Below are positions 1 through 64,000 of a stretch of 64,000 bases of DNA, piece after piece; position 1 is the first letter of the stretch, and the number at the start of each line of letters is the position of its first letter. Below the pieces are notes generated by a model. It ran no database searches and was not told where the DNA came from. It saw only the letters and a program-made list of their open reading frames with translations. The translations under genes and the position numbers were made by a program. Source of the DNA: Paracyclopina nana (Eukaryota > Arthropoda > Copepoda > Cyclopoida > Cyclopettidae); contig JAGUCH010000002.1 of the NCBI GenBank assembly GCA_019096065.1, positions 11,792,501-11,856,500 on the forward strand. Direction: 5' to 3'.

Positions 1-2
1 AA

Positions 3-149
3 CTCGGATCAACTACATCCACAATTGTCATTGTGGTCGTCGTGCTTCTCGTTTTGGCCCTGCTCGCTTCGGTCGGAGTTGCTTTCTACTTTAGGCGGAA
101 ACGGAACGCGGAATTGGCCGAAATGAGAGCATCTCCGCAAGAGAGATGA
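3..149 (+). CDS. 3' end of a single-pass membrane protein (partial)
   Basis: Only the last 48 codons lie in the window. The frame begins at base 3 and ends in TGA at 147-149. It encodes a run of about 25 hydrophobic residues rich in V, L and A, followed by a stop-transfer cluster (FRRKRN) and a short 18-residue polar tail. This is the layout of a type I membrane protein with a small cytoplasmic tail. An AATAAA at 237-242 on the plus strand could be its polyadenylation signal. The ectodomain lies left of the window, so I cannot name the family. Confidence 0.6.
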   Translation, partial: LGSTTSTIVIVVVVLLVLALLASVGVAFYFRRKRNAELAEMRASPQER

Positions 150-236
150 GCATTGAGCAAATAGATTATTTATTATGCAACTCTCCTGCTTCTCCAAAGA
201 AAAAACTCCTCTGCTCCATCATTATTATATGAATGC

Positions 237-242
237 AATAAA
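237..242 (+). promoter_or_regulatory. Candidate polyadenylation signal AATAAA
   Basis: A perfect AATAAA lies 88 nt after the TGA of the membrane protein gene. Its spacing suits that gene's 3' end. The minus-strand PLAC8 gene ends at 251, so the two 3' UTRs probably overlap. Confidence 0.5.
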
Positions 243-250
243 TACGCTAG

Positions 251-700
251 TTAGATTGGGAAAAGCCCCTCGGAGCTCGGATCGCGCTTCTTCAGCTCCT
301 TGCTCACTTGGCAATTGACGCAATTTCCGCAGCAGCAAGAGCACAAAACGTCAGTCATGGTGTCACCCTGCAAAATGATGGTTGATTCGTGTGGCCAGAA
401 TGCGGGAAACCAACGATAACTCACCTCTATGCCAAATTTCTCCCTCGTTTTGCTTCTCAACGCGAAAATTGTGCACACTGGGCAGCAGTAGGCCCCCAGG
501 CAATAGAGTGGCACACTCTCCCCCAGCCTCTTTGCGCTGTCGCAAACCATGCAAAGGAAACAGCAAGTTCCAAAGAGACCTGCAAATGTTTCCAATCAAA
601 CGCCAAATTGTCGCTAAATAAGCTGGAAATCTTTACAATTAATGGGGTCTTTGTGGCACTCAAACTCCTTATCCTGCCACTCGTTTTGAACCACGTCCAT
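251..700 (-). CDS. PLAC8/cornifelin-type Cys-rich protein
   Basis: Three exons fit in phase: 637-700, 425-579 and 251-367. The introns are 580-636 and 368-424, each 57 nt with GT-AG ends, and the product is 111 aa. The second intron is a multiple of three and lacks a stop in frame, so an unspliced ORF reads through it. The spliced protein shows the PLAC8 pattern: EWQDKEFECHKDP, then clustered Cys (CCFLCMVC), YCLGAYCCPVC, a KTREKFGIEG stretch and a final CSCCCGNCVNCQ. PLAC8 proteins are small and membrane-associated, with roles including metal handling and cell growth; the role here is not known. The start ATG at 700 gives a conserved W near residue 8, as in relatives. Confidence 0.82.
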
Positions 701-1150
701 TTTGCTTCGCTAGTCCGACTCGAGTAGTGTAGTAGCTACAGTTGTGAAGCAACACGTTCGATTGCTCGTCGCCATAGAAATGTGTCCTGCCCTCTATGAC
801 TACAAAATACAGCTAGGTAATAATCTGGCTGCGTCCACTACAACATTACGTCGGTCATAATGGCCTAACTTCACTGCTAATATGGATTTCGTTTGCATGA
901 AGCTAGTTTTTTTATCAGTTGTATCAGCGGGGAAAAACCAAATGCAGCGCAGTGCATTATCTGGTTTTATGTTTTTCTTTGAATGCACTTAAAACAATGA
1001 ACGTGCGCCTTCATGTATGCATTAATAATGCAAAGGCTACTTAATGTATACGCTTGGCGCCAGGTCAGAAAATGTCAAATGGGGAATAAATGGAGGTGTG
1101 CGCGCATATAGTACAACAAAATTGATGTCTCCCTGAGAAAATGCTGACAA

Positions 1151-1428
1151 TAGCCTTAGTGGAACAACAGTTTTGAGTAGGGATAATTCCTACGCGAGAT
1201 GGCGCTGGGAGCTCCATCGGGGCAGATTATTTTCGTAATTCAAGGGTTTCAGTGGGTTTTAATGGACTTTTGAGGCAAACTTGATGATATTTCGACGCAT
1301 TGAAGGGAGTTTGGCATTTTCAGCTAAGTGTAAACCGAGTTTTAGAGCATTTTTTTTCGGACTGCCCCGATGAGCGACTGAAGCGCCACTCTGTGCTAAA
1401 ATACCGCAACTAAGTTCCACTAAGGCTA
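1151..1428. mobile_element. Small MITE-like inverted-repeat element (278 bp)
   Basis: The ends are inverted copies: TAGCCTTAGTGGAAC at 1151-1165 and its complement at 1414-1428. Further inside, TCGGGGCAG near 1217 and its complement near 1363 extend the arms with mismatches. The element has no ORF and its outer bases are TA, consistent with TA target duplication. It is probably a non-autonomous DNA transposon. Confidence 0.55.
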
Positions 1429-1464
1429 TACACGTAAAAATATACTTTTTACATGATGGAAAAT

Positions 1465-1536
1465 GCCATGTATGGGGATCGAACCCTCTACGCCAGGAAT
1501 AGGAGTCCGACGCTCTACTGACTGAGCTACCATTAC
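1465..1536 (-). tRNA. tRNA-like relic, anticodon CCU (Arg); pseudogene or SINE head
   Basis: The minus strand contains an A-box-like TAGCTCAGTCAG and a B-box GGTTCGATCCC at tRNA spacing. A cloverleaf can be drawn with D stem GCTC/GAGC and loop CTCCTAT giving anticodon CCT. However, the anticodon and T stems each carry one mismatch, and the acceptor stem pairs at only about five of seven positions. This looks like a decayed tRNA or the head of a tRNA-derived SINE rather than a working gene. Confidence 0.45.
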
Positions 1537-3030
1537 AGTTGAAAAAATTGTTGTTAGAATTCCATTTTATTCTTCTTCTAAGCTGAGCTAAGCTTAGTAG
1601 AAGAGTAGAGTCTCTATCAGAGATACCAGATAAAACTTAACCTAACACATCTTTTAGCTCGAAAAAGTGCCAAATCCAAAATGCACAATTTTTAATTGAT
1701 TGATTAACGCTTTCAATTACTCTTGACCTACTGAGGGCCTCTCGACCCAAGCCTTCAAAGTAATGGTTCAGATGCTCTGTCAAGATTGCCTGGTCTGGTA
1801 ACTTCATTAACATTTGAAAATTTCTTTCCATCATATAAAATCGTATATATATGTAAACTAATTATAAAACAGGCTTACAAAATATCTGAGCTCATTTTGC
1901 AAAGTAAAATCTCGTAGCATTACTTGGCTCTCGCAAGCTCGAGCCCGCAAAAATGCCACTCGATTTTTACTTTACAAAATTTGCTCAGCTATTTTATTAG
2001 CTTGTTTTATAAATTGTTTACATATATAAATAGATATAGTGTGGCTAGGGTCGTAACCAATTAAAATATGTCCAAATGGTCATTATTGAATGCTGTCATA
2101 TTGACTGAAAAAAAGCAGCTGCTCTTGTAACCCGAATAAATCTTTAGAAATTAATTATTATAGTTGCTTGAAAAACGTCTCGCTTATTAAAAATTCAACA
2201 ACTGACTCGTGATTCATTGACAGAATGCCAACCAGGAGAATTTTTCTCATCATCTGCGCTACTTGCCTCTTTATTTACTATTCGACTTGATCAGTTACAT
2301 AAATTATCTCAGTCTCAGCGAAAAAGTGCTCAGCTGTCACTCAACACTCACTAGTAAAGTAGTGCTGAATTACCGAATGTCAACTATCGATGACAAAAAA
2401 ATCAATTGCAATATTCTTGGCCATTTGATCTATAACCAGCTGCGACGCAGGAAAATTGCAGGTAGGTGACATTGCTTCTAGTAAGTTCGTTTCTGAAAAA
2501 TTAGCCCAAAAAACAATTAATAGAAAGCGTGCGATTTAAATGAGGTAGTTTTTCCAGTTTGTATGACTGCTTTGTAGTAATTACAAAAGTAATGACCATA
2601 ATGTGGTCAGGCCCACTTAATTCATTTCAATCGTTATAATTGATTATTGAGGCCTTAATTCCATCGATTTTTGCTTATATTTATAGCTTGATCAGATTAT
2701 GGGTATAGCTACGCAAATGCGGCTCGATCAATCTTAATTGTTTTGTCGACTTATTCACTTCTGCATTTTAAAGTGGTAAAAGCTTCAGGTGAAGTTTATG
2801 GGGAAAAATAGGCTGCCAAATTCCACAAAAGATTCGGATCTTTTCTTTGTGGCGTTTTCTTGCAGATATTAGCCATTTTCATGCTTCAGTAGAAGGCAGC
2901 TCTGTGTAAAGCAGATGATCATCTGCCAGAGTGCAGCACTGCTCTACTGCAGCTATGCAGCAGACAGACGCAATTTAAAGGGACGAGAAAAACAACAAGA
3001 ATGACGCTTTCAAGAATAAACTAGGAAAAT

Positions 3031-4215
3031 ATGGACAGTGTTCTCTGCTTTATCAACGACGTTGGCGCCTCCGTCAAGGGCTCGTTCACAGCCCTAATTA
3101 CCCTTAATTACATCCTGGGCCAAGGCATTGTGAGCCTTTTGAAATGGGCCTTACAAAGCCTGCTCCATCTTTTGTTCACTCTGACAAATGTCATTCAAGT
3201 GCTTTTGGAAGATTTGGCTGTGTTTCTCCTGGAAATGGCCGAAACGGCGGCCTTTTTGGCTGAGCGAATTTCAGCTGCTACTGATGCCACCATTTCTTCA
3301 ATTTGCAATGGCACCCAAGCTGTCTACCATTTCGTGTTCAACCTGTTCAACTCCATTGGCACTTCCTTCGCCTGGACGGTCAAATCAGTGTTTGGTGTGT
3401 CAGATCTCATTGGAAAATGTTTAAGCCAGGCTTTTTTCCAACTCGTTGCTTGCGCCAGAGCTCTGCCGCAAACCATTTCTTACCTCTTTCACAATTTACA
3501 CTATGGCTTTAAATCCAGCCTCGAGGCCATCGGAGGCTCTGCTCGAAAGCTCTATTTTACTGCTGAGGCTGCCCCAGTTGAAGCCATGGTGGGCTTTGTC
3601 TCGGCCTCCATGTTTTTGTACCTGTCATTCAAAACGGCCAAGAAAATCATACTCGAGAGGCAAATCACTTCAAGACACGTGGTGCACTGGACTTTCCATG
3701 GCCTTTGTGTCGCCTACTTTTTTGCCATCAACGTCCTCATTGGCTGCGTCCGAAACTTGTTCAGAACTGTGGAATTCACGCTGGGCCACTTGCATGTTCC
3801 GAGGTTCCACCATGCTGGCGACAGCGATGTGGAGGACGAGGAAGCTGATCCGGACACAATTCCAGCCGAAGCCCTGGATGACTCGGATGCTGAAGAAGAC
3901 GAACGGCTGGACCGTAGACGTAGAAACTACGAGTTTCTTATAAGACGACGCAACGAGAGACGTTCCAAGTCGAAAGCCAAAGCTACTGATGAGGTGGAAG
4001 ATTTGCTGTTCGAACAAGTCGAGAGGGAACGAGAGGACAAGTTGTGTGTCATTTGCCAAGACCAAGAAAAATGCATCATGATCCTGCCCTGTCGCCACTT
4101 GTGTATTTGCCAAAATTGCCAAATTCATCTGATGCAAAGGAACAACCATGCACACAGCGGAACTTGCCCAATCTGTCGCAAAAACGTGAAGCAGACGATC
4201 AAAGCGTACTTATGA
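3031..4215 (+). CDS. RNF26: RNF26-like membrane-bound RING E3 ubiquitin ligase
   Basis: A single-exon ORF of 394 aa. The N-terminal two thirds has several hydrophobic helices (about residues 20-70, 85-150, 185-205 and 220-245). An acidic and Arg/Lys-rich cytosolic linker follows (about 265-335). The C-terminal RING starts at Cys339 (CVICQ) and continues with LPCRHLCIC, CQIHL and CPICRK, ending in KAYL. In RNF26, an ER-resident ligase, a multi-pass N-terminus is followed by this same C-terminal RING spacing and a very similar tail. Known RNF26 anchors in the ER membrane and helps position endosomes; the same role is inferred here. It converges with the chitin-binding gene, with stop codons only 15 nt apart. 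Confidence 0.85.
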   Translation: MDSVLCFINDVGASVKGSFTALITLNYILGQGIVSLLKWALQSLLHLLFTLTNVIQVLLEDLAVFLLEMAETAAFLAERISAATDATISSICNGTQAVYHFVFNLFNSIGTSFAWTVKSVFGVSDLIGKCLSQAFFQLVACARALPQTISYLFHNLHYGFKSSLEAIGGSARKLYFTAEAAPVEAMVGFVSASMFLYLSFKTAKKIILERQITSRHVVHWTFHGLCVAYFFAINVLIGCVRNLFRTVEFTLGHLHVPRFHHAGDSDVEDEEADPDTIPAEALDDSDAEEDERLDRRRRNYEFLIRRRNERRSKSKAKATDEVEDLLFEQVEREREDKLCVICQDQEKCIMILPCRHLCICQNCQIHLMQRNNHAHSGTCPICRKNVKQTIKAYL

Positions 4216-4230
4216 TAGCTAGCCTTTCTT

Positions 4231-5499
4231 TTAAATATATGGTTTATTATTTAGCCCGCCATCAAGAGCTGATTTGGTGCCAATTGGGCTGCAATTGTCG
4301 TCCAGAGGAATTGGGATTTCTCCCGACGAAGTGCAACGGTGCTCGATGTAGGGTCGAATGCAGCATTGCTTTTTGAGGGAGAAAACACCGAGATAATTGT
4401 TGAACATTCCACATCTTTGGCGGCAAAACTTCCAGTCCGAAAAATGTCGATCTTTGTAGCAAATCCAAAAGTAGCTGCAATTCGCCTTATCCTCAAACCA
4501 TCGATCGCCCTGTGATAATCTCTCAGATGAATGCGCATCGAATCTTAAAAATCAAGGTTTTTTTTTACCTCACAAGGACCATTACCGCTACAAGTGTAGC
4601 GTTTACATTCGTTGGCTGGTGGGTCTGTGCAGAAGTACCAGCAAAGCTGCCTACTTTCGTCGTAAAACAAGTCTTGTTCACACCTTTGAACCACTGGCGT
4701 GCATTCGTCTGGCTCAGGGCAGTAGCAATTGATGTAGGTCGAGTTTGATGGATCAGCGAGGTTAGGTAGCAGTTGGGAATCGTACCTGCACTTGTACTTA
4801 TCAAATGGTGTTGTTGCAGTAGTCGTAGTTGTTGTGGTCGGAGTTGTTGAGGTCGTTGTTGTTGTTGTCGTTATTGTTGTAGTCGTAGTTGTTGTAGTCG
4901 TTGTTGTTGAAGTCGTAGTTGTGGTAGTCGTAGTTGTTGAAGTCGTAGTTGGTGTAGTCGTTGTTGGTGTAGTCGTTGTTGGTGTAGTCGTTGTTGGTGT
5001 AGTCGTTGTTGGTGTAGTCGTTGTTGGTGTAGTCGTTGTTGTTGAAGTCGTAGTTGTTGTACTCGTTGATGTTGTAGTCGTAGGTGTTGTAGTCGTAGGT
5101 GTTGGTGCAGTCGTAGGTGTTGTTGAATATTGAGTTGATGTTGGTGGTGAAGCTATAGTTGTTCCACCATCTGGACATTCCTCGTCTGGAACATTGTATG
5201 GCCAATCACAAACTTGTGTCCTAACATTGAATCTTAGCCCTTCGTAGCATTGGTGCTCGTATTCCAGATTGTTGGAACATTGGAGGAACTTGCTGCAATC
5301 AGTGAAATGCTGTCTTAGCTCCGAGTAGTGACACTCATTTCCGTTCGGCCCCAAGAAAATGCCCAGTCCTTTCAGCCTCGAACAACTTGAAGGGCTTACA
5401 GCTAATTGCAAATGTAATTGTGAGCTGTTAACACAGGCAAATTGGTAGAGTTTTACCTAGCAGAGGCAAAAATAGTACGAGGGGTATTTTCAGCTCCAT
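4231..5499 (-). CDS. Secreted mucin-like chitin-binding (peritrophin-type) protein
   Basis: Exons 5457-5499, 4569-5401 and 4231-4509 (introns of 55 and 59 nt) give 384 aa. Exon 1 supplies a signal peptide ([14 protein letters not shown]). An N-terminal CBM14/ChtBD2 domain follows, with its spaced Cys and aromatic residues ([35 protein letters not shown]). Next is a long Thr-rich linker with TTTTP repeats, likely O-glycosylated. Two further Cys-rich segments resemble CBM14 domains, the last one split over the third exon. Such proteins bind chitin in peritrophic matrix or cuticle. The stop codon lies within the 3' UTR of RNF26, so the transcript must run antisense into that gene. Confidence 0.85.
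4810..5150. repeat. Coding minisatellite of the Thr-rich linker
   Basis: This is a degenerate GTT/GTA/GTC triplet array. It includes a nearly exact 15-bp tandem unit (GGTGTAGTCGTTGTT) repeated about six times from roughly 4949 to 5040. On the minus strand it encodes TTTTP units. Such arrays vary readily in copy number. Confidence 0.85.
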
Positions 5500-5805
5500 G
5501 GCTGGGAGAACATTGTCGGTAGTCAACAGTCTTGGCCACAAAGTCTCTTTAATTAGGGCACCATAAATCTGCTATGATAAAACTAGGAAAATAATAAGTG
5601 TCCACGCAATTTATGAATGTAAGATTAATAGCTTTAATGATGGCGCTTATTAAAAAAGCATGCAGAGCGAGGTGACGTCACGGCGCATATTTTGCACGTT
5701 AGTGTTCAAGGATTCAACTGATTTTTTTCTTTGAAAGGCCAAGTGCTTTCACTTTTTGTGGATGGCCTTGCGACAAGTTCAGTATACGAATGAAAGTCTA
5801 GCGCC

Positions 5806-6383
5806 ATGCTGGCTACGAGCTTGCTATTCCTGTTAGTGTTTTTCACTCTGTACATCATTTTTTGGCATCGCCACTTCATAACCATCGTGAAAAGTGAATC
5901 AATGGCACCCACGCTTTCCAGGGGAGACATCCTCATATCAGTCATTCCTTCTCATATCAACGTTGGGGAAATAGTAATAGGCCTCGTAAAGGTAATGTTA
6001 TGCATAGTACGTATAAAATGTCAACGCTCCGAACGAACCCCTATTTAGCATAGAAATATGCTCCTCTGCCACCGTGTCATCTCAATCACGTACGGTGAAA
6101 ATGGCACGAGGTTCATGACAAAAGGCGATGCCAATGCCGAGGATGACAGGTGGTTGTTCAAGCATGAAAAACTGAGCGGTTTCCCCAAGGAGGATATTTT
6201 GGGCAAAGTCTACGCTCGCATTCCTATCGTAGGTCGTCCAATTATGAGCGTGCAGGAAACCTTGATGGGCAAAGTAAGATATATATAGAGACAGCAGCAT
6301 GCATATACATTAATTAATCTTGTTTTCAGGCTCTGTTGGCGTGCGCGTGGCTATCTCTGGTGTGGGTCTCTGTTATTCCATAA
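5806..6383 (+). CDS. SEC11: SEC11-type catalytic subunit of ER signal peptidase
   Basis: Exons 5806-5991, 6049-6273 and 6330-6383 (introns of 57 and 56 nt) give 154 aa. An N-terminal membrane helix is followed by KSESMAPTL, with the catalytic Ser at position 32. A His, rather than the bacterial Lys, lies at about position 70 (CHRVISI), and TKGDANAEDDR supplies the Asp near position 95. This Ser-His-Asp set marks the eukaryotic SEC11 group. A C-terminal hydrophobic segment (LLACAWLSLVWVSVI) comes from the third exon. It cleaves signal peptides in the ER lumen. It is slightly shorter than typical SEC11 (about 170-190 aa), mainly at the N-terminus. It converges with FAM20, with stops 64 nt apart. 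Confidence 0.85.
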
Positions 6384-6446
6384 ATTGACTATTATCACAG
6401 CAACATTTTACAACTCAATCATATGTGATCATCGCGTGATATCGCG

Positions 6447-9400
6447 TTAGCTGAATGCTTTGTCGTTTTCCACGGCGTCCGTGCCGCTGTCATAGAGATC
6501 ATCGTGGCTGAAGATGACTTCGGTCGGACTTTTGGCCTCGAGCAAGCATTCCCGGACGACTCGGAGAATCAGACCCACGCGCCGATCCACAGCCTCGTAA
6601 TGGGCATCCAGAAGGACTGGCCTCACCGGATCCGCGTCTAAGCTCGCTTTCAAAGTCTGCCCCAAACTGGGCCCGCTTGTGGAACTGTGGAAGCTCAAAA
6701 GAGTCTCGAGCGTTGAGGAACGCATCATGCAGCATTGGTAGATTGGAGCCAGAATGGACAGCTCGTCATGGCTGACCTTGCCAAAGCCCCGGCCGTGATC
6801 CAGATGGAGAGGATAGGTGAAGTTGCCAAAGGGCTGACAAAGAGTGCTTCTTTAATTAGCACGGTATGCTTTGGCTGACAATGATCAAGAATACCTTCAA
6901 GGTCTCGTAGTGATGTCGGTCCATGTTGCCCATGAGGAAGTCGAGCACCGCCATGTCCATGATGTCCAGCAGGCGTCGGCCTTTGTTATACGGAATGACT
7001 TCTTTGACGAACTCGCAGTATTCATCGTCAGTCTCCCAATTGGCCTTGCGCCTTTTGTGGTAGGAGCGACGCCACGGATGCCTCCAAGTCTTCCTCGGGG
7101 CAATTGTCTGGAAAAGCGAATTATTGCATACCACATATATGTATATAGTGCATAAATGAAGCAGCTACTTTCGATGGAAGAAAGGCCGCCAGGCTGGCCT
7201 CAAGGTTGTCGGGGTGGCCACAGATGGCGTGGCTCGTATCACAGTAGTAGCTACATTTGCCATGGAAGCACAAATTGCCAGCTGGACTGATGAAGAATGT
7301 CTTGAGCAGGTCCGTTTCGGCCAGCTCGTAGATATCGGTGGTGATGTTGATGTGCCTGCCACTGACAGGAACCGCGCGGCGAAACCCGAGGAGCCGATCC
7401 AGGTGGAAAGCGGCAATTTCCGCGTTATGCCGCTCAAAGTCCGTGAAGTAAAAGTGGTCCGGCAGCGTTTCTTGTGACCTCGAAAATCGCATCGGTTTGA
7501 ACAGGGCCTCGCCGCCGTCGACAAAGTCCACGATCAGCTTGAACTGCGTCCCGCCCTCCTTCTGAGTGATGGCCTCGAATCTGGAGCTGGCCATGCTCTC
7601 CAATATTGCACGGATGAGCGTCTCATCGCGGTCAGAGTAGATGGCCTCTTCTGACACGCCCAGCTGAAATCGATCCCAAATGGTGGAATTGGGCAAAATG
7701 CTCACATTCGCCAGTTGGCCTATCGTTTTGGGATGGGTCCCTCTCTGGCCTGGATAATAAAAAAAAAAATTAATCGTTGGCTTTCCCACCGGGGAAGATG
7801 CGTATATTGTGGCGATGATCACCTTCTAGGGAGGAGGAGATTTGAAGCAACAAATCTTCCCAAATCCCCTGCTGCTTCTTGAGGACGTTATCCAACGCTA
7901 CTTGAACGTCCTCGAACTCATCTTTGACCTCCTCGGCCACCGGAGGCTCCTGCACGTAAAATAATACATTTATTACCTACTCTGGCATATCCTCCAAATT
8001 AGATTACGGAAGGTTTGATGCACCTTTCCAAAGCTGGCATCAATCATTTGCAATTTATCTTGAGCGTGCATCGTTGTTTTAAGAACTATAATTACCCGAG
8101 TTTCTGATTTATGTACTTTATATAAGGTATATCGAGCTATATATATGTTTTTGATAGTTGCGCGAAAGTCGATCGCACAAGTGTGAGCCGAGTTTTTCAG
8201 ATGGCTGCAGCACATTTTCATTCATGTCTAGATCCTTTGACGATGCATTCATAGTTTTTAGATTGTCACCCAGGATTATAATGAAAAATGCTCTAATGAA
8301 AAACTTGGTGCAATAAAAAGTTTCAGAATCAGCATTGCAATAAAAGTTACTATAACATTACGCTGTGCTCACTACAGTATATGCTATTGTAAAAGGGAGG
8401 GCTCGTGCTGCATATTTAGTGTCATTTTGACCCAAAAGTTAAGTTTGTGTAATTTTCCCTTCATTAATGTTTAATGGACGCATTCAACATTTGCTTGTAT
8501 ATACTGCATGGCTTGAAGTAAATCTATAAATAACTCTTTGTTGCTGAAACGTGTTTCTTGGAATTTTTGCTTCTCAGCTGAATAGTGTGTGGTTTTTCTG
8601 AAAAAAATGTGGACTTTTAGAGTTGGTAAACCAGTTTCCGTGTGTACTACTGGTTGGACAGATTTTTTGTTCCTCTCATACATGCTTCATCTACTCTAAA
8701 TTGATCATTCCTTACTTAAAGGATAAATGACAACGGTTGTACTAAAGTGTACTTAAAAAGCTATCAAAAAATCGATTCAAGCATAACGGTGATTTTTTTC
8801 GGCTACTTCATTTTTCAAGAGCATCTGGAGGAAAACTAAGCAAAAATGTGAAGAAACGTTACCTCATAAAAAGTACTAATGAAAGGCTACAGCTCATCCG
8901 TTTCGTGATATCTCGAGATTATGCCCATTTTCCCACAAATAACCCTTTCATATCCTTCACGAACGCCTATTTTTCTCATTACCACCCTGCCAGCAATATG
9001 GCATTGTAAATTATCAATGCTACTATCTTTCTTCTCTTCTGTAATTAGTAAGTTTGTTATCGAAAAAATCTAGCCAAGGCAACTGCTTCATGCTTCCTAT
9101 TAATTTTAGTACACAATTGCTTCATATTAAGTTGAATATGAGAACAAAAAGAATAACAAGGACTTGAATGCACCAAGCTTTGAATGTGCTGACTCATCAA
9201 GCTGTAATGTTTTATATAATGAGTCATATAGAAAAGGCATTTGATTAAAAGCTACAATTGTAGCCTGATAACCCAGTTCTACTAAGTGAAAGGTGAACGC
9301 CGCATTTTCTGCTCATTTCCCTGCCTGCATGCTTTTGCAGTCGTCTTGGCAACTTTAAATAAATGATAAACCTAACCACATTGTTGCCGTATATAGTGTA

Positions 9401-10065
9401 TTTCCCGAAATGTGCTTCCATTTCCCTCGGCGGCAAAATCTCATAAAGTAGCGTGCAAATCCATCCATCCTGTCGTCACAGGAATGGGCCAACGAGACTC
9501 TTTTTCTACTTTGGCTGAAATTGAATAATGCACTTCTGCCACTACAGCAGCTAGCGTTATGCTATATTGCTTTTGCGGCGAGAACATACGGAAAAACGTG
9601 CGAATATTTTTTTCAGCCAGGATCTAATTTAATTGCACAGGAAGTGGGTTTTCACCAGATACGCAGCCATAGCTAGACATCATCGTTTTCTTCTACGTCA
9701 ATCAAAATCGTTTTTATCTCGAGAATTACTGCAGTTACCTTTATTTCCTGCAAGGCTGCCACTGATTCCGATAGGTGATCTGCTTTTGGCTGTCTTCCGT
9801 GATCCTCGTGGAGAACGGGTTGAGCCGCCGCCGCCGAATTTCCCTGCTGTTGGCCACTGTTCCCACTCGAGTCCGTCTTTTGAAGGTTGCGCTGCATAAA
9901 AGTCTTCACGGAAGATGTCTGCTGAGGATTCTTTATTATGCCGTGATGCGGTCCCGAGCCGGAGTTGATGTGCACGGGCAGCTCGAGCGTTTCGAGGACC
10001 AGTATGAGAATGATGGCCACGCCGAAGCCGAGGCCGGCCGCCAGTAGCCTCTCTTTGAGCTTCAT
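6447..10065 (-). CDS. FAM20C: FAM20C-like secretory-pathway kinase
   Basis: Five exons: 9739-10065, 7823-7949, 7169-7749, 6895-7107 and 6447-6833, giving about 544 aa. The first intron is long (1.8 kb) and the others are 61-73 nt. The N-terminus is a type II signal anchor (residues 7-27). The kinase region has [22 protein letters not shown], the catalytic MDRHHYE (Asp about 408) and the metal-binding LDHGRGFG (Asp about 428). The 20-residue gap between these Asp matches human FAM20C, as do the paired Cys. FAM20C phosphorylates S-x-E motifs of secreted proteins in the Golgi. FAM20B is the alternative, but the WRRSYHKR block favours FAM20C. The exon 2 donor is uncertain: a second donor at 7789, also in phase, would add 11 residues and leave a 40-nt intron. 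Confidence 0.85.
7950..9738. other. Long first intron of the FAM20C-like gene
   Basis: AT-rich non-coding sequence with no ORF I can support and no repeat I recognise. It is much longer than the other introns of the gene, so regulatory elements may sit here, but I see no specific site. Confidence 0.5.
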
Positions 10066-12025
10066 CCCTTTGTCACTCCGAGGAATCCATGCTATAAATG
10101 CAATTAGATGCTCGTAAGATGCGACGCTGCTGTTCGCAAAGTTGGACTGGCTCCAATTCAGCTCAAAAGTCGCGGCTTTCATCAAAGTTCTCCCTCATCA
10201 TCAAATATGCAGCAATTATGGCCTGATGGGACGCATCTGTCGAAGTCCTTTTTCGAAAGCTCAGCACTCGATGTTTGCTTTGCAATCGCGCTTGATTTTA
10301 AAATGCGCGCGCGCGATCATTTTGATGCGAAGCCGCAACACTCTTTACGATACTTTATAGTGAGAAAATCAAGAAGGACAACGCGGGTAATCAAGTTGGC
10401 ATTGAAGTTCTCACACGCGAAACGTATAAGCAATTATTTGCAGACGTAACGAGGTTTTGATCAACGCGAAGACTAAAAAGGAAATCATGCGCCCGTGAAG
10501 AGCCGCGGCCTTTTTCATATGTCATCCTACGAGAACGTTACAGCCGCATGCCGGTGGAGCATGTCATTGCAGTGGAAAAGTTGCGCAACAAATCATCATC
10601 AACGCATCGCAGTAGCGTATCAGCCGGGATTTTCGCACTTTATCATTTTCCGTGCGTGCTTCGGAAATTCGATCCGACGTCGCGGTAATTTGATCCGCCT
10701 ACCTGCTACGCGAAGAATATTGCAGCCTCGTATTATTGTTCCAACGTATTTTCGGCAATTTCGCGTTCAACGAGACATCGGCTGCGACAGCGTTGACGAC
10801 GATGTTGACGACATGTTCGACGTGCTCCGACTGAATTGTCTGCTTTGCCGTGCGCGTTTATAGCAGCGGGAGCAAGGTAAGTAGCACATACGATGCAGCA
10901 TTAATAGTGGGAGCTGCGGCCGCAAGCACCGGTTACACACGTATACGCTGCACATACGTGAAGCCTCTCTTCAATTCGGAGGCCGCTGCGAAGCTCGAAC
11001 GAGAGCACTTTTCTCAATCACACACGTGGCAAAAATGAGCCGAATCCAGCATGAACAATTGAAGCATTCCCGCACTGCACTCTGACAATTGCTCACACAT
11101 AGGAAGTGACCGCGTAGTTTGTTTGATTTTACCTATGTCAACATGTGCCACGCAAAAGTGGCACTGCTTTTGAGCAGCGCTGCCCACGAGCAAATCTTGC
11201 TAGATTCTCCCTGCCAAAGAGATTAACTCGGATAATACGAAAAAAAGGATGAAACTGCGTCGTGATCATTTCCATTGCAGATGATGCTGATGACAGCCTG
11301 ATGACATAAATCATGAACGCAAGCCATTCAAGATGCATATTCCATTAGATGTCGAGAAAGGGAAAAAGAAGTGGTGAATTAGTGCCTGAATGGCTCATTG
11401 CTTTGCCAAGAATGGCTTTCTCTCAAAAACCATAAACGGTTTTATTCAAGACGGGTTGCAAGCAAAAAAGGGTGGATTTTTTCACGTCATTCTCTTTTCA
11501 TTGGCTCAATTTTTGAAAAGGGAATTCTTCAGCGTGCTTTATAATGATGGTCAAACAAAACGGCACACAATGGATCGGTTGGCAGTGCATAATATGACAA
11601 TTCGAATCTGCGTTTTTTTTCTATGGCTGTTCCAATTGACCTTGAGTTGCGTGATGTGTGCATGTGATCGTAACGAGTGAAATTTCATTGCATGCATGAA
11701 TAAAACTGTCGCATAACTTACCTTTGTGGCCGATCAGTGACAAAATCTACGTCGTCTTCCCTGAAATCAAGATTCAAAACTGGACGAAAAAAGTAAACAG
11801 GAGCTTCGTTGCACATTGGTAGAGGAGTTGTCAAACTAGTTTATCACCTTTATACATGTATGTAGCAGTTCCGAAAGTGGAGAGAGGTTGCGCGCGCGCG
11901 TCATCAAAAAGTTCCGACAACAACAATATTTATTACGTTAAATCGCAGCTGACTAAAACGTCCGACGACTATCTTTTTTGAAACGTCATCTCAATGCTTC
12001 GCATACAGAGATCAAATGGATCATC
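10066..12025. promoter_or_regulatory. Divergent promoter region between FAM20C-like and VPS13B
   Basis: The two genes point away from each other across about 2 kb. The left half is more GC-rich than its surroundings and has short ORFs on both strands that lack family features. A strong donor (GCAAG then GTAAGT at about 10874) and an acceptor just before the VPS13B start (ATACAG ending about 12009) suggest a non-coding first exon for VPS13B. This is inference, and transcript data would settle it. Confidence 0.35.
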
Positions 12026-15000
12026 ATGTTCAAGCTGGAATCGTACATCACTCCGATCATTCTAAGCTACGTAGATAAATACGTCAAAAATGCCAGAGCT
12101 GAGCGATCGCAGGTAAAATTCCCGTTTTCCCTCATCTGGATTCCCAAGTCTCACCTATGGTTTTTAGGTTTCACTTTGGGGAGGTGATGTCGTCTTCTCC
12201 AACCTTGATCTTCGTTTGGACGTGCTGGAAAGAGAGCTGGGCCTCCCTTTTTCTTTTGTGTCTGGCCACATCCATGAGCTCCATATTAATGTTCCGTGGA
12301 CCAGGCTTAACACAGAGCCCATAGTGATCACTATCAACACCATCGAGTGCGTCCTGAGACTGCCAGACTCGGCCGCTAAATCAACCTCAAGTCATGATGG
12401 CTCTGCTGCCTCCGTTAAAAGCAACCTCGAGCGGAAAAAGTCTCGACGACAGCTAATGCAGACTGAAGCTCCACCTCCTGGATATGTTCAGTCTCTCATT
12501 AACAAGATCATTTCCAATGTCAAAATCGTGTGCAATAACCTCATTTTGAAGTATGTCGAGGAAGATATTGTCCTGTCACTCAACACAAGGTGGCTGTGCC
12601 TCACGTCAGCCAATGCAATTTGGGAGCCCTCATTTGTTGAGCTGTCCCTGCCTGACCTCGTTCTTCGAAAGCTGTTACAAGTTAAGGACATGACGGTGTG
12701 TCTCGACAAACGAGACGCTTCTGGGAGAATTGAAAACTATCAAGAACCGCTGCTCTATCGATGCTCTCTATCGGTTCATGCCGCCTGGATTTATGACTCC
12801 ATCAACAGCAAAGTGCCAAGAACCACGAGATACGAAATTAGAAGCACTCAAATGCACTTCTCGTTGACTGACACCCAACTCCCCATGTTCCTGCGCATTG
12901 TCAGCTTATTTCTGGCTCTCTACTATGGAGACATTCAAGATCAGGCTGATGGAGTTGGGGACAAGAAAACCCAGGTGTCCATTAATATGCCCATGAATGA
13001 TGATAACTTGAGTGACCCTGATAGAAATATGACTGGAGGATCAGCATCGTGGTCTGGTTGGGCTTGGAATGTTGGTGCCACCGTTGGAAGTGCACTTCTT
13101 CCAATCTATTGGGAAGACGACGATGACGACGACGCTTATGAAGACTTCCCCTCGAGAGTTCCGTTTGATCCTCTCAAGGATAAAACTGTCCACCTAGCCC
13201 TCTATGTTGACTCTGCTGCACTTGTTTTTAAGCTGACAGAAAATTTGCCCAAAGATCTGAAAACAAGTGTAACAACAGCTTCCTCGGGGAGTTTTCTGCA
13301 TTCGACCAGGCTTGCTTTCACCCCATTTTTGAGGCTTGATGTCAGTGGTTTCTTCCAAGAGATAAAGTCTGTTGGTGTTCACACGGTCAATGTGCGCATT
13401 GGCTTGAGCGGAATGGACCTTTCGCCTGTTGGTGTTTGCACTTGCGGTGAAAGTGATGTGCCCATATTGGATCAAGACAACGCAGCTAAGCCAGACGTGG
13501 AATACCTGAAGGCTGGTGACCATGCGAAAAAGTCCTTTCTGAAGGGCTCACTTTTCGAGAAGGATTATGGTGACGAGCAGGGCACATGCAAGGAAAGAAA
13601 ATGCTCCTACAATATTGAATGGGAGCACCACTTGGAGACTTGCACCGAAGATGCGCTGCTGGAAAGAACTCCAGCCGTTGCATTAGACCTGCTCTACAAT
13701 CTTGAACTGCCAGACGATATTGACTCTGAGCAGCTTTCTGTTGTGTCAGATTTAGAAAATAGTAACCTTGGAGAAAAGGCAATTTGCCGAGTTGTTTTTG
13801 GGCCTTGCCAGGCTAGGATGTGCTCTGGCTCCTTCCACCGGTTCAACACTATCTCTCATTACTTGTCTAAGTATGATTACCCACCTTACAAGAAGGCAGT
13901 CGAGGAGGAAGAAGATTTAACAATGCATCACCCAAAAGACATGCAAATTGATGCCAGTGTCGTTGGAAGAAAGATCAGGATTTATCAGCTAACCGCAATC
14001 AGTCCTTCTTTGAGCATATTTGCGGCTGATCACCTTAACCTGAGCTCAAGTGCTTGCTTGAGTAGAAGAGCTCACAGAGTTGCGAACAATGCTTCATCTT
14101 CATCGGTCGCATTTAGTCCTTACACTGAAGTCCCTTTTTGTCTCATTACTTTGGATTGCTTTGACTCGCAAGCTATTGTCCCTATGTATCCCAAGAAAAT
14201 AGCCAGTCTTGCTCATCAATTGGAAGATGCGTCTTTGATGAAGCACTGTGCTACCTCTGTTGCAGTTAAGATGATCCAACTTCAAAGTCGGCTATGTGTC
14301 AAAGATCAGGGCATTACCTGGGCTCAACCAAGCAACATCCAGTTGTCTGCCAGAACGCAAAAGCCGGACAAGTTTTTTGATGATAACTATGCGGTCAACT
14401 TTGACTTTACTTTTGACCTGCAAGCTTGTAAAATCCGGCTATCCAGACCTCAATGGCTGCTTTTGGTACATATTGGCTCAACGTGGTTTGAGAAAAGTGA
14501 ATCCCCTCCTAGTCAGCCAACAACCCTGCAAGATGCTATGACCAAAAAGTTGCCAAGCCTTGTGGGCTTCTTTGCAGGCCTTCATTTCAACGTACTGAGA
14601 TCCAAAAAGGCTCTCACAATAGCCTCCCATTGCTCTGAAGTATCGGTTGCCATGAGCAATATTTCTCCCTCCAATCTGCCTTTGCTAAGCACCATTTCAT
14701 CGTCTCCTCATCTGACACCAACCAAAACCATGACTGTTCCTGTGTCTCCTGGAAGAGCACAAAACAAGAGATCGGATGAGAAAAACGCTCAGCATTGGCT
14801 AAGGCTTGACATGCAGGTGCCATTATCACACTTGTCTGCCAAAGAAATTCTGTCTTTGCTATCTCTCCAAATTGGCGAAGTTCATGTCAATTTTGATCCG
14901 AAATTGGCAGATTGGCTCCTCTATGTCCCACAACAAATAACCAAGCCGAAAGCAACCGCGACTGCAGCTTCGAATTTGAGCGTGAAGCCAGATGACTCAG

Positions 15001-18000
15001 GAAATAAGAGCCTAACAGTGCCTTCGTGCACAGGATCCCGAACCAAGGCAAGGTCCAAATCGCCCAAAACTGAACCCATGCTGCGCAGAGAGAAAACTCC
15101 TTCAGGAGTGATGACCAAAGATTCCAGTACCATGAATATAGTCAAAGATGTCGACAAGCAAAGTGAAAGTTCATCCCCAGTGCTGCTTGAGGTTGTTCTG
15201 AGATTATTCAACGACTGGTTCAACACTATGAATGCTTTGCTCATTCAAGTTCAAATTGATGCAGTGCACCTGTATGCCCCCAGAAAAAGCCTTGTCTACC
15301 TTATCAACAAGCCTGCCAGGCATGTCAAAGATGCAATCAGTGCTTGCTCCAAATGCCAAATTATTGCCATCACTGCACCGTCCATTGTGTTGGAAAATGT
15401 CACCCACAAGCCCATGATACAGCAGTTTCTTAGCCGGAGGCCTTATTGCATGCCTGAGAGTGTATGGAACAGTCAACGGGACAATCTTCCTTGGACTTTG
15501 AAATTGAAGAACTTTTCGATTTTCAGTATCAATGCTGAGGGGGAAACAGTGATGGTCCTTGAACCCATTTCCACCAGTTGCACAGTTGGTCTGAACTGTA
15601 AGGGGACAGGCTATGCTATTTGTGTTCATGCAGATATGAGTGGACTGAAAGCCACTATCACCGATGATCAACTTGCACAATTTGTCTCCTTGATTGAACG
15701 AGTGGCCCATATTGTGTCGAAGCTCTATCCTAATTACTGCGGAGACGGCTGTTTGCCACCGAGAACTTCAATAGCTCCAACATCAGGAAACTACGTTGTT
15801 AAGATGAGAGGCATCTCCAGCATGAGCACCCATTCCTTTGAGCAAAATTCTCAAAGAAGACGCAGCTCCTCGGACCAATCAAAAAGTGATCATTTCAAAT
15901 TGAAACAAGACTCTGAAAGCAAATTGTCTCTTTGGCTTCAATGGACATTGCCTCAAGCTACTCTGAGTCTGGTTACTACAAAAAATGAAAAGCTCCAGCT
16001 GAGCATGGAGGATTGCCAATCGTCCTTTGATTGGAGCCCGGTGTATTTTCAAGCAAAAGGGAGAGTGTTGCAAGCTAGCATCAAGCACTTTGTTTTTGCT
16101 AGCCAAAAGTGGACAGAGGGAGCCAATAATGGGCTGATCCTCTCCTTCACCAATGAGATCACCAACGAGCTTGAAATTGTCAACTCGAAATCGAATGTAG
16201 TTGAGACCCTTCTTAACGAGAAACAATTCCAGTCCGATAAAACCTGCTTCTCCATGGTCTTCACTAGGGCTGAATGCAAAAATGTGTACACCAAATGGAG
16301 AGAGCTAACCAAAAACAGAGCCTTACACCAACTATTGCCAAAAACTGAAGAATTGTGCGACGAGTCGAGATTCATCAACGAAATCGATGTTAAAGTAGCG
16401 CCAGTTGATGTGATCCTGGATGTTAAGTCGATCATGCCATTTGTTCACATGATGTCCAGGCCAGTGCAAATCAAGCTGCCAGACAAGTGTTGCTCCGCCA
16501 GGGGTAAATTAGTATCGGAATCAGTGGTGGGGTTGAGCATCAACAACAACACTTTGCCTTTGACATATTTGAAGCTTAAAACAATTCGAGTTTTTGTGAT
16601 AGCCAATAAGAGGCTCCAAAGTGATGAGATGCCATCCTCTGTTTTTGACCCGGATGTGCTACTGCTTAACTGTGAGTCGCTGATGATGGTGCCCCAAGTG
16701 GACAACCCTTTGGCACGAATATTGATCAAGCCTGAGTTGTACCATCTCTCAATGCCTCTTATGGATTTGCCTGGGGCTCTTGTGGAGAATCGGCAGTACC
16801 AGCTTGACGTGAAAGGTGTGGGAGTTTACTCTGGCTCTTGGTCGGATATTTCCAAAAAAGCAGACAAACCTGCAAGACCTCTGGGGTTGAAGTCAATGAG
16901 CGAAAATCCCGCGTTGGAATGGAACATTGCCGCTGCCAATCAAGCGAGAACCGAACGCAGAGAAAAGGTTGTCTTGATGCCCTTGCTTAGTGAGTTCAAC
17001 TTGCAGGTCATGCTGGCCCCAGCAATGGTCCTTGAACAAGGCTCTTCGAGGGAACTTATTGCTGGGCACTCAATGGAAATCAATGCGACGAGTGACATCA
17101 TGATCACTGCTTCATTGGGACAGCTGAAGCTTCTTAGTCTTCTGAGTCAGGAAGCTTTGGCTACTCTCTCAGTGTTAAAGGTTCACCCTGCGCATAGAGG
17201 CGATCGTGGTGCCAGTCAGTCTTTTGACAGTGGTGTGGATTGTAGCACGTCTGGACTCAGCAACTCTCCTTATTTGATCAAACCAGATATCGACCTCGTC
17301 AGAGAAGAAAGGGATGCAAAAGTGAAATTTGTTCCTTTGGAGGTGCTTGTCACTGGATGCAAAATTTCTGCCAACTTTTATGACGTAGAGCCCTACGTGA
17401 TGGAGAAGGACTCAAAGTTCCCAGTCAGAAGTCCCTTGTGGAGAAAGCTCAAGCATAGCAGCCTCGAGCTGGGGAGGCCTCGACTTTGTGTCGAAGAGGA
17501 GTCAGATGGCTCGCAAACGATGGTCACCTCACCTCGGCTTTCCAATAAACTTTTGCTGGACTCACCATTGGACATTGGCTATGAAGCATCTGAAGAAGGC
17601 TCTATAGATGATGGATCTGCAGCAAGAGTCATCGTTACCGTCAACCCTTTGCTTTCTCTCTCGTTAGACCAACCCCACGTGTTTGTCACATGCTCTCCTA
17701 GTGAGCAAAAAGCAGAGCTGTCGTGTTATGATGCATCAGCCAGCATTTCACCAGCCAACTATTACATCACTTGTTCTGGTGGACACCACATTCCAAGCTC
17801 CAATGATTACACTTTGCCAATTTTTCTCACTAGACCTGGTGAACCAAACCCAAAGTCCGGTATTCCACCCTCGTTGGTAACATTAGGAGCTCAGAATTTT
17901 TTGACCAAGAAGATCCGGCTTTCCATGAAACTGGAGCGACCCGTGAAATTCAACGTCTCTGATCAAATGGCCAATGAAGTAGTAGGCATTTTTCACAAAA

Positions 18001-21000
18001 TCTCTGCTGCTTGTGGCCTAGAGGAGATTCAAAGACTGCTTTCACATTCACCTAAGAAGGCATCCGAGAGATCACAGGCTCGTCAAAATAGAATTGCGGA
18101 TTTGAGGTCTACTCTCACAGATTTGCAAAAGATTGACGTTTCTACCAAGCAGATAGTGCTGTCAACGGTGCTCAAAGAGTCTGAAGAAAGTCAGCAGTAT
18201 GGTCTGCTAATCGGCATGAGTGAATTGAAATCCTCAGTCACTCTAACTTCGTGCATCGAGGAAAACGTCTCGACAATTGACCGCATCCATTGCAAGTTTG
18301 AACTGAGTAAAATCATTGCAAGAGCTACCAATCAAAAGATGAACTATCGTATCCTTGGGCCATGGACTTTTCAATCCTCGTTTGGATGCAATTGGGCATC
18401 AGGCGACAACTTTCCTTCCATCACTGCTCAAGCAGAGTCCTCTTCACTGCCTATTTTTGTGGGCTCACAGAGTTTAGAAGTCATGAGAGCCTTCTCTGAA
18501 AAATACCTTGTTTCTCAAGGGTCGCCGAAAAAACCTGGAAAGGAGGCCAATGTGTCGGACCTGATGATAACAAAGAAGGTGAAGGAGTCATATGAGCAAT
18601 CTCTGGAGCAACACTACGTGGATGATTTGAGAGCAGGAGCATTTCACTTCACTGAAAAAGTGGAGCTCAATCTTGATGAGGCTAAACCATACCAAATCGT
18701 GTTTACTTCAAGTCCACCTGCTATGACTTGGATTTACCCAAAGCCACGGACTCTAACTAAAGTTACCGTTTTCCCTGTGCCTCTCATTGCTGCTGATGAT
18801 TTTTCCGACCTGTCGGAACACGATTCCATTGGTTGCTCTCTGCAATATTGGGACCAGTGCCTATGCTCATTCCAAACATATTCAATTTTTGTTCTGTCTG
18901 AGCAAAACGTCAGGTGAGCCAAATAATTCTGACTAAGTGCTAATTTATGTAATTATCATATTTTATCTCCATAATCTCTTCACACTTTATTTTTTACACC
19001 TTATAGAGGTGCGAGAATTGCAATACGAATAAGTATATCATTTTTATGTCCTTTTTTTTCGGGGGAGCATTAGTAGTAAAACGTCCGATACACACTTTTG
19101 GGCAGTGGCCAGATATCCAGCGCACAGAATCCTCGAAATTGGCTCGCCCGCAACAAAGCTGGGCAAGTGCAACAAAAAACTCAGATCGCGCCCTGCCTAT
19201 TCTTGCACACCCTCCTTTATGCGCTTTTAAGCCGGCCAGGAAAAAACCTTTTTTCTTGCCAAATTACTTGTGCTCATGGGGTCAAATGACATGTTTAAAT
19301 TCTCGCGCGCCCTCATTTAAGCGCTTTAATGCCGGCCAGCCAAGAAAAAACTTTTTTCTTGCCAAATTAATTGTCCTCATGTGCTCAGGGGGTCAATGAC
19401 CTGTTGAAATTCTTCTGCTCCCTCATAATAGCACTTAAACGCCCGCCCACTAGGAAAAACTCGTTTTCACATGAGGCAGTTGCAGATGATAATTTGTGTC
19501 AACTCGAAAAAAACTTTGCCTCACATTATGAGTCAAGTGGCCTCCAATTAACTGCTGCAGCTGACATTTTGACACCGTGTCAAGAATTTCGTGTTTTCTT
19601 AGTAGCTATGTAGTAGCACAACGCGATGCGCAAGTTTTCAGCGTTGCGAATTCAAAATGTGTGAAAAGTTTGACTTTGCCTCACATTATGAGTCAAGTGG
19701 CCTCAAATTAACAGCTGCAGCTGACATTTTGACTCACAATTGACAGAACCAAGAATTTTGCTTTTTTTAGTAGCCATGTAGTAGCATAACGCGATACGCA
19801 AGTTTTCAGCATTGCGAATTCTAAATGTATGAAAAGTTTGACTTTGCCTCACATTATGAGTCAAGTAGCCTCTAATTAACAGATACAGCTGACATTTTGG
19901 CTCACTATTGACCGAATCAAGAATTTTGTTTGCTTTAAAAATGTTTTCTTAGCAGTTATGTTTGAATTTTGGCCTTTTTTCACCTAGTTTTGCCAAGACT
20001 AGTTTCATTTCGCAAAATGTCCTATGTTAACATTCATGTTCATAACTTTGTACATGAGAAGAAAATCACAAAAAGTGAAATAAGTGCTGGTGCCATAAAG
20101 TATTTTGTTTTTCTGTCAGTGCCACCCTACTCTTTTATAAGGAAAAAGGATGCAAAAAAAGTGTGTGGTCAAGCTTTTTTTAGCTGCAATGTCTTTGCTT
20201 CACCTAGTTTTGACCAGACTAGTCTCTAGAGCAAAAAAAAAACTAACTGTAGCTAACAAATATTTTGGCAACTTTTTTGAGCTAGGAGCCAAACTTGCAT
20301 AACATGAATTATTGCCTGAGGAAAATTGCATTTTTTGACAAAGGCGAAATTTTAGCCTTTGCTTCACCTAGTTTTGACAAGATTAGTCCCCTGGTGCCAA
20401 ATCCTGCAGAAATTAGCATATTTTTTGGCAACTTTTTGAGCTAGGAGTGAAAATAGCCTAACATGAAATATTTTAAACAGGTCATTGACCCCTTGAGCAC
20501 ATGAGGACAAGTAATTTGCTAAGAAAAAAGTTTTTTCCTTGCCGGCCGGTATTAAAGCGCTTAAATGAGGGCACGTGAGAATTTAAACAAGTCATTGACC
20601 CCCTGAGCACATGAGGACAGAAATCAAGGTCAAGCTAACATGAGGATTTAAGGTTGCGAACATTGTGTATTTGGGCAATCCAATTTTGGTGATTCTGTGC
20701 ATTCTACAGGCTGGGCAAGGCACTTGTTGCACTTGCCTAGCTTTGTTGCGGGCTAGCCAGTTTCGGGGATTCTGTCCGCTGGATATCTGGCCACTGCCTA
20801 CTTTTGCCTATCTTACCTTTGTTTAAAAATATCTTTCAATGACGTGATAAGTTTATAAGAAAAATCTAAAGAAGGATATCATTTTTTTGCGTACTTATGC
20901 AAAAAAATTAAAAATAAAGCATACCCACCCAAGCAAAATGTAAGGGAATTTTAAAAAAGCAAAATATGCGGCATCAAAAAGGGGTGCCATCACTAAGGCC

Positions 21001-24000
21001 TAAAATGAGGTGGGTTTTAGGATCTAAAATATTGGTGGATTTTAAGATCTAGCAAAGTGGATTTTAAAGCCTACACTTTTCTGGATCTGGGTACAAAGAT
21101 CTAAGTTGAAAAAATAGTTTGAGTTTTATATGGGTTTTAAGATCTAAAGAAAAAGGTTTTAAGATCTAACAGCCACAAAAATAGAAAGCTACAAGGAATT
21201 GCGAGTTTTCTTTTGTAAGTCACTTTTCATTTTGAACTAACTTTTCAGAACTAAAAGATCTGAATAACAGTCAACTTGATTTAAATACCTAAGTATAAAG
21301 AGGTGATGTTTTTCAATGTAGATCTTAAAACCCAGATGGTTAGATCTTAACATCCAACTATTAGGCTTTATCATCCAAACCTTTAGATCTTAATACACAG
21401 ATGAAAAAAGTGTAGGCTTTAAAATCCACCATGATTTTAGATCCTAAAACCTATCCCTATTTTAGGCCTTAGTGACTTCTCCCTCAAAAAGTGATGCAGG
21501 TAACATAAGTGGATAAAATGTGCACTTTTTCCAGCAATAAAAATTGTCGGGCATATGATTGATAATAATAAATTGTAAAATTTTTTTTTTGAAACTATAA
21601 AAATTGGAAGCTAAATTTCGAGCGTACTTATTCTCGAACGGACCTAAATTAGTGCGGGTAACGCGCCCGTATTGTGTTGCATTAAATATCTAGAGGTCAT
21701 TTATCATCATAATCATACCAAAGTGTTTTGGACATTTTACAACATGACGAGATTTGTCGAACATAATGACGGAGCCCCTTTATCGTTATTTGTTCATTTC
21801 AGCCATTTGGATTTGCCGTTGACTACAGATTTGAAAAAACTTGCAGTATCTCAAACTTGGAGGATTTTAATCCACGGATCGGAAGCGGACGAGGATGAGA
21901 TTTGCACACCAATCGTAGTGAAACCCCAGTCTCTAGTGGCTGTTGTGAGGGTTGATTCCTTCTACAGCCCTAGGCTGGTTCCTAAAATTCAGGTACGTTT
22001 CTCGTATTGAGCTAGTTCAAAGTATGTAAATCAAAAACCACATTGCTCTGCAGACTTCCTTCAAATTTGATGTCATTAAGATCTGCTTGGTCAATCAACT
22101 CCATCATTTGCCATCACTAGTGACCAAGCCTTTTGCATTCAACCAAGAAATTGCCACCCTTTCCTTTGAGTCTACATTTGTGGGCTTAGATGCTTGGGCA
22201 AGAAATGAAGCAATCCAAGAATTTAGTGCTCGGGTCAAATCTCTGATTCAAGTGACCCATGTTGACTTCCTCATGCTGTCAACCCACCATATTTTGCTGC
22301 CTTGCAAAGTTCAAGCTCTCAGCCATTGCTGTTTCTCCGACGAAGGAACGCAGATGGAAAACCAAGTTCATTGCAAAAAGCTTGAACTCAGATGTGGTCA
22401 CTTTGCCTACGACATGGTGAAAAACATGTCTGCCTTGTGGCAGCCAATCCTGGAGACCAGCCGTGATGGTCTGACATCAATACTTGTCGTTAACAGCTCT
22501 TTGAGCCCTCTAAGGATTGGCCAGGCCGATACAGACGAAAGCATTCTCGTAAGGCCCAACGAGAAATTGCACTATGCATGGCGGAGTCAGAAAGCTCGTC
22601 TGATGCTACGTTGCTCTGTTGAAAGTGCCATTCAACCCGGAATCTGGAAGTGGAGTGAGCCCTTCACCCTTAGAAGTGGGAATATATCTGCCAAAATCAA
22701 TCATGGAGCTTACATCAATACTTTCTGCATATCCGTAGCAAAGACGGCGTCGACCAAGTACTCTGTGACAATCAACGGACTCATTTCGACTGCAAGCTTC
22801 TTGAAAGACAGTCTTGAGGTTCGACTCATACTGAAGAAAAGCTACGCGTTCATTGGCTCAGACGGAGGAAAAGACGACGTACGGAGCGTGTTGAAGGGTT
22901 CTTCGGCAAGTAACTCGCATATCGTGGAACCTGACTACGTAGGTGCTCTAAAGATCAGAATCTATGGCATTGGAACGCCCTGGTCAGGTGACATACCTTT
23001 GTCGGTTGAGTCTGGAAGGAAAAGCTCGGTGCTGGTGAAGCTGCCTCACAAGGAGAAGGGGAAATGCCTGACCATTTGGAGTAGGCTGGTGCTCGAAGAA
23101 ATGGACAACGGGAGTAAAAGATATCTCATCATCTTTTCGCCCCTATACATGGTCAGATCTTTGCTTCCAAATCCGCTGCGAATTCTGACCAGTCCTAGCA
23201 AGAGCCCAGCCTCCAGAACAGAAGTTGTGCTGGAAGGACAAGATATTCCTTCCCCATTGGACGTGTTTGAAAGTGCTGACACCAAGTACCACTTGTCTTT
23301 CAAGGTAGATGATAATCTTCCTCCTTCGGAGCCATTTCTCCTCTCTTGGGGAGTCATTGAACAGCTCCGGGACAAGCACTACTCGCCACCCTCAATTGAC
23401 GCCATCAGAGAAGAAATAAGCAGGATGCCCACGACCAAAAAATGGCCATTTACAGATGACAATTTGACTGTGAGTGGTCTGAACGAGCAGCCAAAGACTG
23501 ATGTTCAGGTTACTTTCAACCAGTTTCACCCACTGTGCAACACCGTCTGTGCTGATGTGAACCCTTGGTGCCTGTTCATCAACAGGATTGGCACTACGCT
23601 CCTCTTGAAAGATGGAGCTGGAGGCATTTACAGCGTCCAGAATGATTCAGTTTTGGTGCCCCCCTGCCTTCTGAATGCTCCCTTCTACATTGGCCTCATT
23701 GATGAAACGAACGCGGAGCATTTCAGCCCACCGCTCCAGCTGACCAACCAGGAGTGGAAGTTTAACAGTTGGATGCCATCTGTTGAAGGAATGGTGCCAA
23801 TGGAGGGTATTTGCCAAAGCAAAATTGTTCTTCAAGGCAATCACATTTGCCTTTTTACCATCAAGACGAAAAACGAGAATGGTATCCGCATTATTGAAGT
23901 GGTGCCAACGATTCACTTTACAAACATGACCGAGCAAACCTTGAGTGTTGCAGCAATGTCTGCTTTCGGGAACTACGACACTAAACTGGTTAATTACCTT

Positions 24001-26954
24001 CCTCAAGTCATTGAGAGCAACCATGATCAATATGTTCCCTTACTCTATTGGCAAGTCCTTGGCCAAACGACGAAAGAGACTCCTGTTAGCGGTAGCCTTT
24101 TTGATGGATTTCAACATTTGGCCATGAAAGCTGAAGACACTTTTTGGTCAGACTTGCTGAACATTGAAGATTGCCGAAGCCTTCAGCATGACGTGAGGAA
24201 AAGCCTTTCTTTACCCATTGTGAACCAAAAGCACCCTGCCAATAGAGTAATTTTCATTACATTGCACCAGCGCAAAGGACAAGTGTTCATAACAGCTCAA
24301 ACAAATCAACGTCCTCAATTTTTGGTCCACAATGCGCTGAGTGTCCCTGTCCTCTTTGCTGTCTCCAAATCCAAAGGTACTTTTTATAGTTCAGAATTTT
24401 TGTAGGTGATTTTAGTTCTATTTGCATTCTTTCTTCCAGATCTTGTATCGCCCAACCAGGAGATCAATGTGGCTTATGCTCGGTCGAGTGTGTATGCTGC
24501 AACATCATTGGCATCCATTGCCATGCAAAAGGTTGACAGCAACAGTGCAATTGTCAATCTGTTCCTTTCTTGCGTGGACACCCAAAAATGTACTGATTTT
24601 AAAGCGATAGTTTTAAAAATACTAATGCATTTAAATTTTCAGCTTGTGGAGAGGAAAATCCTGATTGGGAATTAATTGTGAAGGAGCACCGTGGAAACTG
24701 GATAGGAATCAATTTACCCATGAATGATCACTTCAGCTGCATTCCAGGCTATGGAGATGTTTCCTTGCGAGCTGAAAAAGTGGCTGGCACCTTTGAAGTG
24801 TTCATTGAGCCAATCTCAGCTCTTGAAATATCAGCCAAAGACGTGCGAAGCAGAATTACTTCCCCTCAAAGCACGCCTGGATTTATGAGCCTTCCGTTGT
24901 CACCAGAATCAACCAGTGACAACATCACTGAGGAATCTGATGCCAATGAAAGTGGATCAGGCGTTTCCTTCGATGCAGGAAGTTTCTTCACTGTCAAAAG
25001 CCCAGGATCGACGATGGGTGATATTTCGCTGAAAACCGAGTACAAAAGCTGCTACGATGATCCCAAAGATATGAATTCAATGCATTCAATTGCATTCGAG
25101 CAATTTTGGCTCTCAGTGTTCTGTGAAGAAGCGAGTCTCGTTCTCACAGATGACTGCGTTGAGTCATACAATATGCTTGATGAATACTTGAGAGTGACTT
25201 TGGATACCATCCTAATGTCAGTGAAACCAAGAGTGGTGTTCACCAACCCTTTGAAAAGTCGATGTGGAGCCTTTCCCCTCTTCAATGACGTTCACTTATC
25301 GATTGGTGGCATCCAAGTGGACAATCAAATGTTCCACAAAGGCTCTTTTGACTTTCCTGTGCTCTTGAAGGGGCAGCACCAATATTCCGGTGTAAAGCAT
25401 GCTTCAAGTGGAATTCTTGCCTTCAACCTTCCAGATTTTACCCAAGAACAAGTGAAAGAAGAGAGCTTATTCAACTTATTCCTTTCATTTGACGCGAACA
25501 GGAGCAAGAATATTTTAACAGAGATCAACCTTAGAGTGAAGCCCATCAATGTGTTCATAGAGGATGTCTTTTTCTACAAGATGTCCGAAATCCTGAAGAG
25601 TTTCAGTGGATTCGAAAATGAGAGCTTCGGAGACGATGCCATACGACGTGAGATTCAAATTGCTGCCAAGTGCTTGGCAGCCCCATTGTGCCTTGAGAAA
25701 CTGAGCGTGGAACCCTTGCACATCTTGGTGAGTGTGCATGCCTCAGTGAAAGCCTATGTGGGCCTGGATCAATCTCCACTCTACTTTGGCGGCTATACGA
25801 GACAGAACATTGTGACATCGACTTTTGCTCTTGGTCAGAGCATTGCCAAGCATTACATATCAGGGACGTTATTCAGAGCAGGGTGGGTTGTTGGAAGTCT
25901 TGAAATGATTGGAAGTCCCGCGGGATTGACCAGAGCTGTTGGAGATGGCTTCAAGGACTTTGTTGCTATGCCTTTCCATGGAATTTTCAATGGGCCCTTG
26001 GGATTTGCTACTGGAATTGTGCACGGGTCGTCCAGCCTGGTCAAACACGTCAGTGCTGGAACTTTGACTTCCGTTACGAATTTTGCGTCGAGCGTGTCCA
26101 GAAATTTGGACCGACTTTCTTTGGATAAAGAGCACTGCCAACGAAACGAGGTGGCTAGGAGAGCCTTGCCTCAAGGCGTGAGTCATGGCTTAGTGAACGG
26201 ATTAAGTGGAATAGGCATCAGCATTCTGGGAGCCATTGGTGGCCTGGCTCATCATCCTATTAAGTCGCTTCTTGAAGATGGTCCCAGTCCCGGAGGGCTA
26301 GTTGGCGGCATCACTCGTGGTATCGTTGGAGTTGTGACCAAGCCCCTTGGAGGTGCTGCTGAGCTCGTCGCTCAAGCTGGCCACGGTCTTTTGGTTGGCA
26401 CAGGGTGGGCCCAAGATTTGAAGCAACGAGAACCCTCTCTGCCTCAACATGTGTGCTCGACTAGTTCAAGCTCACTCAAATTTCAGTGGAAGTTTGATTG
26501 CGGCCAAATTATCACGTTGGCTGAAGTCACCCAACAATTGGACACTTCTATGGTTCCAACAACTTTGATTTTGACCTCGGATGCAATATTTATTGTCTCT
26601 GAAGAAGAAGACTGTCAGGATTCTGCATTTGCTTTAGCAGAAATACATTTGGTTCCGTGCCAAGATGATCCTACTCGGCTTGAGTTGGTCCCCATTAAAG
26701 GGAAGAAGACCAAGTCAGATCAGGAGTATGCGACCAACGAAAGAATTGTCCAGTTTGTTATGGAATCAGGCTTCCATGTGACCGTTTCCGATGTTGAAGA
26801 AGAGGAGGCAAGAGTGGAGAAAAAAGAAGACGAACCTAGCCAGACTCCTCAGTTGGTTTTTTATGTGAACCCCAAAACAAAGCAGGCATTTATTGATGCT
26901 TTTGAAATTGCTCTTAGCCATTTAAGAGGGTCAGGCTTTCCAGTTAACATGTGA
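12026..26954 (+). CDS. VPS13B: VPS13B (COH1) bridge-like lipid transfer protein
   Basis: Six exons: 12026-12112, 12168-18913, 21803-21992, 22054-24376, 24440-24589 and 24643-26954. All join in phase and give about 3935 aa (human about 4022). The N-terminus has the chorein signature (FKLESYITPIILSYVDKYVK, SLWGGDVVFSNLDLRLDVLE, LPFSFVSGHIHELHINVPWT), very close to VPS13B rather than VPS13A, C or D. The centre is the repeated beta-groove region. The C-terminal exon carries the glycine-rich helical segment (GPLGFATGIVHGSSSLVKH, GGLVGGITRGIVGVVTKPLGG) and a PH-like end. VPS13B moves lipids at Golgi and endosome contacts and supports Golgi integrity and glycosylation. The 6.7-kb second exon is notably large. 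Intron 2 holds two mobile elements but leaves the phase intact. Confidence 0.93.
19101..20798. mobile_element. 1.7-kb non-autonomous element with about 70-bp terminal inverted repeats
   Basis: The ends are inverted copies: GGCAGTGGCCAGATATCCAG at 19101-19120 and its complement ending at 20798. Pairing continues with mismatches through the GCAACAAAGC/TTGCGGGC region. Subterminal blocks near 19220-19400 (several copies of GCCGGCCAG, CTTGCCAAATTA and GGGGTCAATGAC) recur inverted at 20480-20620. The inside has a roughly 165-bp tandem repeat and no transposase. The flanks CACTTTTG and TACTTTTG could be an 8-bp target duplication with one mismatch. It lies in VPS13B intron 2. Confidence 0.7.
19510..19965. 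repeat. About 165-bp tandem repeat inside the VPS13B intron element
   Basis: Three successive units begin with CTTTGCCTCACATTATGAGT near 19515, 19674 and 19843. They share the same order of sub-blocks (GCTGCAGCTGACATTTTG, TAGTAGCA, AACGCGAT, CAAGTTTTCAGC). The third unit is truncated. A shorter block (CACCTAGTTTTG, followed by GACTAG or GATTAG) recurs at about 19981, 20200 and 20364 further on. Confidence 0.75.
20991..21474. mobile_element. 484-bp palindromic MITE with GATCTTAAAA-rich arms
   Basis: The left arm starts CACTAAGGCCTAAAATGAGG and the right arm ends with its complement (TTTTAGGCCTTAGTG). The arms, full of (T)TTAGATCTTAAAA-like words, pair over at least 100 bases with mismatches (AAAGCCTACACTTTT versus AAAAAGTGTAGGCTTT). 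There is no ORF. It sits in VPS13B intron 2, just downstream of the 1.7-kb element. Confidence 0.7.
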
Positions 26955-27046
26955 TAATATCTTATGAAAAAAATTATTGAAAGATTGTGATAAAATAGTG
27001 TTTTATATTCTGTTCGTTTGAAATATACCATTAAAAGTTGTGCTTT

Positions 27047-28140
27047 CTAACTGGAGCTGTCCGTGAGCCAGAGGTTGTCTTCGAATCGCCATAGTCCCAC
27101 GTTGAAAGCATGTAGCCTTACCTGATCCATTTCAGAATCGTTCACTGGCCTGTCGATCTCTTCGTATTTTGTAAATCCTTCGCGAGCTCTGTTTTCACCC
27201 ACACCAACTCGAAAGGTTGGACGATATTGCTCCATTATGTTAACATATGTATCTTTGGAGATTTCTTGAGCTAGGAAAGTCATGATTTCCTTTCCCTCTT
27301 CCACGTATGAAGGCATGACTAGGTGCCTGACTAGAAGGCCTCTCTTGGCAATCCCTTGCTGATCAAAGACCAAATCGCCCACTTGCCTGTGCATTTCCTT
27401 GATCACTCGTTTCGCCACTTCAGGATAGTCTCTGGCTTTGCAAAGCCTCGAACTAGTCTCTGGGGTCCAAAATTTGAAGTCGGGCATGTAGATATCGACA
27501 ATGCCATCTAACAGCTCCAATGACCTAATGGAGTCATAGGAGCTCGTGTTATACACGATAGGCAAGCTGAATCCCATTTCAACGGCCTCGTGTATAGCCT
27601 CAATGACTTGGGGAACCACGTGCTCCGGAGTGACGAAATTGACATTATGACACCTTTAATTGATTATTATTATTGCTACACTCAGTCATAAACTGCAAAT
27701 AATGGCTATAATTACTTGGTTTCGTTTTGCAGCTTGAGCATCAAGTCAGCAATTTCCTTGGCGTTCAGCTCCCAACCTCGCTTCTTTTGGCTAATGTCCC
27801 AATTTTGACAGAAGACGCACCTGAGGTTGCACATTCCAAAGAAGATGGTACCGGAGCCATTCCAACCTTGGAGAACCGACTCCTCTCCAAAGTGAGGAAA
27901 AGCTGAGCTGACAATTGCTTTGCGGCCAGTGTTGCAAGCACCCATTTTGTTCTCGAGTCGATTCACTTTGCAATCTCTAGGACAAGCTCTGCAATCTCGC
28001 AATTCTTCGACAGCCTCAGATACTCTGGTTTTGAGTAAGCCAGACCTATGAGCTTTGATGCACTGTGGTTCATAGTTTTCGACGAGAAATGGCGGTGCCA
28101 GGTGGAGAAGACGATTCCTTGCCAATTGCCGAAAAATCAT
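27047..28140 (-). CDS. Radical SAM protein of the PflA-like COG1313 family
   Basis: Two exons, 27716-28140 and 27047-27653, joined by a 62-nt GT-AG intron in phase, give 343 aa. The radical SAM CxxxCxxC is CNLRCVFC (Cys104, 108, 111), binding the 4Fe-4S cluster that cleaves S-adenosylmethionine. An N-terminal Cys set (CRACPRDC and a Cys at 69) is typical of the PflX/AmmeMemoRadiSam-like branch. VNFVTPEHVVPQV follows in the second exon. The first residues (MIFRQLARNRLLHLAPP) look like a mitochondrial targeting peptide. The family is mostly prokaryotic and patchy in animals; the spliceosomal intron shows this is a genuine nuclear gene. The substrate is unknown. It converges with VPS13B, with stops 92 nt apart. 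Confidence 0.82.
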
Positions 28141-28370
28141 GTTTACGACTTTAAAATCAGAAATATCAACCAAAGTTGCAAAGGCAACGGAAGAAGTTAT
28201 TTCAAGCTGTCATTTTGCGAGCTTTGTAGCTTTTTTCCGTCAAAGTTTGTTTTGATAAGCTTTTCGTAATTCAAACTGTGGCGGGAAACTTTCAAGCTCA
28301 GCTGCTCATTGCTCAGGCTTCAAAGTTGAATTGATGAGTTGAACTCGTTGAGCTCAGCGTGGCTCTTCAC

Positions 28371-28406
28371 TATAAATAGTCGACATACTGGTTGAGCCGT
28401 TCAGTT
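28371..28406 (+). promoter_or_regulatory. TATA box and initiator of the Cys-rich secreted protein gene
   Basis: TATAAATA lies at 28371-28378 and TCAGTT at 28401-28406. The 32-nt distance from TATA to the initiator A is the textbook arrangement, and TCAGT is the arthropod-style initiator. The ATG follows at 28432, leaving a short leader of about 29 nt. Confidence 0.75.
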
Positions 28407-28431
28407 CGGTTATAGCTGAAGCCACGTCGCC

Positions 28432-29880
28432 ATGTTCCGGAAGGTTGTCCCCTTTTTAGTCTTGACCTCGGTTGCCCTGGGGCTGCCCAATTACCCTACC
28501 GCCTCGAAACCTTCTAGCTACAGTGGGACGTCGGTTGGAACGGATGCCTCAAGCTCGGGATATGGGTCGAGTGGAACTCCCAGCTACGGTGGATCGACTC
28601 AAAATTGCCGAATGGAGGAGGAGACGGTGTACACTGACAAATGCGAGAGCTACAACGAGCAGGTGTGCTACACCACCCACCAGGAGCAATGCGACGATAT
28701 CCACGACCAAAACTGCCGAGCCATCGTTTCCGGAGCACAGAGTCGGCAATGCTTCAATGTAACCGAGCTCATTTGCAACCTGAAGGAGGAGATCCAATAC
28801 GACGTGGTTCAGGCTGTCTACACTGTTCAAAAGTGTCACAAAGTCACTGGTATAATTTTGCATATTTCAAAGTAAGGTCAACACATTAATTTCCTTTGTT
28901 TTTAAGAACGTGTGTGCGATACTGTGTACGCAGTGAGCTTCTCTGCCAAGGACGACTTCCAATGCGTTAACATTCCCAATCCTGTTTGTACCACTGAGGA
29001 GAAGACTGTCTACGAGAAGACTTGCAGAACCGAGACCATTTTCGACTGTAGCAACCTTGAAGAACCAACCTCGTTCCGTACTGAAATGGAAACTGAATCA
29101 CGAGGAGCTTCTTACGGATCATCCACTGGATCTTCTGGTTCAACTGGCTACTCTACAGGCTCTGGTTTTGCTTCCGGTTCTTCCTCTACTTCCGGTGGAT
29201 ACTCTGGCTCAACCGCCAATGGTGGCTATGCTTCTAGCTCTACTGCCGCACCAACTGGATATGGTGGCTCTACTACAACTGCTGGTAATCTTTAACGTTA
29301 GTCACTAAATCTGTTGGATGGTACATCGGGAATTTAATTTTTAGCTTGCCAACGCCGCCAGGAGACCAAATGCTATACTACTCCTCGTCAAGTATCGTCT
29401 CAAAGCTGCACTCGCTCCGAGGAGAAGGTCTGCGAGAAGTTGAACATTCGCGTGCCCTTCCCTGAGGAGAGGCAAGTCTGCCATAACGAGGAGAAAAAGG
29501 TGTGCGAGCTTGAGCAGAAGACCCAGCCTAAGCAGATCAAGAAGTACGTCTATAGCAAGTCCTGTAGGTCTGTGCCCAAGAGGGTGTGCGAGAATGCCGA
29601 TTCCAAGACTCTGGTTCCATCCTGCGTGCCAACCACTCGCAAGATGTGCCACTCTACTCCATCGGAGAAATGCGAAGATATTCCCAAGCAACAATGCTTC
29701 AAGATCCCCAGCATTGTCCGCAAGCAGAAATGCGAGACCGAGACTTCTTCTGGATATTCCGCTGGATCGTCTTCTACCTCATCTGGATATACTGCAACCA
29801 CTTCCACGACTACATCTACAGGATACACTGCTTCCAAACCGACTGGAACCACGGCCACTTTCTCCGCTACCTACCAGTAA
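28432..29880 (+). CDS. Secreted Cys-rich protein with low-complexity Ser/Gly/Tyr linkers
   Basis: Exons 28432-28849, 28907-29284 and 29345-29880 (introns of 57 and 60 nt) give 443 aa. A signal peptide (MFRKVVPFLVLTSVALG) leads. Three Cys-rich blocks of the pattern C-x(3-8)-C with many E, K, V and T residues follow (for example YTDKCESYNEQVCYTTH, TEEKTVYEKTCRTE, RSVPKRVCENADSK). They are separated by S/G/Y/T-rich spacers. Proteins of this style are common in crustacean and insect cuticle or secretions, but I cannot name a family. The clear TATA promoter suggests high or regulated expression. An AATAAA lies at 29937. Confidence 0.8.
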
Positions 29881-29936
29881 ATTGTCTAGTCTCTCTATGA
29901 ACTTGAAACATTTATTTCTTAAGAACTGATGCAGCT

Positions 29937-29942
29937 AATAAA
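29937..29942 (+). promoter_or_regulatory. Polyadenylation signal AATAAA
   Basis: A perfect AATAAA 57 nt after the stop of the Cys-rich protein gene and only 13 nt before the stop of the convergent minus-strand gene. The two transcripts probably overlap at their 3' ends. Confidence 0.6.
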
Positions 29943-29954
29943 GCGTTATGGGTT

Positions 29955-32587
29955 TTAAGCTACTTCAGTCGAGTTGTAATTTTTAGCTAGCTTATCGAGA
30001 GCGTTCAGCAACAATTGTTCCAAGCTTAAAGCTTTCGTTGTTTGTGCGATTTCGGTTGAGATTATGGATGATGGTGTATTAGTGTCTGCAACGTATGGAA
30101 TTTTGGTCGTTTCATCTTCTGTTTTCATATCAATAGTAATTTCTGCTGTTGTTAATTCTGTAGCTTGTAGTGATTTGGAGGAGGACTTTGTCGTCGTTTT
30201 TGCTACTGGGGAATAACTTGTTAATTTTGCTTGAGGGGAATAACTGATTTCTTTAGGGAAGTATTCTATGCGGTCATTAGTAGTAGAGTGTTCAATGCTT
30301 GAATAAGAGGCCCGTTCGCTGGCTTCTATTGGGGCAGACGTTATTCCCCCGTGATTAGGTGAGGGTTCAGGATCAATTTTGGTCATATCCTCTAATGTCG
30401 AGCTCAGCTCGGTCGTGCTACTAGTTTTTTCGGAAATTCGTCTACTTTGCTTCTCTGTCACGGTTTCAATCGAGTTGGGCCTACGAAATATGTCGAAATT
30501 AAAAGTTTTCTTTGCCCATGCATGCATTTTCATGTCAATCTCTGGGTTGGCAGCCATTTTCGCGTGCTCTTGAGTCATGCTGTGCTCCCATTTAGGTTTC
30601 AAGTCATAAGGCCCCCATTTGGATAAAGGCCTCACTGTCCCTCTCATTGGTGGATGCGTTGAGGGTATCTTTGGCTTGAGTGTGGTCACCTCGGGATCAA
30701 CTATGGTGCGGTTCTTCTTGCTGGTGTCTATGGTGAATGTGTGCACTGCCAAAACAAGACCGTTGGGCTGGATGCCGCCATATATGATGATCATGACCAC
30801 GGCTAAAATGATGGCAAAAAGGAAGAGCACCACAAAAATGGCTGCATGCCTTTGTCAAATCCTTTCAGCCAATTCGTCTCGCAAAGCTTGTCGTTTCCTC
30901 TTGAGGAACAGCTCTCGAGCAATGCGACTTGATGACGAAGCAGTGGATGTGGAGAAAGTGTCTGAGGAAACAAATGATGAGCTGCTCGTGGTGGATGAAG
31001 TGGTGGAGAAAGGAGACATGATACCAGATAAGAGACTTCGCCTAAATGTATAGAGAGGAAGCCTACCACAAAATCTTCATTTTTTTCGTAAGTGCAATTA
31101 TTTCACCTTTCAGCCGGATGGTTACAATAAATGATATCTTCAAATGTGGTTTCGCTGTCTTGTCCATCCTCGCATTCAATGATCAAGGAAGCCTAGGTAC
31201 AAAATATTCACTTTTCACTTTTTAGGATTGAATGACCCTATCTGTAGATAGGAGATATGGCTTTTTAGCCTCGATAACTGATTCCCTAAAATTGAGATAT
31301 TCATGGTCAATCAACTTATTCATGCAAGGAGAATCAGCTTGTTAACCCCCGAATGAACCCTAAGGAATCAATGTTCTTCGAAAAAAATAGTTGGAAATTA
31401 AAATGTAAGTCTAATCACATCCGCCATCCCCAACTTGAAATTCTGAACCCTTATATGCCAAAAAAAGCCTCGGTGAAACTTATGGGCATAGGTAAAGTGT
31501 TTAAAAAAAAAGATAAATTGCAAAATATTCACACGTAGTATTCACACCTACGTGTGAATTTTCGCGTTTTATTTTCACGGTCAATTTCTCGTTTTGGTGT
31601 AAAACGATAAAATAAAAATGATTTTTTTTTCTAATCACACTACATTTGAAAAGTATGAGCATCATTTTTTGGACAATTTCTTCCATCTGAACTCATTTTT
31701 TATGTTTTTTGATTGTCCTCAGCGCTGCTTCTTAACGTTTAGGCCGATTTCATATAAGCAAGCTCAAATAAGCAAGGTACTTTGGAGGCTTATAGCTCAG
31801 CAACTACTGAATCGATTGGCGCCAAATTTGGTAGGATTCATTAGAAGAGCATAATAAGCCACCATGCTAAATTTCAACTGGATCTGATGATCCCCTCCAT
31901 AGGCTGACTTTACCTGCCCAAAAAGACAAGCTAGGTACCTAGCTTTGCTGATAAAATGGCCTCGACTTTACGGCCTCGGAACTTAACCAAATTGGAAACA
32001 CAGCTGTTTGTTGACATTTTGATGAACCATACCAAATTTGGTGCCAATACATTCAGTATTTGCTGAGCTATATGCCTCCAAAGAACCTAGCTTAGCTTGC
32101 CTTAGCTTGGCTTCGATAATATGAAATCGGCCTAAATGAGTTATGCAAATAAAATAGGACTAGTTAAAAATTCTATAACAAAGCCTTTTGTTATATTTAG
32201 TATATTTAACATTAAGATGGTCCTAACTTACCATTGTAGTGCTAAGTTAATGTATTCAATGATTGTGGAATGGCTTTCTTGTGTATTAAGATAGCTCACA
32301 ACTATTGACTCTCAGTGCTCTCTCATGATAAATACATAGCCATTAGCTCAAAACTTTATATAAGCATGTAACATAATTACATAAACTCAACCTGGGTAAA
32401 ACGAAGGAGTGCTTACGCGTTACAATAACTTTCAGAAAACGTAGAAAAAATTCTGGTTGGGTCACAAATGTCAGTTCATGCAACTTACGATGTCACCTCT
32501 TTCAGCCCTGATTCTGCACGGTCTTCCAGCTGTCCTCGTTGCTCCTCCATGGTTTCGGCCAGAGTTTTCTGAAGAGGTTCCAGACAT
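29955..32587 (-). CDS. Single-pass membrane protein gene interrupted by an in-frame TGA
   Basis: Exons 32489-32587, 31107-31192 and 29955-31041 join in phase. The N-terminal part includes a Ser/Thr-rich tract and a basic helix (RIARELFLKRKRQALRDELA). It ends at a TGA at 30855-30857, followed directly in the same frame by 299 open codons. Those start QRHAAIFVVLFLFAII (a membrane helix) and continue with a Pro/Ser/Thr-rich ectodomain to TAA at 29955. No ATG precedes the helix after the TGA. The TGA is followed by C, the leaky readthrough context. Options are programmed readthrough, a nonsense allele (CGA to TGA), an unseen splice, or two proteins. I recognise no family. The start ATG at 32587 is the least certain boundary: exon A is open on all three frames and may instead continue from TMEM26. 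Confidence 0.5.
31527..31559. repeat. 12-bp perfect hairpin
   Basis: ATTCACACGTAG and its exact complement CTACGTGTGAAT flank a 9-nt loop. It lies in the long intron between the first two exons of the membrane protein gene. There is no U-run after it and its function is unknown. Confidence 0.6.
31738..32136. mobile_element. About 400-bp MITE with about 110-bp inverted arms
   Basis: The left end reads TTTAGGCCGATTTCATAT and the right end ATGAAATCGGCCTAAA. The arms continue in near-complement through GGAGGCTTATAGCTCAGCAA and CCAAATTTGG for about 110 bases, with scattered mismatches. The centre is unpaired and has no ORF. A diverged relative is found at about 41993-42237. It lies in an intron of the minus-strand membrane protein gene. 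Confidence 0.7.
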
Positions 32588-33038
32588 CGAGGCTGTGGTT
32601 CGAGATTCGAGGCTGGAGCCTCTGTTGATGGAGGGGCAACTAAACAACTAAAGAATTAAGAGCAAAACTCTGCGTGGGACATGTTGCACATATATAGCAA
32701 GTTGACAAATGGTGAGCCATAATTGGCCTGTCATGCAATCCCCAATTTATCATCAGTCGACCTTTGAAAGGCCATCGTGGAAAAGTCTCTATAGGGAAAG
32801 CTGGGTGAGTCAAATCTGGCGCAGCAATAAAAACCAAGCCCGCGGCCAACTTCCGTGGAGGTATAATGATGCCATATCATCATCATCATCTACGTACTCG
32901 CACCACATATGGCTCATATAAGTGCGAGAACTTCATTCAATTAGAGTGCCAAGATGAAGCCTGACCGCGGACTTTAGGAGCCCCCGTTTTTCATATCTGC
33001 TCCTCTCTATATATGTACGGAACGAGGTGAAAAGCAAC
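32588..33038. other. Spacer between TMEM26-like and the downstream membrane protein gene
   Basis: Mostly non-coding. On the minus strand an acceptor (TTGTTTAG ending at 32640) would extend exon A to 32639. The TMEM26 stop overlaps a good donor (CGA then GTGAGT). If both were used, the reading frame would run straight from TMEM26 into the next gene. ATCATCATCATC is a short simple repeat near 32877. Confidence 0.4.
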
Positions 33039-35420
33039 TCACTCGTTTGAAGTCATATTAGCGCTGTTCCTCTGCAAAAGCGGCACGGACTCTTCGACGT
33101 CACCATCATCGTCCTCAGTGTTTCTTAGCTTTCCAATGGGCTATTTGAAATTTGAAATTTTAATTATTACTTCTACTGTGATCGAAGCATTATTACTGGG
33201 ACGCTCCTCTCGATGTTGGCCTCTTCGTCATTTTCGAGGCTGGGCACGCGAATGTTGTTTAGGGTGTCATCTCCATCGGAGGTTAGCGGCTGTCTCTGCG
33301 CACTTTCATGCACCACCTCGACCTGAACAATCTCATCTTCTTGAATAACGGAGCGTTCTCGCAGGAGGCTTTTGCGTCGCTCTTGGGCCGTTCTTGGTTT
33401 AATTTGGGCTGTAGGAGGATCCCGCACTGGCCTAGCTCGTGAATTGGAGGATGAAGACGACCTCTGTGGAACTGGGTTGGCAACGCTCACTTGTCTGTCA
33501 CCGCAGTGGCAACGTGGGGACTGGCAGCTCTCTTCGGTGGAAAACGTACGAGCTGATTGCAGCCTGCCATGATTGGAAGTCCGATCACGACTTGCGTGGT
33601 GGTGACGAGTGCGCCGTGACTTGCGCCCTATTTCAATAATGAACTGCATATACATGCAAATGATGAAAAAGCCCGCTAATTAATTACCAGAGGAGGATCT
33701 GTGACGGCTTTTTCGCTGCCGATCCGCGACGTCATCGACGACGATTCTTCGCGAGGATCTCGAGGATGAGACCTGATTGCTGTTGGTGGCTTTCACTTTG
33801 TCGGCTTTTTTCTTGGCTCGCATTTTCTGCTCGTTCGCGAGCGCCTCCCGTTTCTCCAACTGCACAACCATCAGCCGGTAGAACTAGGCTCAATTATAGC
33901 AAATTATGGCTGAAGAAATGAGCATGCCAAAAATATGCAGCACGTAGTACCTGCAGAGTGATGACCAGTGTGTTTTTGCAGGTGAAGAAAATGTTCATGT
34001 AGGAGATGAGCTCGTAGTAGGTGATTAAAAGGAGGCGAAAAACGAAGAAAGGCGCGTCCTGCAATATGATATTGAGGAGGATCTCCCACACGTCAATGGA
34101 GCAGCAAATCTCCTTCGCCCTCTGCAACTTGGTGGGGTTCTCAATTTTGGGCGGTGGATTTTTGCTCGGCGTGAGCAGCACGGTAAATTGCAATAAACTC
34201 CAGGACCAAATGGTCAGCACCATAATGCAGAGCACCTTGTTCGTGTTCACCTTTTCGTCCTGATCAAATCGGAATGAGAGTTTGCACCAATCAATCGGGG
34301 GGAAACTTACTTTGAAAGAGTCGAAAAATTCAATGATGTCCGCCGCCGTGCCAATGCAGACAAGTAGCAACTGGGCCAATTGGTCACGCGTCAAATCTCC
34401 CTTGGGAAGCATCCAACGGCCGATGATCAAAATCAACATGAGAAACTGCTCAATGATAACCACCAGTGTGTCGGTGTCAACGGGTATGGCTATATTTTCC
34501 AAATCAAGTGGGATCTACAAAAAATTCATCAACCAGATCTGCGCTCGTGCAAACTCATCGACATGGGCCGATATCGAAAAAGGCAAACATGCTTCATTTT
34601 CGCGTGTAGCTTTCCAAAAAGCAGCCAAAACGCGACGAGAATCAGCAGCCAAAACGAGGAGAAAGCTCCAAGGATGGCCAAGAGAAACTTTTCACTTTGG
34701 TCGCCGATGGCTGCAAAAGCCATCACGGATGATCCAAAAGTGAGGCCAATCCAGACAAAGATCAAATGCGCGACTTTCACTACTGCAGTTGTGTGCAATG
34801 GGCTGATTTCGCCCATTGAAGGCGGAGAGATGTCAATGAACGCAATTTGGTGCAATCTTTCTTGCTCCATGATTGGAAGCTCCGGACACGCAACTGATAA
34901 CTTACCCCAACATCTTTGAGAACACCCAAATCTACGTTGCTGCTGGAATTGCTGATAACAGCTTCCTGGTCAGCATTGTCTTCCCCGCCAATCGCTGCTA
35001 AAGATGGAGATAAGGAGGTGGAAAAAGTATCCAGTATCTCTGTGGTCGTCGCTTCTGAGCTCATCAGCTCCATGCTTTCTTTTTTCGCCAATCTGGTGTC
35101 CAATTTGTCCAATTCAATCAGCCAAATGGAGGGGCACACAGATGCCAAATATAGAAAAATAGAAGGGCAAAACCTAAAAGAAGCAACAATTAAGGCACTA
35201 AAAATGACACTACTTGACGCACTGACCATTTCCATTCTTGGGTCTTTTTTATGGCCAAGGTGAAGACACCCTCAAAACCCAAAATGAGGATGGTTGTGGA
35301 CAAGTACCAGTACCAGGGGTCATTTTTAATGGTCACCACGCGGTAGATGGCAATCACGCCGTGCGCGGAAAATATAATGCGCGTGATGATAGCCTTGATT
35401 GTGTCAATAAAAGAGGCCAT
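33039..35420 (-). CDS. TMEM26: TMEM26-like multi-pass membrane protein
   Basis: Seven exons: 35227-35420, 34906-35173, 34311-34514, 33951-34259, 33688-33883, 33197-33627 and 33039-33140. All join in phase and give 567 aa. Family matches include EWKWFCPSIFLYLASVCPS, FLMLILIIGRWMLPKGDLTR, CIGTAADIIEFFDSF and NTLVITLQFYRLMVVQLE, spread over about eight membrane helices. Human TMEM26 is about 368 aa; this protein is longer through a Lys/Arg/Ser-rich cytosolic tail (about 375-567) without recognisable domains. TMEM26 function is poorly known; it marks the surface of some cell types. A separate ORF lies inside the 391-nt second intron. The stop at 33039 overlaps a GTGAGT donor, so a longer C-terminus is possible. 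Confidence 0.85.
34529..34870 (-). CDS. Two-helix membrane ORF nested in a TMEM26 intron
   Basis: A 113-aa ATG-led ORF on the same strand as its host, wholly inside the second TMEM26 intron (34515-34905). It has a polar start (MEQERLHQIAFIDISPPSM), two hydrophobic helices (about residues 30-53 and 58-85) and a basic tail (KLHAKMKHVC). This charge pattern is what a real small membrane protein would show. I recognise no family. No donor after the ORF would let it serve as a TMEM26 exon, but an acceptor at its ATG (ATCATGGAG) would be in phase with exon 2, so a truncated TMEM26 isoform is the alternative. Confidence 0.45.
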   Translation of the reverse strand: MEQERLHQIAFIDISPPSMGEISPLHTTAVVKVAHLIFVWIGLTFGSSVMAFAAIGDQSEKFLLAILGAFSSFWLLILVAFWLLFGKLHAKMKHVCLFRYRPMSMSLHERRSG

Positions 35421-35960
35421 TGTTCGCAGGACGACGGCCCGCCGTCGACTAAAAGGGCTTTAAAGGACGACGAAAACCTCTACATTCATTGAGCAGTAGA
35501 AAGAAGCTCAAAATTCGTTTTACAATTAGGTTGCATTATGGCCGCTGATGTGATGTTACGGAAGTGCATAAACGCAGCGTAGATTTGAACTCGTTACAGT
35601 TACGTCCAAATCATCAATTTTTGTAATTAAGGTAGCTTTATAAAAAACAAATTCAAGCAGAAAAAATTCAAATTCCATTTTTTAATCTGGCCTAACACAA
35701 CTACTCAACGTAAAATGGCTTAAAGGAGCAATTCAAACAGCTACCAAAATGTTCAAGGTAGCAAACAGAGATTAATTACGATGGATTAATTGAGTGGCAG
35801 GAAAATATTTTACGCTCTAACTTTTTGCAACCTGGCAAAGGATTTGTCAGATTTCACATTTTCATGTAGGCATGGTTTACATGCATGTCAATAAAAACCA
35901 TTTTGCCAACATCAGCAAAATATCGCTCGATATTTTAATCATAATATCGCAGGTGGGATA

Positions 35961-36871
35961 TACTAAAATGCGCGACATGCGCGACATGCGCGACATGCGC
36001 GACAAACTACTAAAATGCGCGAGATGCGCGACTACTAAAATGCGCAACATGCGCGACAAACTACTAAAATGCGCGACATGCGCGACTCCTAAAATGCGCG
36101 ACATGCACAAATACTAAATTATGGGACAACCAAAAGTACTTGGACTATTAATCCATTATTAATGCAAGAATTATATGCAGTCTGTCCGTTCAAAATTGGA
36201 CAATGCTGTAGCCAAAAGTTTATGTTATGAATTCATGAATTTCGAGGCATAATGGGTATAGGTGGAAAGCTTGAACATTTGGACACCTTTTTTATTTTTT
36301 GACCGCATTTAAAGTATTTTTTTCTATTTTGACAAAAAAAAGATGGGGAAAGACTCAAAGCTTTCCAATGAGATTAATTAAGTCCAGTATTTCTTGATAA
36401 TGTAACCCAAAGTTTAGATTCCCACACCGTCCAATTTTGAAAGGACAGAGTACAGACTGTACAATAACAGGCAAAAAAAGGAAAAATGATAATTCTATTT
36501 TTAAGTCTAACATTGAATTTTTTTTCAATTCTTACTTTTTTTCAATTCTAACAATTTTTTTTGTCATTTCTAATATTGCATTGTTTTATCTCCTCTCTGA
36601 TAACTACGCCATAATTTTGGCCGTTACTTTAGGTGAAGAGCTACATCAATGTAATATTTATGAAAAAGCATGACAAATAATCAGTAATAGTAAATAGAAA
36701 AAATAATTCAAGAAGAGGTAAACTAAACATAATTTTTTGCTTGTCGCGCATTTTAGTAGTCGCGCATGTCGCACATTTTAGTAGTCGCGCATGTCGCGCA
36801 TTTTAGTAGTCGCGCATGTCGCGGATTTTAGTTGTTTGTTGCGCTTGTCGCGTATGTCGCGCATTTTAGTA
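35961..36871. mobile_element. Foldback element with GCGCGACAT tandem arms (911 bp)
   Basis: Both ends begin TACTAAAATGCGCGACAT when read inwards. The left arm (to about 36115) and right arm (from about 36745) are short tandem arrays of ATGCGCGAC and ACTAAAATGCGC words in opposite orientation. The centre is an unrelated AT-rich stretch of about 620 bp. A single strand could fold into a long stem. The outer TA may be the target duplication. It has no coding capacity. Confidence 0.7.
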
Positions 36872-37029
36872 CATACCATCGCGGGAGAACAAGGAATATT
36901 TGCGATGTCGGGCAAAAAACAAAAATGCATAATCAAATTTTTAATAATTTATAACCACCAGTACTAGTTAAATATACTCAATTTATTTTCAGCCTACAAT
37001 ATCTTTTCGAAAAGGTAGATTGGAAAACG

Positions 37030-37660
37030 CATCCATTTTGGCTTTAAGGAGCCGATACATTCACATCGAGCCCCTAAAATAATGCATTGCATTTGACACC
37101 ATTTTTCAATTGGGTTAGGTTCGATTGGGTTTTGTATATTAGAGCTCAAAAAGCACCCATTTTTTATCTCTGAGTTGGCCGAAATAATTCATTTTGAGCC
37201 CCTAAATGAAATCGGAATTTCACACAATTTTTGAGTGAGGTTATATTTTGTTAAATTTGATTGGGTTTGATTAGGTTAGAGCTGAAAAAAGCACCTATTT
37301 TTGCTCTGAGCAGGCCAAAAAATTTGTTTTGAGCCCCCAATGAAATAGGAATTTCATTCCATTTTTCAGTGAAGTTTGATTATGTTAGATTTGATTGGGT
37401 TTAGTTAGGCTTGATTGGGTTTAGTTAAGGCTAAAAAAACTTCCATTTATGCTCAGTGCATGAGCTGGCCAAAATAATTTATTTTGAGCCCCCAATGAAA
37501 CTGGAATTTCGCTCCATTTTTCAGTGAGAGTGGATTTCGTTTGCTTTGAGTTAAACAAAAATCATTTTTCTTTTGAGCAGGTCCAAAATATTTTTTTTTG
37601 GAGTCCCCAATGTTTTTTGTATTTGACCGCATTTTCACGGAAAAAGATCATTTCTGAGCC
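37030..37660. repeat. Degenerate 115-150 bp tandem repeat
   Basis: About four and a half diverged units share the words GAGCTGGCCAAAATAATT, TTTTGAGCCCCCAATGAAAT, GGAATTTCACTCCATTTTT and TTTGATTGGGTTT. Unit starts are near 37050, 37171, 37308, 37461 and 37576. Divergence is high, so the array is old. Confidence 0.7.
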
Positions 37661-38950
37661 TCTTATCTTTTTTGGAAGTTGTCCGTTTTTCAGTGAAAAT
37701 CAAGATGATCTATGGGGAGCAAAAGACAGACAAAATGCAATAGATGGTGCTGAATTTTTGGTTCTTTGGCGTACGAGTAAGCGTGCGTAGCAATTGCGGC
37801 AAAAATAGCGCTTCGAACAAAAAGTAAACAAAAAGTTTTTTAGAGTTGTAGGCAACAAAATGACAAAGAAAGCTCTCTTTTTGAGCTTGTAACAGTACAA
37901 TTGATTCAAGGAACAGAATGGTACCATTTTGAGCAAGATTCATGAAAGTCAAGAAATTTTGGATCATGAGTCACATCATATCCAGACCTGAGCATGAAGG
38001 ATCGAATAAGAAAAAATAGCCTTACTTTTTGCAGCTCCACTCTGTGTGCGTTCAAAACAAACAAGTTCATCTAGTGTGGGTTCAATAAAAAGAGCCAGTT
38101 TTTTGACAAATAAGCCATTTCTTGCAATGAATTGAGGAAAAAGTACTTTCTGGTAATCATGATGGCCATGCTATAGTTGTTGTACTGGCATGGCAAAAGC
38201 TAAGAAAATTGGAAAAAGCCAGCCCAAAAGTAGTGAATTGTCCCTAATTTCTAGAAATAGTCCTCAAAAACTTGATAATATCTTTGAATCTAGGGCTTTG
38301 AAAATAGGTATTCTTAGCATAGGAAATCTTTTAAACTACAAGTAGTTTAGAGAACCAAGGAGAACCAAAAGATACTGCACCTCTATTCAGAGAACCAGCC
38401 AATTTTAATTGAGAGTCCACCTAGACAAGGCAGTTCTCAGCCCTCCATGGTTTCAACTAAAATCCGCTAGCAGAAATATGGTACTTCTAGTTTCGCCCTA
38501 TAGCAATAAGGTGAGTTCTTGTCGCTGCTTTACTATAGCACACAGTATGACTGAGCTTCAAAACAAAATTTTGTTAGAAATCGGTGGATTTCACAATTTG
38601 CATATCCAACCTTAAAGTAGCAAAAAGTGCCCAAATTGCAGACTTTTTAAAAAAGACAAAACGTATCTGGGAGCTCCGTTGAAAGCGCGTGAGATTAGCC
38701 CGCTTGCTTCCATGACTGACACATCACTTGAGCTCACGCGCCTATGTACTAAGAACTACTGGCGCCACCTAAGCTAAGACAAACAGATTTGGTGACTTTA
38801 GCATGCAAAACTTGCGTCAAGAACTCACTTACGAGACCTCCCTGGTGAAAATAATCTTTTTGGGGCCTCTAACAGAGACCTACATAGGAAGAAAAGTGCT
38901 ACTTCTTGCATTCTCTCAGCATTGAGCACTCGAGCGCGCGCAAAGTGGTA

Positions 38951-39890
38951 CTGCAGTACTGCTACAAATGATTGCTGAGATATGCAGCGAACACGATCAC
39001 AGCGAACACGGGCGATCACAGCGAACACAGCAAACACTGCACTGGCGATCACAGCGAACACGGGCGATCACAGCAAACATAGCAAACACGGGCGATCACA
39101 GCAAACACGGGCGATCACAGCAAACACGGGCAATCACAGTGAACACTGGCAATCACAGCAAACACGGGCAATCACAGTGAACAAGGGCAATCACAGCAAA
39201 CACAGGCAGTCACAGCAAACACAGGCAATTACAGTGAATACAGGCGAACACGGGCAATCACAGCAAACACAGGCAATCACAGCGAACACAGGCAATCACA
39301 GCGAACACGGGCGAACACTGGCAATCACAGCGAACATGGGCGATCTCAGTGCTACTGCAGTACTGCTACAAATGATTGCTGAGATATGCAGCGAACACGA
39401 TCACAGCGAACACGGGCGATCACAGTGAACACAGCAAACACTGCACTGGCGATCACAGCGAACACGGGCGATCACAGCAAACATAGCAAACACGGGCGAT
39501 CACAGCAAACACGGGCAATCACAGTGAACACGGGCAATCACAGCAAACACGGGCAATCACAGTGAACAAGGGCAATCACAGCAAACACAGGCAGTCACAG
39601 CAAACACAGGCAATTACAGTGAATACAGGCGAACACGGGCAATCACAGCAAACACAGGCAATCACAGCGAACACGGGCAATCACAGCGAACACGGGCGAA
39701 CACTGGCAATCACAGCGCGAACATGGGCGATCTTAGTGCTACTGCAGTACTGCTACAAATGATTGCTGAGATATGCAGCGAAAACGATCACAGCAAACAC
39801 TGGCGATCACAGCAAACACGGGCGAATACAGCGAACACAGCAAACACTGGCAATCACAGCGAACACTGGCGATCACAGTGAACATTTAAT
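38951..39890. repeat. Minisatellite with 19-bp unit and higher-order repeat of about 390-400 bp
   Basis: The basic unit is ATCACAGCAAACACGGGCG with variants (GCGAACAC, GTGAACAC, GGCAATCAC). A distinct marker (CTGCAGTACTGCTACAAATG, followed by ATTGCTGAGATATGCAGCG) interrupts it at 38951, 39355 and 39742. The first two higher-order units also agree in the order of variants, showing amplification of blocks. The open frames across it are by-products of a unit lacking stops. Confidence 0.85.
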
Positions 39891-41789
39891 TTAATTTTCA
39901 TTCTTGTTGAGGTTGGACAGAGCAACCCGAGTCTTTGGAGGCAAGAAAGATCCACCTTGACCAACTATCACTGCTAGCCAAGCCAGCGGTCAATGCGCAT
40001 GGAGAACAAGGTGTCAGAAGGGCGACAAGCCCTGATGGGATAGCTGCGGCCTAACAAAGGCCAGACGTGGCCTTTGCAAGACTGCAAGATTCTCGATTTT
40101 CCCGCAAACAATGAAAGCGTAACATTTATACTACTATATCACAAAACCTTTTTCTCAAGGCTCATCCTCGACAATTCTATCTATCTAAAACTTTTGCTTG
40201 CATTTGTTCCCTGCCTAAGCAGTCGCGGCCAACTAAAATGCGTGAGAGCTATTTGCATTTCCACCTTGATAATTAATTAAGGCTCGGTTCACGTGTACTT
40301 TTTAATGAAAGATAATTCATAATTTTTGGCAAGAAATGCTTAAGATTATTCTTCTCAGTTAAAGAATTATATGCCATAATTTTGGCTGTAACCTAATCTA
40401 AACATATGGAGCTCTCTCAATGTGAAACAAAAAAGGTGACTAAGAATCAATAATCGAAAAAAAATATTTTAGGAAGAAGTTACATAAGACTTTTTTTGCA
40501 TTTTAGCTGTCTGTTGCATGGTTGCAAAAAACTTCAAGTAAAATATTTTCTTATTTTGTGAAAAAGGTCATTTGACAAAAAGTAATGTATGATCAACTTG
40601 AAACTTAAGTAAAATTGAAGCTGCCAAAATTTAAAATAGTGTGAGGTCAAGCCTTATGCCTTCCACACAAATTAGGTCAAAATAAAACTTGAGAAGTTAA
40701 AGAAGTCAAATTGAGCACTCCCAATAGTGCTTCAGGCAGAAAATTATTACTAACTTTCATTTTGTAAATATCATGATATAGGCAAAATGTGAAGGGCGGG
40801 CTGAACACCACTCCCAATAAAATGCTTCAGTCACTTTGTAAATAGTATTGCAGTTTGTGTTAAGTGGGATGAAGGTTCAAATCCCATCTAAGGAAAAATA
40901 GGTTTGGAGGCAATCCCAAATTGTTGCTCAACTTTTTCTTTGAATTAAAATGCTCAGAGTTGGTGCTTAGATGGCTTCGGCCCACCCTCCAACAACTAAA
41001 AAATCATGATGGAACTATGAACTGCTCAGCCCTCTAAGCTAATAGTAATATTTTTACTATAAGCGCGGGAAAAAGGCCAATTTGAGAAGAGTATTTTGCA
41101 AAAACAGAAAATGCTCACTTTTAAATTTACTTGCAGTTGATCTGATTTTTATGGCATCAGCAGATGAAGGCTCATTTTGTGGCTCTCCTTATATGACAGG
41201 TTTTTCCTGCATTTACTTTTGTTGGTGCTGGTGTACAATTCAGATCCTTCTGTGATCTCAGCCTCAAAAGTGGAACCTTGATGACCTCAAACCTTTCCTC
41301 TCAAATGCTAGAAACCCTAACTATTCTAGCAACTTTTACAGTTTGACTGCTGGTTTTGACTAAACTGCTTTAAAAGAAGTTAAAAAAATTTGTCCGAAAA
41401 ATCTGCCAGAATCAAGCAGAAATAGGGTGCACAGTGGACAAAAAAGCCGTTTTCGCGCTCACTAGAAATTCGGTCAAATAGCCGAATTCTCATTTCAAAA
41501 CCAATTTTCAGCATCTTATTTGAATGACTTCTTGACTACTTGAAAGTTTCAAAATTAGTAGATATTAATAATTTAAGATGAAAGTTTGCCTGAAATAACA
41601 ATTTTTCTTGGCTGAAGTCCATTTTTGGAAAAATAGTAGAAGAGCCATATTTGGCTATTTTCAGGCAGCTACAACTTTTGCTTGAAATCAAATGTAATCA
41701 AGGTACTGTGACAAAAAAATAGCCAAGTCACCATTTTAGGATAATCAATTGAAATTGAGCGTGGAAATTTGCGGAATGAGGAGCGTATA

Positions 41790-42331
41790 TACTAATACCG
41801 CACACAAACGCAACGCAACGCACACTACTAAATACCGCACACTACTAAATACCGCACACAGCTAAAAAATGGATATGCAGTTGAAAAAATTGGCTGGCAA
41901 TTATTCTTATACTCTCATATTTAAAATAAATTGTTTTCACTTAGTGCTTCACACGGCTAGTTAAAAGCTTGTTCTCATAAACATCTCTATAAGGTAAGCA
42001 AGGCACTTTGCACGCTTATATCTTAGCATCTACTCGTCCGATTGGAACCAAAATTGGAGGAATTCATAAGGACATATTGAAGAGTCTTCATGCCAATTTT
42101 CATCCGGAAAGTGAGGCAAATCAGTTAAGCAAGGGAGAAAAATCAGCATTATTCAATATGCTCTAATGAATACCTCTTTGGTTCCAATCGGCTCAGTACT
42201 TACTAAATTATGAGCTTCCAAAGTTAGTTACATGACAAAATTATATGGACAAAAAAATGGACCTTCTTTCAGCCAAATTTTTCATCCTTTGATTAATTAA
42301 TTACAATAAACATAGTGTGCGGTATTTAGTA
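41790..42331. mobile_element. Foldback element with ACTAAATACCGCACAC arms, copy 1
   Basis: The left arm starts TACTAATACCGCACAC and contains the word CAAACGCAACGCAACGCACA, then two more ACTAAATACCGCACAC units. The right end is GTGTGCGGTATTTAGTA at 42315-42331. The interior carries a relative of the 31.7-kb MITE (AAGCAAGGCACTTTGCACGC near 41997 with an inverted partner near 42190). It has no ORF. Confidence 0.65.
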
Positions 42332-42339
42332 GGCAAACA

Positions 42340-42566
42340 TACTAAATACCGCACACACTAAAAAACAGCAAAAAGTTAAAATATGTTCGTTCTAATGCTT
42401 ACTCGTGTTTCTAGTTACTAAAAAATAATTTATGTTTTCCTCAAGCCTGTTTCATAAGTTTATTGATATGATATGTAGTATAATATTAGAAGTAGTTTAG
42501 CAGTATTTAGTAGTGTGCGGTATTTAGTAGTGTGCGTTGCGTTGCGTTTGCGTGCGGTATTTAGTA
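42340..42566. mobile_element. Foldback element with ACTAAATACCGCACAC arms, copy 2
   Basis: It starts TACTAAATACCGCACAC at 42340, only 8 nt after the end of copy 1. It ends with the complement of the long arm (TGCGTTGCGTTGCGTTTGCG near 42532, then GCGGTATTTAGTA). It may be a second short copy, or copy 1 and copy 2 may be one 777-bp element with an internal palindrome. Confidence 0.55.
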
Positions 42567-42739
42567 TGCACCAATGAGGAGCTATGATAGCCTGTTTTTA
42601 GCTTTTGGCTATAAGAAAAAGTTGCTACGTCGCGACTTTTTCGGGGTGAGTGTTAAAGCGTCATTTTTAACCACTCTGGGGTGGTTTTTTACCTTCAGTC
42701 TACCAAGAAATAAAAGCAGCGCCATGCTCATGGCAATTT

Positions 42740-42815
42740 TTGTCCTATTCCTTTGAACCCAGCCATCATTGTTTGATCTCTTCAACAGATTTGGTTGCTT
42801 TCTCCTCCAAGACCT
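42740..42815 (-). pseudogene. Decayed duplicate of part of the LRAT-like gene
   Basis: The stretch around GAACCCAGCCATCATTG at 42755 matches 43535-43610 inside exon 1 of the neighbouring gene. It shares GATCTCTTCA, CAGATTT and TTCTCCTCCAAG in the same order, with small deletions. On the minus strand it recalls the parent peptide (NNDGWV versus FNDGWV). It is too short and frame-broken to function. Confidence 0.65.
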
Positions 42816-42955
42816 CCACACCAAACATTGATAAAAAAGTTGAACTCTTTCAATTTATGCTGCATATTACAAGTATTAGAAAGTATCTTTCCAAAAGTCA
42901 TGCTGTGAGAATTTATTGCAAAAATAGAAAACCCGGAAGCTAGGCTTCAGCACAT

Positions 42956-43802
42956 TTATCGAAACAAATTTCCCACAAAATTGATAGGAGCAGCCACCCA
43001 GGGCAACCTCACCCCACCTAAGGGAGTGTCCACTTCAAGACCATCTGAGCCAATCTTTCCACCAAAGCCAAGTAGATGGGCTTCAGCGTTGCCACCTCTA
43101 AAGCCCACACCAGTATTGACATTGAGATCAACATGGGCTGCAACAACATTGCCATAGTTGGCTTCCATGTGAACAAGGGAGGCATTGGCTCCAGCATACA
43201 ATCCAGGTCCAGCAATGGCCTCAGCCTCGGCAGTGGGACCTCGAATACCTGCTTGTAACAGCCCATTGCCAACTTGTCCTCGTCGCTCCCCAGTGCTTGC
43301 ACATGCATAAGCTTGACCATCATGAGCAACAGCAAGAGTTCTGCTGCATTCCTTGTCATCTGGAGTGCCTTGAATGAGCAATATTTTGTTATTTATGTTT
43401 ACTAGCTTTTACACTCAACCTACCAGCATCAAGCATATGATTGAGCCTGTAGTTCTTATCAGTCAACCAGGAAATGAAATCAATGCCATACTTTTGGCAG
43501 TTGTCACCAGTGATGCCATAAGTTCTATTGCTTCGAACCCAGCCATCATTGAACTCATTGATCTCTTCATCAGATTTAGTAGTCTTACCAACAATTTCTC
43601 CTCCAAGGGCTCCAGCACCACTGGCAGCCTGTCCTCCATATGATTTTTTGATCACATTAGGGCTATTCTTGTCCCCTTTGCTTGCACCCTGAATCTCATA
43701 CCAGTAACCAGTTCCATAGCCATCATCCACTAGCACTGCCCAATGATGCCCCACACAAACCTCAAGGGGCTTTCTGCCCAACTTCACATAACGTGTTGAC
43801 AT
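42956..43802 (-). CDS. LRAT/NlpC-P60-like (permuted papain fold) protein
   Basis: Exons 43424-43802 and 42956-43368 (55-nt intron) give 263 aa. The first domain has GHHWAVLVDDGYGTGYWYEIQG (His20) and GITGDNCQKYGIDFISWL (Cys102). This is the His...NC order of LRAT-type permuted papain folds, which act as acyltransferases or thiol hydrolases. The second domain is Gly/Ala-rich and repetitive (AEAIAGPGLYAGANASLVHM, LGFGGKIGSDGLEVDTPLGG), a module I have seen paired with this fold in invertebrates but cannot name. There is no signal peptide. A TATA box lies 45-52 nt upstream of the ATG. Substrate unknown. Confidence 0.7.
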
Positions 43803-43846
43803 GTTCTCTTGAAATCTTTAAATGAAGAGCTTGATGTTCCAGCCTC

Positions 43847-43854
43847 TTTTTATA
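43847..43854 (-). promoter_or_regulatory. TATA box of the LRAT-like gene
   Basis: TATAAAAA on the minus strand, 45-52 nt upstream of the ATG at 43802. This places the start of transcription about 20 nt before the ATG. Confidence 0.6.
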
Positions 43855-44241
43855 GACCAGTACATGTGTACAGGTCTGAAAAGAGTGATGAAATTCGATT
43901 TCAGGCTGTGGGCAGCTTGCTGCCAAGGATTTTATGACCCAAGATAAGCATTCAAACAAAAACAGCTTACATTCATCTACTAGAAAAAACTGGCTAGCAT
44001 CTTCTCATTCCTCACATGTGATGACTAAGCGGAGATTTTTACACCTAAACAACGGAAAGAAATTCTCAGATGCATCTCTCAACCTCCTATGAGAACCCAT
44101 TCTTGTGTTCTGACACTTTTTAAGTCTACTCCATAGCCTATCACTTTCAGGCCTATTACGGAAAAATGAAGTTAAGTATCACCTTTCCTACTGCTACTAT
44201 TTGTACACAAAGCTGAAACATGATTCAGTCTTTGTTCAGGA

Positions 44242-46104
44242 ATGAGGCTAATTGGATTGATTTCTCTTTTTGCTTTATGCAATGCATGCCATTACAAGGA
44301 AAGGATCATCATTCCAGCCAATGATCCCAATTTTGAGTTTTCCTCAGATGTCTACAATTGGGACGAATCCATGGTCATTTTTGATGGCTTTCAGGTGAAA
44401 TCATGAAAAATTATGAAAAATTTGCTTAATGAACACTTAAATGATTAGGCTTCTGTAGTGCTCAATTATAAGGGGGAAGTGTGCAATCCGGATATTGTAA
44501 TTGCTGATCCGGATTATGGGCCTGGAGTTGGGGCAGCTGAATCCAATGGAGGCATTTTGGTATGTGGAGGTGAAAGCAACATTTGGAGAGGCCCTGGAAA
44601 TCCCATGCAAGGTGGCCAAGTAGGCCTACACAAATACAGACAGACACATATTCACTGTAATTACAATTTAGTGCTGCTTTTGGATCACTGAGCAGCAGGC
44701 ATGCATCCAAATACTTCCATGGGAGTCAGATGAGGACAAGTTGGGCTTTGGCCAGCAAAGGCCAGAGAGTGGATTTGAAGGCCACATAAAGATGGCCTCG
44801 TATTTTGGCCAGCCTCGCAAGCAGAGCTTCATCTTTGCTTTTGCCCAAAAGTCTGGAGAAATTGCAGTGGGCTATTTTGAGCGGGTGAGACGAGGCTTTG
44901 ATCGACTCCCAAGGGTAATTTAAAAGGGCTTTCACTTTTTGCAACAGCAACAATTGCCCACATTTCAGGTCAAGTGGTTCTGGAGCAATTCCAGCGTGAA
45001 TCAGTTCCCTGTCAACTCTGATGTCAATGTCCCAGTTGAAAATCCATGCATTCTTGTGCATGACTACTCAGTTTTCGTAATTGGCGGCCGCAACATCAAT
45101 GGTGACATCATTGGTGGCACGTGGTACACCACCTATGACTTGATACCTGATCAGGTATAAAGAAATCATACCATAGCTCAAATTGATGTCAGTAGCACCA
45201 TAAAACTGATATGCTTTCTAATAATGCTAATTAGTAAGCCATCTAAATTTTCCTGATGGAGAAGAAGTAGGTATATAAAATTATCTAAGATGATATTTTT
45301 TAGGTTCCAACCAATTTGGTGTCTACAGAATGGAGTTTCACAGCTGGTTTTCCCCAAGTGGCTCGCACTGATTTTGCCTGCTTTGTTGAAGATGATACCA
45401 AATCAATAGTGGTCGCGGGCGGAAAGACGTAATTAAAATCATTATTGGTGTATAGATTATTTCAATACAATTTCTATGCATACAGGGATTCTGGATTGTC
45501 AACAAGTATAGAGCTAATTTCCATTTCTGCCTTGCTCACTGCTGACCTCAATGCCATTCAAGAGCTTCCAAATGGGCTCTCCTTCAATGTGGAGTCTCCC
45601 AAAGCAGTCCAGCTATGTAAGCACTTTTTATAATACTCACCTCTCATGGATATGAGTAACTATGTGTCCAAGGCAGGGTGTTATAAGGCCTCGGATTAAT
45701 TGAGCATAACTTAGAATTATTAGTTTTTCAAAGGTGAGAGTCCTTCTCTCATTTCTTGAAAAGGTCTAAGGTTTAAATCTTTGGCAGATCACATCGCTCC
45801 ACTTGAATATTTTTTTTCAGTTGATGATGGAGGAAGATCCAGGCAGACTTACATAATAGGTAATCGAGGCTCAGATGCTTGGGTGGAAAAGAGGCAAAAT
45901 GGTAATATGACATTCAGGGGAAATTATCCCTGTCACAAATATGGAAGTTGGCTCACCTCCAAGCCACTGGCATTGGACATGAGATCTTCAGCCTTTGGAG
46001 TTGTCCTAGGCATTGCCATTCCACACTGCCAAAACAAGTTGGACATCTTCAGCGAGAATGGTACTAACTACCAATTCATTGGTGAGCCTGGATGCTCTCT
46101 ATGA
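44242..46104 (+). CDS. Secreted kelch-like repeat protein
   Basis: Seven exons: 44242-44394, 44449-44619, 44699-44914, 44969-45154, 45304-45428, 45486-45616 and 45788-46104. They join in phase and give about 432 aa. The third acceptor could be 3 or 6 nt earlier (CAGCAG repeat). A signal peptide (MRLIGLISLFALCNA) leads. Kelch-type blades are suggested by repeated double-Gly strands: GGILVCGGES, VFVIGGRNINGD and SIVVAGGKTD, with W and Y residues between. This layout recalls galactose-oxidase-like secreted propellers, but I see no copper-site residues I can assign. The function is unknown, and carbohydrate or matrix binding is a guess. Confidence 0.7.
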
Positions 46105-46387
46105 TTAGCATTATGTACAGAAGAAAGATGAAAAACCTCGGTGACAAAAACCCGCACTTAAGAAAAGCCTGTATTACGCAAAGCATTAGATTTTGGTGTC
46201 TACTGCTCTGGTAGAATAAAAGATTTTGCATCACTCACTTGGTAGAATGCAGGCTGAACAGACTCAGTTTATCGAGGTTGCGTTGACAATATTTACTTTA
46301 GTTCTTCCGTTAAACTGGAAATAGTAAACATAGCTTATTTTTCGGCAAATTCACATTTTTGTTAGCTTTTCATCGTTCCTCTTCAAA

Positions 46388-47000
46388 ATGTCCGTTCCAC
46401 CCGGCATGAATCAGTGTGAAGACTTTATGATGTTCCAAGTAAGTGGGCTGACATTTGGTGGCGTTGTCATTTGATCAAAATCGGCTCGTATTTCACGTTT
46501 TAGGTTGCATTGAGGGAGATGCGACAGATTGACGACAATATTGTGTACGCTTTGAACAGTTCCATACCCACAGTGTCATTTAAGGGTCAAGTCGATGCAG
46601 CAGAAAAATGCAAAGATCTCTGCTCTTTGGTTCGTGCTCAAGAATGGATCTTTTGAAGTTTTTCAAAAAATGTTACGTAACTTAATTTTAGATCGAAAAC
46701 ACGTACGATTTGAGAGAAGGTGCTCTAAATAAGTGTATTGGTTTCTATCAAGACAAAATGAATCTGGCCAAGAATGCCAATGACAGGACAGGACAAAAAC
46801 TCGCTCAAACCCATGTGAGTAGCTCTGCTATCATTTTTTTCATTAACCATCACGTTTAGCCAATGCCATTTCCATAGTTGAGGCTGTACAAGAATGAATT
46901 GTCAGTGGAGGAAGTCATACGTGATCGTACTCACAAAATCTTCTACGAGAAGTGTCGTGACCATATTGTTGAGCCCAAGTTCAAGGAGCCCATTCTGTGA
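46388..47000 (+). CDS. MIX23: MIX23/CCDC58 mitochondrial intermembrane-space protein
   Basis: Exons 46388-46438, 46504-46629, 46692-46814 and 46878-47000 give 140 aa (human 144). Conserved positions include NCEEF-like NQCEDFMMFQ, LREMRQIDDNIVYALNSSIPT, AAEKCKDLC, ALNKCI, ELSVEEVIRDRTHKIFYEKC and the C-terminal basic end. The donor after exon 2 (TTG then GTTCGT) is weak but keeps exact length with the human protein between CKDL and KCI. The family has twin Cys motifs oxidised by MIA40 and supports protein import into the intermembrane space. It converges with DNAAF3; the stops are 37 nt apart. Confidence 0.88.
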
Positions 47001-47037
47001 CGCACAACGACATGATTTAGCAGTGTAGTATTGTTCT

Positions 47038-48486
47038 TTACAAAAGTGCAGTAGCAGTAACATTATTTTTCATCATCTCCATAAGAATTATGCTGCTATG
47101 GTCCTCTTCGTTTTGCACTGTGGACAAGAAGCATTTCTGAAATGAGGCAAAAATTGCTGCTGATACTAGCTGTGAAAATGATGCAGACAACATTAAAAGA
47201 CTTTACCTCAGATGAGATGAGAATGTGATTCCTAAATGCATCTTGCACTCCTTCATCCATATGCAGAAGAAAACATGGTGTTTCAGCAAATAAGTGACCC
47301 TTTGAGTTTAGTAATTTCGCTAAGCTAAGCGTCAGCCAATGGGCCACACTGCATGACAAAAATATTCTATCAAAACTGTCCGAATGGGTTTTCAAGAATG
47401 ACGTCATCTCGTCTTTTGCCATCAGTGACTGTTCTGTGCTCAGTGGCAAGAAAGTAAGAGCAATTTTTCCTGTTCTTTCTTTGGCAGCTTTCACTATGCT
47501 GGTTATCTTTTGAAGTGATTGCTCTTGAGAAGCTCGTTTAAAGTTCAGTTGCTCAAATGGAACTTTTCTTTTTGTGTCAATGCCAAAGGAAATGAACGGG
47601 CCTGTGACTATGTCACCCCAATAGCCCTTTTGGTGTGATTGCCTCTGATGAGAATTAGTGGCCATGCTCGAGATCAGGCTCAAGTTATCGTACGGTTTGA
47701 CTTCTCCATCTACCCACTCAAATGCTACCCCGGTGGTTCGCCAATGTCTGTACTCTTTCAAGCTTATCAGGCCACCTCCCCTGGATGATAGCCTAAATTG
47801 GTAGTCCATGTCAAATACGCCATCCTATTGGTAGCAATATTTTAACTGCAATAAGGTCTTCATATCCTCCAACTTACCTTAGTTTCAATGCGATCTTGCA
47901 AGAGATCCTTTGTTCTTAATTCAAAGAATTTACTGGCAAAGGACTCTGTTGACTTTAATGCACCTCTCCAAATCTTGAAAATACCTTCCAAAGCATCAAC
48001 TTCTCTAAGCTTAAGGAGATGCAGATCTATGAGAGTATCGCCTATGGTTTTGACCTCGTTACTTTCATCGCGTAGCCATTCGATCAAAAATTCCGAAGTA
48101 GATGCAAGTGCCTAAACTTGAAACATTTTTTGGCTGGGCCTAGCAATAAAATTAAGGTTACCTACCGATGCAGCCTCTTCTGATAGTGATACATTTCCAT
48201 AGATCTCCAAGAAAAGGCGAGCCGAAGTATCGTCTGAAAATTTCAAAGGCAACTGGTCAATCAATGCAATGAACAGAATTTGCCTAGCATAAGCCATCAA
48301 GTTCGGCTCAAGAATCCAAAATGATGTGCTCGCCGAGGGTTGAAGCAATCTGTCCAAGAAGTGCCTTCCATCAGAAGCAGCCAAAAGTAGGATTTTTTCG
48401 CCAGTATTAGTTGGAAACAAGTATGATGGACTCATTCCCCACCATGAGACATTTCCAATCCCGCTCTCGATCAGCTTTCTCTCCAT
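47038..48486 (-). CDS. DNAAF3: Dynein axonemal assembly factor 3
   Basis: Exons 48166-48486, 47878-48111, 47207-47824 and 47038-47136, all in phase, give 423 aa. Family signatures are present in order: GNVSWWGMSPS, LLLAASDGRHFLDRLL, LEPNLMAYARQILF, REVDALEGIFKIW, RLSSRGGGLISLKEYRHWRT, GVAFEW, and KGYWGDIVTGPFISFGID. DNAAF3 acts in the cytoplasm to pre-assemble dynein arms for cilia and sperm flagella. Human DNAAF3 is longer (about 541 aa) through a variable C-terminal tail. Its presence implies motile axonemes. The ATG at 48486 is chosen; codons upstream in frame lack an ATG. Confidence 0.9.
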
Positions 48487-48834
48487 TTTTTGATCCAAAT
48501 TTTCCAAGCTTAATCAATAATTTCGACGTCACCCAACCTTTTTAAGCAAGGGTAGTGTAAGATTAATTAATTATAATAGCAAAATGGAGCATTAATAGAT
48601 GGCGCAATCGCATAATTTCTTAAATACTGTTATCTCAATTCTTGTGTGGAAGTAGTTTTCGTCTCATTGGCGCTTTCACGCACATTTTGTCTACTTTCAT
48701 CTTTTGACAATCTGGTAGCCGAGCCAATGTATTGCACGCAGTTAGCGAAAAAAAAAGCAAGCTACTGAAGCTAGCTGCTACGAGGACAAACAAACATTTG
48801 ACACCGGACTGAGGATTAAGTGCTGTCAAATTTC
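48487..48834. promoter_or_regulatory. Divergent promoter region DNAAF3 / LTO1
   Basis: 348 nt between the two divergent start codons. No TATA box is evident in either direction and no repeats were seen. It presumably serves both genes. Confidence 0.4.
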
Positions 48835-49257
48835 ATGGCCTCCACTGAACCAAGCTTTGAAGCTTACAACCGCCAAGACGACGACGAAGACCTGTTTGAC
48901 GCCATTCTCAATGTAGAGGAGATCAACGCTAAACGCGGCTTCGCTGAAGGCCAAACCGCTTGGCGTCAAAAATACAATTCGGAAGGCCACACGCTCGGCC
49001 TTGACAAAGGCTACGAATCCGGCAATGAGGTGGCTTTCTATCGCGCCTTTGCCCACATTTGGTCCAACCTGCTGAAAGACAAGCCCCGCGAGCAGAAAGT
49101 GGTGACACAGTTGCTTGCATTGACAGACAAGTACCCTGATCACAACGTGAAAGACGATTCCCTGCTTGAGCTGAAGCAGTCCATCAACGCCAAGTTCCGG
49201 CAAGCCTGTGCCGTGCTTAAAATCGAAGTACAAAGCAATAAGAGCGTGTCCTGGTAG
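48835..49257 (+). CDS. LTO1: LTO1/ORAOV1-like Fe-S adaptor
   Basis: Single-exon, 140 aa. It starts with a DDDEDLFDAIL segment, followed by the Yae1/Lto1-type deca-GX3 pattern (GFAEGQ, GHTLGLDKGYESGNEVAFYRAFAHIW). It ends in a Trp (VSW). In yeast and human LTO1 a C-terminal Trp is the docking signal for the cytosolic Fe-S targeting machinery. With YAE1 it loads the cluster onto ABCE1 (RLI1). Length and motif order match. Upstream in-frame codons contain no ATG. The next gene starts 5 nt after its stop. Confidence 0.85.
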   Translation: MASTEPSFEAYNRQDDDEDLFDAILNVEEINAKRGFAEGQTAWRQKYNSEGHTLGLDKGYESGNEVAFYRAFAHIWSNLLKDKPREQKVVTQLLALTDKYPDHNVKDDSLLELKQSINAKFRQACAVLKIEVQSNKSVSW

Positions 49258-49262
49258 CTGTC

Positions 49263-50524
49263 ATGGAGGCTGTCCCCGGCACCGGCGGCCAAGACTCTGG
49301 TGTGGAAACAGAGGGTGACCAAGAGAGCAATGACAGCAGCTTGAGCAGCGTCAGTATTGGAGGATCTTTGCCTCCCCAACTCCCCCAGCCAACTGTGGCC
49401 AATGGCAACATGAGCGCTCAAGCGCCGCTCTTACCGATTGCCTCCACGTCATCCTCGACAACTAGGTCTACGCCAGAACCGAATCTGGGCACCTTTTTGC
49501 ATCCCAATAATGTCCAGCCTCCGCCATCCGTGACCGAAGATGGATACCTCGGTGACTGCAGCTCAGATGGAGGCAACGAGAAAAACTTCCCCATGCCCCC
49601 GCACCTGTTGAAAAGGCTCGTCAATGGCAAAGCATGCTCCTGTCATCCCTCGGAAAACTCATCAGGCCACATGAGTGACCCCGAGGCCGTCGAGGCTCCG
49701 GCTGGTATTTCATTCCAGAATCTGGCAGTGTCTGGAACCTTTGGCTATCAGGTCTTGCCGCAGAATTTAATGTATGGCAACAAGTCGAGCAGTCTTTCCT
49801 CACCGAGAAAAATGAAGTCATCGATGAAGTCCAAGCTTGTGGCCAAAGTGGACACGTGGTGCCACATGACAGCTGCTTTGACCGAAAGAAAGCTCCGTAC
49901 GGCTTCCAGCACGAACAATACAGATACGGTGAGAAGGCTTTTGGCCAATGGAGTCAATGTAAATTGCTGCGATCAGCAGCAGCGAACCGCTCTTCACTTC
50001 GCCGCTTCCAAGGGCTACTCCGAGGTGGTAAACCTCCTTTTGCAGCATGGTGCTGACCCCAATGCCAAAGACATCCTTGGCAACACAGCTCTGCATTTGG
50101 CAGCATGTACTAATCACATTGAAGTCGTGACTTTACTGTTAAGAGCTGGCACAGACGTGACCACTTTGGATAACAGTGGCCGGACTCCAATCCAGTTGGC
50201 CCAGTCAAAGCTGAAGCTCTTGCAGAGAAACTCCTCCAAGTCTGCTGAGGAGATGACCCAGGTAATAATTGCCTAAGCCTATCCATTATGCTGTTTCTTA
50301 TGCCATATGCATGATTTCAGGTGAAAGCAGAAGTATCCCAAGTCGTTGATATGATGCGAGAGTACTTGTCCAAGACCGGAGCCATTAACGGCAATAGCAC
50401 GTACTCTGACCTGCTAAACTCGTTTTCACAAAGACTCACCCTGCATAACAACCATGACGAGATCCACAACGATCTCCAGAATCTGCTCGACACCTTGGGA
50501 AACCTTCACCTGGACAAAACTTGA
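49263..50524 (+). CDS. ANKRD54: ANKRD54-like ankyrin repeat protein
   Basis: Exons 49263-50261 and 50321-50524 (59-nt intron, phase 0) give 400 aa. The first half is low complexity, with Ser and Pro. Ankyrin repeats follow at about residues 215-320 (TALHFAASKGYSEVVNLLLQ, HGADPNAKD, TALHLAACTNHIEVVTLLLR, TPIQLAQSKLKLLQ). The conserved tail is EVSQVVDMMREYL and LTLHNNHDEIHNDLQNLL, matching ANKRD54 (KQIIHMLREYL in human). ANKRD54 binds SH3 kinases such as LYN and aids nuclear export. The ATG comes 5 nt after the LTO1 stop, so a shared transcript is likely unless translation starts later. The long N-terminal low-complexity part is unlike human. Confidence 0.85.
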
Positions 50525-50959
50525 TATGCACGTCCACAACATCACTTCATTATTTCGGCAGCAGCAGAGCAGTACAACCACGAGCAACGAAAAAAGTAAT
50601 CAAGAACTCAGATTTATGCATATTTTTAGAAAAAGTTTACTTCTTTCATCTTAGTAGTTTTATAAAATGCTTAGTTGCTTGGAATTATTATGATAGTATA
50701 TTAATCATAGTTGTGGTACACTCGGGCTATTGCAACTATTAGTGTGTGTGTGGTTGGATATCTTGTCCTTTTTTTTCAAACAATAGCTGGATATAGAAAA
50801 CTTTGCGAAAATCACATCGTTGCGGTTAAATAGTCTCTACTCGGTATACAATACAGAGAAATGGTCGGTGTCTGACTGCCATAAGAAGGAAATATCGCAT
50901 CACAGAATTGAGTCGTGGTCGAGGGGGGGAATGTAGTGAAGTACGGAATTTGGATGAAA
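50525..50959. other. 3' flank between ANKRD54 and FEM1 (convergent)
   Basis: AT-rich, with no coding signal beyond short open stretches and no obvious repeat. It should contain both 3' UTRs. Confidence 0.5.
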
Positions 50960-53012
50960 TCAGTGTGCTTCGATGAACTCTTCAAGCATGGTAGGAATCT
51001 CTTGTTTGTAGTGTAATTTGTTCTGGACGATAAAGGAGGCAGCCATGCACCGCAAAGTCATGTACTTGAGTGGGTTGATCTTGCAGTCCGGATTTAATCT
51101 CAGGCAATCGATGGGTCGCACCCCTTGGGAGTTTCGGGCGTCGATGTGAGCTCCGTTCTCCAGCAGGGTTTCCACAATCTGCAGGCAATAATCAAATTGT
51201 TTTGATAGACATAAGCAATTTTTTTCCATCATTCTTACCCCTTGTCGGTAGTTTTCATTTTGAGCAGCTGTGTGAAGGGGCGTGTTTGCGCTTGAGTTCA
51301 AAGCATTGATTTTGGCACCACACTCGACGAGAAGCTTTGTCACCTCAAGGCTCGGAAAGAAGGCAAACTTTCCCTCCTCAAACAGGTTCTGGCTCTTCAG
51401 GGTGTTGTTGATCTTGACACTTAGATGAAGGAGTGAGTCTCCAGACGTGGTCCTCGGGTCGACCACGTGAACAATCGTGTGAATGCGTCGTCGCATTTCC
51501 ATTAGGGTTGTGTCCTCGTCATCTCGTTGAACGCGAAGGCAGGTGACCAAGTGCAGCAGATGCGTGATGATCTTCAGCACTTTGTCGTAGGCGTCCTGGA
51601 ATGCACGAAAAATCAGCTGTATGATCAATTATGAATACACAAAGCCGTACCTGTTGTCTCCGGAATTTGGGGGCAATGTCCAAGAGCCTTGAACACTCTG
51701 GCAAATCTCTGACCAAAAGCTCGATTGTCGATACCACATCCTCCAGCTGCACCGCCGTGTTCAAGATGCCCTCGGCATGTTTCTCGTACAAGTCCAGGTA
51801 CAGCTTGACCAAGGCCTGGGCTGTGAAGCTGGTATCGCAATACAAAATCGAGTCCTTGACCACACGGAGTTCAAGGGCGTATTTCCACAGGTCAATGCAG
51901 TGTTGGTACTGCAGGGAGTCAGCGTAGGCGGCTCCCCTGTACATGAGTCGGTAGATCATATCCTTGTGCATGGTTCCGAGGATCCTCTCGCAGATGAGCA
52001 AGCTCTGCATGCGCACAGCGTCCAGATCGAGAGCCAAGAGCTCCAGCTCCTGTCGGCTGGTGAACTCGCTCGTGTTGCGGTACTGCGGCTTGGGCAGTTG
52101 CACGGGCTTGCTGATGAGGAACTTGTCACGCACATCGCAGGCTGCTTTCCAATACTGCAAGGCCTTCTGGACGTCGTGATGTTCGTCGAGGAAGGAGCTG
52201 CCGAGCAGTTCAAATGCTGAGGCCACGCGCTCAGGACTGTATGGAACATGGTCGACCAGGTACTTGAAAATCTCCGCCGCCCCCTTGAGGCAGGCTGTTT
52301 GCAGGGCATCGTCCTTGTATCTCGACTCCAGGAAGGGATCCGCGCCATAGCGGAGCAGGAGCTTGGTCGTTTCGAACCGGTGCTCCTGGATGGCGTAGTG
52401 GAGCGCTGTCTTGTTCTGCACATCCTGGGCGTTGACGAAGGCGCCGTTTTTGAGGAGGAACTCGCACAGCTCCACAGACTGGACGCTGTTGATGAGACAA
52501 GTGCCTCCGTTGTAGTTGGGCCTCTGGATGTCCGCCCCGTTCTCCACGAGGAGCTTGACAATCTCGAGGTGGGTCATGAAGCAAGCGGACCTGACGGGCG
52601 TGGACCCGGTGTCGGACACGGAGTTGACATCCGCGCCGTGCTTGACGAGCACCTCGACGACTTTGAGCTTTCCAGCCACGGAGGCGCACCAGAGCGGGGT
52701 GACGGTGTGCACAGTCCGATCGTCTTGCACTTCGAACTGTCCCCTCACCTCGAGCTGGGCCTTGCACACACTGAGCAGGTAGTCCACGATTTCCACGTTG
52801 CCCTTCTTGCAGGCGATGAAGAATGGCGAGCAGCCATCCATGACTCTGGAGGCCAACTCTGAGCGGACGGAGAGGTCGCACCGTTCCAGTTGATTCCGGA
52901 GCTTGTAGGTAAGTTGCGCACATGGAGCCGCACTTTTGACCTCGCTGTACAGCTCGGAGAACAGGGTCTCCTTGCCTGCACACGAGGACTCGCACTTGCT
53001 CCCCAGCCACAT
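50960..53012 (-). CDS. FEM1: FEM1-like ankyrin/TPR substrate receptor of CUL2 ubiquitin ligase
   Basis: Exons 51651-53012, 51239-51595 and 50960-51178, in phase, give 645 aa (FEM1C about 617). N-terminal ankyrin repeats include CSPFFIACKKGNVEIVDYLL, TPLWCASVAGKLKVVEVLVK, HGADVN, TPVRSACFMTHLEIVKLLV and TALHYAIQEHRFETTKLLL. Then comes a characteristic FEM1 block: ASAFELLGSSFLDEHHDVQK, ALQYWKAACDVRD, MQSLLICERILGTMH, YRGAAYADSLQYQHCIDLWKY. Two C-terminal ankyrins follow (SLEVTKLLVECGAKINALN, NTPLHTAAQN). FEM1 proteins recognise C-terminal Arg degrons. The ATG at 53012 is the first in frame after a 5' intron (53111-53225). The C-terminal VHL box could not be pinned down. Confidence 0.88.
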
Positions 53013-54743
53013 CTTGCTAAGCAGAGACCGCTTAGAGCCTCTCTCGGCGCCAGACGACTTGGATCCGCTTGAGGCTGCCAGGGTGGCGATGATGAGAGGC
53101 ACTGCTGCTGCTGCTGAAAAAGCAAAGAAATATACGTCTCGGTCGAGGCTACTGATCCGTGAACAGTCCAGCGAACGAGGACTGCTTGGCTGGTGACGAA
53201 ATACTGAGCACAAAGATCGACTCACGCAGATGATTGTCTTCCGGGTTGTTGCCCACTCCACTCCACCACCGATGTGGAGGAGGATAACGGTGCCATATTT
53301 AACTTCCGTATTGCAGCAATCTGAATTCACTTCTTTTAATATGATATTCTTCGCAACTACGACGTACGCGTTCCAAAGGAAAAGAAAACTAGCAGCTAAG
53401 CGACTCCCTTATTCTTCTTGGTCTCTTACCTGCACACGTTTCTAACTTTCACTATCGGGGCTATTCACCTGCCTCAATCCCGAAGTAAAACATTGCTCAT
53501 GCTGGGCAAGATTATGACTTCACCAAATCAGTGCAAAAAAGTCGCAACTAAACAATCAAGTCATAATTCGAGCCTAGTAAACTAGTTTTGAAAACTGCGA
53601 AGCGAGTTGCGGATTTGCAAGGAACGGAGGAAGTGAGAGGCATTTTCTCTTGGCAGCATGGCATAGGGGGGATAGCTATGCTACACAACACGCATGCATA
53701 GGTAGTATGGTTTGTTGTTCACCTGCCTTGGTGTGCGCGCGCGCGTGCTCAGACTCCATAGGCTGACCACCCCGCCTTGTTCACTTTTACTTTCGGATGC
53801 ATGGACTTGAACCTCAGAAACCGCAACAGCAGCCTCGCCGGCGGTAGAAGCAGGCCAATTGGCAGCTGGCGACCACCACATGCAAATCACACTCGAGTTT
53901 CTCCCACAGAAGTTTCCATTTCAATTCGAGCGCCATTTCTCCTCAGATCCTCTTGCATTCATCGAGGCTTCCAACAAGCGCTTTTTTCCTCAACTTTCTC
54001 ATTTTGCTCGCCATCATCACCCAGGTTGAAAGTGAATTGACAGCACAATTTGATTCTAGCAAAAAAGATCAGTCTGTTTCAGGGCGCTTCGCAATCTCCT
54101 CGAAAAATTAGTCATAATAATAAAAATAATAATAATGGAGCAGACAGCGACACCTGCTGATAATTTGACACAAAATCTTCTTGGCAGATCCAGCCGAGTC
54201 GGCCAATGGCCAATACAAAAAAACGGCTGCCCCAATTTTCTCGTAGAACTGCAGCGGTGAAACGATGCGGGCATTTTCAGGTCTCTAATTAAAAGACATG
54301 TAATCTGTAGTCTGTCAAGTTCATGCATCAAGTGTCTGCGAAAATATTTTTCCGTTTCCTAATAGTATGAATGCTTGAAAAAGAATCAGCGCACCCTTGG
54401 ATTTTTTAAATAAATTCAACATTTTGTCAAGGAGACATTCTATACTAGACTTCAAGATCGAAGTGTTTATTTTTGTAGAGCTCTGTATTAGTAATTTTAA
54501 GGCTCACATGATATTTTCAAGAAGCTTACTTGTGTGATTTTTGAAAGAAACCATGAAACTCTGGAAAGTAGCAAAAATTGAAAACTATGATCTCTGCATG
54601 TGTCCAATGAAATACCTATAAAATAATAACAGCTCCTAAATTGATGTTTAGATGTAGAGATTGGCTTAAAATCGATTCTCCATTATTTCATAATTTTCAT
54701 TCCACCATTTTATTCTCTTTAAGAAGGTGCGAGATCTCTCAAA
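53013..54743. other. FEM1 upstream region and intergenic spacer
   Basis: It contains the FEM1 5' UTR intron (acceptor TTTTTCAG ending at 53111, donor GTGAGT at 53225) and a non-coding leader exon above it. Otherwise I see only short random ORFs, a GCGCGCGCG run near 53740 and an ATAATAATA run near 54120. Confidence 0.5.
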
Positions 54744-54988
54744 ATGCTTGCTAGGGCTGTCACTTCCATCGTACCAAGGAGGGCGTTCTCCCATCAAACC
54801 ATTGTGTCTGGCCCCCCAAGAGTCAGGATTCCCTTTGCCGAAAAGGTAAAGCCATACATTATTCCATAGGACGTCGTCAAAGAGTGTTCTGTTTTCAGGT
54901 CGTACACTTGACTTTACTTTTTGCCGGCTTTACCGCTTATCCTGTCTGGGTTCTTGCTCATCTGAAGGAATACCGCGGAGAGAAGTAA
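54744..54988 (+). CDS. COX8: Cytochrome c oxidase subunit 8-like
   Basis: Exons 54744-54845 and 54899-54988 (53-nt intron) give 63 aa. A mitochondrial presequence (MLARAVTSIVPRRAFSHQ) is followed by SGPPRVRIPFAEK, a single membrane helix and a short positively charged tail (LAHLKEYRGEK). Insect COX8 shows the same GPP-RIP--EK-VH motif and size. It is a nuclear-encoded accessory subunit of complex IV in the inner mitochondrial membrane. This gene was too short for simple ORF calling. Confidence 0.8.
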
Positions 54989-55149
54989 ATGGCGTCTAGA
55001 ATTCTACAGTAGTTTACGCAAGGCGACGATGTAGTTGTCGCGACAAAAGCCTCTTCAGCAGCGCTATGATTACATTCTTAGCATCAACCTAAATATAAAA
55101 AAGTTCTCATGAAACTGCAAACGGAGCTTTAATTTCGTGAAGGTACCAT

Positions 55150-57231
55150 TTACAGATTTTCGGAAAATAGCATTTGTGACTCTCTTCTGTTGAGCTCAAT
55201 CAGTTTAGTCTGGTTGATGTGAGATTCCTCAATCAAATTTTGCAAATCTTCCTGCAACTTCAGCCTAAATTCTGGATCGCCTTCTATATCTTGGGCCATC
55301 TCATAAGCTTGCATTAGGTACTGCTTGGCTCGTGCATAGTCAGCCTGTCCGTGATACACGAGGCCTGTGACCTTCAAAGTCTTGGCAATGTCCACATGGT
55401 TTTTCCCCAAGAACTTTCTACGCATTGACAAAGCTTGGTTCAGGTACACTTGAGCAGAATCAAATTGGGCTTTTTTGTAACAGGCTATGCCCAAGTTGTG
55501 CAGAGTAGCTGCCAATGAGAGGTTTTCAGCATCCAGGCCAAAATGGGCGCGTTTCATGGCCAAAACCTCTTCGTACTTTGCTTTAGCTAAATCTAACTCT
55601 CCCAACCCAAGGTGAACTCCCGCTAAATTGCTCAAGGTCAATGCAATACTACCCGTCGACTTCTTGCTTTTAAGGCTTGCCTCAAAGCATTCTTTCGCCT
55701 CTTCATATCGCTTGAGTTGTCTTAGGCACGTCCCCATGTTGTTCAAGACCCAACTTAGTGCAGTTCCACCGTCACCACTGTCCTCAAGCATACGTTTTGC
55801 AGATTGAAAGCAAGTGAGTGCCTCATCAAAGTCGCCTAGATATTTCAAGCAATTTCCCAAGCTGTTCATGGCATGAGCAAGTTCACAGGAATCAGCATTG
55901 ATTGCTCTCAAAGTATGGAGTCTCTTGTCATGCCATTCCTTGGACTCGGTTAATTGCCCAAGCTCTCTTGTGACGGCCCCAATATTTCCCATTAGATGAG
56001 CTTGCATGGACGCATTTCCTAGTTGCGTGGCTAAATCAAAGGCTTTTAAGTAAGCTATGTATGCATCATCAAACAGGTCCATGCTGGTGTGGCAATATCC
56101 TAAAGTCCAATAAAAGTGCATCTTTGCAGGCGTTTCTTCGCTTCCACAAGTGTCGAGCTCTCTTAGCATCGTTTTGCACACATACCTTACAAAAACGCAA
56201 CAACAAATGCAACAAAGGGTCGTTCATTAAGTACAAAGATGAGATCACCTTGCATTGGCATTTTCACCCCTTTCAGCCATGGACTGAACCAATTGTTGGA
56301 GCATTTCCAATTGGAGGCTAGATGGTTTTTTCAGAGTTCTAGCAGCTATGACAGCCGCAGAATCAAGAATCAATTGAGAGTAACTGGGGAGATTCCTGAA
56401 TTCCTCATCACACATCTTGAGCATGGCTTCCAAATCAGTTTCATCCAGGAGGAATTTGGTGGCAGCCTCAGATTTATGGGTAGCCCTGATAAACAGAGCG
56501 TTTTTGTAATGCTTCTGGCTGTCAGCAAAGACTGCGCTTCCATAAGTCAATTGTGTGCTCAAGTACTTGATGAAGTAGATGGATTTCTGCCAAGAGTACT
56601 TCAAATCTTGGAGACGCTGCTCGCTCGGATCCGGTGGAGCAAGGGACAAGACCGAGTCGATTTCAGCATTGGGACCAAAAATCTGGAGAGCTCTGGGCAA
56701 GGCTTCGCCCAAGGGACAATTGCCAGCCACAGCCCCATCGATGTAGTTTTTCAGCCCAATCCTCCTGGGAGTCTCAAATAAGATGGGAGCATCAGTGGAG
56801 CCAAGAATGATTTCTCTGACCAAATGAGGCGTTTCGCTTTTGGTATCGAATATTTCCAGGACATCCGGTTCATTGACATCCTGATTGAACTGCCTTGCCA
56901 CGGCACCAGCCATGCACCCATTGTAATGGATCTCATTTGACATAGCATTGCCGAAAACTTGCATGCACAGCTCATCAAGGCCATCTTGAGTATAAGGCAC
57001 AAATTTGGTAAACAGCTTCTTTTTGTTATCTATGCCTTTTGCAAAAGACTCCCACATAGTTTTGGATTTTTTCTTCTTGAAAATTTTTGGTATGGCTTCA
57101 GAAAACATGTCCAGAGCATCATCAATCGAGAGAGGGATTCTCTGACCTGTTTCAGGATCTTCAGCACCTCCAACCAAAAGATATGCCATAATAGCTCCTG
57201 CACTTGTCCCTAGATGATAATTGTACAATTT
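55150..57231 (-). CDS. Patatin-like phospholipase fused to TPR repeats (5' end not found)
   Basis: Exons 56249-57231 and 55150-56185, joined in phase across a 63-nt intron, give 672 aa beginning at an acceptor (CACTTTTAG), so a first exon is missing. The patatin domain has the nucleophile elbow GTSAGAIMAY (Ser at visible residue 10) and the catalytic Asp in YIDGAVAGNCP. The upstream glycine-rich oxyanion motif (GGGxR) is not visible. From about residue 360 a chain of kinesin-light-chain-like TPRs follows (HLMGNIGAVTRELGQLTESK, AMNSLGNCLKYLGDFDEALT, TLHNLGIACYKKAQFDSAQV). Patatin plus TPR is typical of NLR-like defence proteins in fungi and some animals. The role here is unknown. Confidence 0.7.
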
Positions 57232-57420
57232 CTAAAAGTGGCAAAACATAAAAAATACATACTCGACAATCTACAAAAATAAGCTACTCACGCGACACTT
57301 TGAAGGTGCGCATGACAAGGATCATTTTTAATTGACTTTTTAAAATCGTCAACCCTACATCAATATTCATTCAACGGTGCGGGAATCTAAACTTTGTGTA
57401 TCAGAGGCGCGATCCTTAGC

Positions 57421-57621
57421 AGGTTTTCTCACCTTGCCCGGTTCCAACAACAAAATAAGTATAGTATAAGTACGATTAACTAGTATAGTATGGTACAGCT
57501 GAGCGCGCGAGCTAGCAGGCACCATACTATACTTATAAGTATAAGTAAGGTGTCCATACTATACTGATTTTCATAGTTGGAACCGGGCAACGGTGACAGG
57601 TACTTAATGATGAGAAAACCT
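57421..57621. repeat. 200-bp palindromic element upstream of the patatin gene
   Basis: AGGTTTTCTC at 57421 pairs with GAGAAAACCT ending at 57621. TTGCCCGGTTCCAAC (57434-57448) pairs perfectly with GTTGGAACCGGGCAA (57576-57590). Inner AT-rich arms (AGTATAGTATGGTAC and its near complement) surround AGCTGAGCGCGCGAGCT. It looks like a small MITE or a cruciform-prone site. Confidence 0.65.
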
Positions 57622-58500
57622 GATAAGGGTCGGGCCAGAGTCTTTTCACATCATTTTTGTTAAAATAGAAAAAAATCAATTGAAACGGGAAAAAACGAGA
57701 AAATTCAATTTTCCCAACCCCACCAGAATTTCTGAGCAAAAATACTCAAGAATATTTCATGATTCATGCTAAGTATTCCTAAACATTTTACTTCATAGCG
57801 TGTAACCTTTATGTCTTAGTTATTTAGAGAAAATATTTAGCTCCATTTTGCCATTGTAAAGGCATATTCAAGAATAATCATCAAATATTGTGCAAAAAAT
57901 ACTTTGAGTGAATGCTAAATATTTTGTCAAATAATCACTTAATATATCTACAATATATTTTACTTAATTTTCCCAATAGTCTATAAATAATTGTGTTTTA
58001 GAATATTTAGAGATTGGTATCCGTAGATAACTTGACAACATTAGGTGAAATCTCACAATAAAATACAAGTTTATTTTCAAAAAATTCTCTCATTACTTTT
58101 CAGATAGCGCAATTGAATGGTTCGGCGCAGCTTGATTCACTGTCCTGCAATAGCTCAATGGAAGAATAATGCAAGCATCGATGGCAAACTATTTGGCAGT
58201 TATTCTATGGTTATTGTCAATATTGCTGCATACTCACTAAATAATAGCAGGTTATATTCTGTGGTTGTTGTGTAAAGTGATCAAAATATTTATTGCAAAT
58301 TGTTTTGAATTGATTGTGCATCCATTGATATTAATTATAATAAACTAATATCCAATAATTCATTATGTGTTCAACAGATTTAACTATTGTATAGTAACTA
58401 TAAAATTTTGCTTGAGATCAAGCCATATGCCAAAATGTAGAATTTCCAAAAATAATTGAGTCATTGATTGATTGATCGTCATCTTATGTCATGAGCCATA
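57622..58500. other. AT-rich spacer with repeated AATATT-type words
   Basis: No ORF or exon is supportable. Many words of the type AATATTT, AATATATCTACAATATATTT and TCTCACAATAAA recur. They resemble the block shared by introns of the next gene. If a large mobile element occupies the right of the window, its end could lie here, but I could not find a defined terminus. Confidence 0.35.
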
Positions 58501-61500
58501 TCACTCGTCTTCTTCCTTAAAAAAAATTAAAAGAAAGTTGTCATTTGAAGAAATGCAGCAGGAGCTATGATCAGGACTTACAGGAGGTGACTGAGCTTGA
58601 GAGGTTGGAATAGTCTCAGGATCATTGCAAGGTTCATTGTGCGATGCAGGTACATTTGAGGAAGTTGGATTGTCTTCCCCTGTTTCCACTTCTCCTTCAT
58701 GTTGTCCCTCTTCTTCTCCTTCTTGGCTGTCCTCTTCAACCTCTTCAGTTGCTTCTTGCAAGTAAGCATCGTCCTGTCCTTCTTCACTTGTTTCTCCTGA
58801 TGACATTTCTCCCTCATCATCTGTTTCAGTGGCAGATTCCTCATCGACCTAAATAATGTTCGTTCAATAATTGCTAGGTTATCACTAAATATATTTATCG
58901 CTTACCTTTTTCTTTTTCCTATTGGTCTCAATTTTCTGAATCCTCTTTCTCTTAGCAGTTGGACTCTCATCATCAAAGACTTCGTCCTCCTGTTGCTCTT
59001 CATCAATTACCATTTGGCCAGCACTTGATGAGCCTGAGGTTGACTTTGAAGTCCTTTCAGTCGAAGCCATATCCATCTTTCTTGCCAGCTTTATGTTCTT
59101 GACAGAGTTAGTTGTTCTCTGCTTTCTCGATGGTCCTGGCTGCTGTTCCAGGGGCTCTTGTTGTTGTTGTTGCACTTCAGGTTGCTGCTGCTGTATTTGC
59201 TGACGCTTGCTTCCCTCACCTTGGCTAATAAGCCTTTTCTTCAGCTCATCAGCAAAAATTTCGTCAAGCTAAAGTAATTGTAAAATATATCCTAAGAATA
59301 TTGCAAAAATAAAGAACTTTTACATTTGGAACTGCATCAATCTTCTCAAACTTGATCTTCCTGATGTCCTTTCCACCAACCTCGACCACATCAAAGATCC
59401 ACTGAATGGCCTCACGGACAGTCATGGCATCTGTGCCAATGTTCTTTCGCACATTCAAAATGGCTTCTTCCGGTGGGGCAAAGGGTACTTTTCCCTCTGG
59501 CTTGATGTAGCCATTCCTCTCTGCAGCAACAAGATTCCTGTGGCTCTCTCTTTGCAACAATGTTGCAACATGCTCCCTTTCAGAAATGAACTCAGCGTCA
59601 TCACCGTACAAGTGCTAAAAAGTTAACTCTAATTATTTTTACAATTATCTAGCAATATATTGTTTGCTTACCCGATTGCTCTCAAAGAAGATTTTGTCTC
59701 CTAAGTACAAAGCCTTGAACAAGTCCTTAGTGTCTTTGCAGTAGTCATTCAACCATGAAAGAAAGGTGGTCTTGTTGTTACTGAACAAGTCAGACATGCC
59801 ACTTCGGATTAGCTTCATGTTCTCTTTTGTTTGGCGTCCCTTAGCCGAGAACTTTTTGGCAACAAGTTGAACAACAGCTGGGATGACAACTTTCAGTACA
59901 CTTGCCGGAACAGGCCTTTTGAGGCAAGAGAAAGTTTTTGTGCTACTGCAAAGCAACAAACAATATACTTTAAATATTTTCAGGATATATCCATTGATAA
60001 TTACTTACTTCTTACAATCACCAATGATGAAATGGTAGATGGCATATCTGCTGAACAAGACGAGCATCACTGACTGGCAAATGCTCTTGTTGATATCTCC
60101 AGTCGGGATCTTTTCAATGTGAGGCAAAATTATTGCTGGTAGAGCCATCTGGATGAAGTCACAAGCCAAAATAACATCACTAGCTGGTCCACAAGTATCA
60201 AATGGAAGCAGACGATTGATCATTGTGGAGACATTTGTCTTCTTTTCAGCGTGAGTGTCTCCCAGCATCCTTAGTTTCTCCATCAAATCGTGATGGTCTT
60301 GCATGAGAGCACATAGTTGATCCTTGATCTCCTTGTTTGACTTCAGGACGCTATTTACTGCCACAGACAGTCGACTCTCTTTCTTCCCTTCAGCCTCCTT
60401 CTCCTTCTTACGAATCTCCTAAAAATATAAACTTCCCTTAAACATCAAATATATTGTGAGAATATTAAGAGTTTTACTTCAAGTTCTCTCACAACCCCTT
60501 TTGTGATGGCTGCAAGGACTTCTTCATTGAAGCATCCACCAGAGCATTTTGCTGCTGACTTCTGCAAAACAGCTGGAGATCCCACAAATGTTGTATTAGG
60601 ATCTTGTTCAGATGCACTTGGAGTGTCATGGATTAAAGTGCCTGCCTGCGCAAATGTAGTATTTCCACCTGTTGTCACAGTCTCAGTTGCTGGCTCATGA
60701 GTTGATGGTGGAGGTGTATTGACACCAAACGTGGTGTCAACCAATGCTGCTCTTGGAGGAGTTACCTCTTGCTCTTCCTCACCGCTGGATTCACCAATTT
60801 GAGTAACTGTTTGTTTCTCAGGCCTCAAGGTTTTCTCGGGTGATTGTGAGGTAGATCGTGAGGATATTGAGGGATTACGGACAGTTTTTTTAGCGGCATT
60901 TCTTGGTGGGTTCTTTGGTGGTGGCAACTTCTTGGGCGCATTATAAATTGCTGGCTCCACAGCCTTCTTTGTTGCCACTGCTTTCTTGGGTGGTGGTGGC
61001 TTTTTTGGTGGCGCTGGAGGCTTTGAAGGCACATTTTTCTTGCCAGCTGTGGTAATGCTTGGTGAAGCGACAATATTTAAGGGCTTATAAACACCTTTCC
61101 TCTGTGACTTCCGTGGAGTTGCCTTCAATGGTGATGGGGCTGCAGACTTTGACCTTGTAGTCCCAGATGTTGCCTTTGCTGTTGTAGGCTGAGGCTCAGT
61201 GGATTTTCCTCGCCCTCTGCCTGAGGTCGACGCTGTGGCTTTACCAACCTATCATTAAGTTAGCATTAAATATATTGTGAGAATATTTAGTGATTATGAA
61301 GTCACCTCTTGTTCAGCTAGCTTTTTTGAAACTCGCATCATGAAAGAGGAAGTGGTGTCAACGCGATCTGGAATTTGTGCTCCATGACCAGCATCTGATT
61401 CTTCAGTTGTGGGATCAATTCCACGAGCAGTTCTGGTCACAGTAGCGCCAGATTCAATGAGGCTGCCAGTGAATTTGTCTTTGGCGCTCTTTCTAGGCTC

Positions 61501-62002
61501 ATAGGTCCATCTCTTGTTGATCTTCTCTCTATTTAGGATGACCATTTCGTCATACTTGACGTACTTGGCATAGCCAACGCTCTTCCTGATCACTGCGCAG
61601 AGATCACGTATGTATTGAGACACGAAGATAACTGGTGCATCTGAAAATTAGGGTTTATCCTGAGTTTATCCTGAGTTTATCCAACAAGTTATTTTTAGCA
61701 ATTTCTTTACCTCTTTCAACTCTTGCAAAAATAGTGGCATAAGCCACTTTGCCAAAGACCGCGATCTCTCTTCTTATGCTCCTCTGCATCTCGTTCATGG
61801 GTGCAGTTGGGTCAAATCCAAATTTTGACTTTAAGTCATGCCCATCGTCAAAGATGATATCCACAGGTACCAATTGGAACACAGGGTCGTCATCAAGCAT
61901 TGCCATGATGACTTGGTTGTACACTCGATCTTCTTCATTCTCATGTGGCGATATACTGGCACTGGAGTTGTAACTCCCCACCTCACTGGGAGACCGAGAC
62001 AT
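58501..62002 (-). CDS. Unrecognised 1005-aa nuclear-looking protein, 9 exons
   Basis: Exons 61711-62002, 61306-61640, 60478-61248, 60009-60418, 59672-59945, 59324-59614, 58906-59268, 58582-58848 and 58501-58515 join with correct phases. The N-terminus is acidic, then a folded-looking part (residues 40-200). A long Lys/Pro/Ser-rich disordered linker follows (about 210-380, PPAPPKKPPPPKK). Next is a second folded region (about 470-790, with VAVNSVLKSNKEIKDQLCAL and LFSNNKTTFLSWLNDYC). Then come Gln repeats, a basic KRKRIQKIETNRKKKK nuclear signal and an acidic Glu/Asp/Ser tail ending EEDE. I recognise no family. It faces the possible transposon gene across a shared promoter, and both could belong to one element. 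Confidence is high for the gene and low for any role. Confidence 0.7.
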
Positions 62003-62520
62003 AATCACTCAATATTCTCACAGTAAATTTAGCGATTATTGTGCGATTATTTAGCAGAATTATTGTTTGTTTTTCTGAGCGCACGTCCTTTCTTTATGAA
62101 AGCTGAAGAGGGACTGAGTTTGCCGGCCGGCGCGCAGCTGACTTTTCACCCACGCCAGTTGACGGAAGATTCCCAAACAGCACGCAACATCGAAATAAGG
62201 CAATTTTTGTGGACAACACATACTTCGTATCACACATCAAGGACCAAAAAAATTAAAGGTAATTAATTTTTGCTCAATTACATGCCATTACGTAATTAAT
62301 TAGACCAATTATATATGCTGGATATCCTCACAATAAACATAGGATAATACTAAACATGATACATTTTTTTAGAAATACAATGTTTGAAACTAAATAAATT
62401 AGGGATTAGGCACTACTAAAGATGAAATATGCTTGAACTCAGTGCTGGATATTCTTACAATAATTATACGTGACGACATTTTACAATCTCTGCAATTTTA
62501 GGACCGCATTGTCCACCAAA
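62003..62520. promoter_or_regulatory. Divergent promoter region with repeated ATATTCTCACAATAA-like words
   Basis: It separates the two divergent genes. Variants of ATATTCTCACAATAA occur at about 62013, 62323 and 62449. The same word, in one or other orientation, occurs in introns of the minus gene. A donor (AAAG then GTAATT at about 62260) and acceptor (GCAATTTTAG ending at 62501) suggest a 5' UTR intron for the plus-strand gene. Confidence 0.4.
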
Positions 62521-64000
62521 ATGGATGACGATGATGATGACAACAGCAGAGTCCTCACTGTCAATGAGCGAATGAGGAGGAAACGGCGACGGCAAAAATT
62601 TGAAGTGGATGCACTCATAGAGGAATTGCGTGAAAAGTCTAGGCGGTTGGAAGATGCTGAAAGAGTGGGCCAGCAAACTGTTCCCATAGAGATTGAAATA
62701 ATCACTACTGTTTCCAATGGCATTAAGGAGTAATTGCAGCCAATGAAAGTGATCTTCTTAAGAAAGCTGATGAGGAACCAGAAAATCCTGCTTCAATTGT
62801 TCTCAGAGAAGCAAATAATCTTGTCCAACAAGCTACCAATATATCCAGCGATAATGTGACGATCTCAGAAGTCATCCGTGGAAATGTGAAGTTGACAAAT
62901 GTGATTGACCCCAACACACTGAGCAACTACAAGTATGATGCTGATGATGATTTGTTCCCACTTTTCTATGAGGAAGAGTATTTCATCATTGAGAAAGCCA
63001 AAGAGTGTGCAACACAGACTGGAATTGAAAGCAATACCACTTGGAGACAATGTCTTGACAGAGATCTTCGCGAGAGGTGTGGTGGCAGGCCCAATAATGC
63101 AAATCAACTTGTTGGAGGGATCAGAGACAATGAAACTGTCAATGACTCTAGTTTGCAAAACAGTTTGGCATTGGAGGGAACAAGTCATGATGTGTGGGAA
63201 AACGAATTGCCTGAGCACAGGCAAAGTAATGATGTGCAAACAGTGCCCTCACAATATTCTCTCAATAAATCACGAGATAATGCATCATCAGGAGACGAAA
63301 GTAAGGATAACTCCGATGATGATGATTCTGCAGCATTCATGGCTGCCCATCGCTGCAATTTTGAAAGACGTGATAATGCTGAAAAGGACATCTTTGCTGC
63401 ACCCGGAAATAGCAAACTTGCTCAAGGAGTAACTTTCAGCATAGGAGAAGAGGCTGCTCAAAGTGTCATTCAGCAGAACAACTTGGACGAATCGTTTGCA
63501 TCATCGGTAAATATTTAAGCAATATTTCCACAATTTATCCACAAATTATTATTACTTTTTTGTTACAGCTGATGGATGTTGAGGAAAATTATGATGAACC
63601 ACCTGGAGACAATGACACTGATGCATTCATGGAGTATGATGATTCTGCATTGTGCTCTGCATTTTCCTCAATTAGCTTAAAGAAAAGCTCTCTTGCTGAG
63701 CTGATACAAGCTCAAATGGAGGAGGACAGTCTCCATGATCAGCTTCTGAAAAATGAGAGGTTTGCAAACAGGTACTTGCAGATTGTGTCCAAGCATTGCA
63801 TTTCAAATGAGGCTGCTGATGAGATATGGGACTTTATACGTGCCATGGAAGTAGAAAGAAGGCTCAAATGCTTCAAGACCATTTATAAAAAGGTCAAGGA
63901 CAGGCTTCCACCAATTCATATGTCATTTGAACTGCGAGAGAAGTTGTCTGGTGTCATCACTTACCATGGAGGCCCAGTGTATCCTCAAAGAATGTTTCCA
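62521..64000 (+). pseudogene. Possible transposon-derived gene with an internal frame break (runs off the window)
   Basis: From ATG 62521 the frame encodes an acidic start and a basic coiled segment (NERMRRKRRRQKF), then meets TAA at 62731. An overlapping frame is open from before that point (about 62730) to a donor at 63507. It continues after a 62-nt intron (acceptor ending 63568) to the edge. The shift is by one base and no plausible intron explains it. The second part is acidic and ends with NRYLQIVSKHCISNEAADEI and KTIYKKVKDRLPPIHMSFEL. That pattern resembles the region before the transposase in animal CACTA/EnSpm-type elements. The assignment is from memory and weak. It could equally be a cellular gene with a sequencing error. 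Confidence 0.4.

Follow-up and report, generated by a model that had tools for sequence, protein, structure and literature searches.

The interrupted reading frame

The window analysed here is a stretch of 64,000 nucleotides (G000:C2:11792501-11856500) from a genome of 92 Mb in 10 contigs. Its minus strand holds a reading frame that is open from 31076 to 29958 except at a single stop, a TGA at 30855-30857 followed by C. On the 5' side of this stop 73 codons are open (31076-30858), of which 54 are counted from an ATG at 31019-31017; as this ATG is in frame, reaching the TGA requires no splicing. On the 3' side 299 codons are open as far as a TAA. The features of the locus are as follows.

31419..31427, minus strand: possible first coding exon, ATG GCG GAT, donor score 4.35 (from splice-site scores)
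31107..31192, minus strand: probable upstream exon of 86 nt, joined in frame through a 65-nt intron at 31042-31106 (from splice-site scores)
30803..31106, minus strand: best splice rival, 304 nt, removing the TGA and the first half of the helix (from splice scores)
30858..31041, minus strand: exon preceding the TGA, holding the ATG at 31017-31019 and 54 codons, MSPF...LAERI, whose basic stretch adjoins the helix (from codon usage)
30842..30928, minus strand: hidden intron of 87 nt put forward by the earlier sequence-only reading, rejected (donor -0.99, acceptor 0.34)
30855..30857, minus strand: in-frame TGA, next base C, in the context AGG ATT TGA CAA AGG (read in the sequence)
29958..30854, minus strand: 299 open codons after the TGA, comprising QRH, the helix and 274 residues (from reading frame and codon usage)
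30780..30845, minus strand: membrane helix AAIFVVLFLFAIILAVVMIIIY, with a mean hydropathy of 3.64 in its best 19-residue stretch (from hydropathy)
29955..29957, minus strand: TAA, natural end of the frame (from reading frame)
29911..29916, minus strand, beginning at 29916: AATAAA polyadenylation-type hexamer, about 40 nt 3' of the TAA (from the sequence)

The 299-codon run after the TGA is not due to chance. At the frequency of stop triplets in unassigned DNA (5.5%; both strands, 264 kb), 0.0006 runs of at least this length are expected, and none of 2000 mononucleotide shuffles of the 299-codon ORF remained open. Among 13 701 stop-to-stop frames in unassigned DNA, the target excluded, one was as long (433 codons; the next were 282 and 242), and this one is possibly a gene overlooked by the gene finder, so that the unassigned set may contain missed genes. 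The sequence-only reading, which had pointed out a TGA-C within a long minus-strand frame continuing for 299 codons, is thus borne out by both the sequence and the chance estimate. Apart from the stop, the gene looks intact, with start, helix, TAA, AATAAA and open frame all present. The TGA occupies codon 55, or codon 94 if the two upstream exons are coding.

An in-frame UGA in an animal gene brings to mind decoding as selenocysteine. However, the single Rfam hit obtained in 27000-36000 at E ≤ 1 was not a SECIS element, and the interval from TAA to AATAAA is just about 40 nt. This explanation is largely refuted, and we regard it as extremely improbable.

Predicted protein and search for relatives

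Read through the stop, the residues run in the order Ser-rich tail, basic segment RIARELFLKRKRQALRDELAERI, stop, QRH, helix and outer region. The predicted helix begins at the fourth codon after the TGA, and the outer region comprises 274 residues from GGIQPNG onward, rich in Thr, Ser, Lys and Glu, with no Cys and with two N-glycosylation sequons. The product resembles a type II membrane protein, with a cytosolic tail that is Ser-rich and then basic, one helix and a Thr/Ser-rich outer region; the type II topology is suggested by the basic residues N-terminal to the helix. Basic residues flank the TGA on both sides and run into the helix like one continuous juxtamembrane segment, a point in favour of a recent nonsense change. 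The first in-frame ATG downstream of the TGA is at 30794, within the helix, so the claim of the sequence-only reading that no new start precedes the helix holds.

Searches for relatives gave little. Either half of the gene matched just the gene itself at E ≤ 10 in its own genome (92 Mb, 10 contigs), that is, one match for each half in the single genome examined. No Pfam family scored above its curated cut-off (the best, Renin_r, reached 14.5 bits against a cut-off of 27.8), and a search of the PDB returned no related solved structure. The 299-codon part had no relatives in collections of viral and prokaryotic contigs. The gene is probably an arthropod one with a Ser/Thr-rich outer part.

Coding signal on the two sides of the stop

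The codon-usage test considers synonymous codon choice only, and compares a segment with gene windows and with non-coding windows. By this test the 54 codons before the TGA reach 0.105 per codon, which places them at rank 0.516 in a set of 667 gene windows and at 0.978 in one of 7211 non-coding windows. The corresponding values for the 54 codons that follow the stop are 0.149 per codon, 0.654 and 0.992. Synonymous codon usage therefore shows no step across the TGA, and its fall occurs further 3'. The last 245 codons score -0.101 per codon, ranking at 0.008 among 127 gene windows and at 0.601 among 1759 non-coding windows. This drop in codon bias over the C-terminal part (30692-29958, minus strand) occurs despite the open frame, and between about 30269 and 30045 the third-position GC is 0.24–0.32, the gene median being 0.55. 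A tail that is open yet without codon bias suggests a sequence that is fast-evolving, weakly expressed or young.

Other measures are less generous. The Markov scores of the 54 codons before and after the TGA are equalled by 3.5% and 3.9%, respectively, of 2469 open non-coding windows, while the gap between true frame and other frames is matched by 60% and 27% of open windows; the evidence that both flanks are coding is accordingly moderate, not strong. In frame, the 299 codons score 3.3 bits. The other two frames of the strand score -270 and -349, and those of the plus strand between -123 and -303, differences that are partly due to stops in those frames. Per codon the in-frame score is 0.01 bit, below all 66 predicted genes (0.08–0.37), although these had been pre-selected for a total coding score of at least 15 bits. 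The interrupted gene, with its low score, was missed by the gene finder. In short, the post-stop frame is longer than chance allows, with gene-like codon usage in its first 54 codons and non-coding-like usage in the remaining 245.

These data bear on the two leading explanations of the TGA. Gene-like usage over 54 codons on either side, with no step, favours a recent nonsense change, as does the presence of one stop only between 31076 and 29958, with none in the 299 codons that follow it. The non-coding-like usage of the last 245 codons speaks on the other side, since low-level translation could also account for it, and rare translation is what programmed readthrough would bring. Nonetheless, the drop falls later than the stop, and the first 54 post-stop codons look entirely like those of a gene; in readthrough regions the scores tend to be intermediate between those of coding and of non-coding sequence (Jungreis et al. 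2016, PMC5100048).

Splicing around the TGA

Alternative splicing could also reconcile the stop with the frame, if the membrane form were made from a spliced transcript with the TGA inside an intron or a skipped exon. To score such joins we used a custom gene finder trained on the window and 200 kb around it, with introns and genes of the target area excluded. Its splice-site models derive from 163 predicted introns of 45–90 nt, which are predictions and not transcripts. Among predicted introns 141 of 230 measure 50–69 nt. In 20 of the 163 the length is divisible by three and a single in-frame stop is present, so introns of this type are common here.

Three candidates were considered: 31106 to 30803 with an ATG at 31167, exon 31107-31192 joined to 30849, and the 30928 to 30842 intron of the sequence-only reading. 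The last, a weak donor CAA/GTCGCA joined to GCATGCAG, is rejected, as both its sites resemble average background GT and AG. The donor scores -0.99, lower than any GT donor used in training (only two sites, both GC, are weaker), and is equalled or beaten by 56% of 26 058 background GT sites. For the acceptor, GACAAAGGCATGCAG, the score is 0.34 (rank 3/163), a value that 48% of 33 257 background AG sites reach or exceed. The first candidate has a strong donor at 31106 (8.3; 0.6% of background GT as good) and a good acceptor for the exon start at 30802 (7.46; 1.8% of background AG as good). However, this splice removes half of the helix, leaving a best 19-residue hydropathy of 2.1 in a stretch that includes R and K, where the whole helix has 3.64; its 304 nt contrast with the usual 50–69, it turns gene-like sequence into intron, and the start of the model lies in another frame after splicing. 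The second candidate, with exon start 30849, relies on an AAG acceptor that lacks a pyrimidine tract (1.72, rank 6/163).

The comparison of whole models points the same way. With one and two introns and ATGs up to 32480, and within the site-score filters of the script, the best of 311 spliced models avoiding the TGA scored 0.1 bits, about 12.5 below the best of 1255 models through it (12.6); a model beginning at ATG 30794, and so lacking part of the helix, gave 1.7 bits. The scores carry no charge for reading a stop, but a guessed charge of 5–7 bits would not reverse the order. Among the models scored, none offered a well-scoring in-phase splice that removes the TGA and keeps the helix whole. 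We therefore rate splicing as improbable, and count the scores of the models through the TGA, set against those that avoid it or start at 30794, in favour of a frame broken by a nonsense change.

Upstream exons and the neighbouring gene

Of the models through the TGA, the top one (12.6 bits) consists of three exons, 31427-31419, 31192-31107 and 31041 on, while a single-exon model from ATG 31019 scores 11.2. The upstream phased splicing that the sequence-only reading assumed is plausible, with good sites around the 65-nt intron (31106-31042) and an 86-nt exon in frame, but it is optional, ATG 31019 being sufficient. The acceptor of exon 31107-31192 ranks 72/163 and its donor 120/163, and the acceptor of the following exon (31041) ranks 96/163. 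Adding 31419..31427 gives a 93-codon product ahead of the TGA; this possible exon is the weakest part of the gene model.

The letters TAGGCTTCCT precede both the upstream exon and the TGA exon (31195 and 31065, minus strand), and GGCTGAAAGG lies near the end of both (31115 and 30870, minus strand), which may reflect chance or possibly an old duplication. Just upstream, at 33897-35459 on the minus strand, is a TMEM26 gene, two exons of which match PF09772 with E 2e-55 and 2e-18; a long tail rich in Ser and Arg is predicted to extend this gene to about 32.49 kb. A join to this gene is permitted by phase (GAG|GTGACA, 32496 to 31192). It would take an intron of about 1.3 kb and cross an AATAAA at 31573; the gene model does without it, and it was not adopted.

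Genome context and source animal

The TTAGG repeat is the arthropod telomere type, and tandem TTAGG occurs near both ends of contig C1 (9278 matches, with C1 the contig for all among the matches listed). A miR-965 sequence was matched with one mismatch, where a reversed control pattern also gave one match at up to two mismatches; the same site matches the mir-965 model over its full length with 36.8 bits (E 3.4e-5), short of the curated threshold of 43. To our knowledge miR-965 is specific to mandibulates. Together, the TTAGG arrays and the miR-965-like hairpin make a mandibulate, such as a crustacean, the probable source. A miR-282 pattern had no match at up to two mismatches in this genome, and a search for cox1 also came back empty.

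A single wrongly substituted base in the assembly of an otherwise intact gene would explain everything. The TGA site is, however, without homopolymer or repeat, the large contigs and the TTAGG arrays near both ends of C1 suggest a good assembly, and substitution errors are rare in current assemblies. We consider such an error very unlikely.

Several other open frames were seen in passing. At L020:3014-7597 (plus strand; G000:C2:11983014-11987597) frames of 688 and 839 codons lie in the same phase with one TGA, followed by A, between them. An ATG some 30 codons into the second frame, together with the zinc-finger-like sequence there, makes two neighbouring zinc-finger genes the probable reading. 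At 27047-28209 (minus strand) two open frames resemble, as an impression from reading, a bacterial-type radical-SAM activating enzyme, and one of the two had no PDB or Pfam match. An open frame at 38979-39428 (plus strand) is built of repeats such as SQQTRAITANTGNHSEH.

Nonsense change or programmed readthrough

We tentatively favour, at somewhat less than an even chance, the view that a recent nonsense change, either fixed or still polymorphic, has hit a fast-evolving gene. Under this explanation one recent TGA would have broken the frame, the sequenced haplotype would yield mainly a fragment of 54–93 residues lacking the helix, and basal leakage at UGA-C would supply at most a trace of full-length protein. 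In a rough weighing, a disabling variant in the sequenced animal comes out as somewhat more likely than a stop that is leaky by design, and splicing ranks far below both.

Programmed readthrough, the proposal of the sequence-only reading, is a possible but less probable alternative. It would have a soluble peptide of 54–93 residues made most of the time, and a membrane protein made from the fraction read through, as a switch of surface display. In the form of a switch of reversed proportions, with the short cytosolic peptide as the default, almost all of the working protein (the helix and the 274-residue outer region) made solely by readthrough and leakiness setting the dose at the surface, it seems rather unlikely. 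Much of what that proposal started from is real: the stop, its next base C, the open frame and the helix. TGA-C was the leakiest of three contexts in yeast (PMC3609751), and TGA and a following C are enriched in readthrough genes of flies and mosquitoes (PMC5100048); here TGA is the stop in 16 of 51 predicted genes and C the next base in none of the 16, which counts against a nonsense change. The length of the open frame also favours readthrough: it has 299 codons, while in-phase extensions beyond the stops of 51 predicted genes reach 87 at most, with a median of 14. Eight Drosophila extensions with predicted membrane domains, reported in PMC3840789, count for it too; in that study the median readthrough rate of conserved Drosophila extensions is 5.2%.

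According to PMC5100048, most of the insects tested and one crustacean have abundant readthrough, the one arachnid has considerably fewer cases, and the centipede shows no excess; the earlier statement that arthropods use readthrough widely is too broad. The TTAGG arrays and mir-965-like hairpin suggest a mandibulate, possibly of the readthrough-rich clade. For D. melanogaster, PMC5100048 gives an estimate of about 17 recent nonsense substitutions, and 460 as the minimum number of readthrough stops whose second ORF has at least 10 codons; these numbers favour readthrough a priori, gene shape aside.

Gene shape, in turn, favours a nonsense change. Readthrough candidates tend toward a longer first ORF (PMC5100048), and over half of the readthrough regions of Drosophila and Anopheles are estimated at fewer than 10 codons. 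Here the first ORF is very short (54–93 codons) and the extension very long, the opposite of that pattern, although it is a tendency of the class and not an absolute rule. An early stop with the defining domains after it is what random placement of a nonsense change would often give. No stable RNA structure was found in three stretches at or after the TGA (z -0.44, -0.16 and 0.37); among Anopheles candidates downstream structure is predicted in 9% (PMC5100048). The absence of structure, the short first ORF and the lack of a drop in signal at the stop are the points on which the readthrough proposal fares poorly. Motifs found after readthrough stops include CUA and CARYYA, from which the CAAAGG seen here differs.

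If the TGA is read through, its position ahead of a membrane anchor would make this an unusual case, and the animal concerned is probably no model insect. If the TGA is a nonsense allele, it would be an ordinary loss-of-function variant or an early stage of gene loss. Either way it is a useful caution, as automated annotation is likely to truncate the gene at 54–93 codons, drop it or invent an intron for which the splice sites give no support.

Comparison with known systems

The Drosophila genes headcase and kelch have a stop followed by a very long in-frame extension. In this they are like the gene described here, but in both the stop ends a long first ORF.

Readthrough genes of Drosophila and Anopheles more generally (Jungreis et al. 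2016, PMC5100048; Dunn et al. 2013, PMC3840789) share with this gene the UGA, the C that follows it and an in-phase open frame, and some of their extensions have predicted membrane domains, as here. On the other hand, they tend to have a long first ORF and mostly short extensions, in contrast to 54–93 codons and then 299, and they are backed by conservation or ribosome footprints. Recent nonsense substitutions in reference genomes, finally, present an otherwise intact frame that is broken once, with gene-like sequence next to the break on both sides, as is the case here.
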